This document shows positions 1 to 64,000 of a stretch of DNA of 64,000 bases, piece by piece (positions within the stretch are counted from its first letter, which is position 1; every line of letters starts with the position of its first letter). The position numbers and the translations under genes are program-made. The DNA is taken from positions 124,001-188,000 of the forward strand of contig JAIVFH010000017.1 in assembly GCA_025765595.1 (NCBI GenBank), written 5' to 3'. The notes under the pieces were generated by a model, which saw nothing but the letters and a program-made list of their open reading frames with translations, did no database searches and was not told the origin of the DNA. Source of the stretch: Obelidium mucronatum (lineage: Eukaryota; Chytridiomycota; Chytridiomycetes; Chytridiales; Chytriomycetaceae).

Positions 1-13
1 AGAGTGAAGTGGT

Positions 14-1315
14 TTAATCATCATCACTGTCGTCAATGACACGACGTTTCGCAAGCGGTTTTTTCGCTGAGCTGGTTGGCTCATCGTCTTCCCTGCGCGA
101 TCGTTTTGCAGCTCTTAGCTTTTCTTCACGTCTGCGCTCATCCTCACTGTCGGAAGCCGCTTCTTCGACATCATCGTCTTCCACTAAAAAAAAAGAAATA
201 AGAGATCCAACGAAATCATGTATACAATTGAAAATTCATACCAAAGTCTTCTTCATATGCGTCCAAGTTTGTAGCCACTGGTCTTCTTCGTGCTCGATCT
301 CCGGCAGTATCATCGTCAGAAAACTCTTCGTATCTCCGACCGCTATATCTGTCATTTCCGCGGTCGCCTCCGCCGCCACCACCATATGCCATTGCAGTCT
401 TTTGACGTTCTGCTTGCATTTTTTTGGCTGCTTGGATAGCTTCACGCTCTCTCTATAAATGTATTTACATGAGAAAGGAATCCAATTAACCAGAAAAACA
501 ACACACACCTTTTCAGCTTCTTTCCTCGCTTGAACAGGATCATGATTGATATCCGTAAACAGACGCGTACCCAGAGCAGACTTGTGTTTCTTGACGATGG
601 CAGCATTCATTCTCTTGAATGTGGGCCCGTTCTTTGCCGACACAAACATGACAGTGGATTTAACCTTGAGATGCGTCTGCAGCACGTTTTCAGCGGGGTG
701 CTTTGAGGCCAGGTAGTGGTTCGCCTTGAGACTCGACTTGATGGTGCAGTCGAAGACCTCGTTGTTGAGCAGCAGCGAGAAGGAGCCGTCTGACCAGCGG
801 ATGACGCGCGCGTTCGAGTCTTTCGCCATGGACGCAGCGGCCCTGTTTGCGTAGCGCCACCGCACCGTGTTTTCGGCGCGCAGCCGCGCCTCGTCGTCGG
901 CCGCATCGAACGCCGCCAGGCTGGCGGCGTCGAACGGCCGCGCGTCGACGCCCAGAAAGTGCGGCACTTTCGCGAGGTGCGTCGCGGCGCCGCCGGGGCC
1001 TGGCGGCGGCGCCTTGGCGAGAAAGAGCGTGTCTCTTTCTCCGTCTTTGTCTTCTTCTTCGTCTTCTTCTTTTTCTTTTCTTTCTTCTTCTTCTTCTTCT
1101 TCTTCGTCTCTTTGCTGTTCGGGTTCGGGTTCGGGTTCGGGTTCTTTTTGGTCGTAAACAGCTTCAGTCACTCCCACGTCATCGCCTTCGTCGTCAGACA
1201 CTTCTCCTCCAAACAAATCTTCGAACGAGTCGTTGGCATCGTTGGCATCGTTGGCGTTGTCGGCGTTGTCGGCGTTGCTCTCGTGGTCTGAATAGTCGAC
1301 TTTGTCTTCGTCCAT
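14..1315 (-). CDS. LEO1: PAF1 complex subunit Leo1
   Basis: Three exons (1315-509, 452-242, 183-14), 395 aa. The N-terminal third is very acidic with D/E runs and a PEPEPE stretch. The conserved Leo1 core follows: PHFLGVDARPFD, then a strand-rich part with ENTVRWRYA, ARVIRWSDGSFSLLLNNEVF and FKRMNAAIVKKHKSALGTRLF. The tail is charged, with R/K and D/E repeats ending SDDD. This is the order seen in Leo1 of the RNA polymerase II-associated PAF1 complex, which acts on elongating polymerase in the nucleus. Both introns have GT..AG ends (donors GTGTGT and GTATGA) and keep frame. The start is the first ATG after a short AT-rich gap shared with the divergent neighbour. Family call is firm; exact splice edges are my reading. 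Confidence 0.9.
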
Positions 1316-1367
1316 TATATTTTTAAATTAATTAATATTTAATAAATAATATAATTATTTAAAAGCA
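1316..1367. promoter_or_regulatory. 52-bp divergent promoter region between LEO1 and the next gene
   Basis: Only 52 bases separate the two divergent start codons, and almost all are A or T with TTAATTAATATTTAAT-like words. Both 5' untranslated regions and any shared promoter must fit here or overlap the coding starts. Confidence 0.5.
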
Positions 1368-1990
1368 ATGTTTGATGAAAACATCCAAGTTACTTCGGGA
1401 CAACTGCTTCTTCTTTCCGACGCCGATTCGTTCGCGTCCTTCACTCTGCATTCGGCTCTGGAAGCCATCGACAAACAGAAACAAAGTTTGAGCAAGCAGC
1501 TTCAAGTTGCCAACAGTGCTAGTACGCGCATCAACAATGCGAAAGAATGTGAAACCGATGCTTCCAATGAATTGAATAGTCTCCGGGAGGCATCAAGCGC
1601 GTTTGCCTCATTTGCTGATGCATTTTCAGGAAAAAGGTCGCCCTCCAACAACCTGTCTGGCAGCAAGGATGATGGAGACTCAACATCTCTTTTTGATTCC
1701 CGTATCAAGGCCTGGTTGCCTCTTCAACAGCCATACTCGTTCACTCCTAAACTAGATGAGGCTATTCTTGAGTTTCACTCCACATTTATTCCATTTCAAC
1801 AGGTATGTGTACTAGTGCACGTGTACCAGTCGTCTCATCCGATTCATGATTTCAGAAATTGGACCTTCTTCAATCCATTGAACGCGATATGAAAAGCGTC
1901 CATACTTCCTTGACTGGATCTACGGAACTCACTGACCTTTCTTCAAATGCCGCAACTCTACGCCGAGAACTGCTGACATTAAAATCATAA
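1368..1990 (+). CDS. Hypothetical coiled-coil protein
   Basis: Two exons (1368-1802, 1856-1990) joined in phase 0 by a 53-nt GT..AG intron, 189 aa. I do not recognise the family. What can be seen: an N-terminal region rich in Ser/Leu, a predicted helical stretch (ALEAIDKQKQSLSKQLQ), a Ser/Asp-rich middle, and a second helical segment at the C-terminus (LDLLQSIERDMKSVHTSL and TLRRELLTLKS). No signal peptide or membrane segment is visible. It is divergently paired with LEO1, which by itself says little about its job. A small coiled-coil subunit of a complex is a guess. Confidence 0.6.
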
Positions 1991-2091
1991 ATAATCATAT
2001 TTACTTTTCAATAATTCACGCAATAAAAAAAAATAGTCCCGCATCAGCAAATAATAATAGCATTGTCGAAAAATAAGAATACATAGTCCTT

Positions 2092-3290
2092 TCACTCAAC
2101 GCTAGCCAAAAAGAGCTTTCCAACTCTCATTCTTTCTTCAACAGTCACCAACTCTCTCAACTTGACTTTCACCTCTTCGCTAATGTTCCCATACTGCAAA
2201 CACGCTGCAACAACAATCAATAACGAGTATCCCGGACGACTGACTTCACGTAACCGCTCATAGGTAATATTCTGGTCGTGCATAATAATGTATTCGACGC
2301 GCTTGATGGCCGCATACGGGATCTTATCCACATTGGAACGCAAATTCGACACCCAATTTTTGAAATCATAACGCGTCATTTGCTTTTTGATGGAGGCCCA
2401 GGTTTGCGGTTCGAATGCAGCAAAATCTTGCACTGATGATGATGATGAAGCGAGGCCAGAGGAGTTGGTATCTACTGTTCCAGTATTGTTGGCGATGTTG
2501 AGGCTTGTAAGGGATGAGGAAAGGCTGTCACTTGATGTTCCTTCAGCGCGTTTTGAAAGCACAGGGATAGTCACGGGTGGGCCCTTCAATATACACAAGC
2601 ATTCGCAGACAGTTTTAAGTTCCTCGGGGGGCGTAGCATACCAACTATGAAACCAGGGATTTTTTAAGAGAAAGTTTCAAGATTGGGTCCAACTTTGGGG
2701 GGTGTGCCACCGACCAACCAAACCACCCACCCCCCACCCCTATAAAAAAAAAGACAAACTTACATGGCCTCCGTAAGGTCATTCATTGAAATATTTCTAA
2801 GAAACTGTTTGTAATGTCTCAAGTGGGGTCTTTTCTCAACTTCCAAAAGATCATGTTCTTGACCCAACGTTTTCAAGCTGGCTTCCAGGGTTTCCACAGC
2901 GGTTCTCATCCGGTCTCGCAGAATAATGTTTGCAAGAGACTGCATTCGTTTCCCAACAAGTCTCATTTGAAGGAGGCTTGGGGACGGCATTTGATGGCAT
3001 ACAAGCAACAGCAGCTCATTGGGAAGTTGCTGGTGGATGGGTCGCCTGGAAGAGCGACTCGATGCGATGCTTGCAAGAGTATTGGTGTGGCTGAAAGTGG
3101 AGAGGGGAAGCAGAGGGAGTTGCGCTTCGATCACTGGAGCGTTGGAAGCAGTGTTTAAAGAGCATGCACTGTCTGTTACGGATTCTTGATCATTCAGGCC
3201 CAAGCAGCTAAAGTCCTCTACAATGATTGCAGGAGCTGCTGTCGTCTCAACCATCATTTCGTCGCTGTGGGTCGATGTGATGGGAGACAT
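2092..3290 (-). CDS. F-box protein with a dynein-stalk-like C-terminal half
   Basis: Two exons (3290-2764, 2644-2092), 359 aa, intron GTAAGT..CATAG of 119 nt. Residues 1-80 are low complexity. An F-box-like motif follows at about 87-125 (LPNELLLLVCHQMPSPSLLQMRLVGKR in outline), which in other proteins binds Skp1. A helix (about 125-150) leads into a segment with the conserved order of the dynein heavy-chain stalk and microtubule-binding region: DLTEAIWYATPPEELKTV, CECLCILKGPP, then after a Ser-rich insert TWASIKKQMTRYDFKNWV, DKIPYAAIKRVEYI and REVSRPGYSLLIVVAACLQY. Dyneins have at the same places the NPP..VK motif, VC.L.G.KP, W...KK.L.D..F, the IP motif and the SxAxxGLxxWV motif. No AAA+ motor is present. 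I infer descent from a dynein stalk or convergence; function unknown. See findings. Confidence 0.7.
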
Positions 3291-3428
3291 AGGCCAGTTT
3301 CGGGAATCTCGAACAAAAAAGTAAGATACTCTAAAACACGTCCCTTCTTTCTAAAACATTTCAAGCCCCGCACCCCCCCTAAACGCAAAAAATTCCCAAA
3401 AAAACTACCAGTTTATTCAAGCATTCCT

Positions 3429-5695
3429 TCAAGCCAAATCCCTCTCCACCATCTGAGCACAGATTGGGTGATAAAAGCCCTTGTGCTTCAAAAAAGTCTC
3501 CCTGGCAAGCTTTTCCCCCGCTGTAGAACACTTTTTGAGCGCACGGTAGAGTGGTCGCACGTACTTCATTCTCCCCATGGTCGTGACGAAATCAACAACC
3601 TCCGGGAAAATCACTTCTCTCCCGCTCGCAAGACACAGCTCTTGCCATCTGCAGCGAATCTCGCAGTTTCTGCCCACAGTGAATTTGTAGACTGAATCCA
3701 TGGTATCCAAGACTGCGATCGAGAACTTGACTCCGTTGGCAGAGGATGCTTCAGTCATCAAAGTCTCCAAAAAGACAACTGTTTGGTTGGTGGAAAACTC
3801 GGAAATATCTTTTTCCGAGAAATTGTGAGAAGGGACTGGGTTCTTGGCGTAGTCAGTCCAGCGGGTGGCAAGGCTTTTGCATGCCTCTGCAAGGGACTGG
3901 TCAAACTTGTTCTCAACTGGAGGCTTGTAGATTGAAAAACAATTGAGTCAGTTGGTTGACATCAAAAAAGAAAAAAACGGAACCAACAACATACCATTCC
4001 AGAAGCAAAGAACCAAGTATCCCAGTCAACCGTGTTGAGAATGTCCACCTTCTCCTGCCCAAAAGTCTTTTCAAAGTAGGCATACAAGTTATCCTTGAAC
4101 TGAAACGAGTTGATGGACTTGTGACTGAACGTCTCGACATGGTTCCGCAAGTATCCATCAAAGACTTCACTTCCACCCAAAATGCTCTCCAAATAAAACA
4201 GCAAATGGAACCCCTTTTCATACGGTACCGTTGAGAAGGCGTCATCAGGGTCGCATCCCTTCAAGTCTTGCACAAGGCGACAGAATTGTGGAGTCTTGAT
4301 CTCATTGTAGTGATCAACAGATTCTTGTAACGCCTTCACACCCAGCAGAGCAGAAAAGTGACGTGCGGGTTCTCCGTGGAGTCTGGAAACGATACGGCGT
4401 TCGATAAACATTGTGAATCCTTCATTCAACCAGAAATGCTCCCATGAGGCTGAGGTGACAAGGTTGCCCATCCAGGAATGGGCGATTTCGTGTGCAACAA
4501 CGTCGACAAGGGACCGGTCGCCAGCAAGAAGCGATGGAGTGACAAAAGTCTGACGACAAAAAAGAAATCAGACAAGGAACCAGCAAAGGAGCACCAAAAA
4601 CCCATACCAAACACGGATTCTCCATTCCTCCATACGGGAAACTCGCTGGCAAAACAAGCAAATCATACACTCCCCACACGTAGGGAGTCAAAATCTCTTC
4701 TCCTGTTTTGATAAACAGCTCCGTGTCCTGGAATTCCCAGGCAGCCTTCTCGACTACTTCCGGCTCGCTCCACACCGTGGTTCGTGGACCCACGCGTTTT
4801 CCTTCAATGTTGCCGACGGCGAGGGCAATCAGGTAACTGGGGATGGAGATTTGTTGGGTAAAGTTGCATGTTTTGACGTTTCCTGAAACAGTTTCGGATG
4901 TGGGAACGGCGCTCATTAACGCGCGAAGATGGGAGGGGCATCTGATTTCAGCCGTGTCTATCGGATGAAAAATGGGTGAATGAGAGGTGGATGGTTTTTC
5001 TAAGACGGCTCTAATCGAAACTCACATTTGAGCTTCACGTAGGGAGAATCTTGAATAGGCGCCAGTGTACGTGCATAAATTGGTTGGCATTGAGTGAACA
5101 TGTATGGATGCTTCTTTCCCACAGTTTGGCTGCGGTTGGTTAAAGCATCAATCGATTAGAATAAGTATTGACGTGGAAAGAAAAAGTCCAAAGCTTGTAC
5201 AAAATACCTGGGTTCCAGCCACTGTGCCGCCAAACATCCGTCTTTGGAGGTTCTGTAAAAGACTTGGACACTGACTTGGTCCCCGACTTGCAGACCCTCA
5301 TTCAAAGGAATGCGAAGAGGGGCTCCATAGCACGCATCAATGTCTCCAAGAACGTATGCTACCTGCGAATCGTTGACAAGGGTCTTTTCAATGAGCAGGT
5401 TTTTGGTGTCCTGTCCAAGAAAAAACTGCATTAGAGCCACGACAGCATTGACAATGAGAGCAAACGAAGAAAGAGAAACATCGCCAAGAGGTTTTGCATA
5501 AAAGATAGAGCGTGCCCAGATAGTTACCAGAACCAGTTCTTTCACTCCAGCTTCCACAACAGTGCACTTGTGTGTGACGGAACCAATCAGGATGTGGTTG
5601 AAGAAGTCGGTTTCAAGCGACAAATGCACAGTTGTAATTGCAATCTGGTGGGCGTTTGCATATGAGTTTGGGTCGAAAGGCGCCGTGAAGCACAT
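3429..5695 (-). CDS. M1 aminopeptidase, leukotriene A4 hydrolase type
   Basis: Six exons (5695-5528, 5410-5208, 5129-5026, 4957-4608, 4549-3995, 3923-3429), 624 aa, the usual length of the LTA4H/Rap subfamily. Order seen: N-terminal beta domain with [21 protein letters not shown], the substrate motif PYGGMENP, the zinc site HEIAHSWMG followed by NEGFT (second zinc Glu), and a C-terminal helical domain ending in VERDLA. All zinc and GGMEN residues are present, so it should be an active zinc aminopeptidase, possibly also an epoxide hydrolase as in yeast and animals. Likely cytosolic, since no signal peptide is seen. Intron 5 ends in ACAAG rather than YAG. The start is the first ATG with A-rich context, upstream of the conserved beta domain. 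Confidence 0.9.
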
Positions 5696-6091
5696 TTTTT
5701 GTTGGATTCCGAAAACTTCCGAACCGATGGTAACAGCTGAATTGAATACTGACTAATAATGTCCGAATGTATTGGCTACGGCATAGACGTCTTTCTTAAT
5801 CATTCTTTCGCTGGAAAGATCTGGTGGTGGAAAATATCTTTATTGGCGACAATACAAATAATTTAAAGAGTTGCCATCGAAATGGATATTAAAGGCAGAG
5901 TCCGAAAATAACACGGCATGATTTTATTTCGAGTTTATCCGATGTTCCGAAAAATAACTATGCACGAGTTTATCCGATGTGTGGGTGGAAGTTGGAATTT
6001 CATCCACGATTTCTGATCTACAAAAAGGCCAAAAACCTCACTGAAAAGACAACACAACCAACCACCACCACGTTTCATCCAGCCAGCCACG
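5696..6091. other. Intergenic region, divergent promoters of the M1 peptidase and the HAC1-like gene
   Basis: No coding sequence is seen. The right end is the untranslated leader of the bZIP gene. Positions 6051-6060 are perfectly complementary to 7311-7320 inside the proposed long intron of that gene. Confidence 0.4.
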
Positions 6092-7758
6092 ATGCTCACA
6101 ATGTTCCAACAGCCTGTGCTCCTGCCTCCTGCGCCACAACAGCATAAAGCCCTCAAACGGCGACGAAGCGACTCCCCCTCAGACGAAACTGAGCTGCCTG
6201 AGGCACCGCCCGGTGTTGACGCAGAGGCATACGCAGAGGCTGTTGGAACGAGCAAGAGCAAGCGAACCCCGTCTCAGCGCGAGGTGATCAAGCAGGCTAG
6301 GTGAGCTATCGAAGAGATGATTGCTGGGATACCCCTCTCTAACACAATCCCCACACAGAATCGTACGCAACCGTATTGCCGCCCAAACAAGTCGCGACAA
6401 GAAGCGACGAACCTTCGAAGACCTCGAAGTCACCAACGCATCCCTGATGAATCGCCTCGAGGCGATGGACAAACTCAACGCAGAACTCCTGGCCCAAGTG
6501 AAGGCCCTTTCTCACCAAGTGGCCTCATTGACCGCCTCTTCGTCTTCGGCTTCCTGCAGCATGGCCTCTTTGGTGCCGCTTCCTGTATCTCCCAGTCTAT
6601 CGTCCCATTCGACTTCCCCAACTCTCTATTCCCACCATGACACTCCGTTGTTTCCAGAGTCGTCACCATCTCACCAATTCTCTCTTTTTCACTCTACTTC
6701 CATTCTTGGTCAAGGCGAGCCAGCAGCGCTCCCCTCGCTAGAAGAATCTGTAAACTGAAACCTTACGTCCAGCTTTGTTGTGTTTAAACGAGCTCCACGA
6801 TTTGCATCTCCTGTCCGTTCTGAAATTGGTTTCCCGCAGCACTTCTTTGTCGCCTTGGGGGTTTTCTGACTGCAAGCACAAGCTGGGATCTGGGCACTTT
6901 TTCTTCCTGATTTGCAGTGTCTTGGCGCCACTGGCACTCGATTGCTCCGCTCAACTATAGTTATTGTTTGGCTTTGGTTATTGCTTGTCTTGGTACTGTA
7001 TTTGAGATGGATCGGACGTGGCATAGAACGATGGATGATGGGGAAATAATCTGCGTTGGAATCAAGAGTTGAGCTGTCGGGAACCGCAATGGAACCTCCT
7101 TGGTTCATTCCGGTCTCTTCGCTGCTTTTCCTCTTGGTTGCGACAAAGGGTTGTTTTTCCAAATTCTTGAATGACATGCCTCGTTCGTTCCTCACAAAGA
7201 CGTGCCATACTAGCAGTTGCCAGTTTCCGGGGTTGAGCATGTTGCATTAAGAGAGTGTCAGTTTGGTTCTAAAGATGTTGTAAAGCGGGGAGGTAAATGT
7301 GACTTGATTCTGGTTGTGTTTTGCTGGTTCGTAACCCCTTTAGGTCGACGAGTTTGTGCGTATGGGCGACCTTTTTCTTGCGCGACACCGGATGCGTTTT
7401 CTGTTGTGGTAGTTGACGGGTTTCTCTGTTCATTTTGATTACGGGTTCTTCGGGTGCTTTACTATCTTGTCGATGTACACTCACAAGTCTCTGTGTGTGT
7501 CGCAGTAGTGGTATTCCCCTTTATGGTTCTTTTGCAGCCGCGACCAAGCTAAATGATGGAAATGGAGTGAATGAGTTGAGTTTTTTGGATGATTTGAACT
7601 TTGATGATGATGTTGTTGGTGGTGGTGATGGGTTGGATGCCGCGTTGGATGCCTTGTTTGCTGGGTTGCCGGATCAAGGACCAACGGACATTTTCGCTCA
7701 CTGTGATGTTGAGACTGTGGAACCAGTATTGGATTTCGCTGAATTCTTGCAGTTTTGA
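6092..7758 (+). CDS. HAC1: HAC1/XBP1-type bZIP factor of the unfolded protein response, with a long intron
   Basis: Exon 1 is 6092-6300 and exon 2 starts at 6359 after a 58-nt GTGAGC..ACACAG intron. Together they encode a basic region of HAC1/XBP1 type (VRNRIAAQTSRDKKRR) and a leucine-zipper helix. Read straight on, the frame closes at 6758 (202 aa). Another frame at 7535-7758 encodes a very acidic tail (LNDGNGVNELSFLDDLNFDD ... FAEFLQF) with no start of its own. The only AATAAA after the gene is at 7790, so one transcript probably spans both. Joining 6723 to 7535 restores frame and gives 265 aa ending in the acidic activation-type domain. In known HAC1/XBP1 mRNAs, ER stress triggers Ire1 cleavage that adds such a tail. 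A weak spliceosomal alternative is a GTCAAG donor near 6708. The bZIP call is firm; the splicing mechanism is inferred. Confidence 0.75.
6713..6735 (+). promoter_or_regulatory. Candidate Ire1 5' cleavage hairpin in the HAC1-like mRNA
   Basis: Arms 6717-6720 (GAGC) and 6728-6731 (GCTC) close a 7-nt loop CAGCAGC at 6721-6727. Three more pairs (6713-6715 with 6733-6735) extend the stem after one C-C mismatch. The loop fits the CNG|CNGN rule of Ire1 sites in HAC1 and XBP1, with the cut after 6723. It lies in the last 12 codons of the unspliced frame, where HAC1 5' sites are found. Confidence 0.6.
7524..7546 (+). promoter_or_regulatory. Candidate Ire1 3' cleavage site in the HAC1-like mRNA
   Basis: The core UUG|CAGC (7532-7538, cut after 7534) shares G|CAGC with the 5' loop. 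A 5-bp stem (7524-7528 with 7542-7546, TGGTT and GACCA) is placed symmetrically around the 7-nt core, but three bases on each side of the core are mostly unpaired and the first loop base is U, not C. Cleavage here gives exact in-frame joining to the acidic tail. Weaker than the 5' hairpin. Confidence 0.4.
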
Positions 7759-7789
7759 CTCCTTTCTTATGAGTTTAGTTTATGTGTAC

Positions 7790-7795
7790 AATAAA
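7790..7795 (+). terminator. AATAAA polyadenylation signal of the HAC1-like gene
   Basis: AATAAA 32 bases after the stop codon of the acidic tail. I see none between the first stop (6758) and this point, which supports one transcript covering both coding parts. Confidence 0.6.
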
Positions 7796-7800
7796 TCTTG

Positions 7801-8526
7801 GTTTCGTTGAAATCGTCTTGTCGCTTATCTTATGCTTAAGTCTGGCTTACCATATAGTTGGATGTTGCTACTTACATGATCCTCCAGAACTCACAAGCGC
7901 TCGCAAGTCACAGTAGCGGATTGCGTCTCTGAAAAGTATTTGCCAGTTGACAACGTTGACGTGGATTGTGTCAGTGAAAACGACTGATCGAGCAACGATG
8001 AGTCAAAACAGGGCAACTTTCGATCAGCTTACATTTTGAGCCCCGGCAACAACCGCCAAAGCTGTCATATCCGGGAAGCACAAATAGCACTCAACGAAAT
8101 TGATTCACGTCCGTCATACGCCCTCTCCGGCTCGCTCGGATCGCTTATCGCACAAAAGTTACAGGTTTGGAAAGTCAAGCCCAATTTTAAGTGTCTAATT
8201 TTTTTTTTGGCAGACACAGGGAGGCTCCTTTTATTTGTAAGCAGTCGTGCTGCCCTCCAGACTGCGATATCGCTCTAAACTCTTGACCGCTTATGAATTT
8301 TTGGGTGCTCTATGCCTTCTGAGGTATGGCTCCCTTGGGAATGATCAAGTAGCAGAACTTCGAACTTTGGGTGCCTTGCCAACATAAAAGATTTTCTCCT
8401 CTTTCAATGGAGATAGAGCGACGTGACGCTGACGACTCGAAATTCCTATGCATGCTCCTTGAGAAAAAAAAGGGTATAAATGCAACGTCTTCCCGCCAGT
8501 TTCTTTTCCTTAAAAAAAAACAAAAC
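7801..8526. other. Intergenic region upstream of the CBM9-like gene
   Basis: I see no supported gene. The last 60 bases contain GTATAAA (8473-8481 area) and an A-rich stretch just before the start codon, consistent with a promoter and leader. Confidence 0.4.
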
Positions 8527-9331
8527 ATGCTCGCCTCTGCTATTCTCTCCCTTGCTGCCGCTGCTACCGTTGCCACAGCTCAAACTTTGAACTGCCCCAA
8601 GCCAAATGTGACTCCCATCTACCGATGCAATGCCCAAGGTGTCAACATCGCGTCCGTCCAGATCGCACAGAATCTTGGTGACCGTAGCTTGTATGCGGCC
8701 CCATCTACCGTGTCTATTTGCTACACCGATGATGCTATCAAGTTGAACTTCTTGAACACCAAGGAACCATACTACGCCGTTAACCCAGCTTACGGCCACA
8801 ACGACAACATTTGGGAGCAGACTGTTGCTGAGGCATTCATTGTCAACGTTCCAAGCTACGACGTTGACCCAACTACTTACCTTGAATTCGAGGTTTCCCC
8901 AACCAACCAGACCTACTCTGCCTTCATCTACAACCCATCCAAGGTACATCTTCAATGATCAATTGTTATTGCGACATAGTTCTAAATTGAAATTGCTATT
9001 CCAGGTTCGCACTGCTGGAACTCCATTCGACCACTTCTTTGTTGGTAGTCAGCCAATCGACTCCACCAACAGCTGCAAGGACGGCCGCTGCGCCCGTTTC
9101 AACGGAATCACTGCCGCTACCACCACCAACAAGGCCCAAAAGACATGGACTTCCGATGTTTCCCTCCCATTGGCCCTCTTCAATGTGAACCGTCCAGCGG
9201 GAACCATCTGGAGAGCCAACTTCTTCAGAACCACCTTTGACGGCAAGGACCAGACATACGGTGCCTGGAATGCTCCTAATGTTATCAGCTTCCACCAAGT
9301 TCCATGCTTTGGAACTCTCCAGTTCTTCTAA
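8527..9331 (+). CDS. Secreted CBM9-like domain protein, intact copy
   Basis: Two exons (8527-8943, 9005-9331), 247 aa, phase-0 intron of 61 nt. Residues 1-19 are a clear signal peptide (MLASAILSLAAAATVATAQ). The mature part has the features of the CBM9-like/DOMON-type carbohydrate-binding fold of fungal secreted proteins: alternating strands, NDNIWEQTVAEAFI, TYLEFEVSPTNQTYSAFIYNPS, and WTSDVSLPLALFNV before WRANFFRT. Several Cys (CPKP, YRC, CKDGRC, CFG) may form disulfides. The substrate is unknown. Codon use is strongly biased to C-ending codons, suggesting high expression. A near-identical broken copy lies 1.7 kb downstream in the same direction. Family call is moderate. Confidence 0.7.
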
Positions 9332-10215
9332 ATCTCCTTTTTTACGAAAGACCACCGCCTCCCAGCACCCCAACTAAAATGCCAAAGTGCGAACCTGATT
9401 ACATGAAATGAAATAAAAAAACAGCTTCTATCTCGTTATCAGTTTTTCGGGTACTTTGGAGTGATTGTGTGGTATTGGAGTTTGGAGTGTGACTTAGCTT
9501 TCTTGTGATTCATGAAGATCCTTGATGCTTGAGAAGCAAGGTAACAATGGCCATCGGTGTATTTGGAAGCGATTCGAGTGGAGCAATGTAGACACAGTTG
9601 ACAGACACAGAAGAGTGATATGAGTATGGGAGGCACCGTGCCTTGGAGGTGTCAGCAAAATTTTTTTCGTCACGTGAAAACGTTCTGTTTTTTTCTTTCT
9701 AGAAATGGCAAAGAAGACAGAGAGCCAAAGATGAGGGAATCTTATACGTGTATGTATTTGAGATAAGAGTAATGGTCTGTACATGAAAAAATAGAGGGCC
9801 AGTACGATTTAAAATTAGAGACTGACTCTTTTCTTCCGTGAAGTGCCGAAACGGAATTTTTTTTGCTTAAGGAAATTTCTTGGAAGTTTGACATGGTAGG
9901 TAGTACAAGGTCAGAAACGTTCAAAAACATCAGTATAGGTCCTAACCCCTTTATGCACATGTCAAAGCGAGTTTCAGCGAATCAAAGACCCCCCCCCCCC
10001 CCCCCCCCGTAGAGCCAGAATCCACCCTCAAATACGAAATGACAAGACGAACTGGAGACGAACATGATAGGGCCTGAAAATTTGTCGAAAATTTGATCAA
10101 TTAAGAAATGCAATTTTCGGAAGGCTCAAAGTTAAAGTATAAATTCAGGCAACTCCTCTCACTTTTGAACACAGAATCAAAAGCTTCCCCTTCAAAAACC
10201 GAAAAAGAACAAAAA
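9332..10215. other. Intergenic region between the two CBM9-like copies
   Basis: No gene is seen. It contains a run of 20 C at 9989-10008 and the promoter of the second copy, which is much less similar to the first copy's promoter than the coding parts are to each other. Confidence 0.5.
9989..10008. repeat. Poly-C run (20 C)
   Basis: Twenty C in a row upstream of the second CBM9-like copy. A run of 28 G lies just downstream of the same copy, in the opposite base sense on this strand. Confidence 0.9.
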
Positions 10216-11019
10216 ATGATCGCCTCTGCTATCCTCTCCCTTCCTCCGCTGCCACTGTTGCTACTGCTCAAACTTTGAACTGCCCCAAGCCAAATGTGGT
10301 TCCCATCTACCGTTGCAATGCCCCAGGTGTCACCACCGCATCTGTTCAGATTGCCCAGAATCTTGGTGACCGTAGCTTGTATGTCGCCCCATCTACCGTG
10401 TCCATTTGCTACACTGACGATGCCATCAAGTTGAACTTCTTGAACACCAAGGAACCATACTACGCCGTTAACCCAGCTTACGGCCACAACGACAACATTT
10501 GGGAACAGACTGTTGCTGAGGCATTTATTGTCAACGTTCCAAGCTACGACGTTGACCCAACTACTTACCTTGAATTCGAGGTTTCCCCAACCAACCAGAC
10601 CTACTCTGCCTTCATCTACAACCCATCCAAGGTACTTCTTCAATGATCAATTGTTATTGCGACATAGTTCTAAATTGAAATTGCTATTCCAGGTTCGCAC
10701 TGCTGGAACTCCATTCGACCACTTTTTTGTTGGTAGTCAGCCAATCGACTCCACCAACAGCTGCAAGGACGGCCGCTGCGCCCGTTTCAACGGAATCACT
10801 GCCGCTACCACCACCAACAAGGCCCAAAAGACATGGACCTCCGACGTTTCCCTCCCATTGGCCCTCTTCAACGTGAACCGTCCAGCTGGAACCATCTGGA
10901 GAGCCAACTTCTTCAGAACCACCTTTGACGGCAAGGACCAAACCTACGGTGCCTGGAACGCTCCTAATGTTATCAGCTTCCACCAAGTTCCATGCTTTGG
11001 AACTCTCCAATTCTTTTGA
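10216..11019 (+). pseudogene. Second CBM9-like copy with a 1-nt deletion in the signal peptide
   Basis: Aligned with 8527-9331. Exon 1 would be 10216-10631 and exon 2 10693-11019, with the intron differing at one base of about 61. After the start codon and eight matching codons, one base is missing around 10246, so the frame closes after 20 codons in place of the signal peptide. Downstream of the lesion the frame stays open to the normal stop (TGA 11017-11019) with nearly the same protein. Either a very recent pseudogene or a consensus error. It could not be secreted as read. Confidence 0.7.
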
Positions 11020-11137
11020 GAAAAAAACAACAGTTTCTTTCAAAGTACTGAAAACAATACTTTAAAAAGTTTTTAAGTACAAGTTTATGATTTAATTTGA
11101 AATAAAGCTATTACTCTTTCTATTGGTTTTTTTTTTT

Positions 11138-11141
<4 letters not shown>

Positions 11142-11169
<28 letters not shown>
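11142..11169. repeat. Poly-G run (28 G)
   Basis: Twenty-eight G in a row, after a T-run, 120 bases past the stop of the second CBM9-like copy. Such a run can form G-quadruplex structures and is prone to slippage and sequencing error. Confidence 0.9.
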
Positions 11170-11391
11170 ATGATGATTGTTTGACTTGAAAAGAGCGACG
11201 TGGAAGTTTGACCATGACACGTCAACTGTAACCAAAAAAAAAGAAAGAAAGTGACCTTGGAACTCATCAGGAATCAAAACGTTACACTCTGGTGAAAGAA
11301 AATCATGCGAAAGGAATATCTGGGTCCAAAGCATCGATACCGAAGATGCGTGTACAGTTGTGGAAGGCATGATGGTTTGGCAACTTCAACA

Positions 11392-11899
11392 ATGTCCAAA
11401 CAACTCGAACTTGTCTATTCTACACTGAGGAACTCTCTTTTGGCAGCGAGTCAGTCAAATTCTTTTGATGTTGATAAGGAGTATGTGTACCTTTAGTTTT
11501 TTTTCCGGTTTGGAAACTTGTTTGGAAGCAACAGTTCTCACTGTTTTCTTTATAAGGAATGTTGCAAATTTACCAAAGTCCAAGAAGGAAAGCATGTCAG
11601 CCACACCATGTACGGCAATTATGCGACTGATTCCCGCATCGCCAAAGTCACCTTACTCCCAGAAAACAGCCGAAGATGATGAATTGCTGTTTATTCAGCC
11701 GTTCAGTGAACACGAATTTGTTGATTTGGATGCGATATCAGGATGTTGGGACACGGTAATGAAGTTCGAACCGTATGAGGACGGAAGAGAAGCCAACTGG
11801 TTTTCCTATCAGGATTCGGACGATGGAGACATTTGCCAGGAGGGCTGGTATGTGGTGGGACATGCAGCGAAGGGACAGTTGTTCTTGGATGTGCTGTGA
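11392..11899 (+). CDS. Hypothetical protein
   Basis: Two exons (11392-11480, 11557-11899), 143 aa, intron GTATGT..TATAAG of 76 nt in phase 2. I do not recognise it. Visible: a helical N-terminus (MSKQLELVYSTLRNSLL), a basic Ser/Pro-rich middle, and an acidic aromatic C-terminal half (DLDAISGCWDTVMKFEPYED, WFSYQDSDDGDICQEGWYVV). No signal peptide or membrane segment. An ATG 87 bases upstream is in frame, but I chose the ATG nearer the conserved-looking helix. The end is 75 bases before the next gene in the same direction. Confidence 0.5.
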
Positions 11900-11974
11900 T
11901 GAGTTTTGAGATGGAAATGCCAAGTCGCTCGCTCACAACAAATAAACTGTGAAAAACAACCAACTTGTTTGTGC

Positions 11975-14900
11975 ATGTCACCGCCACAGTCGCCGACCTT
12001 GTCCGCGCACCAATTAGAAGCGGCGGCTGAATACGAAGACGGCGTTGCGTTCCTCGAGTCGCCGGCGGAAGGGGACTCTGACGTGGTGTTCTGGGAGTCG
12101 CCGGTGGCCAGCGAAGACGGCCGGTCGCTGCAGGGCGAAGTGCCGGAGATTGCGCTGGACTGGTTTGCGGAGACGGAGGCGGCGGCGGGCGGCGGCGGCG
12201 GCGGCAACTCGAGCGGCAACTTGAACGCCAGCGCCAACACCGACACCAACGGCAGCAGCGCCAGACACAACGCGGCGCGCGCCGTGTCGCGGCTTGCGTT
12301 CCTCGCGCGGCTCGACGCGCTGCGCAGCGAGGCGGGCGGCGGCGCGGCGCGCGGCGCGTTCGTGGCCGTGGCGCCCGAGGCCGGCGGCGGCGGCGGCGGC
12401 GGCGGCAGCGGCTTCACGGTGCTGCGCCACCGGCAGCTGAAGGACCTCGTGTTCGACCAGGCCGCGCCGCTGCCGCCGCCGCCGCCGCCCGAGGACCCGC
12501 CGCCGCCGCGCTTCGCCTTCATCCGCCGCGCGTCAGAGGCCGCCGCCGCGAAAGACGCGCCGACTGTGTTCAAGGATCTGCTGTCGAAGACGGCGATCCG
12601 GGGCTCGTCGCTCGGCCAGCGACGCTCGTTCAACGCTGACCAGCCACAAGTGTCTCCTTCGTTAAAGTCTGGATCTCAGCCTTTACTGAACTTGCCAACT
12701 GCTCCAGCCTCCGTTGGCGGCAGTAACGCGGATGGCTCAAAGTTCAGAGTCTTGCGTGCAACAAAAGGAGCGAGTCTTGAGACGTTTCCAAATCCGTCAT
12801 TGACTACTATGGATCTTCAACCAATGAATCCCGCATCTGCGAGAGCTACTGTTTTACCTGACCATTATGGCCTTTCTATTTCGCCATCTCAATCGCCGAG
12901 TCAAATACTAGAGACGTCCTTACGTGCTCACAATGTGTCGTTGCCAAATACGCTCATGCCACCAGACCCATCTTTTTCTGCACCCGCCCAATCCAGTAAT
13001 GATTCGAAACGACCATTACCAGTTGCCTCCTCATCCTCAGAATACATACTTGTCACCAGCCCTCCCCCGAGACGAGCTCCCCCACCTCCGCAACGTTCGG
13101 TCCCAGGATTTTCAGCAGATTCAACTTCATCTGCTCTTGCCCCAGGAGAACGAATATTCATCGCAAGTCCGTCACCAAGACCTGCACCACCTCCACCAAT
13201 AGACCAACCTGCATTTGGTCCACCTCCTGGATCCCCTCAACATTCTTTCTCCACCGTTTCTCCAGTGAACTCTATCAAACCGTTTGGAATTCGTTCAGTT
13301 CAACTCGCTGAAAAGACCTCCTTTAAATTATTGAGGACACATAAAAAGAAGGACGAAGACAACGTCGAATTGTCACCTGTTTCTGCCACTCTGGATCCTT
13401 CGGTTAGCATTTTAAACAGCAGTGGCTTTTCATTGCCTTCATCTCCTGTTCATAGTCGACAAACTCATCATCAGGAGATTACGAACGTTTTACCTGTCCT
13501 TCCACCTCAATCTGCAGCACCTCCTCTTCCTGCTATTCCACCGCCGATCGAAACCATCAGTTTAGCACACAACAATATTAATGAAAAAGGCCATCAAATC
13601 GATTCAGCCGGTGTTTCACCGCCGCTTTCGAATACTGTTGATCTCAACGCTATCAATGATTCTAAAGTAAAACCACTGACAAGGAAGCCGCCCCCACCTC
13701 CACCGATTCGTGTACAGCAGCAACAGCAAGCGACGCAGCCGGATTTCTTTATAAAAAAGTTTATTCTTGCGAAAATGTGCATTGAGGGAAGTGAAAAATA
13801 TGCAGTGAGCGAGGAAGAAGCGCAACTTTGGAAGGAGGAAGGGCTTAGATACCTTCACGAATTGAAGGCGTCTAATATGCCTGAAACTCAGTATTATTTA
13901 GGGATGTGTTATGCCAAGGACGGGAATTGTGAGTTTTATATTCTTTGTTTTTCATGGTAGTCATGACTGACATAAAAACAGACAACCAGGCTTTCCCTGC
14001 TTATAAGGCGGCAGCCGTAGCAACTTTTACAGAAGCCTATTATGCTGTCGCTGTTTGTTTTGAACATGGACTGGGGACATCTGTTTCGTTGAATGAAGCC
14101 AAGTTCTACTATGAAGAAGGGGCAAAAGAGAACCATCTGCTGTCAATGCATAGAATGGCAGTGGCTCTCCTCAACGGCGATCTGGGATGGAAGGTTGATA
14201 TTGTTGAAGGTCTCGATTGGCTGCACAAGTGTGCTGATTGTGAGTGTTTCCTTGAGGTTTTGCTCTCGACGCTGACAAGGTCCATCTCTTTTTTGCTTTG
14301 TTTTTGATTTCAAGACCCGCAACAAGATAGCACCAAGTCGCTTGCTCTCTATCAGCTTTCTTTCATTTATGAACATGGGTTTCCAAATCGACTTGTTATT
14401 CCAAGCGTTATTTTGGCCAACAAGTATATTTTGGAAGCCGTCAATAACCAACATGTTGGTGCAATGACTCGCCTTGCCGCGGCCTATGAATCCGGATCTC
14501 CAGCTTTGGGAATTTCTAGAGACATGATCAAAGCTACTGAATTGTATATAGAAGCTGCAGCCCTGGGCGATCCTGAAGCAATGTTCATACTTGCAGAGTA
14601 TTACCTGACAGGGGTCACAATAATGGATTGTGGATGCTCATTGGATGCTCAACACGCCACCAGCAGTTCTGCAAGTAATTCGCTGATGATCAGCCCGTCA
14701 GCAGAAGAACTCATTGATACATGGGCGCTTCCCGGCCTGGAAAGCCATTCCATCCCGACACCGCCAAACAGTCCCCCAGCAACACTATTTCATTTAGAAG
14801 AACCTATGCAAACCACCACCCAAAAGCCACATGATGGACCCTGTGCATTCCGATGCCTGATTCCCCAATCAATCGAAGACGCATACGCATTGCTAGAAAA

Positions 14901-15480
14901 ACTCGCCAACCCGCCTCCAGCAGCAGCAGCAGCAACAAGCGAAACCGACAACGGCAAGCTTCTCCCCATTGGACCCAACACGGTCACTATCCCAGGCAAC
15001 AGTATGGCCGCAACCGCCCAGAGGAACGCGCAGCTCCAAAGCGACGCCAAATTCGGGCTTGGCTTTCTGTGCGAGTACGGACTGGATCCGACGAAGCCTG
15101 GGGTTGTTGATGTGGAGCGGGCGGAGCAGTATTACCGCGAGTCCAAAAATATTCTCGCGAACCAGAAGCTGAGTGAGCTGCAGAAGAAGCGTGATGATGC
15201 GGTGCCGCCGCCGCCGCCGCTGCCGCTGCCGCCGGCGGGTGGTGGGTTGGGCGCGGCGCATCCGGCGGCGGCGGCTGGCGGCGATGGGGTTCCGGCAGCG
15301 GGGGGTGGCGGCGGCGGCGACGCGGGACGGTTCTGGGTTGTGAAAGCGCGGCGTGAGAAGAAGCCGGATGATGCGGCTGTGGCGTTCCAGAACAGACTGG
15401 CGGTGGCTGGGATGGTCAACAGTACGAGCAGCAGCTCGCCAAAGAACAGGGGCGATGAGGAAAAGTGTGCAATCATGTAA
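11975..15480 (+). CDS. Skt5/Chs4-like chitin synthase activator with Sel1 repeats and CaaX end
   Basis: Three exons (11975-13928, 13982-14239, 14315-15480), 1125 aa. The first 580 residues are low complexity: Gly and Ala runs, Pro-rich SPPPRRAPPPP-type motifs and Ser. From about residue 590 come Sel1-type helical repeats (FIKKFILAKMCIEGSEKYAV, ETQYYLGMCYAKDGN, AYYAVAVCFEHGLGTS, SLALYQLSFIYEHGF, GAMTRLAAAYESGS, PEAMFILAEYYLTGV). The C-terminus is K-CAIM, a CaaX box predicted to be farnesylated (Met at X). This matches fungal Skt5/Chs4, which is farnesylated and brings chitin synthase to the plasma membrane. The long Pro-rich front and the Gly/Pro insert near 15200-15320 are unusual. Both introns are phase 1; the second ends in CAAG. 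Confidence 0.8.
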
Positions 15481-15564
15481 AAAACAAGTTGGGGGGAAAC
15501 AGTAATGAGAATATACGGCAGAAGTAATTAAAAACATACAGTATATATATTCATTGAAAATAAA

Positions 15565-17609
15565 ATGGTTGCCAAACGAAAACGGACAACATCGAACAAC
15601 GAACACCTCCCCCAGAGGAAAACAGTAAAGACGGCGACAACACAACCACCAAGAGAAGTAGAGCTAGAAGAGCAAGAGTTGAGGGACCCGCTTGAGAACG
15701 TGGATGGTATACAAGTTTTTTGTGTGTGTCAAAAAACGCTTCCTGACACGAAAGCAAACGCATCGCTCAGAATCGATTCGACAAGCGAGACTTTCTATCC
15801 AAGCCAGGCTTTGTGGAAAAGTGCTTCCACTGGAAACTCCTGGTCTTGATGACGCGATTGAGTGAGTTGGAGGCTGTTCAGACAATAGGGGGGGCAAACT
15901 GGAACTTGAATCTAAAAACTCAGCAAAACAAAATAGAAAGCTCAGCGATCTAGCAAACAACTCTATTATAAAGAGTGAGAGCAATTCGGTGCTTTTGATT
16001 GGTCCTCGCAGCTCTGGAAAGACCATGGTTAACTATCCCAAATAACATGTCCGAACTTGGAAAAACTCAACACACAAAACTATCACATATACACACGAAA
16101 AAACAAAGGTGATCCGGAAGGCCCTCGACAAGTTTCCTGCCGACAAATTCGTAACCGTTTGGCTCGATGGTACATTCCAAACGTCTGATCAATTGGCTGT
16201 GAAGGAGATTGTCCGACAGCTTCAAATGGAAACGCAGATCGAGTGCGCTAAGCCTGTTTGTACACTTTTCTCCTCTTTTTCCCCATCCAAAATCACACCG
16301 TAACCTTTTTTTTTTTGGAAACCCCTCAACTTAAAAAGACAAACGTGAACGAATGTCTCAATTTCGTCATTGACACACTCAACTCTGGATCAAAAGAGAA
16401 TATCCCCGTCGTCTTTATACTAGAAGAATTTGACTTGTTTGCTTTACACCCAAAACAATCCTTGTTGTACACATTGTTTGATATTGCTCAAACATGTGTC
16501 AACCCTGTCTTTGTCATTGGTGCATCTCAACGCCAAGTGAGCAGTTTTTTTTGGTTTTTGAATCAGTTGTTGAAATTGGTCAAAAAAAAAAAACAGGATT
16601 GTATAGAACTCCTCGAAAAGCGAGTCAAATCGCGTTTCTCACACCGCGTCATTTTCACATACCCACCCAAAAACGTCCAGGAAATGACGCAGATGGTTCG
16701 AAATGCAATCACCCTTTCACCATCGTCATCATCATCATCAACATCGTCATCATCAAAAAACGACTCGGTATCACCGCCGGAAATCACGAATGAATCGTAT
16801 CGCCGCGTTTTCAACGAACGAGTCCAGCAAATTTTGGGGAGCGATAGCTTCAAGGAAATTGCGCAAGGGATTTTGTATGGAACCGCGAATATTCGGGAAA
16901 TGTATAATGTCTTTGTGAGTCGCTCTTTGATTTTTTTTTTTTTTGAAAGATGGCTCATCACGTTCTTAGACTGCCCAACTCATGTCACTGTCTGCTAGTC
17001 AACCGTACTTTAGTATGGATGGGTTTCAAATCGCTTGTGCTTCACAGTTACTCGATCCGATGCCGGATATGTTTAATGGTATACCTTTTTCTTTTGTTTG
17101 TTGGGACCAATTAATACCGCCGAAAAAAAAAACAGCCATCTCACCGCTTGAGCAAATTCTTCTTGTAGCTGTTAAACAATGCGTGGATCGCCATTTCGTT
17201 CCCTTCAATTTTGAAATTGTGTATGAATACTTCCAAGAGTTTCGACGACAGTCGGATAAAATGGCGCAATGGCTCTACAAGAAGGATGTTGTATTTAAGG
17301 TCTGCATGGTCTTATTTTATTTCGTTTTTTTATTCTTATTATTTTTTTTAACCCCCCCTTTTTTTTATTGGCAGGCCTTTGAGAGTCTTCAAGGAATGAT
17401 GCTTATTGCTCCCATCAATGGAACCGGAAACCGATGTCCGAAAATGCACAAAATGTTTAAAGTAAATCTGTCAGTGAATGATATCTGCGCCTTGGTTGCG
17501 GGCTCTGAAGATTGTCCTGATGATGTAAAGAAATGGTTTGTCGTTTTCTTTTTTTTGGAATCTTTGTTCTCGTTTCAAATCTAACTTCAACTGCAGGTGT
17601 ATGTCATGA
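15565..17609 (+). CDS. ORC4: Origin recognition complex subunit 4
   Basis: Ten exons (15565-15706, 15771-15861, 15946-16027, 16109-16255, 16339-16536, 16597-16914, 16970-17078, 17136-17299, 17375-17535, 17597-17609), 474 aa. Residues 1-45 are basic and disordered. The AAA+ core has SNSVLLIGPRSSGKTM (Walker A), VVFILEEFDLFA (Walker B with an EEFD variant), PVFVIGASQRQ (sensor 1) and LLEKRVKSRFSHRVIFTYPP, the ORC4 arginine-rich hallmark. The C-terminal winged-helix part has VYEYFQEFRRQSDKM and DDVKKWCMS. ORC4 is part of the complex that marks replication origins. Many introns are rich in A or T and two end in AAAG. The last exon holds only the final four codons. It converges on the exportin gene, 236 bases away. 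Confidence 0.85.
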
Positions 17610-17845
17610 GAGAGTCAAGAAAATAAAAGAGAACCTTTTTTGTATCCACATAAACCAATGGTATAATAATATTAAATCCAAACGAAAACTCCCTAAATCC
17701 AAAATGAAGAACACACAAAACATATAAAAAGAAAGAAAAAAATAACCTAACAAAAATATAAGAGGTTGTGCCCAATCTACTGCGAACGGCAACTCCTTTT
17801 AAACACGACAGCCAACCAAGTTTTCCCTCCCTCATCATAATATCG

Positions 17846-20800
17846 TTACCGAACGAAAGATTTCTAAGGCAGACGAGGGTGATTAATAAACAAAACCACG
17901 CAGTAAGAATAAAAAACAATAATAACAAACCTTCAAAGCCGTTTGCAATTCCCGCGTCGTCAACTCCACAATCGCCACCTCAAACTTCCTCACAGTCCCT
18001 TCATCCCACCCAAACTGTCTAACACAAACTTCCTCCAACACCTTCAAATACTCAACCCCCTGAATAATCAAAATCGTCTTGTGCAGATTGGCGATTTCAA
18101 AAACAACCAAATGCGCAGCACCATCCGCGATATTGAATTTCGGATTCCGTGGGATTTCAAACAACAACGGCGTTATACTATTGTAAATGAATTGCGAAAA
18201 CTGTGGAACGGGCGTGAGACCTCCCAACCCGATTGCAATCACTTCTTTCCCGCCCGTGCCGGATACTTTCTTGTCGGTTCTGGATTGGGGCGGGACGAGT
18301 GGTGTTGCGGTGGCGCCTTTCCATTTATTCACGTTTTCCAAGAGCGGGGAGTGCGAAAGGCCGTTGATTACGGTTGTGGATGGGTTTTGGGGTGGTAGGG
18401 ACGTGCCGTTGGGTTTACACAGTGGATTTGAGGCTTCACTGCCCCATCCGGCAACCATTTTCGATAATAATGATAGTGCCAGCTTTTGAGATGTGGGATC
18501 GCTGGGATCGTTTGCGCATAGAAGAGTGTGTTGTAGGATTGTCGTCAAATGTGGCATGTTGGCTTTTTTTAAGAAGAAGACAAAGTCAATAACCAAATCA
18601 AATGAACATGAAAGAGAAAGAAACTCACTTGGACTAACGAGCACTTCAGACAAAGTGTGCACAAATACGTTATTCATCAAGTTAAAGTACGACCGCCTGA
18701 GGTCATTCATTTCATTGAGTTCGTCAAAACCAGACACTGATTGATTCAAAAAGTAGAAGATTCGTTCAACCAACGGAGCGAATATCTCGTTCAAAATAGT
18801 GCTGAACGAAGACTATCATATACAAGAACAGTTGAGTCGAGGCGAAAGAATTAGACATAAAAGCGAAAAAAATACCTTGAATTTATGCATCAATAAATCA
18901 ACGGAAGGCAAAAAGTTTGCAAGTTCTTTCGTTGTGCACTGAGAAAACAATCCGGCTGAAATCAGAGGCTGAAAGAAGGGCAATATTTCTGCACCAACGC
19001 AACCAATTAGGCGTTGGAATGCGAAACGAGCCTGGGTAACAGAATTCAAAGTTTACAATCACTCACAAGATTGACGAATGAAGCAAAAAAATGTCATACC
19101 GCATCTCGAATAATGTCAAATGCATTCAACCTCTGCAGCACCATAATAATTCGATGTAATGCTTGCTTGAAAACATTTGCCCATAATGGTGACGACACAA
19201 CCGTTCGGGTTGTACTGTCAAAGTCAGGGAAACCTTTCCCCACACTTCCCACCGCAGTAATAAGTTGCCTTAAATAGTTTGTAACCGCCAAATTGTCAGG
19301 GGTGTCCAATTTATACACTTCTTTGTCGAGGATTTCTTGCATAGATGTCATCAAAGGTGTCAGCACATACTGAAGATAAAAACAACAAGTAAGAATCAGG
19401 TGCAATTAGAAAAGAGATAATAGACCTCACCTGCAGTAATTGTTCCTGTTTTGATGCATCGCTATCCAAGGAAATCAAAAACCCAACAGCCTCATAAACA
19501 TAGAGCTGATTTGCATAAATAGCAACTCCGGCTTTTTGCTTTACAGCGTTCGCCAACACTCCGGGTTGTTGCATTTGGGGTGGGGTGATATAAAGAATAT
19601 CCTAAACCAGTATTCAGCGAACAGAACGGAAGAAAAGAAAAACCAAGTACCTGAATCGCTTCCACCAGTTTACTTGCAAAAACCTTCAATTTATCCCGCA
19701 GCTCCTTTTGCTCCTTCACAAAACGCATGAAAAGGTAGTATACACGACTCCGAACAACAGAACTTGAGTTGTGCAATCCCCTAGTATCCACAAAGGCTTC
19801 AAGTATTTGAGGCAGATACTCAGGTTTCGTGTTATAGAAGATTGCAAATTTCACGGCATTTTCAAAAAAGACTACTGGGATCGATGGATGTGGATATGCC
19901 GATATGTCTGCAGCGTAGAGACGTAAGAATTCAATTTCAAAAAAGACTTCTACAGAAATTATACGAAACTGCTCTGCATCATCTTCACCAAAATAGTGCT
20001 CAACGCAGTGGGTGCACTTGTTTCCGGATCAATGTAAACGAACGGGCCTCGGTAAATAAAAAGCAAATGCAGAGCAAGTTCGGCTTCAGACCAACGAACT
20101 CGATCTTGCACTCGTTGACCACATTGATTTGCCATCAAGATGGCATCAAAGGTATTGGTCAAAACAGTGGAGAAGTGAGAAAAGAACATTTCGGCGTCAA
20201 TAGAAGAAATGACTTCCATCTTGCTTCGTAAAGTCTATTGGAATCTAAGTCAGAACTATTGGGTTGCAGTGGTCAAGAGAACAAGGAGAAAATCACCTGG
20301 CGCACTTGAAAGAAAAGTGCCTCGTCTTCTCCGCCTTCTCCGTCAAAGTCGTATTCCTCATCTTCATCGTATTGCATCTTTTTCACAATAACTCCCAACA
20401 TGCCAACCAAGCTCTCGTCAACAAAAACTGCTGCAGCCTCTTTAGATATCATCAAAGGATCACCAGTAGCACTGGGAACGTTTTCTAATGCTCCATCTCT
20501 TTTACAAACTTTGAGAATCTTCAAATACTCGTCCAGAAAGGGGAATGCCAAGGCAGATGTATCATCGTATTCACTCCGAAGGACACGAACTGCATGTGGA
20601 AGCATTAATTGCAAATGCTTCAGAATTCGAGACTTCAAAATCCCCGCTTCAGGGCTCGTAGCCAGTGCTTTCTGTTCAGCGATAGTCTGCCACAAGAGGC
20701 AAAGTTCCATTCCGACCAGATTAATAAACTTGCATCCCAAGTCTGAAAAATCTTCCCCATCTTCGTTTGAGGATGACTCCCCGTCAATCGGTCTTGCAGC

Positions 20801-21807
20801 AGCAATCAGATCCATGACTCGTGTGGTGGCTCCAAGCATGTCAAATACGGCAAGTTTATCGGGAACTAGCATTCCCTTGTCAACAATACCCATCAGACAA
20901 TTCAAAGCGCCAATGCGAATAGAGGAATTGCTGCCCAAGAATCCAAACAAGGCATCAATAAATCCAGAATTAGACAAAACTAATTGAACGGCATCGATCC
21001 AAGACGCATACAGCCCAATACACTTAAGGCAGAGAGCTGCTGTGTTTGTATCATTCGATTGAAGAGATTCGCTGAGGATTTGAAACCAGGATTGTACTAA
21101 AATCGCAGGGATTCCTTGCGCCCTCATGCTGTCCTTGATGAGAATATTTGCAGTATGGGTTTGCGGACTATACGACATTTCCCGTGACGCAATTTCGTCG
21201 TGGATGTTTGTGCAGAGATGGAGAAATGTTTGGACAAACACGGGTGTCCTTGGCAGCGAGAGAAAGTCGGTGAAGAAGGTTGGCCAATCCGGGGGACTGT
21301 TTGAAACTGGGTGGGGAATGTAATCGTTGCGCATGAGCAGCACCAGCACGTGAATGAACTTGTTTCTGAGGAAGTTTGCGGGTGAGATTGGCGTGTTTGT
21401 TGTGACTGACGTTGATACGACTGTGTAGACAGTAGAGCGAACGACCTGGCGGTCTTCAGGCGGCAGTTGGGTGTACCGCTGCGACACGAGCAGGTCTTCT
21501 AGCTGCTGCAGGGCGACGAAGCGGGCGTTGGGTTGACTGCAAAGACGATAGTTCAGAAAGAAGACAAAGAAGAAAGAGAAAAGAACAAAAAGAAAGAAAG
21601 AAAAGATAGACACCGCGCCGCATTCGCCGCCAGCAGCAGACACACGCGCCAGGCGTCGGCGGCCGCGCGCAGCTGCGCGCAGAAGGCGCTGGCCGCCGCA
21701 TGGGCGGGCGCGCCCGGGTCCAGCGCCGCCAGCATCGCCTGCTCGACCGTCGCCTCGTCAGCCTTCGACGGCAGCGCCGCGAGCGTGGCGAACGGCGGTG
21801 ACGTCAT
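17846..21807 (-). CDS. LOS1: tRNA exportin (Exportin-T/Los1)
   Basis: Ten exons (21807-21614, 21536-20297, 20234-19970, 19907-19651, 19601-19431, 19369-19100, 19031-18876, 18812-18629, 18562-17931, 17863-17846), 1128 aa. HEAT-repeat protein of the importin-beta family. Recognisable parts: the N-terminal repeats up to WPTFFTDFLSL, then NILIKDSMRAQGIPAILVQS, the segment CIGLYASWIDAVQ with IGALNCLMGIVDKGM, and DTRGLHNSSSVVRSRVYYLF, all typical of Exportin-T. It carries mature tRNAs out of the nucleus with RanGTP. The exon 3-4 junction uses a poor donor (GTTTCG, 19969) chosen because it restores the conserved YPHP stretch. The last exon is only six codons. An acidic insert (YDEDEEYDFDGEGGEDE) sits near residue 465. 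Confidence 0.85.
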
Positions 21808-21886
21808 TGCTTTCGTTTGGTGTTTATCAAAGAGAAATCGAAGAAATCAAAAAGAAAAAAATGCTGCTTTATTCTGCTCCACAGCA

Positions 21887-23084
<1,198 letters not shown>

Positions 23085-23884
23085 TTTCTCTTTATTTACT
23101 TTATCTACTTTAAAACAAACGAAGAACCTCCGAATAGATGTTTGAATCAGAGAGTGCGGGACTTTGGATCGCGACAGGTAACTAAACTGCGGCATCGGAT
23201 AGTATGGAATTTGGAAACCATTCATCCATCTAAACGCGTGGACTTACTATCAAACAGTGGCAGGCGCAATTGCTTCTCACGGGATCGGCTTTTTATTCCT
23301 TTGTCCAAATGTGGTTACGCGTATTCTTCTTTCGAAGGGAACCTACGAAAAGGCCCCCACCAAACCTCAACTGTCAAACAGAACAGTACCAAACTCTAAA
23401 TAAAACAACCAAACAGAATCCACGAATCTGGCGGCAGAAACAAGAACCCACATGATATAAGCCACGCTGCAAGAAGCCTCTACAGCTTCACGACAGACAT
23501 AATTCGTTCATACATTGACTTGCACCTACTGCTTGCATTTTCGTCATACACTTCCACCAGCCTAACTCTTCCTCATGCGTTCTACTCAACTCTGCTGATT
23601 TGGCTTGCTTATATCGTTCCCGTTCTTGGATCCGATGTGTTTTGGGAAGGTCGAAACTATCATACAGCAGTGTATTCTGCTGCGCGCCATTTAGTTTCTC
23701 TTCTCTCAATCACTGCGGTCTTTTATTATTCCGACTCTATTTTCGGGCTTGATCTTTTTTAAAGAGAAGGAGAAAGAGTGTGAAGCAAACTTAAACAATA
23801 AACAAACAGGTTTTATTTCATTGAGTTGCAGGCAAAAAAAAGGGGGGTGCAAAAAATGCAATTAAAAAGAATAACAAATTGAAT
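23085..23884. other. Intergenic region with one arm of the segmental duplication
   Basis: No gene is seen. From about 23653 to 23884 the sequence is repeated at about 28350-28583 with few changes, as the 3' flank of the duplicated secreted-protein gene. The part at 23085-23650 has no counterpart in the other copy. Confidence 0.6.
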
Positions 23885-24250
23885 TTAGTTCTCAACTTCC
23901 TCCAATTCTGGGGAACCGGATCCAACGGCGACAGCTGTCTTGGAGTTTGTTGTGGCACTCAACGCCAAATAAACATCTTGAAGAACTTTGAGAGACGCAG
24001 GCTCATTGCATGCCCCCAAGACACTTGAAATCGCTTGATTTGGCGTCGTTGCTGTGGCAGCAGCACTGATTGCGCCCTGAGCCAGCTTTCCGAGATTATC
24101 AATCAACTGGGGGTTTGAGAATACAGCAAGGCCATTTGCAATAACGTTGGTATCAATAGAGATAGACGCTTGAGCATTCAGACTGCCAGTGACTTGAGTC
24201 AAAACCTTAATCAATTCGCTGGCTCCTTGAACCACTTCTGTGTTGGATAG

Positions 24251-24478
24251 TGTTGTGTCTGGACGCGTCGCCGAACCCGCGGCACCGCCGCGGCCTCGGG
24301 CTTACTAACCCTAGGCTTACTATTCTCCCCACTCGGCCGCGTACACCGCAGCCCCATCTATTGTATATATTGCATCCTATTTATATATCACGTGACATTA
24401 TTATCCAATAAACTGTCAAGGTTCCAAAGGACTCGTTTGCACCCTTGACGCCGCCCCCGCATGAGCGGGGACACATCA
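24251..24478 (+). repeat. 5' LTR of the retrotransposon
   Basis: 228 bp, starts TGTTGTGTCTGG and ends GGGGACACATCA. Contains a G+C-rich inverted segment (CCGCGGCACCGCCGCGG area), TATATATTGCATCC and AATAAA (CCAATAAACTG). Confidence 0.85.
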
Positions 24479-24630
24479 TTTTTTCCTTTGAGTTCCTTCC
24501 ATAGAGAGGGCCCCAACATCGAGAGGACCACTCGAAGAAACCACGCAGCTCGACACACTACAAAGATCGAAGCTCGCCAAGAACCACACCAACGAAAGGA
24601 CACCCTTTCTCGACAGCTACAAACCGGGAC

Positions 24631-24841
24631 GTGGACAACATGAGCAACCACACAACACCGTGGATAACATGAGCAACCACACAAAACACTGTGGATAACA
24701 TGAGCAACCACAAAAATACCGTGGACAACATGAGCAACCACAAAAACACCGTGGATAACATGAGCAACCACAAAAACACCGTGGATAACATGAGCAACCA
24801 CACAAAACACCGTGGACAACATGAGCAACCACAAAGCACGC
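24631..24841 (+). repeat. Minisatellite, about 7 x 30 bp, in the retrotransposon leader
   Basis: Seven direct copies, 29-31 bp each, of a unit starting GTGGAYAACATGAGCAACCA. Units at 24631, 24660, 24691, 24721, 24751, 24781 and 24812. Each holds an ATG, and the 30-bp units read in one frame as repeats of DNMSNHKNTV. It lies between the 5' LTR and gag. Confidence 0.9.
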
Positions 24842-25027
24842 TACTCACACCATTTTATTCTACGCTAGCAAATAGGCACTCCAGCTACGACCCACAAACT
24901 CAGCGCGCGTACTTGTCACTCGCCGTTTTCCTTCGTCGTTTTACCCTCTTCTTTTACTTTTCTTTTATTTTCTTCATTTCTTTTTTTTTTCTTTTTCTTG
25001 TCTCCTTTCTTTTCAGCTTTCAGTTTG

Positions 25028-26344
25028 ATGTCAGAAACCCCTCCATCGACACCACAAACACAACCACCAAAAAGAAACTACAGGAAAATGACCGACATCG
25101 AAGGCATCGCTACAGACGACCCGCGCTTGCTCGAAGCAATAAGAGCACTCAAAGCGAACGACGCCGAGAGAACCGCCGAGACAGCCCGCGGGAAAGCAGC
25201 CCAATCAGCCAAAGACGCTGCCAACGAATTCGCCGGAAAGCTCGCAGAATTCAGAGACCAACTGCAAGCCAAGCGCGGCGACCGCATCAGAAAGCTTATC
25301 GCAACTGGAGATACAACTGAAATCGACAAAGAGATCAAGAACCTAGAGGCCATCGTCGCAGATATCGAAGAACTCACCAAAGCCCCAACCAGCGCAACCG
25401 GGACCGCGACCAAGCCCACACCGACCGAAAAGGCGAGACCAGTCCCTAGACAAATAACCGACGCCGCCAAGAACCGTTCATTCACAACAGAAAGAACGTA
25501 CCCACTCATCCCCTACCTCATCGAGATGAGAGAACTCTTGGACGAAGCTAGACCCAACGAGCTGGAAACTTGGACCAGAGCATGCGCCGGACCGGACTGG
25601 GCCGCAATCAACAAGCCGGAGCTCACACAAAACCTCACCCCCGACAACTTCTGCAAGGCCATGATCGACCTCTACTTCGTCGGAGTACAAGGGAGAGGCC
25701 GCCTCCTCGCAGCAAACAATTTCAACATGCAACCGGGCCAGCACATTGCCGCATACAACACCCGCTACATGTGGTTCCTTCAATGGACAGGCGCTATAGA
25801 CGATGCACCATCGTATCTATCCAGACTCCCTACCCCGCTCAGAGCCGCGCTCAGCTACTGCATCACCAAGAGCGGGCCAGAAACACGCGCCGAAGCCGAA
25901 TTAGTAGCAGCAGCAATCCACTACACCCCCGAACCTACACCTCGCACCAGCAACAAACGCGAACGCAGATACGCAGACCAAGAAGAAGAGGAACAGCAGG
26001 AGCGCACCCCAACCCGCACGCCCCAGAGAGCGGCTACAGGAAAGAGACCTACCTGTACCAAATGCAAGACCCTCGCCGAAAGCCACCCCAACCTAAACAT
26101 CAACTTCACCCACGAAGAAGCGAACTGCGACGGGCGCAACCAGAAAAGAATCCAGGCACTGGTGTCCAAAGCCATGAGAGCAAGCCCCAGCACCAAACGT
26201 CAGAAGGTGATCCAGAAGAAACTCGACACAACCGAAGAAACAGAAGAGGAAGCGGTTACCATCAAAACCACAGACGTCACGCCATTAGAAGAAGAGGACA
26301 ACGAATTCAACTACAACGACGATGACGATGAATACGACTACTGA
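25028..26344 (+). CDS. Retrotransposon gag-like protein
   Basis: 438 aa from the first ATG in the frame. Features seen: an N-terminal helical, Ala/Glu/Lys-rich region, a middle region (TPDNFCKAMIDLYFVGVQGR, YNTRYMWFLQWTGAIDDA, PLRAALSYCITKSG) with the look of a retrotransposon capsid, an Arg/Glu-rich linker, a Cys/His cluster CTKC-x11-H-x7-H-x4-C that is longer than a normal gag zinc knuckle, and a very acidic end. Codon use is more even and C-rich than in neighbouring genes, as expected for a transposon. No normal gag knuckle is present. Confidence 0.75.
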   Translation: MSETPPSTPQTQPPKRNYRKMTDIEGIATDDPRLLEAIRALKANDAERTAETARGKAAQSAKDAANEFAGKLAEFRDQLQAKRGDRIRKLIATGDTTEIDKEIKNLEAIVADIEELTKAPTSATGTATKPTPTEKARPVPRQITDAAKNRSFTTERTYPLIPYLIEMRELLDEARPNELETWTRACAGPDWAAINKPELTQNLTPDNFCKAMIDLYFVGVQGRGRLLAANNFNMQPGQHIAAYNTRYMWFLQWTGAIDDAPSYLSRLPTPLRAALSYCITKSGPETRAEAELVAAAIHYTPEPTPRTSNKRERRYADQEEEEQQERTPTRTPQRAATGKRPTCTKCKTLAESHPNLNINFTHEEANCDGRNQKRIQALVSKAMRASPSTKRQKVIQKKLDTTEETEEEAVTIKTTDVTPLEEEDNEFNYNDDDDEYDY

Positions 26345-26405
26345 AGAGAACCGGAAAATAAAAATTTTTTTTTTTTTTTTTTCTTCTTTTCACTTTTTTG
26401 GACAA

Positions 26406-27359
26406 ATGCCGATCCTGACACCTCCAACCCAGCGACCACCCAACAACGACGCCCAGAGAGCCGCCAAAGCCGCAACCTACCTCAAGACCAGAGAAGTGCT
26501 ACACATGCTCTCCCCAGGAGAACTGATCCACTCGTGCGTCATCCTAAACGGGAGCAACGAAATACACGGACTCGTTGACACAGCAGCCACAGTATCCATC
26601 CTCGACGACAACTGCGCAAAAGCCATGGGAATCAAGGTCTCAAGAACCATTCGCGTGACAATAGAAGGATGGGACAGCAAACCGAGTCTACGGACAGTCG
26701 CAGTATCAGAACCGATAACTTTCGCAACCGCCGACGGTAAATATGAGACAAGCGGAGGAATGACAACACTAACCCACACACCACCAATAGGCCACACCAC
26801 CACGAAGTCGATAATGATCTCCTCCAACCCCCGAGAAAAGCTAACCATCGGATTGGACATATTTCACGACCTGGGCTTATACATTGGAAAACTCCAACAC
26901 ATCGGCCTCAGACCAACACCGGAAGACTTCGACGAGGACCCGGTACCCGCAATCTCATTCCCACCGTCAAGCCTTTCAAAAGAAGACCACGAAGAACGGG
27001 AGAAATTCCTCGAAGCGATCCAACCGTTCCTAGCGGAAAACCACGCGATCCCACCCACAGCACGCGCCAAGCTTCCAACCCACTTCACGATCGAATTAGT
27101 AGACGGAGCCACACCGAAATTCATATCGCAATACAAGTTACCATTCCACAAAAGGCCTATCGTAGAAGCGAAAATCAAGGATTGGGAGAACAGAGGAGTA
27201 GTCTCCCGAGTAGCCGGCGCCTCACCACACAACTCACCACTCATAGCGCCAGCGCGCGTCATCAACGGAGTAGTAGTAAAACACCGGATCTGCGCAGACG
27301 TCAGACACATAAACAGCCAGACTGTAGACTACAAAAGGATGCCGCAGACATGCAACGAT
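26406..27359 (+). pseudogene. Truncated retrotransposon pol: protease and start of reverse transcriptase
   Basis: The frame is +1 relative to gag and opens upstream at 26322, so it overlaps the gag end by 23 bases; the first ATG is at 26406. An aspartic protease motif is seen as HGLVDTAATVSILDD (DTA rather than the usual DTG/DSG). The reverse transcriptase N-terminus has PHNSPLIAPARV and HRICADVRHINSQTVDYKRMP. It ends at the 3' LTR; the downstream stop at 27509 lies in LTR and flanking sequence. A run of 17 T lies at about 26366-26382 between gag stop and pol ATG. How pol was expressed (frameshift or re-start) cannot be told. Confidence 0.75.
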
Positions 27360-27576
27360 GACGCGTCGCCGAACCCGCGGCACCGCCGCGGCCTCGGGCT
27401 TACTAACCCTAGGCTTACTATTCTCCCCACTCGGCCGCGTACACCGCAGCCCCATCTATTGTATATATTGCATCCTATTTATATATCACGTGACATTATT
27501 ATCCAATAAACTGTCAAGGTTCCAAAGGACTCGTTTGCACCCTTGACGCCGCCCCCGCATGAGCGGGGACACATCA
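27360..27576 (+). repeat. 3' LTR of the retrotransposon, lacking its first 11 bases
   Basis: 217 bp that match 24262-24478 base for base by eye. The first 11 bases of the LTR (TGTTGTGTCTG) are absent; the pol fragment joins directly at GACGCGTCG. Confidence 0.85.
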
Positions 27577-28252
27577 GATAGAATTCCAAACACACTAGCA
27601 ATGGCCTTGGTTGGATCACTTCCAGCCTGCGTGGCAGCCTGAGAAGCGTCGAGACCAGCTTGAATAACTTTGATTGCGCTGTTGTAGACGTCCGTGGTGA
27701 GAAGTGGGGTAACAGTCGGTGCAAGTGACATGAGTTGGAGTGGAGAAGAGTTTCCAGTTCCAGAGCCACTGATGACGGCGGTTATCAAACCGACAATTGC
27801 AGGAATGTTTCCAATAATGGCAGTCAAAATTTGCGTGGCAGTGGTCGTGGCAGCAACTGCAACTTGAGCATCTTGTGGGCCGCCTGGGATTGGAAGAGAC
27901 ATGGCCACCAAGGGGAGGACAGAGAAGACGAAAACGTAGTAAAGATTCATTTCTAGAGTATTGGCTTTTGGTGTTGAGAGGGTTTGATGCTCCTTTTGAA
28001 AGCCATTCGTTGTGCCTTTTATACAGTTTTCAAGCCAATAACCACCATGAGATTTTTTCGTGCTTGCACGACGCAGTTTGACAAACGAGCACCCCAATAA
28101 GTTCGACTCATAGGTTCTAAAATGCCATTCATTAGAGCAATTAAATTTGTTTCTGCTGTCCGAGTGTTCGGACAAACACAGGTATTTAAACGGCATTCCC
28201 GGACAAACAAGAAAAACACGCCAAAAACACGCAATGCTCCTGCTCTTTAATC

Positions 28253-28349
28253 GAACGCAATGATGCGGTAGAACTTTGGTTCAAAGTACTGTTGGTCCAT
28301 TGGGCTAGTACCTCCCTGGACCTCTTTGCAAATAAACTACTGGGAGACA
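28253..28349 (-). pseudogene. Fragment of the prolyl iminopeptidase gene
   Basis: About 97 bases matching 22707-22806 of pip exon 2 and the intron edge with several substitutions and small deletions, for example CCTCCCTGGACC against CCTCCACCTGGACC. It covers the region around the oxyanion HGGPGGG motif and cannot encode a protein. Confidence 0.8.
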
Positions 28350-28583
28350 GAAACTGTCATACAGCAGTGTATTCTGCGGCGCGCAATTTAGTTTATCTTC
28401 TCTCAATCACTGCGGTCTTTTATGATTCCGACTCTATTTTCGGGCTTGATCTTTTTTAAAGATTTAAAGAGAAAGAGAAAGAGTGTGAAGCAAACGTAAA
28501 CAATAAACAGGTTTTATTTCATTGAGTTGCAGGTAAAAAAAGGGGGGTGCAAAAAATGCAATTAAAAAGAATAAAAATTTGAA

Positions 28584-29309
28584 TTAGTTCTCAACTTCCT
28601 CCAATTCTGGGGAACCGGATCCAACGGCGACAGCTGTCTTGGAGTCTGTTGTGGCACTCAGCGCCAAATAAACATCTTGAAGAACTTTGAGAGACGCAGG
28701 CTCATTGCATGCCCCCAAGACACTCGAAATCGCTTGATTTGGCGTCGTTGCTGTGGCAGCAGCACTGATTGCGCCCTGAGCCAGCTTTGCGAGATTATCA
28801 ATCAACTGGGGGTTTGAGAATACAGCAAGGCCATTTGCAATAACGTTGGCATCGATAGAGATAGACGCTTGAGCATTCAGACTGCCAGTGACTTGAGTCA
28901 AAACCTTAATCAATTCGCTGGCTTCTTGAACCACTTCTGTGTTGGATAGAATTCCAAACACACTAGCAATGGCCTTGGTTGGATCACTTCCAGCCTGCGT
29001 GGCAGCCTGAGAAGCATCGAGACCAGCTTGAATAACTTTGATTGCGCTGTTGTAGACGTCCGTGGTAAGAAGTGGGGTAACAGTCGGTGCAAGTGACATG
29101 AGTTGGACTGGAGAAGAGTTTCCCGTTGCAGAGCCACTAATGACGGCGGTTATCAAACCGACAATTGCAGGAATGTTTCCAATAATGGCAGTCAAAATTT
29201 GCGTAGCCGTGGTCGTGGCAACTTGAGCATCTTGTGGGCCGCCTGGGATTGGAAGAGACATGACCGCCAATGGGAGGGCAGAGAAGGCGAAGGCGTAGTA
29301 AAGATTCAT
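28584..29309 (-). CDS. Secreted Ala/Thr-rich protein, intact duplicate
   Basis: Single exon, 241 aa. Signal peptide MNLYYAFAFSALPLAVMSLP, then alternating hydrophobic and small-residue segments (ATQILTAIIGNIPAIVGLITAVISGS, VIQAGLDASQAATQAGSD, NAQASISIDANVIANGL, AISAAATATTPNQAISSV) and an acidic end (SPELEEVEN). Only one or two Cys. I do not recognise the family; the pattern resembles fungal surface-binding secreted proteins, but that is only an impression. An in-frame ATG 57 bases upstream would hide the signal peptide, so I chose 29309. The split paralogue lies at 23885-27950. Divergent from the F-box gene over a 297-bp promoter. Confidence 0.7.
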   Translation of the reverse strand: MNLYYAFAFSALPLAVMSLPIPGGPQDAQVATTTATQILTAIIGNIPAIVGLITAVISGSATGNSSPVQLMSLAPTVTPLLTTDVYNSAIKVIQAGLDASQAATQAGSDPTKAIASVFGILSNTEVVQEASELIKVLTQVTGSLNAQASISIDANVIANGLAVFSNPQLIDNLAKLAQGAISAAATATTPNQAISSVLGACNEPASLKVLQDVYLALSATTDSKTAVAVGSGSPELEEVEN

Positions 29310-29606
29310 TTCTAGATTTTTTGGCTTTTGGCGTTGAGAGGGTTTGATGCTCCTTTTGAAAGCCATTCGTGGTGCCTTTTATACAGTTTTCAAGCCAATA
29401 ACCACCATGAGATTTTTTCGTGTTTGCACGACGCAGTTTGACAAACGAGCACCCCAATAAGTTCGACTCATAGGTCCTAAAATGCCATTCATTAGAGCAA
29501 TTAAATTTGTTTCTGCTGTCCGAACACAAGCGGGTTCGGACAAACGCAGGTATTTAAGCGGCATTCCCGGACAAACAAGCACTAAAAAAGACGCCAAAAA
29601 CACGCG
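29310..29606. promoter_or_regulatory. Divergent promoter of the secreted-protein gene and the F-box gene
   Basis: 297 bases between start codons. The same promoter, with few changes, lies at 27951-28232 in the other copy, where it faces only the stub of the F-box gene. Contains CTTTTATACAG about 80 bases upstream of the secreted gene start. Confidence 0.5.
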
Positions 29607-31232
29607 ATGCTCCTGCTGCTGCCGCCCGAAGTCGCGCAGCTCGTCTTCGGCTTCGTCGCCGACGCCGCGTCGCTCGCCCGCGTCGGCGCCGCCAGCCGCG
29701 TCTTGCGCGCGCACGTGCGCTGCGATCGGCTGTGGCGGCGCGTGTGCGCGGCGCAGGGCTACGAGGCGCCGCCGCCGTGCGTCCTGTTCTCTTTCTTCTT
29801 TTTTCTATTTCTCTTGTTTTTGTGTCTGACGATTCGATGAACGAAAACAGACCCGGTCTGTCGCCAAGAGACGTCGCCGTGCTGGCTGCAAAGACGCGCT
29901 GCGATCGATGCGGTCGGCGCGCAACAAAGACAAACTGGCCAACGTTTGAAAAACTGTGCAGTAAAACCCACGCGTTTGTTACTTTCTCTCTTTTTTTTTT
30001 TGAGCTTGTCGTTGGTTCTTGAACTCTGACAATTTGATCTGCAACAGTGAAATACTACCAAACCCAGTCACACTTCTTGACTCCTTCCCGGAATGGTCGT
30101 TTCAGCAGAGCAAGATTGACTTGGATCGCACAAGAGCCCGGCTGGATTTAATTGCTCACCACAAGGCGTCCAAACGGACAGAACTCATTGATCACTTTTC
30201 CAAGTTGCCAAGCACCACAATCAATCAAACAACTGCTTACATTCTTGACCTTTGTCCTCCTTTTAAGCGCATCTGCTCTGCCAAATCGTTGGTTTCGAAT
30301 CGTGTCTTTCAAAATGCCAGAGCTGTTCTCGAACCAGAAATCAAGCGTGTCCGAATCGAGCAATTGGCTGATGACATATTCAAGGAAATGTGCACTCGAG
30401 CCTTTTTAGCCGTCCCCACTTGGGCTCCTGCTCCTTTTTGCTTCAATCAATATAATGGATATTTGAGATCGGTGGGAACAGATGTTGCTGCCTTGTACCT
30501 GACAGCTTTTAAAGGTATTAAACCCCCTTTTTTGGAGGAGAATTTTCTTTGATGGTGGGTAGGATCAAATATCTCAAGAATTGCGGCTCGTCGTTTTAGA
30601 CATGGCTTGGAACGATCCGCTTCCTGTTGCAGATGTGACTGTGGAACTCAACCGATTACAGAACAAACTCGTTCGGCCGTTCCGAAGCTTTCAAGTGCAT
30701 AAGCAAACACTCCTGAGAAAGTATCCAGACGTGTCAAGTATGATGATTCTCTTTCAAAGTCATTGGGTCACTGCTATAAAAGGTACTGTTCAAACAAATA
30801 ATTGGCAACTAGCTCTAATACTGTTTTACCTTGATTTTTGAATATTTAGAATTGTTTGCCGAAACTATATTACTTTCCCATCAAGAACAATACGCCAAAT
30901 TCGATGCTCTGTTCAATGAATACATGATTCAATATCGTTTGATCAAGCTGTTTCCAAACTGTCACGCGCGATTCGCTTCTCCCTATATTCGAATCAGCCC
31001 CAATCAGAGGCGGCTTTTTGTCGAGCAAAACGGCGTTCTTGCCTGGTTTCTCAAACATCCTGGTTGTAAGTTACCGCTCTCTATTCATTTTCATTCCCTA
31101 TTCATCTTGTCACAACAAACAGACTTTGATTACAAAAATCCAATCTGGTACCAGAAATACAACGATTTTGAACGCGATGCGCATGCGTGGATACAATGTA
31201 TTAACCAAACTCGCATCGCCTTAAAATTCTGA
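29607..31232 (+). CDS. F-box protein
   Basis: Six exons (29607-29776, 29851-29973, 30048-30514, 30579-30782, 30850-31065, 31123-31232), 429 aa. The F-box is at the very N-terminus (LLPPEVAQLVFGFVADAASLARVGAASRVL ... LWRRVC), the Skp1-binding module of SCF ubiquitin ligases. A Cys cluster follows (CDRC ... EKLC). The rest is helical with Trp/Tyr-rich motifs (YLTAFKELRLVVLDMAWNDP, HAWIQCINQTRIALKF) and no known substrate-binding repeat, so the target is unknown. Exon 1 is extremely G+C-rich and codes Ala/Arg/Val-rich sequence, unlike the later exons. Exon junctions were set by phase; introns 2-4 use weak donors or acceptors (GTTTGT, CAAG). Confidence 0.75.
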
Positions 31233-31369
31233 CACTGCCATGAGTTGAATTCAATAAAATTAATAATGCTTTTTAAAAATTGCCAATTTATAAAAATTTT
31301 CATTGAATTAAAATATGCACAAAAAAATTCAATAATGTATTTCATTGAGTACCAATATAATATTATAAA

Positions 31370-34102
31370 TTACAATTTCACTCCAAACAAGGCCACAAGT
31401 TCCCCCATGCTGAGCTTTTTGGGTTTGAACCCTTCCTTTCCTCCAATCGTGTGCTCCACCAACTGTCGCTTCTTGTTTTGCAGAATCACAATTCTCTCTT
31501 CTACCGAGTCAGCGACAATCATACGATGGATAAATACAGGCTTCTTTTGACCGATTCGATACACTCTATCGATGGCTTGGTCTTCCAGCATTGGATTCCA
31601 CCTGTGAGGGGCCCACAACAAAACAAGAAAGTTAAGGCACGTTATGTATCATTGGTAGCATCGGGGGGCAAAGAGTACCATAAATCAGTCAGGATCACGT
31701 TATTTGCGCAAGTCAGGTTTAGACCAACAGCGCCACACATTAATGACATGAGGCACACTGTAATTGAAGAATCGTTTTCAAATACTCGCAGCGCGTCTGC
31801 TTTTGTTGTGCTGCTCATTTTTCCATCATCTTTGACGAAAAAAGAAAAAACACGGAATCAGAAAGATGAAAAGACATTCCCCCAAACATTTAATACTTAC
31901 ATTGTATGAACTTGATGCGTTTTTCTTTGAGGGCCTTGTCAAGCACTTTAAACGTACTCGTCCACTGAGAAAACACAATGAATTTCTCTCCTGGTGCCTT
32001 TTTCAGCCGAGTCTGGATAATTTCAATGATCTGGAATGGAAGTTTACGTTAGAAACAAAAAAACCACTTGAATAAAAAATGAGGAACTAGCCTTGTTTAT
32101 CTTTGATGACGAATTTCCTTTCGCAGGTGGTACTGGCAGGTCTTCATCAAAGTCTTCTACAGGTATTGGGGCACAATCTTGACAGAGTAAATCATCACAT
32201 GTTTCTAACAACCTGAAGCCAAAACAAAGGCAATTTGAGTATGAAGCCACCCACAATATTCGAAACGTACGTTAATCCGCAAGATATACACGAAGGGAGT
32301 GTGAGAATAACAGAGGTTGTAGCAGAAGGAGGCGAATCGCGGGTAAGATCAATGATCGGTCTACTGGCTTCTGGGAAAGCCTTCTTGAAGTTCGGCAAAA
32401 CTCGACGCGTTTCAAAAGGAAGGTCCATAACTGGCCTTGAGTTGCCGGCAGACGTAAGCGTCATCTTTGATACCATAGCATCAAGCGAATCAACATCCGA
32501 ATCTTCAGAGTCGGCCGATTCAAATTTCGAAGTAGTGACAGGAGTTGTTGACCCACTTTCCATTGTGCGATCTTTGGAGGATAGAGATGGTAACAACCTG
32601 TGGTTACAGATTTGGCGAAGCCTCAACAAAAGTGAGAGAACAACCATTCGATTCAACGAGTCGGCATTTTGAGCATCTTTGATCTTCAGTTGTCCCTTTT
32701 CTTCGACTTCCTTATAGTACCGAAGTTCCTCTTCTGATAGTTGGACTCGGCAATCAGTAATGGTTTTTTCTGGCAGGTTGATTGTGAACAAATCAGACTT
32801 TTGGGGTTGTTGCGGAACAGAATGAAGTTCTGTAGTCTTGGTTGATTCATCGGCATTATTAACAGAGTCAATTGAATCCAGTGCAAGACCTTTCTTGGTT
32901 CGTCGCAGCATGGTTGCACTCAAAAGTGTTTGCAAGTGATGATTGTTCTTTGTGATCCGTTTGAAGTCACTGAGTGTCTCATACAACGGGATCCTGAGGA
33001 ATCTCACAAGCGAAAATAATTCCTCAATGTTGTTGTGAATTGGTGTACCTGTAGTGACAGTTGTTTAGATATCCACATTATTTTACGTTCAATTTTTCAT
33101 TTACCCGTCAAACAAACTCTCTTTTCGGCACGCAGTTGAGCACATGCTCTCGATCCTTTTGATTTCGCATTCTTGATGGTGTGTGCTTCGTCCAGTACAA
33201 TTCGAAAAAACGACGCACTCATCAAAATGCCCCCCGCACGTTCATCATCGCTACTATCCTCGATGATATATCCATTCTTTTCTTTGGCGGATTCCTCTTT
33301 GCAAGAAGAAGTCACGAGCCCATACGTTGTCAAAACGACATCAAATGATGTCAGCTCTCGAACACTCTTTGCTCGCGACTTTCCGTGATGCATCAGGACA
33401 GACAATGATCCCGGCTCGGTTTTTGATTCGATTTCATTTTTCCATTGGTTGAGGAGTGATACTGGTGCAATAATGAGGGTGGTCTTGGAAGCTTCGGAAC
33501 GACCTGGTTTGGCTGCAAGCATCAATCCAATAATCTGAACGGTTTTCCCTGAGTAGAAATTTTAAGGTGTGATGCATACTACTTTCGAGTTGTTTGCATA
33601 CCTAGGCCCATATCATCTGTAAAAGTCGTGTCAGAAATTAATATTCGATTGAGATGCCACTGACCAGCAAGAATACAACCGCCTTTCCCAATTTTTTCCT
33701 TTTCAATGAGCCACTTGACTCCTTGTTATGCATGACAGACGCAATAAATAATTAAACATAGCAAAACCATTGCGCATGAATACCTTGAACTTGATGTGGC
33801 AGCAGTGACACCTTCAGCCCATCAATGACGAGGGGTTCTTCTTCTGGTTCTTCTTCTTCCTCTTCTTCTTCTTCATGCTGGTTGGATTCCTCTGATTCTT
33901 CATCCGAATCTGACACGTCTTGAAGCGTCTGAGCAGCAAAAGCATTGACGATTGATGCCATATCTCCATCTTTCATGCCAGTTGCAAGACCCATTTTCTG
34001 CATTGCTGGCTGCTGTTTCTGCTGCTGCTGGCGCATAATTGGGTGCATCGGCATCCGCTGGCGCTGTTGCCAGTAGGGCGAGTTGGGTTTGTGCAAGTCC
34101 AT
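31370..34102 (-). CDS. SNF2-family ATPase, Rad5/Rad16-like
   Basis: Nine exons (34102-33784, 33721-33665, 33616-33602, 33548-33105, 33048-32271, 32212-32068, 32030-31901, 31829-31679, 31601-31370), 756 aa. After a Gln- and Glu-rich N-terminus: LLPHQVQGVKWLIEKE, DDMGLGKTVQIIGLM (Walker A), LIIAPVSLLNQWKNEI, VVLTTYGLV, VLDEAHTIKNAKSKGSRA (DEAH, motif II), LTGTPIHNNIEELFSLVRFL, RRTKKGL, FIVFSQWTSTFKVL, and WWNPMLEDQAIDRVYRIGQ (motif VI). This is the Rad5/Rad16 group of nucleic-acid translocases acting in DNA repair. Where relatives have a RING finger, only a short Cys cluster CISC-x7-C-x4-CQDC is present. Exon 3 has only 15 nt and encodes part of Walker A. Confidence 0.85.
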
Positions 34103-34124
34103 TTTACAATGCTAGAATATATCT

Positions 34125-34862
34125 TTACTTTTCTTCCTTCACATTCGACAATGAACCTCTTTTCTTTGCTGCGAGTTTTGGATTCATTTTCGTTCCGATC
34201 TGTGCCGAGATTCTATGGCCGACACTGCTACTCTCTGGGCGGTTGTTGACAGACTCTACGGACGCGTTGATTTGCGAAGCGGATGCGCCAATACTGACTT
34301 TCTTTCGAGCCGCGCGGATTTTTTCTGTTTTTCGAGGATTATGGCAAATCAGATCTGGGTTTCACGCGTTTTCGTCGACGCTATAAACGTTTAATAATAC
34401 CTGGAACGGCAAATTTTAGCTTGGTATCTGCAGGTAAGTCAAGAAGTGACGTGTAGGTTGGAGTCGCGTCATCGGTAAACTCTCCAACAACCTTGACAAC
34501 AATATATGACTTCCGATCGTCCAACTAAATAGATGCAATGTTTCAACTCTTTAGAATCGGGAGCAATTTTTAAGGGTGACAACATAGAACAAAAGGGCAA
34601 CATACAAATCGCTTTGCGTAATCGCGCGCCTTGCTATTTAAATCGACAACATCGCCACTTTCTGTTGCTAAATCGATAGGCGCTGTCAGATTGGAAAGAC
34701 CGCAGCTCTTCTTAATGTATGACAACACGACGTTGGCTTGGCAATTGTGGTTTACGATTTTCTCGCAGCCAGCTATAAGACTCTTGGACTTAGCCATGAT
34801 ATCGGTAAAAGCGAGTACCAATGTTTCTTTGTACCTCCGTATTTAACTGTGATGAATGGCAT
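34125..34862 (-). CDS. CXorf65-like protein
   Basis: Four exons (34862-34835, 34772-34606, 34524-34401, 34324-34125), about 172 aa. The pattern MPFITVKYG, NHNCQANVVLSYIKKSCGL, IDLATESGDVVDL, and SYIVVKVVGE follows the small CXorf65 family of animals and protists (MFIFIKHGD ... VNCLVSTLLHYIRRKVG ... VDLCDETG ... TYIVCRV). The tail is basic and Ser-rich. Function is unknown. Exon 1 has only 28 nt; the exon 2 acceptor (TTATAG, 34773) was chosen because it restores the conserved join. Exon 4 could instead begin at 34354, in frame, adding ten residues. The stop lies 22 bases upstream of the SNF2 gene start on the same strand. Confidence 0.6.
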
Positions 34863-35060
34863 GGGTTTCAAGTGAGTATTCCTCTCTTCAGATTTCCACC
34901 GATTTACATTCAATTGATCCTCGAAAAGAACAGCAGCTAATGATAATGCTACTGCTTCTATTTTGTCTATCTTATTGAGAATTGAGAGCCTCATTTATTG
35001 AACTTAAAGCGTTAGTGGTTTTTTTTTTCATATTAGACAGTATCATCACAGCCATTTTAT

Positions 35061-38000
35061 TTAGTCTGACGCCTGTGGCGATTCTTCTTTCAAATCACCA
35101 TAAATAGTTGACGTAGGTCGAGAACCAGGTCGAGATCCCGTTGAAAATCTCTTTCCAGCTCTTGAATCGACACCAAATTCGCCGACTATAATCTTTTGGG
35201 ACGTAATTTTGTCTCCTTCTGGTTCAAACCCAATCTTTGGCACTATGGGACCTGGACTCTCTATGCCTTCTTCTTTTATAATGGTAAACTCAGGAGTTTT
35301 GGGCTTAACCACCGAAGGTCGCTGAGTTGCAATCACCGATTCTTCTGTAGCTCCACGGTTTACATCAAGCATGTTTTCGTCGCTGGAAGGACGTCGCGAT
35401 GCTGCCTTAAATGCTTCAGCCACAGGATCGTGATTAATAGATGTTTTTCGAGAGCTTTTCTTTGACGAAGTTCTTCTTGCCATTTTTGGTGAAGGTGGGG
35501 TGTTTGCCTCTGGAGTTGCTGGTTTCCCTCCATCTCCAGCCAAACTTACAAGCCTCACTGTTCCAGGTCTGCTTAATGGTGTCCGTGGTGGTGCAAAAGT
35601 CGGCATCCACTCGGAATCACTCAATTTTTGCTTCGGTTCGGAAAACAAAATATGGCCGTCATCGGGTTTCTTCCCTTCAAAAACAATCCGCTGAGATCCG
35701 ACATTTTCTACCATGACAGTCGATATTCGTGGCGATAGGTTGTCATTGCTGCCAATATAATTGGAACGCGGTCGAGAAAGCCTTGATGATGCTCCTTGCT
35801 TCAAAACGCTTGGCGGCATTCCAACAGAAAAGTCTTGGGATCCTGCGCGACCATCGCCCAACGATGGGGGCCGATTTGACTTCGGACCCATTCGATGGAC
35901 CACCGTCAGATCACCTGAGCTTCCTTTCCCATGCTCGTATCCAGACGGAACCTTTAATGAAATATCTCCCGAGCTTTGGTCATTTGTGCTGGCTGCTTTC
36001 AAAGACCTGGCATTGGATAATCGTCGAGAGCCGGACTTCCGCCTTGAATCGCGTCTCGCAACAGACACAGCAATACTAAACTGAGATCCTTTTATGGAAT
36101 CTTCGTCTTTCCATGGGAGTCCACGATGGGACTTTGCACTGACTGGCTCATCAGCCAAAGCCTGCCAAACTTTGACTTTCAACAACTCCGTGAATGTAAA
36201 AAGATTCTTGTTGCACCGCGTAAAAAGAATCGGAATAATTGGATCTGTGTCAGAAGAGTTAACATAATACTAACTTATCATTTGATTTACCTTGAAAAGT
36301 CACCGCCATTTTGGCAGCCTTGAATTCTTCCTCGCTAATCAAACCTACGGCACCAGCTCTATTTATAAGCTCTTCTAGTTTCGTCCAATGTCCCTGATAT
36401 ATACAGCGTTACATGCTAGAACCTGCAACGAAGGCAACTTAAAACTAAAGACAAACCAGGGAAAAAATATTTTGTGAGCTTGACATGAAGGGAGCTTCTT
36501 TTAACGGCATTGGCTGATAAAGAAGTTCTCCATCTGAAACTCGTCTATGCATAGTGGATGGTAGCAAATCGGCATGAATCGATTCCGCGATATGACTGGC
36601 TGCAAAGCTCGTAATTTGTTCGCGAATAGAATGCGGATATCCTATTTTTTCGTCTGCCGGACCACCATCAAGTTCGTCACTGGATAAAACGATGAGACCA
36701 CCCAATAATGCATAGTTTGTTCCTTACACGAATGCAGCAAAGAACTTTTTAAGGTCTTCCTCTTGCTTCTTTCTGTCTGAATCCGTTAAAGCCGATTTAA
36801 ACTTGGCGATTGCATAACTATGGGCCGTCAAACATACAACTGCAGTCACGACCAAAATTACAAGTGGAAGTACTTGTCCAAGCTGTTTTCGGGTAGCGAA
36901 GGCCTCTTTACGTACCAAGAGCTCAAAGACCAGAATGATGGCATAAATAATGGCGCAGTACGCATAAATAGATCCACGAATATAGTCATACCACCACACA
37001 CTGTTGGGTCTTCCAAAAAAGGAGCAACACGACATGCATATCATGAGAATAGTTGTACATCCAAGAAAGAACTTATTCGCAATGTTGAAGTATAGAATAA
37101 TGACTATTGTCTTGGAAATTGATTCCAAGTAAATATTCCAGTCCTTGTCCTTGAAGCTGAAGTCCTTTCTCAAGAGCTTCAGGATTTTACAGTATCGAAC
37201 AACCGCATTGGTGAAGCCGCATCCTAGCACAATGCTGCAAACGACCATAATCCAATGAGAACCGGCCCAACAAACGATTCCATAGCTGTTTGAGTATTTG
37301 GAAGTTTCAATCGATAATCTGCAATCAAAAACTTTTGCCAAAAGCTCAACACAGGGGTTATAGAATATTAACGCGAAGTTGGGCAGAAAGTCTGCCAGAA
37401 ATGCGTGGAATTTAGTGAGGCGGACAAGCTTCTCCGGAAAATATGCTTCCAAGAAGCCATAGAGGAAAATCGTGTAGTACATACACGCCAGCCATATAAA
37501 AACACTGAGGTTCATTAGGATGTAGTACCAGAACCAGTCAAATATGAGGCCGATATATGAAATCACTTCAATATATACACTTTCTTGAATGACTGTGGAC
37601 CGTTTCAAGCAAAGGTATAGAATTTGAAAGCATGTGCAACATTGCGTTACAACCCCCAACCAATTTTGCAATGTCCATTTGACTTTGACTTCTTTGGATT
37701 TGTTGAGTGTTGCATTTTCCGTTACAGACTTTTTGGCTTCCGAGCTGGTGTGATAGTCATACATGTTACTTGCGAACGGTATCGCGTTCGATAGGACAAG
37801 CAAAGTGTAGAAAAGAACATAAATCGAGTATCCGACTTTGGTCACAGAGAATGAGACCAGGTTGTTCCAGAATGTGAGTGCTTCATCCCAAGCATAGCTT
37901 TCTAAAATAAATGCATAATGATAGATCAGTTTATACTCTGTTTTCAGGTTTATTTTACCTGGAGAAAATAAGGCAATCATGTCAAATTCCTGTTGAAGTC

Positions 38001-39339
38001 CTTGCATTACGTTTTGCTTGTTACAAGTCACCAAGCTCAATGATCGCACACTTTTTTCCAAAAGATTTGCTGATAAAGGCACCCATTGATTGCCTGTCAA
38101 ACTCGTAATTGCTGCATGATCTGTGATGGCAAAATACAGGAAATGAACCATTTCTCGAATTCGAGAACAATCCTCACTATCGCCATCCACAAAGTAAAAA
38201 TAATGTTCCCGAATTAAAGCATGCACCATAATTGATAGCGGATATGCTGATACAGAGTTAGAATCTGTGACGCTGACAAAGTTGTGTCTGCTGAAAGAGC
38301 TTGAATCTATGTTTCCAGAAACAGCAGAGATCACATTTTCCATCGAAGGATCTGTAATAGTTCCGTTCAAGTTAATTAATCGAGCAATCCGCAGTGTTTC
38401 TCCGCGTTCCTGCGAATGTTTCACTGCCTCCATTGGGATGAATGCGATAGAGTATGGCATGATAGATGAAAGATACATGAGTTCAAAGGCATTATGGCCT
38501 TTTACAAATGATTCGGGCCAATGAGTTCCATTTTTGGTATTAACAATGCTGTTGAAGGCTGCAGAGTGGGTGGCAAGAAACTCCACTATGATATCTGTTG
38601 ACGAGCTTTCAACTTTATCCAGAACAATAACCGTTATTAATTTTTTCGGAAGTGTGGCATTTGGATTGAGCAATTGTATCGCTGAATCATTCCATCGACT
38701 GATTCTTCCACAAAAGATGTCCCCAAGTATCCTGCCATCAAACACTAGGGCAGCGGTGTTCTTGCTTTCAAGATGTGGAAAGTTGTACACGACTCCCAAT
38801 GCGCCGGCGAAAAGAGGAAACATCAATGTTCCTAAGTGGTGTGGCGTTTGAGGGTTGATGAACGCAGACAGGTTAGCGATCGGATTTGGATCATCATTCA
38901 GGTAATATCGCGCATCCGTAATATCTGAATTGGCATCAATGACGCCAAACTGACTTATTCCACCAAATAAATCGCTTTCTCCAACAAGACTCCCAATGGA
39001 TGCGTATGTTACAGTTGTGTTTCCCCCATAGTGACTGTTTGAAGAATACAAGTTAATCCATCTCCACAACGTCGTTGATGCAAGAGTTGATCCTGAGCCA
39101 TCGACTTCTATCGCATGTTGCTCGTGGCGAAGAAATGGTTGAGACGATTCGTCGACGTAAGTATAAAGAAGGCCACTGGTCACTGCCATCACAACCAACG
39201 GGAACAATGTATAGACAATTACTCGCAGAAGATCATAGAGCTGTGTTACTTCGTCCGATTCCGAATCGTCAATCGTGATTGGCGGCGGAGTCGTGTCTGG
39301 GTCGTGCTCTATTGACTTCATGGTAGGATTTTCGTGCAA
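35061..39339 (-). CDS. Membrane protein with a PstS-type binding domain and long cytoplasmic tail
   Basis: Four exons (39339-36728, 36679-36457, 36393-36291, 36244-35061), 1373 aa. Residues 1-38 are acidic and likely cytosolic; TM1 is about 39-61. From about 80-440 comes a periplasmic-binding-protein domain of PstS type: GSGSTLASTTLWRWINLY, VTYASIGSLVGESDLFGGISQFGV, GDIFCGRISRWNDSAIQLLNPN and KLITVIVLDKVESSSTDII keep the order GxGST...W, SIGSG, DFG, WND.AI..LNP, and SSG/ST of bacterial phosphate-binding proteins. About eight membrane helices follow (roughly 505-850), then a Ser/Arg/Pro-rich tail of about 500 residues with basic RRDSRRKSGSRR-type motifs. N-glycosylation sequons in the binding domain support an outside location. 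I infer a receptor or transceptor, possibly for phosphate. See findings. Confidence 0.75.
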
Positions 39340-39452
39340 ATCTTGTCGCAGGCCACAACAACTATCCTGATCAACTCATTTTTTATGATCAAGATTCACT
39401 TCGAGAATGCCAATAACAAAGACAAATAAAAGTAAATAAATATCATCAATAA

Positions 39453-40387
39453 ATGGCTGTTCAAGTTTTCTATTGCGGCATCTGCACAGCACCACCAGAG
39501 GTTTACTCTCCCACCTTCCTTCCATCAATGGTTCATTGATCTCGTCATTTTCAAAGTACTGCGAGTATGGACCCTCCTTCAAACGTTGCAAGCCCTGGCT
39601 TCAAGAAAACAACGCAGAGCTTTACTCTAAACTGTACGAGGAAGGAGCTTCCCAAGGTTTCCTTTTTTCGATTTGAATGTATTCAGTGTTGGGATGTGCG
39701 TATTGATGGCGGTTTTGTTAACCTTCAGCCGCGGATAAGCTCGACAGCCTCAGTGTCGTAGACGGCGGTGCGACCCCAGCTTCCTCAGAAGCAGCTGGAG
39801 ACAATGCAAAGAAAGCAGAGAAAGCGCCAGGTTATTTTGATGGCATGACGTGGTTCCCATTAAACTTGACAATAGAAAAACTGGATGCACTTCAAAAGGA
39901 GCAACTGAAAAAGGAAAAGAAGAAGCAGGAAGCTCGAGTCAGCATTAAACGTATTGAAAGAACCAAGAGAAAATGCGTGATTGCGGTATCTGGATTGGAA
40001 GTATTTGGTGCGTTCTTCGAAGGTCCTTGGACGTGCGTCACGATGAATTCGGAAACTTACGGTGTTATCATTTCCCAGACGTGGACTTGAAGAAAGCCGC
40101 CAAATTGTTTGCTACTCGATTCGCTTGTGGCTCTTCGGGTATTCCTTTGTAGTGCCTTTGACGTTCTCTAAGAAAGTTTCTTCCCAGTCACAAAGAATCC
40201 TGCCGGTTACGATGAAATTATTGTTCAAGGCGATGTCCAAGACGATATTTACGACTTGATTCTGAAGACGTGGAAGAACGTGCGCTATTATTTAAATCTC
40301 ATTTTAAACCTGATTTTAAACCTGATTTTAATCTTATTCAATATTTTATTCAAATAGATTCCTGAAGATAATCTTGAATTGGATTAG
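39453..40387 (+). CDS. TMA22: DENR/Tma22 translation recycling and re-initiation factor
   Basis: Seven exons (39453-39500, 39557-39656, 39729-39830, 39876-40007, 40079-40138, 40188-40279, 40358-40387), 187 aa. N-terminal zinc-binding Cys (VFYCGICTAPPEYCEYG ... FKRCKPWL), a charged linker, then a SUI1/eIF1-like domain (RVSIKRIERTKRKCVIAVSGLEVF, VDLKKAAKLFATRFACGSSVTKN, DEIIVQGDVQDDIYDLI) ending PEDNLELD. With Tma20/MCT1 it removes deacylated tRNA from 40S subunits after termination. The 45-nt piece 39831-39875 could be read through in frame, but removing it gives the family pattern. The intron at 40280-40357 contains three TTTTAAACCTGATTTTAA-like repeats. Confidence 0.85.
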
Positions 40388-40453
40388 CTCCTTGTTTTTT
40401 TTTTTTTTTTTTGTTTCTTTTCTTTTTTTCCTTCCGAAAGGCATAAAAAACAA

Positions 40454-42854
<2,401 letters not shown>

Positions 42855-43108
42855 ATGCGGAAGTCTGAATTGCAAAAAGCGTATTCTTGTTTTTGAGAAT
42901 ACATTTCAAATAATTTACTTATTGAATTTATTCACGGCATACATATTAAAGTACTGGTCATAGCACAACTCTCTTGCACTTAGTCTTTTTTCTCCTTTTT
43001 TTAATTAGCACCCGGCTCAATGAATCCATAATAAAGGGCAGGTTGTAACGGAAATGAAAGTGGAATGAAGCCAATTTTGGAACAAAAAGTTCAGCTGAGA
43101 TACCACCA

Positions 43109-44481
43109 ATGTCATCGCGCGACCGCAGCAGAGACAGAGACCGCGACCGCGAGCCGCGGTATCCACCGCAGAGCGCCACTCCCCGGGGGCCGCCGCGCCA
43201 GGGGAATGCATCGTCAGGGTCAGGGGGGCAAGGGTCCCGAGGGGTCAGGCCGCAGCAGCAGAGAAGCAACTCCAGTAACGGCAACTATCCGTATCCAGAA
43301 AGCAGCGGCGGCAGAGACAGGCTGGGCGATCTGCGCTCAAACTCAGCCGCTTCAAACTACTCAAACTCGTCAAACTACAACTCAAACTCCCGCTTGAACA
43401 ACGGCAACGGCAACGGCAACGGCGCAAACAAGAGCGGGCGCTTCTTTGACGACGTTGATGCTGTTCGAACGGACCTCGACCGCATCCAGCAGAAGATGCT
43501 GCCAGACTTGATTTCAATGCAGCAACGGATCATCTCATCAACACAACCCAGCGAAACCCAGCGACTCACTTCCCAGATTAATTCAGTGCAGGACAACATC
43601 TCCGCTACGCTGCAGAGTGCTCGCAAAACTGTCAAGAAGTTGAGTGCCGATAATGCCAATTTGGCTGCTGGTGCAGAATCACATTCAAGAAAGGGTCAAT
43701 TGGGAACACTGGCTAAGAAGCTGATGGCTGTGGCAGATGAGTTTCAAAGTGCACAAAGGTCATTTAGGAATAAGTACAAGCAAAGGATGGAACGGGAAAT
43801 TCGTATTGGTATGTGTCTTTGAATTTGAAACCCAATTTAACTATGACAACGTATTGATTTTGTCCGAATATAACAGCTCGCCCTGATGCTACTCCACAAG
43901 AAATTGCAAGAGCGCTGGATAGTGCATCTGGATCTGCCTTTTCTCAGCAGCTGCTATCGTCTCGAAATGAGAAAGCACGACGAGCGCTGGAAGAGGTCCA
44001 AGATCGACACACCGAGCTCCAAAAAATTGAGAGATCTCTCGTAGAACTCTTTGATTTGTTTCAAGAAATGCAACAGTTGATTGAGGTTGGTTTCCTGAGC
44101 TTGCAGTCAATCGTCACTCTCACTGACATATCTTCGTTTACTACTCAAGACCCAGCAGGAAATGATTAATAACATTGAATCCAATGTCGAGAATACCGTT
44201 GCATATGTCGAGGAGGGGTCGAAAGGTGAGGAAACAGCTGGTTGTGACCTTTAAAATCATCTAATGCAGTTCTTCTTGGAAATAAGAATTGTCCAAAGCA
44301 ATCGTTTACAAAAAGAAAACCAGAAAGAAGCAATGGTGGATTCTGATTGTGGTTCTGATTCTGCTTGTTATAGTTGGAGTCGTTGTGTATTTCCAAGTAA
44401 TTGTCATTCTCACAAACTTCCTGCTGAGACTAACATATTTTTATTTTATTTTTTCAGGTTATAAAGCCTATGCTGAAGTGA
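43109..44481 (+). CDS. SSO1: Syntaxin (plasma-membrane Qa-SNARE, Sso1/STX1 type)
   Basis: Five exons (43109-43808, 43877-44085, 44150-44225, 44287-44396, 44458-44481), 372 aa. The first 110 residues are disordered: Arg-Asp repeats (RDRSRDRDRDREPR), Gln, Asn, Gly and Ser runs. Next are the Habc helices (FFDDVDAVRTDLDRIQQKM ... RNKYKQRMEREIRI), the Qa-SNARE motif with the central Gln in LIETQQEMINNIESNVENTV, a basic juxtamembrane KKKTRKKQWW, and a C-terminal membrane anchor (ILIVVLILLVIVGVVVYFQV). It would act in exocytic vesicle fusion at the plasma membrane. The long Arg/Asp front is not usual for syntaxins. Confidence 0.85.
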
Positions 44482-45321
44482 TGAATCCAAAAGTCGCACC
44501 AGCACTCCTTTTTACTGTCATTTGACTCATTTCTGATTTTATCCACCGCACTCCCAAACGAAAAATAAAAACTCGTATATATGCCAAATATTTAAATGGC
44601 TGCTGCTGGAGACGGTGCTGTGTAAATAGTAAATACTTACTCATATTCAAGTCAGCTCGACTGCGAAAGCTGACATTGGTTGAATCAACTGTTAATTGCA
44701 TTAACCAATACGTATCAATTCAGTCTACTCTCAAATCCACCCATCTGAAGTATGATGGCATGGTATCAAGTAAACAGCTGGCTACCAGAACATGGCTTCG
44801 TAAGAACCGGCATTCATAAGCGCACCATCGCGTATCTATCCATCAGAATATCTTTCGAATAATTCACGATCACGTCACGTTGGGAGTGAAGTAGGAAAAC
44901 CTGACAATCATTTCATTGTGATTTTAGCAAGGCTTGTGCGGGCGGAGACATTTGAATGTTATGCAGTGCCAATAGATCTATCAGCAGCCGACCAAATTTC
45001 ATGCAAAGAATTTCGATCAACCACTGAACTGACTGAAGGACGTGGAAGATTCAATCGGAGAGTTGGGAAGTTGGCTTGTCGCATCATAGGGCCGGATCGT
45101 TGTTAACCTCTTCCTTGCGAACTCAGAGGCAGATAAGAGGCAAGATCATTGAAATCGGCCGTTGCATTGTATCAAACTCCAAAATGAGTTATCGACTGTA
45201 AATGAGAAATTTTGCTATCTGAAACCATTTTAATCAAACCGCTCTCGGGCTTGACGAGCCTCCCTGAAACTCCATAAATAGAGCAACCACCTTTTTCACT
45301 CCCCTCACCAAACCAATCAAC
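44482..45321. other. Intergenic region with promoter of the UNC93-like gene
   Basis: No gene is supported. The last 70 bases (AAACTCCATAAATAGAGCAACC, in part) contain a TATAAATA-like element at 45272-45280 upstream of a highly codon-biased gene. Confidence 0.4.
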
Positions 45322-46695
45322 ATGGGCTTCTTCGACACTCTCAACCAGGCTCGTACCCAGGTCTACGTCATTTCCTTTGTGTGCTTCTTGTGCCCAGGAA
45401 TGTTCAACGCTTTGAACTCCCTCCCAACTGCCGGCCCAGCTGCCCAAGAAGTCAAGGACAAGCAAAACGCTTCCCTCTACTTCTGTTTCGCCATCATGGG
45501 TCTTCTTGCTGGTGGTCTTAACAACATCTTGGGTCCACGTATCCTCGCCGCTATCGGTGGTACTGGTTACGCTATCTACGCTGCTGCCCAATACAACATT
45601 TTCAAGGTTCAAGGACCAAAGGGAACCGACCCAATCACTGACGCTGCCAACACCTTCTCCATCTTCTCTGGTGCTTACATTGGTCTCTGTGCCGGTATGC
45701 TTTGGGCTGCTCAAGGTCAAATTTGCTTGACCTACCCAACCGAATCCCAGAAGGGAACTTTCTTCGCCACTTTCTGGGTTATCTTCAACTTGGGAGCCGT
45801 GCTCGGTAACACCATCGGAACAATCCTCTCCTGGGGTGCTGGTCCAGAAGGTTACGCCATGAACGACGCTATGTACTTGATCTTCATCGTTCTCATGGCC
45901 TGTGGATCCGTTGTCGCTTTCCTCATCCAGCCACCAGGTACTATCATCCGTGAAGACCAAACCCAAGTCGAGACCCCACCAACCAACGTTCTCCGTGAAT
46001 TCGTTGAAATCCTCAAGCTCTTTGCCAACCCAGCCATGTTGACCATCTTGATCCCATGCATGTCCTCCAACTGGTTCTACACTTACCAATTCGGACCATT
46101 CGGTGGATACTTCTCTGGACGTACCAACGGTCTTAAGGCTATCTTCTACTGGCTCGGACAGGCCGGAGGTGCCTGGGTTCTCGGAAACATGTTCTTGGAC
46201 AACACCAAGTACACCCGTACTGCCCGTGCCTGGACTGGAGTCTACTTGATGGTTGGAACCACCCTTGCCTTCTTCGGAGGAGGTGCTGCTTTCGAATACA
46301 CTGCCTCTGCCAAGGACTTTGTCAAGATCGATGCCGGAACTGACTTTGGCCGTTTCATCGGACCATTCATCTTGTACGTCTGCTACGGTCTCTACGATGC
46401 CTTCTTCCAGGTCTTCACCAACTACTTGATCGGTGCCATCTCCAACGACTCTGAGACCCTCTCCCGTTACGCCGGTTTCTACAAGGGTACCCAATCCGCT
46501 GCTGGTGGTCTCTCCTGGGCCTTGAACGGTTTCGTCTTCACTGGTGACAAGGCCTTGACCTCCACTGCTCAATTCTGGGTCATGGTCATCCCATGTGCTG
46601 TCTCCCTTATCTTCTTTGCTCTCTTCACCAAGACTTTCGTCAAGGACACCACTGACGAGAACCCAGAGCACGGATCCTCCATCAAGGCCCACTAA
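45322..46695 (+). CDS. UNC93-like major facilitator membrane protein
   Basis: Single exon, 457 aa, 11-12 membrane helices. Starts MGFFDTLNQARTQVYVISFVCFLCPGMFNAL, then GLLAGGLNNILGPRILAAIG, GLCAGMLWAAQGQICLTYP, FFATFWVIFNLGAVLGNTIG and, near the end, GFYKGTQSAAGGLSWALNG. This is the fungal UNC-93/DUF895 group of the major facilitator superfamily; substrate unknown, location probably plasma or vacuolar membrane. Codon choice is extreme, almost always the C-ending or otherwise preferred codon, and there is no intron, which together suggest very high expression. The bias leaves a 506-codon open frame on the opposite strand, which I reject as coding. Confidence 0.85.
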   Translation: MGFFDTLNQARTQVYVISFVCFLCPGMFNALNSLPTAGPAAQEVKDKQNASLYFCFAIMGLLAGGLNNILGPRILAAIGGTGYAIYAAAQYNIFKVQGPKGTDPITDAANTFSIFSGAYIGLCAGMLWAAQGQICLTYPTESQKGTFFATFWVIFNLGAVLGNTIGTILSWGAGPEGYAMNDAMYLIFIVLMACGSVVAFLIQPPGTIIREDQTQVETPPTNVLREFVEILKLFANPAMLTILIPCMSSNWFYTYQFGPFGGYFSGRTNGLKAIFYWLGQAGGAWVLGNMFLDNTKYTRTARAWTGVYLMVGTTLAFFGGGAAFEYTASAKDFVKIDAGTDFGRFIGPFILYVCYGLYDAFFQVFTNYLIGAISNDSETLSRYAGFYKGTQSAAGGLSWALNGFVFTGDKALTSTAQFWVMVIPCAVSLIFFALFTKTFVKDTTDENPEHGSSIKAH

Positions 46696-47208
46696 ATGCT
46701 ATGAGTTTCTTTGGTGTGTGTTTTAAATAGATTGTTGAGAATAAAAGTGCTATGCTTCAATTCTTTGTTTTTCATTCGCTTGTTAAAATCAAGTAGTCGG
46801 AAACGGGAACAAATGTAAAACAATTAAGAACAATTCTCTGATTTTTTTAAATAATTGTCAGCAAAAACAAAAAGCAACCGCGTGTAAAACCACCGATCGT
46901 TCGGGTTAAATCAAGTATTCTCAGTGCCACCGACTGCGATTTAAGCCCTTGACTGTGAATATTCCAGACTATGGTATTGTCCCTGTACGCATTTATGTGA
47001 ACTGTCACAGTCTGACCCATCAATAAATTCAGAAACTCACACCAACTGACACAAGGGACAAACATTTGACACTGGAATTGATAACAACAGGTATGCAAAA
47101 CACCCTCTCCGCTCTTTCTGTCCCGATCTCTTTCTGCTCTTTCTATCCTGGGCGTGGGCGAGCGGGGCGGATTGTAAATCTTTGGCGGATGGCGAAGAGA
47201 GAAAAAGT
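46696..47208. other. Intergenic region between the UNC93-like gene and tRNA-Leu
   Basis: AATAAA occurs at 46740-46745 as the likely polyadenylation signal of the UNC93-like gene. Nothing else is recognised. Confidence 0.4.
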
Positions 47209-47290
47209 TGAGCAGAGTGGGATTCGAACCCACGCCTACGAATAGATCACGGCCTTAACGTGACGCCTTAGACCGCTCGGCCATCTGCCC
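47209..47290 (-). tRNA. tRNA-Leu (anticodon AAG)
   Basis: Minus-strand class II tRNA of 82 nt with a discriminator A. Acceptor arm GGGCAGA pairs with TCTGCTC (one G-U). Box A-like TGGCCGAGCGGT and box B GGTTCGAATCC are present. The anticodon stem TCACG/CGTGA closes loop TTAAGGC, giving anticodon AAG. A long variable arm follows, as in tRNA-Leu. No intron. Confidence 0.95.
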
Positions 47291-47808
47291 TACGAACACT
47301 TCAACAATTTTAAATATACTTGAAGTGAAATACCACATTTCAAGTGGCGGATAACTCTTGATGCTAACATACCCAATCGGATCACAAACTCAAAAAAAAA
47401 AAAAAAAGTTCCACACCCTTTGGAAAATACGATCTGGTCAGTATTACAACAGTTTGAAATGTATTGTAGTTGAAATAAGAGACACTCATTGGTTTTTTTT
47501 GGAGGAGTATTGGTACAAGAGTTATAAAAACACAATCTTTCCGACAAAGAAAGATGGTGGAAAAATTGTATCATGGAAGTTGGAGATGTAAACTCAGAAA
47601 GAAGGAACTTTGCCAACGGTTGGTTTCAAGGAAGTGGTATTTGTAATTTGAACAAACAAGGAATCAAACAGACATGAACTGCAAAGTTAAAGGCAAATTT
47701 ACCGGAATGTTCGAAAGCCAAAATCCGAATTTCGCCAAACAGCGGCCAAAATAACAGCCAAAATAATGAAGTATTATCAAGTTTTGTGTGAAATTTAAAC
47801 GACTCAAC
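47291..47808. other. Intergenic region between tRNA-Leu and the carnitine acetyltransferase gene
   Basis: No gene is supported. It has a 16-A run around 47393-47407 and A+T-rich sequence. Confidence 0.4.
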
Positions 47809-50199
47809 ATGTTCCGCCAAGCTCTCAGACACGTCACAACGAAAACCACCTCCCCGAGACATTCCCTCTGCCAGTCTCTACGAGTATGCGCATATTCAAC
47901 ACAACCAACCGAGTATCCCCCCGTCCAGCGCCTGCCTATCCAACCTCTTGAGGCCACGTGCGCTCGATACTTGGAAAGGTCAGTTCAACCTCGTCTTTAT
48001 TTGTAGAAAACTCACCAGTAGACGAAAAAAAGTTGCAAGCCTCTTCTCACTCAAGAAGAATTTGAAAAGACGACAGCGGCGGTTCAAACGTTTTCTCGAA
48101 GTGGAGGGTTCGGTGACGTTCTCCAAGAACGATTGAGACAGCTAGATGCTACAGAACAGGTCACAATTCACATTTCTTCTTTATTTTTTTTTGGTTCTTG
48201 GTGACCGTGAGGACGATTCGTTGATTTTTTTTTTTTTAATTTCAAACAGAATTCGTGGCTCGAAAATATCTGGTTGAACAAGGCGTACTTGGAATGGCGA
48301 GAACCGTCATTGATTAATGTCAATTGGTGGTGTCAATTAGCCGACCCCAAGGGTGGATTAGTCAAAACGCCAGAAGAGAGTCCAGTGACGGATTTTCAAT
48401 TACAGCGTGCGAGTCAGTTGATTTCGAACATGCTTGATTTCAAGGTTTTGGTTGATGAGTTGAGTAGATGCTTCAAGGCGTAGAACCCTATGTTAAAAAA
48501 AAACCACACACATAATACAGTCGTCTCTTGCCGCAAGAATACATGAAGGAATCGCCGTTATGTATGAATCAGTACACCAACATGTTTGGTGTCACACGTA
48601 TTCCAGGGGAGAAGGCGGACACGATTTCGTCAACGTTCCCTTCCAAAGCTACGCATATTATTGTGATGGTGCGCGACCAAATGTATACGCTGGATGTTAT
48701 TGCGAAAGATGGACGCCGTGTTTCAATGGAAGGCGTTTCCAATATGTTGCGACAGGTTGAAAAGGATAGCTGGATGGGTGAGAGGCAGGCACCCGTGGGA
48801 ATTCTTACTGCAGGACACCGTGATACAAACTTCAAGGTAGCTATTATAAATTCTGCTTATGATCTGTTGAAACACTTTCTTTTTTCCAAGGGATATTCGC
48901 GTCTTCAAAAAATCAGCGAGCAAAACGCAAATAACCTTGAATTGATTCGAACTTCCTTGTTTGTGGTGTGCTTGGACACAAAGGGTGGCGATAAGTTGTT
49001 GCCAGAAGAAACACATGGGCAGATTTTCCACAATTACGATGGTTACAATCGATGGTTTGATAAAGCACTGCAGCTTATTGTTCTGCCAAGCGGTCGAGCT
49101 GGTTTTAACGGGGAACATACTCCAACGGATGCTGTTATTCCTGGACGGTTGATGGATTATGCGGTGAAGACGTGAGTTCTATTGAGGATTTTTTCCGCTG
49201 GTTATTCAACTAGCCATCAGTTTTCCTGCCAATGCGAGCAACGCGGTCTCCAATAATGCTATTCCCGGTCCCCAAAAGCTGCACTGGACAGTTGACCAGG
49301 AAACCACATCACACATGAAAGAGGCTGAAGTCACTGCTGCGTCTTTGATTCAAGATACGTTTAGTTGCTTGCTTCAAACAGAAGTTTACGGAAGTCAGTT
49401 CATCAAGACTGTTGGTAAGGATATGTTTGGTCGTCCTTTAGCGAATACTAAAATCCGTCCCTCAGCCAAGGCTAGTCCCGATGCATATGTACAAATTGCT
49501 TTGCAACTCGCTTGGAGGCGCTTGCACAAAGATCCAACAGCAGTTTATGAAAGCGCCTCTATTCGATTGTTCAAACACGGCAGAACTGAAACAATTAGGA
49601 GTTTGACGGAGGATACTTGGAAATTCGCATCCACTTTTGATGATTCCAGTATTTCTGTAAGTGCATGGCCGAGATAGAGTTTTTTATACTTCATGTTCTC
49701 AGTGGGTCCATTATTATTTAGATTGACGAAAAGCGCCTGTTGTTTGGGAAAGCGGTCAAGAGCCAGGCAAATATGGCCAAAGAAGCCACCTTTGGAAGAG
49801 GGGTTGATCGACACTTGCTGGCGCTTCGAACTTTGATTCAATCTCCTGAAGAGCAGAAGCGAGCCACGTTGTTCACTGACCCTGCATACATCAAATCCAT
49901 GTACTTTAAGCTCTCAACCAGCAACATGAGTCCTGGAGATTCATTCTACGGAGGATTTGGTCCAGTTGTTCCCGAAGGTATGTACTCTGTTTTTTTTTTT
50001 TTTTTTGCTGATATCACAGAATGTAATGCGAGCGACAGGGTACGGAATCAACTATGCCATTGGCAAAGACGATTTGAAGTTTTCCATTTCGCACAAACCT
50101 TCCTGCCCAACAACCAGTGCTTTGGATTTCAGAGCTGCTTTGTTGGCGAGTCTTGTTGATCTCCAAAATCTTTTCGAAGTTGGTACCGACTCTGCTTGA
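47809..50199 (+). CDS. CAT2: Carnitine O-acetyltransferase
   Basis: Eight exons (47809-47982, 48040-48159, 48250-48458, 48521-48836, 48891-49171, 49221-49656, 49722-49977, 50039-50199), 650 aa. The N-terminus (MFRQALRHVTTKTTSPRHSL) is basic and hydroxylated, like a mitochondrial presequence. Family landmarks: YPPVQRLPIQPLEATCARYL, WLENIWLNKAYLEWREP, PLCMNQYTNMFG, GILTAGHRD, NRWFDKALQLIV, the catalytic His in FNGEHTPTDA, YESASIRLFKHGRTETIRS and SPGDSFYGGFGPVVPEGYG. It moves acetyl groups between CoA and carnitine for transport across organelle membranes. The first intron edge (after YLERS) is uncertain; its donor is weak. The 54-nt intron at 48837 could be read through in frame. No peroxisomal C-terminal signal is present (ends TDSA). 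Confidence 0.88.
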
Positions 50200-50238
50200 C
50201 ATAAAATAATAAAGCCAATGTGACAATCTGTCGTGGAA

Positions 50239-51339
50239 TCATAATTTACTTTCTAGTTTCAAAACCGTTGAATTCATAAAATCCAAGAAGGATTGGACAG
50301 CCGCATCAACAGTTGAAAGCTCCAAATGCAGATGATGACTCCCAGGCATATGAACGACTTTCAAGTTCTTAACATGGCTGGCACGGTTTCCGAATCCCTT
50401 TTTGTTGAGCCAATCATAGAGACCCTTGTCGCCGTATATGTTGAGAACGGGGCATTGAATGCCGTCAAGAAACGTGTGCACATCGTCTTCGCTGTAGCGC
50501 ATTGGACTATTTTTCACAGCGACAGGGTCTGAGCTCCAGACAAACTTGCCGGTCTCTGTCTTCACGACGCCGCGGTCGACCAGCCGCTGTGTTCCTGGCT
50601 CTGACACAAAGTGCAGACCAGTCTTCATGCGCACGCGCACGGCGGCGTCCTTTGATTCGAACTGCGCCATTCTTTTGCCTTCGTCTTTTTCCTCTTTTTC
50701 TTTTTCCTCCGCTTTTCGGCGCCGCACTGCAATGGCCGTTGTCGCGTCGACCAGCGCCGAAACCGGTTGCGCAATCGGGCCGAGCGCCTCGATCGCAACG
50801 AGCGACGCAACGCGCGGCGCCACGACGGCGGCAACAAGCGACGCGACGGCGGCGCCCATCGAGTGGCCGAGCAGCGAGAACGACGGCCACTCTGCTTGGT
50901 TGTTCGGTTGAGTTGTTCAATGTTGCGTCAGGCTGTGGGTCTGCAGACACTGACCTAGCGCGTCCAGCACAGACACAACGTCTTCGACGTAGTTGTACAC
51001 GGCGTAGTTGGCCTCAATGTGTCTGCGAGAGAGCGGGTGAGTGAGTGTAGTCTAGCTAGTGCATTCAAACGACCGACGCACCGATGGTCTGAGCGCCCAT
51101 GTCCGGCAAAGTCCAAGGCAACCACGTAGAAGCGGTCTGGATCAGCCGCAAAGACGCGTTCGAGAAAAAAGTCCCACGTGGCGCAGTTGTCCAGCCACTG
51201 TACAGTGCATCACATCATCAGCGCCGCCAGTGCAAACAACGCTAACCCCGTGTAGCGCCAGTATGCGGTGCGCTGACTGCGTGTCCTTGCCCCAGACGAC
51301 TGCTCTGAGCGTGAGGCCTCTGAATGTGGTAAACTGCAT
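50239..51339 (-). CDS. Alpha/beta hydrolase, serine hydrolase-like (SERHL type)
   Basis: Four exons (51339-51247, 51197-51082, 51022-50955, 50891-50239), 309 aa. LALHGWLDNCATWDFF, VALDFAGHGRSDHR, nucleophile elbow LLGHSMGAAVASLVA, acid region LNIYGDKGLYDWL and His in MPGSHHLHLE follow the SERHL/MEST-like hydrolases. Triad residues appear intact. Substrate unknown. A charged helical insert (RRRKAEEKEKEEKDEGKR) sits in the cap region and is very G+C-rich at its start. The two genes at this locus diverge, with 46 bases between start codons (51339 and 51386). Confidence 0.8.
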
Positions 51340-51385
51340 TAGCTGGATTACTTTTTGTTTTTTATCAACACATTATCAGCAGCCA

Positions 51386-54300
51386 ATGGCAAGCGACTTT
51401 GTGCTCGAGACGCGCGCAGCCGCCGCCTTCCACGGGCCCGTCGCCGTGTACAAACACGCGCGCACGCAGCTGCGCGTCGTGTTTGCGGCGCTGCCCGGGC
51501 CGCTCGTGTCCGCGCAGGTGGTGCTGCCGACGGGCGCCCTCGACGACGCCGGCCTGCCGCACACGCTCGAGCATCTCGTCTTCTGCGGCTCCGCGGCGTT
51601 TCCAAGGTGCGGCGCGGCTTACGTAAGCGACTGGCACTGACGCGTAACTCTTTCACTCTTTCACTGGCAGGCGCGGCTTCCTCGACACGCTGGCCACCCG
51701 CTCGCTGTCCACGGGCTCAAACGCCTACACGGCCGAGGACCACACATGCTACTCCATTGCAACGGCTGGCGCAGAGGGCTTCTGCAGGGTCCTGCCCTGT
51801 CTCGTCGACCACATTTTAAACCCAACGCTGACAGACGAGCAGTTCATAACGGAAGTCTACCACATTGACGGAACGGGCGCGGAAAACGGTGTCGTGTTTT
51901 GTGAAATGGCGGGTCGAGAGTACACTGAGGGGGATCTTGTGGACTTGAAGATTCGGCAAACACTGTTTCCAAACACTGCCTATGCATTCGAATGCGGCGG
52001 AAAGACTGATTCTATCAGGCATTTGACGAATGCAGATATTAAAAGCTATCATAAGTAAGTTGGTTTGGTGTGATCAGCTACCAAACTGTTGTGCTTTCTT
52101 GTTCCAAGTATTGATACGTACTACTAGGCGATTCTACAGTGCAGACCGAATGACCATCTTAATCTGCGGAACAGTTGATCACGAGAGCATCTTCAAAGCA
52201 TTAAGAGCCGTTGACTTGACATCCTCCACCAACAGCTCAGACTCCCAACCAACAACCCAACAACACGAATCCATTGAATTCACAACATCCCAAGAACACA
52301 TATCCGCATCAGTCGCAGAAACAGTAGAGTTCCCCTCCCAAGATGAATCTCACGGCTCCATTGTTTTCGCATGGAAGGGACCCCACTCAAATGACTTTCG
52401 GAAAATAGTGTCGCTTGATATTTTGCTTCGTTTCTTGCAGGATACCAGTGCGAGTCCATTGTATCAGACATTTGTGGAGACTGAAGAGCCGTGGGCGGCG
52501 GAAGTGGATTATGATGTCAAGAGCTACTTACAGACCGCTATTGTTTTGTATTTCAGTGGCGTTAAATTAAAGGGTCAAGAATCTTTGGATGATGCGGATG
52601 CCGGGAACGAAGATGATATGGAGGTTGAAGAAGGTGAGGACGGTGATGATGATTGGGTTGATGAGGACGGATCACACGATGGTGCTACTTAGCTCTTCGG
52701 AAGATGAAGGAGACTCGGGGACCGCTGCTGTTGATCCAGAAGAGTTCAAAATCAAGCTTGTGGCTCTACTTCAAAAGTACAGCCAACCAGAAAATATTTC
52801 ACAGGAAGACATTGCACGGACAATTGATCGATACACGCTTAAAATCAAGGAAGCCTTTGAAGAAGATCCTCATGAAGTGGTGGCGAATTATATGATGAGT
52901 GACATTACCCGATTCCATCTGTCAAATTCACTGCAAGGCAGTGCCGATGATATTAAGGACCCTCTTTGACAATGACTCGTGGGGCAGTGTTCCGCATTGT
53001 CAGAGAATTGTTGAATGAACCAATGGAGTATTGGAGTGGTTTGGTCAAAACCTGGTTGTTGGATCAGGCTGCAGCCCAGTTTATTGCCAAACCAAGTCGC
53101 TCTTTGGCCGCTCAACTTGCTTCAAAGGAAGCGCAAGCATTAGCGCTCCGGAAGCAGACACTTGGAGAGACTGGACTAGCCAAACTGAATGAATTATCAG
53201 TGAATGCCTTCAACGCAAACAAAGTCGACCTACCTGAATCAGTTCTCAACGACTTTCCATCTGTTCCAGATGTTGCAGACTTGCCAAAATTGACTTGCGA
53301 CATGTCCATCCATGACATATCAACAACGCCAGAATCCACACTTCGACCATTGACACAGGCGCAAATCGTTCAAACCGAAACTCTCTTTACTCATTTTCGC
53401 ATTGCATTCAACATTTCATCTCTTCCCGCAAAGCTACGACCCTACCTTGTTTTATTCCAAGAACTCCTATTCCAAAGCCCCGTCGCCGTCCCAAACAGCC
53501 CCGAAATCGACTACCGCACCGTAATCAAGAAAACAGCAGAAACCTTTGTCTCCCACGAAGCGTCCTGTCGGTTTCGGAAACGACATGTGGAGCTGCGGCT
53601 GGCTTTCCGAAATGTTTATGGTCTCCTGTGTCGAGCGATCCAGTCCAACTTTACGCAATCGATTGAATGGGTGTTGCATGTGATCTTATTCACCAAGTTT
53701 ACAAAAGAACGGGTTGTGAGTGCGATTCAGAAACTGTCGTCGGATTTAATGGATATCAAGAGAGATGGGTCTTGTTTACAGTCTGCAGGTTGCCACGCGG
53801 CTCACGAGTTGTAGAAGAAAGGAGGAGGATGACGGGTGTTGCGTTGAATGACTTGGCAATCAGTATTTTCACGCAGCAAAACTTTTTGAAGGGGTCGAGT
53901 AAGAAAGTCAAAGTCGGGTGGGTCTCTAAAGGGAGTCAAGGCTGTGATTGATTCCTTGGAGGCGTTGAAGAGCGCGATTGTTGTTGGGATGGCGGATTCA
54001 CCTGGGTTTGTTCAGTTGGGTTTGCCGTTGGATTCTGACGAATCAGGAGTGGATCGATCCACTGTGTTGGATCTGTTTTTGAAGAAATGGGATCAAGATG
54101 CGAGGACTTTTTATAGTCTGACGAAACAGAGTCCTCGATCCTGCACCAGGAAAAGGCGCTGCTGCGTCGTTGGCGTTTCCTCTGTTGCGGCATCCCTTTG
54201 ATGTTTCGCTGTTGGATACAAGCAAGTTTGGAAACGGTAGTCATTGTTCCTGTGGAGGGAATTACTGCGTCGTACATGTCCATTATTGTTCCATGCGATG

Positions 54301-54975
54301 TGTTGAAAACCAAGGATTACTACGCTGGTAAAAAGCCTATTCTCTCATGATATTTTTTTGTGTGTGTCTGTGTGTTACTTAATGTTTGTGTTCAGTGACT
54401 CTGTTGGCTGAACTCTTGTCAAGAGCCGAAGGCCCTCTCTACACTTCGATTCGCGGAAAAGGTTACTGCATACTGACTCGTCAATCTCCCTTGCAGCATG
54501 GTCGTCTCATTTGACATTTGATTTGAGCGAATCCTCTGACCCGTACCGCGCCTGCTGTCGAATTCTACAACATCCTGCATTCTCTTGGCACAGGAAGCTG
54601 GGTTCGCCGATATCGCAAGTGCATTCAACATTGAAACCGCGAGAGCGTCGGTGGTGTATCGAGTTGTAACTGAAAAAGCCACGGGTGGTGGATGTATTGG
54701 ATCCACGCTGAGAAGATGTCTCCGTGGATTCATGACTGACGAGCAGGAACGTGAGTTTCACGCGAATCTGTATCAAATTACGTCTCGCTGATTTGAAGCG
54801 GGTGTATGATTTGTATTTCAGGACAGTTTTTGGATGAGAGCAAGAGGATTGTGACTTTGATTACCAAATCGCAGGAGGCGCAAGTAGTTGGCGGGAAGTT
54901 TGTAAGCAGTTTGAGGAGGAGCCGTTGAATATTCGGTTGAAGCTTGTGCATAAGCTGTCTGAATTTGATTTGTGA
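51386..54975 (+). pseudogene. M16C metallopeptidase gene with many frame breaks
   Basis: Exons 51386-51606, 51671-52054, 52128-52633 and from 52704 onward read well: zinc motif HTLEHLVFCGS (HxxEH), the second Glu region in GVVFCEMAGREYTE, and strands typical of the cytosolic M16C peptidases (YOL098C/SDD3-like). After about 52950 homologous protein sequence continues to the end (WSGLVKTWLLDQ, PSVPDVADLP, LFLKKWDQDARTFY, EGITASYMSIIVPCD, RAEGPLYTSIRGKGY, VVYRVVTEKATGG, LADLKRVYDLYF) but moves between all three frames at about 52965, 52990, 53785, 53930, 54130, 54230, 54475, 54550 and 54825. At least two breaks fall in C or G runs. Either a decaying gene or local consensus errors. As read it cannot make a full peptidase. 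Confidence 0.7.
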
Positions 54976-55032
54976 TTTTTGAAGCGATTGAAATATCATA
55001 ATGTTTCCGTATTTTATTTTTTTGTTTGCTGT

Positions 55033-55695
55033 TCAATCTTCATATTCGTCCTGGTATTGCTGCTGCTGCTGCTGCTGTTGCTGAAATTGATGCTGCTCAA
55101 AGGCCTGTAGCGTGGCAACAGTGCTTGCTACGTCATCGCGCGGTGGTCGATCGCCCTTCACACTCTGCTAGAAATTGTAAAGTACCATTCGGATTAGCAA
55201 TACAACAAGCTACACATACGCGCACACACACATTCATACCTCGCGATACTTTGTCAGATATGTCTTTAGAGTGTCGCTGTAGTTGTCAAACCCCAAAGAC
55301 GTAAGAGCCCATAAAATGTCTTCACCACCAATAGTTTTTCGCTTTTCTACAGCACATCTGTCTGAGGCTTTGATGGGAATTAAGGTTGGGCGTATTGTTT
55401 TTGGATTGATGTGCCTCCAATACCTTCAGATGTCACAAAGGAGATAAACTCAGAGACACATTCTTGAAGACAGTCCTAACGAGAGAGGGGAGAATTGAGA
55501 ACGTTGGTTAATAGATCGGTGATCGACCATAAAAGAAACAACCTTTGCATCTTTGGCTATTTTTGCATTCTCTGGTAGCGCGCGTTTCATTAATCGAGCC
55601 ACATTTGCGATTGGAAGGAGACGGTCTTTATCGAGTGAGGCTGCGGTGGCGACGGCGGCGTCGTCGATAATGTCTTCGGGTTGGTCTTGCATCAT
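55033..55695 (-). CDS. HAP3: NF-YB/HAP3 subunit of the CCAAT-binding factor
   Basis: Four exons (55695-55543, 55475-55424, 55367-55240, 55164-55033), 154 aa. The histone-fold core is complete: [86 protein letters not shown]. It pairs with NF-YC and then NF-YA to bind CCAAT boxes in promoters. The C-terminus has a run of eight Gln, then YQDEYED. All introns sit in conserved positions by phase; intron 2 ends in CAAAG. Confidence 0.9.
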
Positions 55696-55799
55696 TCTTT
55701 TATTTATTTTTTACGCAAGTTGTCGAATAGCAAAAACCCGCAACTTGCTCGAAAAGCTGAAGTCTCTAGTACGGGGATTATACTTTTTTTTTTTGGTTA

Positions 55800-56183
55800 G
55801 GTTTGGTTTGGTTTGCTGGCTTCCAGTGTTGTTGAAAGCCGTCCTCACCGCCTCCTCCTCTGCTCATTTGGTTTCTTCTTTTGGACGTTACCTGTTTCGA
55901 GATGCCGTGAAGGCCAAGCATTCCAACAACTTATCTTCCATCGATTCCGCTGACCTCCGACTCGTGTACAAGAACAAATCCGAATTTGACATGAAAAGCG
56001 CTGACAATAGAAAGGAAGAGCCGTTGGAAGACGACCCTCTCAATTCAATGAGAGGCTCTCATTGATGGCTTTGGCACCACATCAAAGAAGGACGCTCTCG
56101 TTGTCGCTGTTCAAGCTTCCGAATCTCTTCCAAATCCCCCTTACACCAATATTTCTGCATTAAATCAGCTCCCTTTATTCTGA
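55800..56183 (+). pseudogene. Relic of a crinkler (CRN)-like N-terminal domain
   Basis: The plus strand encodes a stretch that matches the ubiquitin-like head of crinkler-family proteins of chytrids and oomycetes: LFRDAVKAKHSNNLSSIDSA, then a Leu/Glu-rich piece and, in another frame from about 56055, ALIDGFGTTSKKDALVVAVQ. No start codon, secretion signal or C-terminal effector domain is present, and the frame breaks at about 56050. Its stop codon abuts the stop of the next gene exactly (TGA|TCA at 56181-56186). A dead fragment. Family call from motif memory. Confidence 0.45.
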
Positions 56184-57212
56184 TCACAAATCCTTCTTTC
56201 CAGAGGCAGCAGCGGCCTCTCTTTCGCGCTTTCTCAAGGCCCGTTTGCGGATATCAATGTGCATTTTGTTACTTTGCTTGATCCAAAAGGACTCACCCAT
56301 AAAGTTATCAATCACCCACATTAGGAGTGCATGGGATGGGTAAGGCGTGCTATCAATACTCTTGCCCAAATTCCCAAGCGCAGCCTTCACGAATTGCTTT
56401 GCGGATGGAGTAGTCCAGGACGGTTTTCTGATTTTCGACATTGGAGTCACGACAAAGAAGGCGCGCAAGTGTTCAACGTGAACGTTTTTGGGTTTCAGTT
56501 CCATTGCCAAGGCGATGGACCAGAATCTGAGGAATGCTTTGGACGCTGAGTAGACTGAGAGCATGCCGCATGGAACGACACCGGAGAGAGAACCAATGTT
56601 GAGGATCAGGCCCTTTTTGTTTTCAACCAGCATGGGGGCTACGATTTGAGTTATTTTGAGATGAGCTTGGATGTTGACTTGCACAATCGCATTGATGACG
56701 TCGCTAAGAAAACAAGAACATAGATTAAAAGAAGAGTACAAGAAGAGTACAAGAAACACGCACTCTTTCTCGTCCAGAAACTCGACTGGCATCTCGTGGC
56801 TTGTGCCGACATTGTTGACGAGGATGGCGACGGGGCCGCCGAGTGCTTCGACGACGGCGCGCAGCTGCGCCCAGTCAGCGTCTGTGGCGGCGGCCAGGTC
56901 GAGCACGTGGGTCCTGACGGTTGCGGCCGGGTTCGCGCGCCGGATGTCGGCGGCGGCGGCGCCGAGCTTTGCGGCGCTGCGCGCGACGAGCAGCACGCCG
57001 CACGCGCCGGCGAGCTGCGCCGCAAACTCGCGGCCGATGCCGTCGGACGCCCCCGTGACGATCGCCCACGACCCTGGCGCCGCGCCGAACGAACGCAGCG
57101 GGCGGCCCGGAACAGCGTACGCATTGGCGACTGTGTGCGCAAGCTTCAGCACCGCGTGTCCAACGGCGATCGCGCCGACGGCTGCCGCGGCGGTGACGAG
57201 AAGGCTGTCCAT
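56184..57212 (-). CDS. IFA38: Very-long-chain 3-oxoacyl-CoA reductase (HSD17B12/Ifa38 type)
   Basis: Two exons (57212-56764, 56703-56184), 322 aa. An N-terminal hydrophobic helix (LLVTAAAAVGAIAVGHAVL) anchors it in the ER. The short-chain dehydrogenase core has the NADPH motif TGASDGIGREFA, LVNNVGTS, NIGSLSGVV and catalytic YSASK. The C-terminus ends KKDL, a KKxx ER-retrieval signal. It performs the first reduction step of very-long-chain fatty acid elongation. Exon 1 is very G+C-rich with Ala-rich coding; exon 2 has neutral composition. PMSKIRKPSWTTPSAKQFVKAAL is the usual C-terminal region. The start gives the correct anchor. Confidence 0.88.
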   Translation of the reverse strand: MDSLLVTAAAAVGAIAVGHAVLKLAHTVANAYAVPGRPLRSFGAAPGSWAIVTGASDGIGREFAAQLAGACGVLLVARSAAKLGAAAADIRRANPAATVRTHVLDLAAATDADWAQLRAVVEALGGPVAILVNNVGTSHEMPVEFLDEKECVFLVLFLYSSFNLCSCFLSDVINAIVQVNIQAHLKITQIVAPMLVENKKGLILNIGSLSGVVPCGMLSVYSASKAFLRFWSIALAMELKPKNVHVEHLRAFFVVTPMSKIRKPSWTTPSAKQFVKAALGNLGKSIDSTPYPSHALLMWVIDNFMGESFWIKQSNKMHIDIRKRALRKREREAAAASGKKDL

Positions 57213-57411
57213 GGTTGGTTACTTGGCAACAATTGGTAGAAACACAGCCACGAAATGAAGCAAAGAAAACACGACCAATCGCATCTTTATTCCGATACTC
57301 GACTCAGCTTCGTTCAAAAAAAAAAAGAATCACAAAATGACAATGGCGGAAGTGGAATTTAGGGCCGTGAAAAAATGCCCTTTATGTAGAGGTGTTTGGA
57401 TGTTGATTTCT

Positions 57412-59005
57412 TTACTTGTTCAATGACTTGCGGACGGCATTGACAATGTTGTTGACGCTGGGCAGAGAGAGTTCTTCCAAGTTCTTGGCATATGGCATTG
57501 GAATATCAGCTCCAGTAACTCGAATTACTGGGGAATCCAAGTGGTCGAAAGCCTCGCTTTCCATGATTTGAGCGGCAATTTCGGAACCAACTCCGAATTG
57601 TGGCCATCCTCCTTCAACAGTGATCAAGTGGTTGGTCTTCTTGATGGATTGAACAATGGTTGGAACATCCAATGGTCGAATTGAACGCAAGTTGATGACT
57701 TCAGCGCTGATTCCTTCCTTGGCAAGAATAGCGGCAGCCTCAAGAGCGAACCCAACTGGGCGGGAGTGGGCAACAATAGTAACATCGGAACCTAAAAGAG
57801 GAAATGAAATCCATCAAAAAAAAAAAAAAAAAGAATACCATCACCAAAAATAAAAAAAAACTTCAGTTTACCTTCAAGCTCAATCTTGGCCTTTCCAATC
57901 TCAACGACAAAGTCCTTGCTCAAAACTTCGTCAGCAACTGGGAAGCTGATACCGTACATCAACTCGTTTTCCAAAACAACAACTGGGTTTGGGTCCCGAA
58001 TAGCAGCCTTCATCAAACCCTTGGCATCTTCAGCACTGTATGGAGAAACGACTTTGAGACCTGGAACAGAGCCGTACCAGGCAGCAAAACATTGGGAGTG
58101 TTGAGCGGCAACTCCGGCAGCAGCTCCGTTTGGTCCACGGAAGACAATTGGGCACGCAATCGTACCACCAGACATGTATCTCGTCTTGGCAGCAGAGTTG
58201 ACGACTTGATCAATAGCCTGTATAAAACACGCCAAAAAAATGTCAATTGCCAATTCACCCTCTTCGCACTTGATTTTGCCCCCCCTACCTGCATCGAGAA
58301 GTTGAAAGTCATGAACTCGCAAATAGGCTTCAATCCAGCCAAAGCAGCTCCAACGGCAATACCAGCAAAACCCATTTCAGTGATTGGGGTGTCAATAACT
58401 CGCTTGTCACCGTACTTTTCAAGGAGTCCCTTAGAGACCTGAAAATTTTGATGATTGAAGCTCCGTTAGTCGTTTACTTGAGAATCGAGACTGAAATAAA
58501 CGATTTGGATGATCCGTGGTTTTGTTTTTTCGTAACTGCTGCTGACGGGTTCACATTCTGGCATTTCCACTCTCCATCCCATCTGTCCCCATCACCGAGC
58601 AATAGGAGCGCTATTTTTCTCAGTGTGCGTCCGCGCAACATATTTCCCAAGCGATCATAATCGTGTGGAGGCTTTCCGTTTTTTGAAATAACGCCCTCAC
58701 CTTGTAAGCACCATTGTATTGAGCAACTTCCTCTCCCAACAAGAAAACAGTTTCATCGCGAGCCATTTCTTCGTCCATGGCCTGGTTCAACGCTTCTCTG
58801 ACAGTCAATTGCTACATTGTAAACGGTTATTTAAGAAAAAGGGAAAAAAAGCACAACTTAGTGGTTGCAAAAAAAAACAAACGAAACGATTATTTACGTT
58901 TCCAGCTGGAGTAGACAAAAAAGCGGCTGAAGATCGCATCTGAACTGATCGGAAGGAAGAGGTACGGAGGGCAGTAGCCCGCGAGAGCAGAGAGCGTTGG
59001 AACAT
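57412..59005 (-). CDS. PDB1: Pyruvate dehydrogenase E1 beta subunit, mitochondrial
   Basis: Five exons (59005-58898, 58811-58701, 58438-58289, 58217-57872, 57791-57412), 364 aa. Mitochondrial presequence [20 protein letters not shown], then [97 protein letters not shown], and [24 protein letters not shown] motif near the end, all in standard order. With E1 alpha it decarboxylates pyruvate using thiamine diphosphate. Intron 2 (58700-58439) is 262 nt, about four times the local norm; I see nothing coding in it. Confidence 0.93.
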
Positions 59006-59118
59006 TTTTTTTTGGGACTTGCTGAGAAAAGGAAGACGGGAGATTTTTCCGGTTTCTCCCCCCTTTCGCTGCTATCCGTTATCGCCTACCTTCTCTTTTT
59101 ATATACATATATATATTG

Positions 59119-62100
59119 CTACCAAAACATATGCACAAATCCTGTACCAGTTGCTACAAGCAAGTCACTTCCCCCATCATCGTCAAAATCCATTCGATGT
59201 ATCGAGACCCCAAACCTATCCCCCGAAGCAGCACCATAGATGCATTTTAACTGCGGAAAGAGATCCGCCAAGAACTGTGGATCATGCCGATGCCCACCTC
59301 CATGTGGGGGTCGGCGATTGTTTGTTGAAGTCGAGAATATCTGTGACGAAAATATCGTACTGCTTTCGATCCTGTGGATTTTGCCTGATTCTAAATTTTG
59401 GGGGGTGATGTTTTGGATCAGCCCAAGAATTAGAACGCTGCTTGCTGCTGGCAAGCACACATTGAAAAGCCACAACAACAAAATTTTTGTCTAACCTCCT
59501 TCTGCGGTGGACTCGGCCACCCACATTTCACCGTTTTCAATAAACCATCCACTTGCACCTAGTCTGGCGTTACTCCGAGACCCTTCTATACGAGTCAATG
59601 TAATGGAGTCCAAGGATCTACCAGTACCCAAAAGAGATTCTGGATCAATCACTCGAACCGTTCCTGCAGCATATCCGCGTGAAGAAATTGGCGTCAAAAT
59701 TCCAGGAAGATCCATGAATTTGGGTTGGGCTTCGCGCGATGTTTCTGTTGGTGATGAGATGAAGACGTACTGCTTTCCAGAGTTGTCTAGCGATCCTACA
59801 ATCATTTGACTTTTTCATGGATGGATGACGCGTTTAGTGTAATTTAAAAAAAAGCGTTTTCTGTGAATATCTTACCTGCCAAATCCGCTTAGCGCCGCTG
59901 AATGTGCAACAGAACCCACCAGAACGGGTGCAGCTAGCCCTGAAACGATTTTGAAAGCATACACTCTTCCAAATGCCTGTTGGAAGTACGCCAACCGCCA
60001 TCCAGGCGCACCCACGAATACGATACCATCTACAACCGCAACAGAAGTTCCGAAACCTTCAAACGCGATACCACCACCCAAAGGAGCAGACAAGCTCCAT
60101 AACGCGTTATCCAGCGTCATGGAATGGATTTGGTTTGGTTTAGATTCAAACATATGGACGATTCCTCGGTTCGGAGATTGTGCTGTTCCAAAATAAGGGG
60201 AGCCAATCAATAGCGACTTTCGTTCGCCACCAGCAGCATCAAGAGTCAAATCGCCAACAGACATGGTGGTCCCGAACCCTCTTGCTTTTTCATTCGCGGT
60301 TCTGGAAGTCGTAGCAAGAATAACAACATCGGCGTCCACTTCCGCGTTTAAGACGCACTGGTCTCCCTGCAAAGCTTTCTTTTGTTTGCAGTTCTTACTT
60401 AATCCTCCTTCAGAACTCCCGTAGAACACAAACACTGCTCCCGTATCGTGATATGACCATGGCGCCGACACCACTAAATCATCAATCCCATCCAAGTTGA
60501 AATCAAGCACTGCAAGCGAAGACCCAAAACGCCCACCCATCTGATTCGAAGACAAAGGGCCGTATATTTTTACAGCCGCCACAGTTTCCACTGGATGCGA
60601 CACAGATGTCATCAAATACTCATGTGACATGTTTGACAACACAAACACGCATCCGATTTGAGATGTCCCCAAATCGGAATACCCCGGCGCAGCCAAAACC
60701 AAATCCGGGAACCCACTTTTGGTAAAATCCCCAGAAGTAATCGAGTCCCCCAAGTTCCCATGCGGGTCTTTTTTGGAATAAAAGGTGTTCATTTTGCTGA
60801 CACTTTGAATATGTGCGATTGAGTGGCATCTTGGACCAAAGACCCATGAAGACACGATTGAGAGCATTTCTGATGTTCCTTCTGATATGGTGGATAGAAG
60901 GCGTTTTAGTTTTGTTGGTTCTTGGATTTCTGGGATTGTGGATTCGGTGGTTTGGGTTTTTCCCAAAGGGATTCTCAGGACCTGTTTCAAGAACTGTGGC
61001 AACCAAAGATGGTCTTTCAGCCCTATAACTAAGGCATCATTTTTTCCGTGAGTCAATCGAGCTTGTGCACCGTTCATCAATGTGAAGACACGGCTGTGGA
61101 TTGTTGACTCAGTCCTGCTGATTCTCTTTGATTTGCCCGTTATAATGAATCACACCCTCTGTCTCGCTTGGAATCTTGTTGGAGACGGAGTAATTTCTTG
61201 TCAGACAGTGCTCCATCGCCTCGAATTCCACCCGAACAATGAGTGGGCAAATCTCTCAGATCCTCGTTAAAGCCAGCAGTTCAAAACAAATATCCAGCAG
61301 GACACTACTGAAGCGCGTCCATTGAGTCGATTCCTCCATGCGGGTATGAATAATACATATCGATAAGAGGTGGCGCCTTTTTAGATCATTTTAAAAAAAA
61401 GTCAACCAGTGGGTATGATAAACAAAAACAAAAGAAACCTCTTGAGCCCAACGAGGATACAGATATCTCCCAGCGACTCGAATTCCTTGGGACGCTAGAT
61501 ATCCTTGACTCATACAAGTGTTGAGCTCCAAAACAGTGACTGAAAAGAAAGGAAAAAATGTTTTAAAAACCAGAGGAATGTCTGTACGTACGAAAAAAAA
61601 AAAAAAAAAAGTACCATCGAATCCAAGATCCTTATAAATCTCAACTAAATCCCCCGTTGGAACGCGCCATTCAAGTTGAATTATAGAATTCAAATCCATT
61701 GAATGAGCAAGTGCGAATTCCCCTCCAAAGTCCGCCATGGAATGTGCTTTGGAATACGATCCACCAAACACAGTATATCCCAAAGCTTCAACGAATCCCC
61801 ATCCTTCCTTGTCCAAGGAGTGCCAGGTATAATCAGCAACACTGTGGGATATTATGCCCAAATAGAACGAGATCAGAGGAATTGCCTCGTCTGTCCAAAT
61901 TAAAGATGCTGAGTGATTTGAGAGAGGTGGGTATTTTTGGTGTAGATGCTTGAATGCTGCCGTCCAGAACTTTGGCCAGTGAGCTTTAATGTTCAGATTC
62001 AGAACTAGATTAAAACACAGACCAATCAAAAGATTCAATAACCTTCTTCGGCTGCATTCCCCTGATTGGCGCAAGCGTAGCCCCTGATTTGTGGGCTTAA

Positions 62101-62410
62101 ACCATTTATACCTTTTTTGGAATTCAACACTCACCAATCCGGAAAGAATGATCCTGCATGCAAACTCGGTAATGATATTTTTGGTAATATATTAGAGTCG
62201 TGAATAAGCAATGCTGAGTCAAGAGCCCGCTCGGAGACATACGCATGTGTAGTCATGCTAAGGCATCTGGTCAGTCAACCGATGATTGGCGCATTAAGAA
62301 TTACCCACTTTTTTTGAAAGGCGATTAGCAGGAGAAGTAGAGAAGGGGTGTAACCAAGTTCTGTACCAAGCTGCCACAAGTGTGGCGGATCCAAGATAGA
62401 CAACCAACAT
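59119..62410 (-). CDS. GPLD1: GPI-specific phospholipase D-like protein
   Basis: Ten exons (62410-62367, 62257-62135, 62083-62043, 61983-61615, 61539-61439, 61376-61309, 61254-61156, 61093-59876, 59809-59496, 59444-59119), 900 aa. Signal peptide MLVVYLGSATLVAA, then a zinc-dependent phospholipase-C-like domain: THAYVSERALDSALL, FPDWGYAC, NAAEEAHWPKFW, GIISHSVADYTWHSL and GGSYSKAHSMADFGGEF hold the His/Asp/Glu metal ligands of GPLD1. A beta-propeller of FG-GAP repeats follows (SGFPDLVLAAPGYSD, FGSSLAVLDFNLDGIDDLVV, RKSLLIGSPYFG, MDFDDDGGSDLLVATGTG). In animals this enzyme releases GPI-anchored proteins. Exons 6-7 (61376-61156) are the least certain. Intron 1 at 119 nt was chosen because it joins the signal peptide to the conserved start. 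Confidence 0.8.
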
Positions 62411-62574
62411 TTTTGTGTGTTTATGGTTACTTTTTTTTTTTTTTGAATGGGCTCGTCTCCGCGGACTTCTCTTCAGAAATCAAAATAGGCGGGAGTCGGG
62501 AAACGCTGTTGCGAATGTAAGTGCCACAACAACTGCCGGAATTCCATTCCGATCCGGAAAAAAAACTGATTACA

Positions 62575-63678
62575 ATGAAGCATCCTGTCCTGGTCATTCA
62601 CGGCGGTGCAGGGATCATCCAAAAAGACAAAGTATCCGAAGAGCGTCGGTGAGAAATCGAATGATCGAATATCAACTGATTGAACTGAACTCATTGGTGT
62701 TGGGAAAGCGCACTGTACTTGGAAGGGTTACGACAAGCATTGTACGCAGGCTTCGCTGTTTTAAATAGCACATCAGGAAATGCGATAGATGCAGTAGCTG
62801 CTGCCGTTGCTTCTATGGAAGACAATCCACTGTTTAATGCAGGAAAGGGGGCAGTGTTTACAAGAAATGGAACTCACAGATTGGATGTATGTTCTGATTG
62901 TTTGTATGATTATAGAACCGTGAATTAACCATAGCCTCACAAGGCGTCCATTATGGAAGGCTCAAGCTGTCAAGTGGGTGCTGTTACTCAACTGTCGATG
63001 ACAAAGAATCCGATTGAGCTGGCAAAGTTGGTCTTGAAACACCAACCAAATGGTCATTGCTTTCTTGCGGGGCACGAAGGAGAACAATTTGGGGCTTCCC
63101 ATGGCCTGATTTCCGTTGATCAAGAATATTTCGCGACGGATCTACGCAGGCAACAGCACATTGCAGGTCTCGAACAAGAAAATGCGAAAGCTATTGTCTC
63201 AGAAGACTTTCGAGCTGAACCATTTGCTATTCAACACGAGGCTGGGTCTCTGGACTCCCCTAAAGGAACTGTTGGTGCCGTCGCCCTCGATTCCAAAGGA
63301 AACCTCGCTGCCGCGACCTCTACAGGTGGTATGACCAACAAATATGAATCTCGAATTGGAGATACTCCTATTATTGGTGCAGGGACTTACGCCGAGAATG
63401 GTGTGGTGGCTGTTTCTGCAACTGGCGACGGCGAAAAGTTTATCAGAGCTTGTGTTTCTTACGACGTTGCAGCTCAAATGAAGTATGGAGGAAAATCTGT
63501 TGTGGAAGCGGCTGAATGCACGTTGAAACGCGTCGAGGCGATGGATGGCAACGGCGGTTTGATTGCTCTTGATTCCAAAGGAAACATCTCCATGGCAAAT
63601 TCTTCAGGAATGTTTCGGGGATGGATTGATGCGGCAGGTGTCGCTCATTGTGCAATCTTTGTTGATGATGAATGTTGA
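62575..63678 (+). CDS. ASRGL1: Isoaspartyl peptidase/L-asparaginase (Ntn hydrolase)
   Basis: Three exons (62575-62648, 62709-62886, 62944-63678), 328 aa. VLVIHGGAGIIQKDK, SGNAIDAVAAAVASMEDNPLFNAGKGAVFT, ASIMEGSSCQVGAVTQLSMTKNPIELAKLV and the autocleavage site KGTVGAVALDSKGNLAAATSTGG, in which Thr becomes the nucleophile, are all present, followed by GDTPIIGAGTYAEN and SATGDGEKFIR. It hydrolyses isoaspartyl dipeptides and asparagine. The region between HEAGSLDSPKGT and upstream is shorter than in plants, as in fungi. Introns 1 and 2 end in GAAAG and ACAAG. The start is 164 bases from the divergent GPLD1-like start. Confidence 0.9.
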
Positions 63679-63702
63679 TCAAAGTCCATATTCAAACTGT
63701 AT

Positions 63703-64000
63703 TCAACCAATGAAATCAAAAATCATTTCTCTGATGGCTTCAGGAGAATCTTTTGGGCTCAAATGTCCAGCGTGCAAAATCTCAACCCTCTTTAAATGTT
63801 CAAACTGAGTTGTATAACCGACGACAGCGTCATTCATTCGCCATACTTCACGAGGCGCCTGCTGATACTGTTTCTGGCCATTCCACTCCAATCCCGAAAT
63901 CCAGTCGTTTGAAGACAAAATCCCATCTCGAAAGTCAAATTGCCCCTGATACAATAGCACCTTCAAACTATCGTCAAGACGTTTATCCGCATCAAACTGT
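63703..64000 (-). CDS. Serine carboxypeptidase (S10), C-terminal part, cut by window end
   Basis: At least 99 residues, open at the window edge. SLKVLLYQGQFDFRDGI carries the family's catalytic Asp (in QGQ-x-D), W..GLEWNGQKQY and AGHLSPKDSPEAI carries the catalytic His (VEILHAGHLSP), with the usual C-terminal helix. It belongs to the S10 family; vacuolar or secreted location cannot be judged without the N-terminus. It converges with the asparaginase gene, 24 bases between stops. Confidence 0.8.
   Translation of the reverse strand, partial: QFDADKRLDDSLKVLLYQGQFDFRDGILSSNDWISGLEWNGQKQYQQAPREVWRMNDAVVGYTTQFEHLKRVEILHAGHLSPKDSPEAIREMIFDFIG

Follow-up and report, generated by a model that had tools for sequence, protein, structure and literature searches.

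A HAC1-type gene of the chytrid Obelidium mucronatum with a long candidate Ire1 intron and a predicted exon-intron-exon RNA rod

The genome of Obelidium mucronatum (Chytridiomycota, Chytridiales, Chytriomycetaceae; assembly of 48.3 Mb in 694 contigs) contains a gene which, judged from its sequence, is a HAC1 (XBP1-type) gene with a bZIP product and which very probably works by Ire1 splicing. It is located at positions 6092-7758 of the window, the stretch of 64,000 nucleotides that was analyzed here (positions 124001-188000 of contig C17). The explanation that accounts best for the computational data, and that is considered very likely, is a HAC1-type gene spliced by Ire1, whose long intron is predicted to be part of a rod with a zipper next to both cuts. 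This explanation draws on the identity of the gene, its reading frames, the selection on its tail, the hairpin at the 5′ site, the rod and the zipper as structure predictions, and the presence of Ire1 and ligase domains in the genome.

From unstressed mRNA, with intron 1 removed in the ordinary way, a bZIP protein of 202 aa without the acidic tail would be produced. Under ER stress, Ire1 would cut between G6723 and C6724 in the loop of a canonical hairpin and a second time at a 3′ site within 7532-7541, most likely between G7534 and C7535. Joining of the exons by an RNA ligase would then swap the last 10 residues for an acidic activation tail, resulting in a protein of 265 aa in total. The rod of about 1 kb, formed by the end of exon 2, the intron and the start of the tail, would hold the two cuts, which lie about 811 nt apart, together, and the exon-exon zipper would close this rod directly beside both of them. 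New in this study is the predicted rod of about 1 kb with its exon zipper, spanning exon, intron and tail.

The gene, its copies and its acidic tail

A bZIP region of HAC1/XBP1 type had already been recognized in the preliminary description of this DNA, and this is borne out by a PF07716 match, representing the bZIP domain, in the public Obelidium mucronatum protein P0001 (BDR26DRAFT_932316), by the basic region RNRIAAQTSRDKKRR and by weaker matches to proteins that resemble HacA. P0001 corresponds to a second gene copy on C17, with which the end of the protein agrees, and the join of exon 1 and exon 2 given in Table 1 is read through in the same manner. A protein profile search, which scored only the 7993 candidates with most shared words, yielded 15 proteins at E-values up to 1, namely eight from chytrids (Obelidium, Siphonaria, Rhizoclosmatium, Podochytrium, Physocladia, two from Entophlyctis, and Chytriomyces) and seven weaker others. 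Three of the latter, P0009, P0010 and P0013, are among the best matches beyond the eight chytrid proteins, share a similar RNRxAAQTSR basic region and are presumably HacA proteins, although none of them bears this name in its source. The HacA intron of filamentous fungi is about 20 nt long. Searches of the viral contig and genome contig collections yielded no further HAC1 relatives. In addition, a divergent bZIP gene with 29-30% identity, apparently not a HAC1 gene, was observed at two places (L005 on C155 and L006 on C59).

Table 1. Positions of the features of the HAC1-type gene within the window (a slash marks a cut, brackets enclose a loop).
Feature	Position	Strand	Description
Exon 1	6092-6300	+	ATG at 6092; N-terminal region of the HAC1-type protein
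Intron 1	6301-6358	+	GT-AG, 58 nt, GTGAGC...CACAG; CTAAC 20 nt before intron end
Exon 2 to 5′ Ire1 cut	6359-6723	+	bZIP and Ser/Pro-rich stretch; end ...LGQGEP(A)
5′ Ire1 hairpin	6717-6731	+	GAGC(CAG/CAGC)GCUC, predicted cut after 6723; codes EPAAL
Unspliced-frame stop	6756-6758	+	TGA, from frame reading
Candidate Ire1 intron	6724-7534	+	811 nt; 804, 804 and 802 nt in the other copies
3′ site hairpin	7525-7539	+	predicted GGUU(CUUUUGC)AGCC; G7534/C7535 at loop positions 6/7 (canonical: 3/4)
3′ exon, acidic tail	7535-7758	+	73 aa from AATK with 17 D/E and 1 K/R; ends DFAEFLQF, stop TGA
Predicted RNA rod	6618-7636	+	about 1 kb, one imperfect hairpin with 339 pairs (63 G-U), apex near 7097-7101
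Zipper, 5′ exon strand	6688-6711	+	predicted pairing with 7542-7571
Zipper, 3′ exon strand	7542-7571	+	predicted pairing with 6688-6711

Four near-identical copies of the gene are present in the genome: the copy in the window, one each on C232 and C373, and the second copy on C17, which lies in inverse orientation 43 kb away from the first. The C232 copy is 93% identical to the window copy across all 9.9 kb compared, and the C373 copy is about 95% identical to the second C17 copy in two long stretches. The four copies thus probably represent one pair of inverted-duplicate genes, present in each of two haplotypes. When the window copy is compared with either copy of the other gene, similarity ends at the stop codon of the tail (7758). 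The inverted duplication relates window positions 3433-4981 and 5689-7758 to positions 85613-89224 of C17 (L015 2614-6225); it carries the HAC1 gene together with its upstream neighbour region and is 91-93% identical to the window copy. Upstream of the gene on C373, about 1.1 kb of sequence (L017 5588-6704) is without a counterpart at the second C17 copy and represents an insertion or deletion between the two. Direct duplications were also observed in the window: positions 8513-9327 and 10202-11015 (95%) each contain a gene that starts with MLASAILSLAAAATVATAQ, looks secreted and has the intron donor GTACAT, and direct repeats of about 600-680 bases with 93-95% identity were found at 23653-24250 and 28350-28949 as well as at 27577-28244 and 28945-29617.

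The unspliced frame does end at 6758, as described before, and the unspliced products of the four copies comprise 202, 202, 203 and 203 aa. An acidic tail without a start, likewise noted earlier downstream of this stop, was recovered as a frame that is open from 7417 to 7758 and contains no Met. Among the four copies the tail codons 7540-7755 exhibit a pN/pS of 0.17, compared to 1.56 and 1.62 for the other two frames, which argues that the tail is a coding sequence under selection at the protein level; the corresponding value for the end of exon 2 is 0.15. Indels among the copies (1-nt and other) reach to about 7519-7522, where a T-run makes their placement ambiguous, and none occurs within 7523-7758, so that the 3′ exon would start in about 7523-7546. 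A genome search for the tail returned four places, which are the four gene copies, with the tail adjoining the bZIP part in each of them. Furthermore, the models P0004 from Podochytrium and P0008 from Chytriomyces contain a related tail, which starts with A-x-x-K-(L/F)-N-D-G directly after ..IL.

That the tail is never joined to the bZIP part, being a gene of its own or a degenerate relic, would fit with its absence from the public models P0001, P0003, P0005, P0006 and P0007 (Obelidium, Rhizoclosmatium, Physocladia, Entophlyctis). However, a frame devoid of Met, strong coding selection, adjacency to the bZIP part in four of four copies and fusion to it in the models of two other genera make this extremely improbable.

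The two splice sites

For the 5′ site, the preliminary description had proposed a loop CAGCAGC (6721-6727) fitting the motif CNG/CNGN on a 4-bp stem with three further pairs. This was confirmed: GAGC pairs with GCTC, followed by a C.C mismatch and the pairs G-C, G-C and A-U, and among the five 7-nt loops in 6359-7758 with G/C at loop positions 3/4 and a stem of at least 3 bp it is the only one that fits CNG/CNGN. Shuffled versions of exon 2 contained a mean of 0.0195 CNG/CNGN loops with a stem of at least 4 bp (2000 shuffles), and the whole window of 64 kb contains seven of them on the plus and ten on the minus strand. Stem and loop are unchanged in all four gene copies. In the free full-length ensemble the probability of the hairpin is low (0.13-0.31), since UGGUUC competes for pairing with GAGCCA; imposing the hairpin costs 1.4-1.9 kcal/mol. 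Local folding of both sites, suggested earlier as a check, lent no support, with five local folds being no stabler than shuffled sequences.

The peptide GEPAAL, which spans this site, was found in six of the eight chytrid relatives (five genera; P0002 is a partial record), where it is located 0-9 residues from the C-terminus, and in none of the seven non-chytrid matches. The residues that follow GEPAAL vary between genera, VDF being common to the two Entophlyctis proteins only. P0004 and P0008, which lack GEPAAL, jump from the residue directly preceding its place to the tail. As PAA in this frame (CCN GCN GCN) spells the loop CNGCNGC and as the protein end in question is a truncated one, the conservation of GEPAAL appears best explained by the RNA hairpin, whose conservation among chytrid genera is read from proteins only.

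A join of 6723 to 7535, as put forward before, restores the frame with G/CAGC at both sites and yields 265 codons followed by a stop. The frames are open for such a swap of the C-terminus in all four copies, in-frame joining by itself being a 1-in-3 event. As for the earlier claim of an 811-nt Ire1 intron, its length of about 811 nt and its 5′ site are supported, but the loop at the 3′ site does not carry CNG/CNGN and the junction there is approximate. A loop scan of 6359-7758 revealed no 7-nt CNG/CNGN loop at the 3′ site. The hairpin that is predicted there instead (pair U7528-A7536) has a probability of 0.17-0.52 when the RNA folds freely and of 0.40-0.78 with the 5′ hairpin forced. Since there are three in-frame G/C steps (7534/7535, 7537/7538 and 7540/7541) and the loop departs from CNG/CNGN, the position of the 3′ junction carries an uncertainty of a few bases.

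Accordingly, Ire1 might cut at 6723 as in the preferred explanation, but on the 3′ side at 7537/7538, 7540/7541 or 7531/7532, which is judged somewhat unlikely. All of these cuts would preserve the frame and change the protein by one or two residues. Positions 7535-7541 read CAGCCGC and match CNG/CNGN by sequence, yet no closing 7-nt loop exists around them. The step 7537/7538 sits in a tetraloop C(AG/CC)G, whose pair C7535-G7540, however, has a probability of 0.02-0.05. The cut 7531/7532 would be at the canonical position 3/4 in the middle of the predicted loop CUUUUGC, but it is not a G/C step. The word G/CAGC of the 5′ site recurs solely at 7534/7535 among the in-frame G/C steps, and this favors G7534/C7535 as the second cut.

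Removal of the intron by the spliceosome, as an ordinary GT-AG intron of 829 nt from 6709 (TTG/GTCAAG) to 7537 (TTTTGCAG), would join SIL to AATKLNDG, with loss of GQGEPA. Here, a GT donor and an AG acceptor are present in phase, the join is in frame, and TTTTGCAG is a good spliceosomal acceptor, with CAG after a U-rich stretch. The models P0004 (..PILAATKFNDG..) and P0008 (..SILAEAKLNDG..), known from the proteins only, are compatible with a join of this type. Yet there are only two right-phase GTs in 6500-6760, so that a gene caller restricted to GT-AG could easily be forced into the same choice in two genera. The donor GTCAAG has a C at position +3, where a purine is found in five of five introns placed by eye, a small sample (58, 61, 81, 85 and 112 nt; donors GTGAGC, GTATGG, GTAACA, GTATGT and GTACAT). 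Moreover, a YTRAY branch-site word is present in the last 60 nt of four of these five introns, but in none of the four copies of the GT-AG candidate. The donor at 6709 also lies inside the predicted zipper, where it is paired with a probability of about 1.0, and the conserved GEPAAL hairpin is left without an account by this join. Taken together, spliceosomal removal appears very unlikely, and Ire1 splicing is preferred.

The predicted RNA rod and the exon-exon zipper

In each of the four copies, the end of the exon, the intron and the start of the tail were predicted to fold as one rod, with 331, 341 and 340 pairs in the three copies outside the window. The rod of the window copy is far more stable than shuffled sequences (z = −11.2; minus strand −2.3; 60 shuffles each), and the same holds true for the intron alone (z = −8.5; minus strand −0.9; 60 shuffles). 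Under block shuffles that keep the local composition, z-scores of −8.3, −10.7 and −11.2 were obtained for the rod, and under shuffles in 60-nt blocks the minus strand of the region reached −3.8. Compared to 72 control windows of equal length within the 64 kb (8 shuffles each), the rod has a z-score of −9.0 and the lowest control one of −4.5. The latter value belongs to positions 12251-13267 on the plus strand (GC 0.61), the strongest fold among the controls. The difference in folding between plus and minus strand points to the rod being a feature of the RNA rather than a palindrome of the DNA.

Sequences with simulated changes, matched in number and kind to those between the copies, folded with −350 to −377 kcal/mol, compared to −423 to −438 kcal/mol for the real copies. 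With indels included, folds were 59-78 kcal/mol weaker than the real ones, and with substitutions only they were 36-74 kcal/mol weaker; in both cases none of 24 simulations reached the real value in any of the 12 ordered pairs of copies. These simulated changes fall at random, without coding constraint or clustering. Covariation of paired rod columns was absent among the four copies, conserved pairing being no better than in slid controls (0.34-0.52); among pairs with a substitution, 26 of 60, 34 of 66, 32 of 66 and 30 of 68 can still form in all copies. In the intron there is a weak tendency for paired columns to be less variable than unpaired ones (one-sided p = 0.018, 0.08, 0.041 and 0.11 for the four reference folds). 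A search against Rfam yielded only a sub-threshold match to UCA1 (18.5 bits at a cut-off of 80).

The rod is predicted to be closed by three helices between the two exons (6688-6696 with 7563-7571, 6698-6704 with 7555-7561, and 6705-6711 with 7542-7548), the pairs of 6705-6711 having probabilities of 0.99-1.00 in all four copies. The duplex of this zipper reaches −33.7 kcal/mol, compared to −16.2 kcal/mol (sd 3.5), and values as low occurred in one of 1000 shuffles and in none of 960 pairs of control windows. The zipper closes at 6711/7542. Its 5′ exon strand stops 12 nt short of the 5′ cut, its 3′ exon strand starts 7 nt past the likeliest 3′ cut, and it is predicted to place the two splice sites opposite one another. 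Columns that vary among the copies are rare in the zones around the splice sites (one of 43 in 6681-6723 and three of 85 in 7523-7607) compared to five stretches of the intron (0.081-0.152), and coding constraint may contribute to this low variability. A 10-bp helix of 6739-6748 with 7525-7534, also considered, was dropped with a probability of 0 in full-length folds. The predicted zipper and rod add evidence for an Ire1 intron beyond that of the preliminary description.

The rod could also serve another role, such as silencing by double-stranded RNA, control of translation or mRNA stability, with its register to the splice sites being accidental. The short HAC1 introns described so far are not known to need a rod of this length, which speaks for such a role, and a function together with the 5′ UTR might be envisaged, as windows of the intron pair better with the 5′ UTR on average than other windows do (mean of −31.3 compared to −22.4 kcal/mol). 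The best pairing of 5′ UTR and intron (−44.8 kcal/mol) was, however, matched by seven of 240 control windows, and in the full-length fold the 5′ UTR pairs with exon 1 and with the tail and 3′ UTR. The closure of the zipper so close to both cuts argues against an accidental register, and the strong strand bias against a simple DNA palindrome. A role apart from splicing is hence considered rather unlikely. The region of 5′ UTR and exon 1 (5990-6300) was itself observed to fold somewhat better than shuffled sequences (z = −2.4, 0 of 60).

Ire1, ligase and known HAC1 systems

A genome search identified a single RNase domain PF06479 (E = 6.5e-44; L014 2294-2770, minus strand), and a kinase match and a PQQ-like stretch adjoin it on the same strand, so that this one locus looks like a whole Ire1. 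A ligase domain PF09511 was found on C29, split over two stretches that each exceed the cut-off; the match, which is taken as a ligase of the Trl1 type, runs through stop codons that are probably due to introns. In an alignment, the Obelidium RNase domain exhibits an E where human Ire1 has the D of FQDVSDR, and a K in RNKKHHY. These two positions are presumably those of K992 and Y1059 of S. cerevisiae. D or E at 992 together with K or R at 1059 is the pattern of S. pombe, also found in human Ire1, and in vitro, yeast Ire1 with D992 and R1059 cuts at G/C when the loop has 3, 7 or 9 nt (PMC8104961, excerpt). By analogy, a relaxed 3′ site is plausible in Obelidium, as its RNase domain carries E and K like this relaxed-specificity pattern. 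It is conceivable, though somewhat doubtful, that chytrids of this group possess a distinct class of Ire1 introns, in which a kilobase exon-intron-exon rod instead of twin canonical hairpins would define the substrate, with the zipper fixing the register, the 5′ loop being canonical and the 3′ cut being a minimal G/C step tolerated by an Ire1 with a relaxed interface.

In metazoan XBP1, G/CAGC occurs at the cuts, and the intron of 26 nt is flanked by twin canonical hairpins. A “conformational RNA zipper”, an exon-exon pairing beside both cuts, was reportedly described for it by Peschek in 2015. The Obelidium gene resembles XBP1 in G/CAGC at the cuts and in its predicted exon-exon zipper, but differs by its intron of about 811 nt with the predicted rod.

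In S. cerevisiae the HAC1 intron comprises 252 nt (PMC6222058, excerpt), and the exons are joined by the ligase Trl1 (PMC6592678, excerpt), a ligase domain of that type being present in the Obelidium genome. The motif of yeast Ire1, CNG/(C/A)NGN in a 7-nt loop (PMC8104961, excerpt), occurs at the 5′ site of Obelidium. The S. cerevisiae intron pairs with the 5′ UTR, which blocks translation (PMC6592678, excerpt), whereas no such pairing clearly stands out in Obelidium.

The preliminary description had set the length of the candidate intron against 20-250 nt for most fungal HAC1 introns and several hundred bases in C. parapsilosis. The excerpted text of PMC6222058 gives 626 nt for C. parapsilosis and up to 848 nt for the CTG-Ser1 clade; by length alone the intron is within the known range and no record. 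For a HAC1 intron in chytrids, a literature search listed a single paper, which deals with anaerobic fungi. The HAC1 gene of the CTG-Ser1 yeasts is, as in Obelidium, a bZIP gene whose long Ire1 intron lies towards the end of the ORF, and the C-terminal tail is swapped by its splicing (PMC6222058, excerpt). Hairpin loops are reported there at both splice sites, in contrast to the non-canonical 3′ hairpin of Obelidium, and a kilobase exon-intron-exon rod, as predicted for Obelidium, is not described in this excerpt for CTG-Ser1 yeasts, which belong to a remote phylum.

If the preferred explanation is correct, public chytrid HAC1 models would be wrong, with P0001, P0003, P0005, P0006 and P0007 ending in the intron and P0004 and P0008 using a doubtful GT-AG join, and the annotation of the chytrid stress response would be in need of correction. 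It would make testable whether recognition by Ire1 relies on local hairpins or on a more extended scaffold. In addition, it would extend a worked-out architecture of Ire1-HAC1 splicing to chytrids and suggest a means by which Ire1 cuts nearly 1 kb apart are held together, a question that arises in the same way for the long introns of yeasts.
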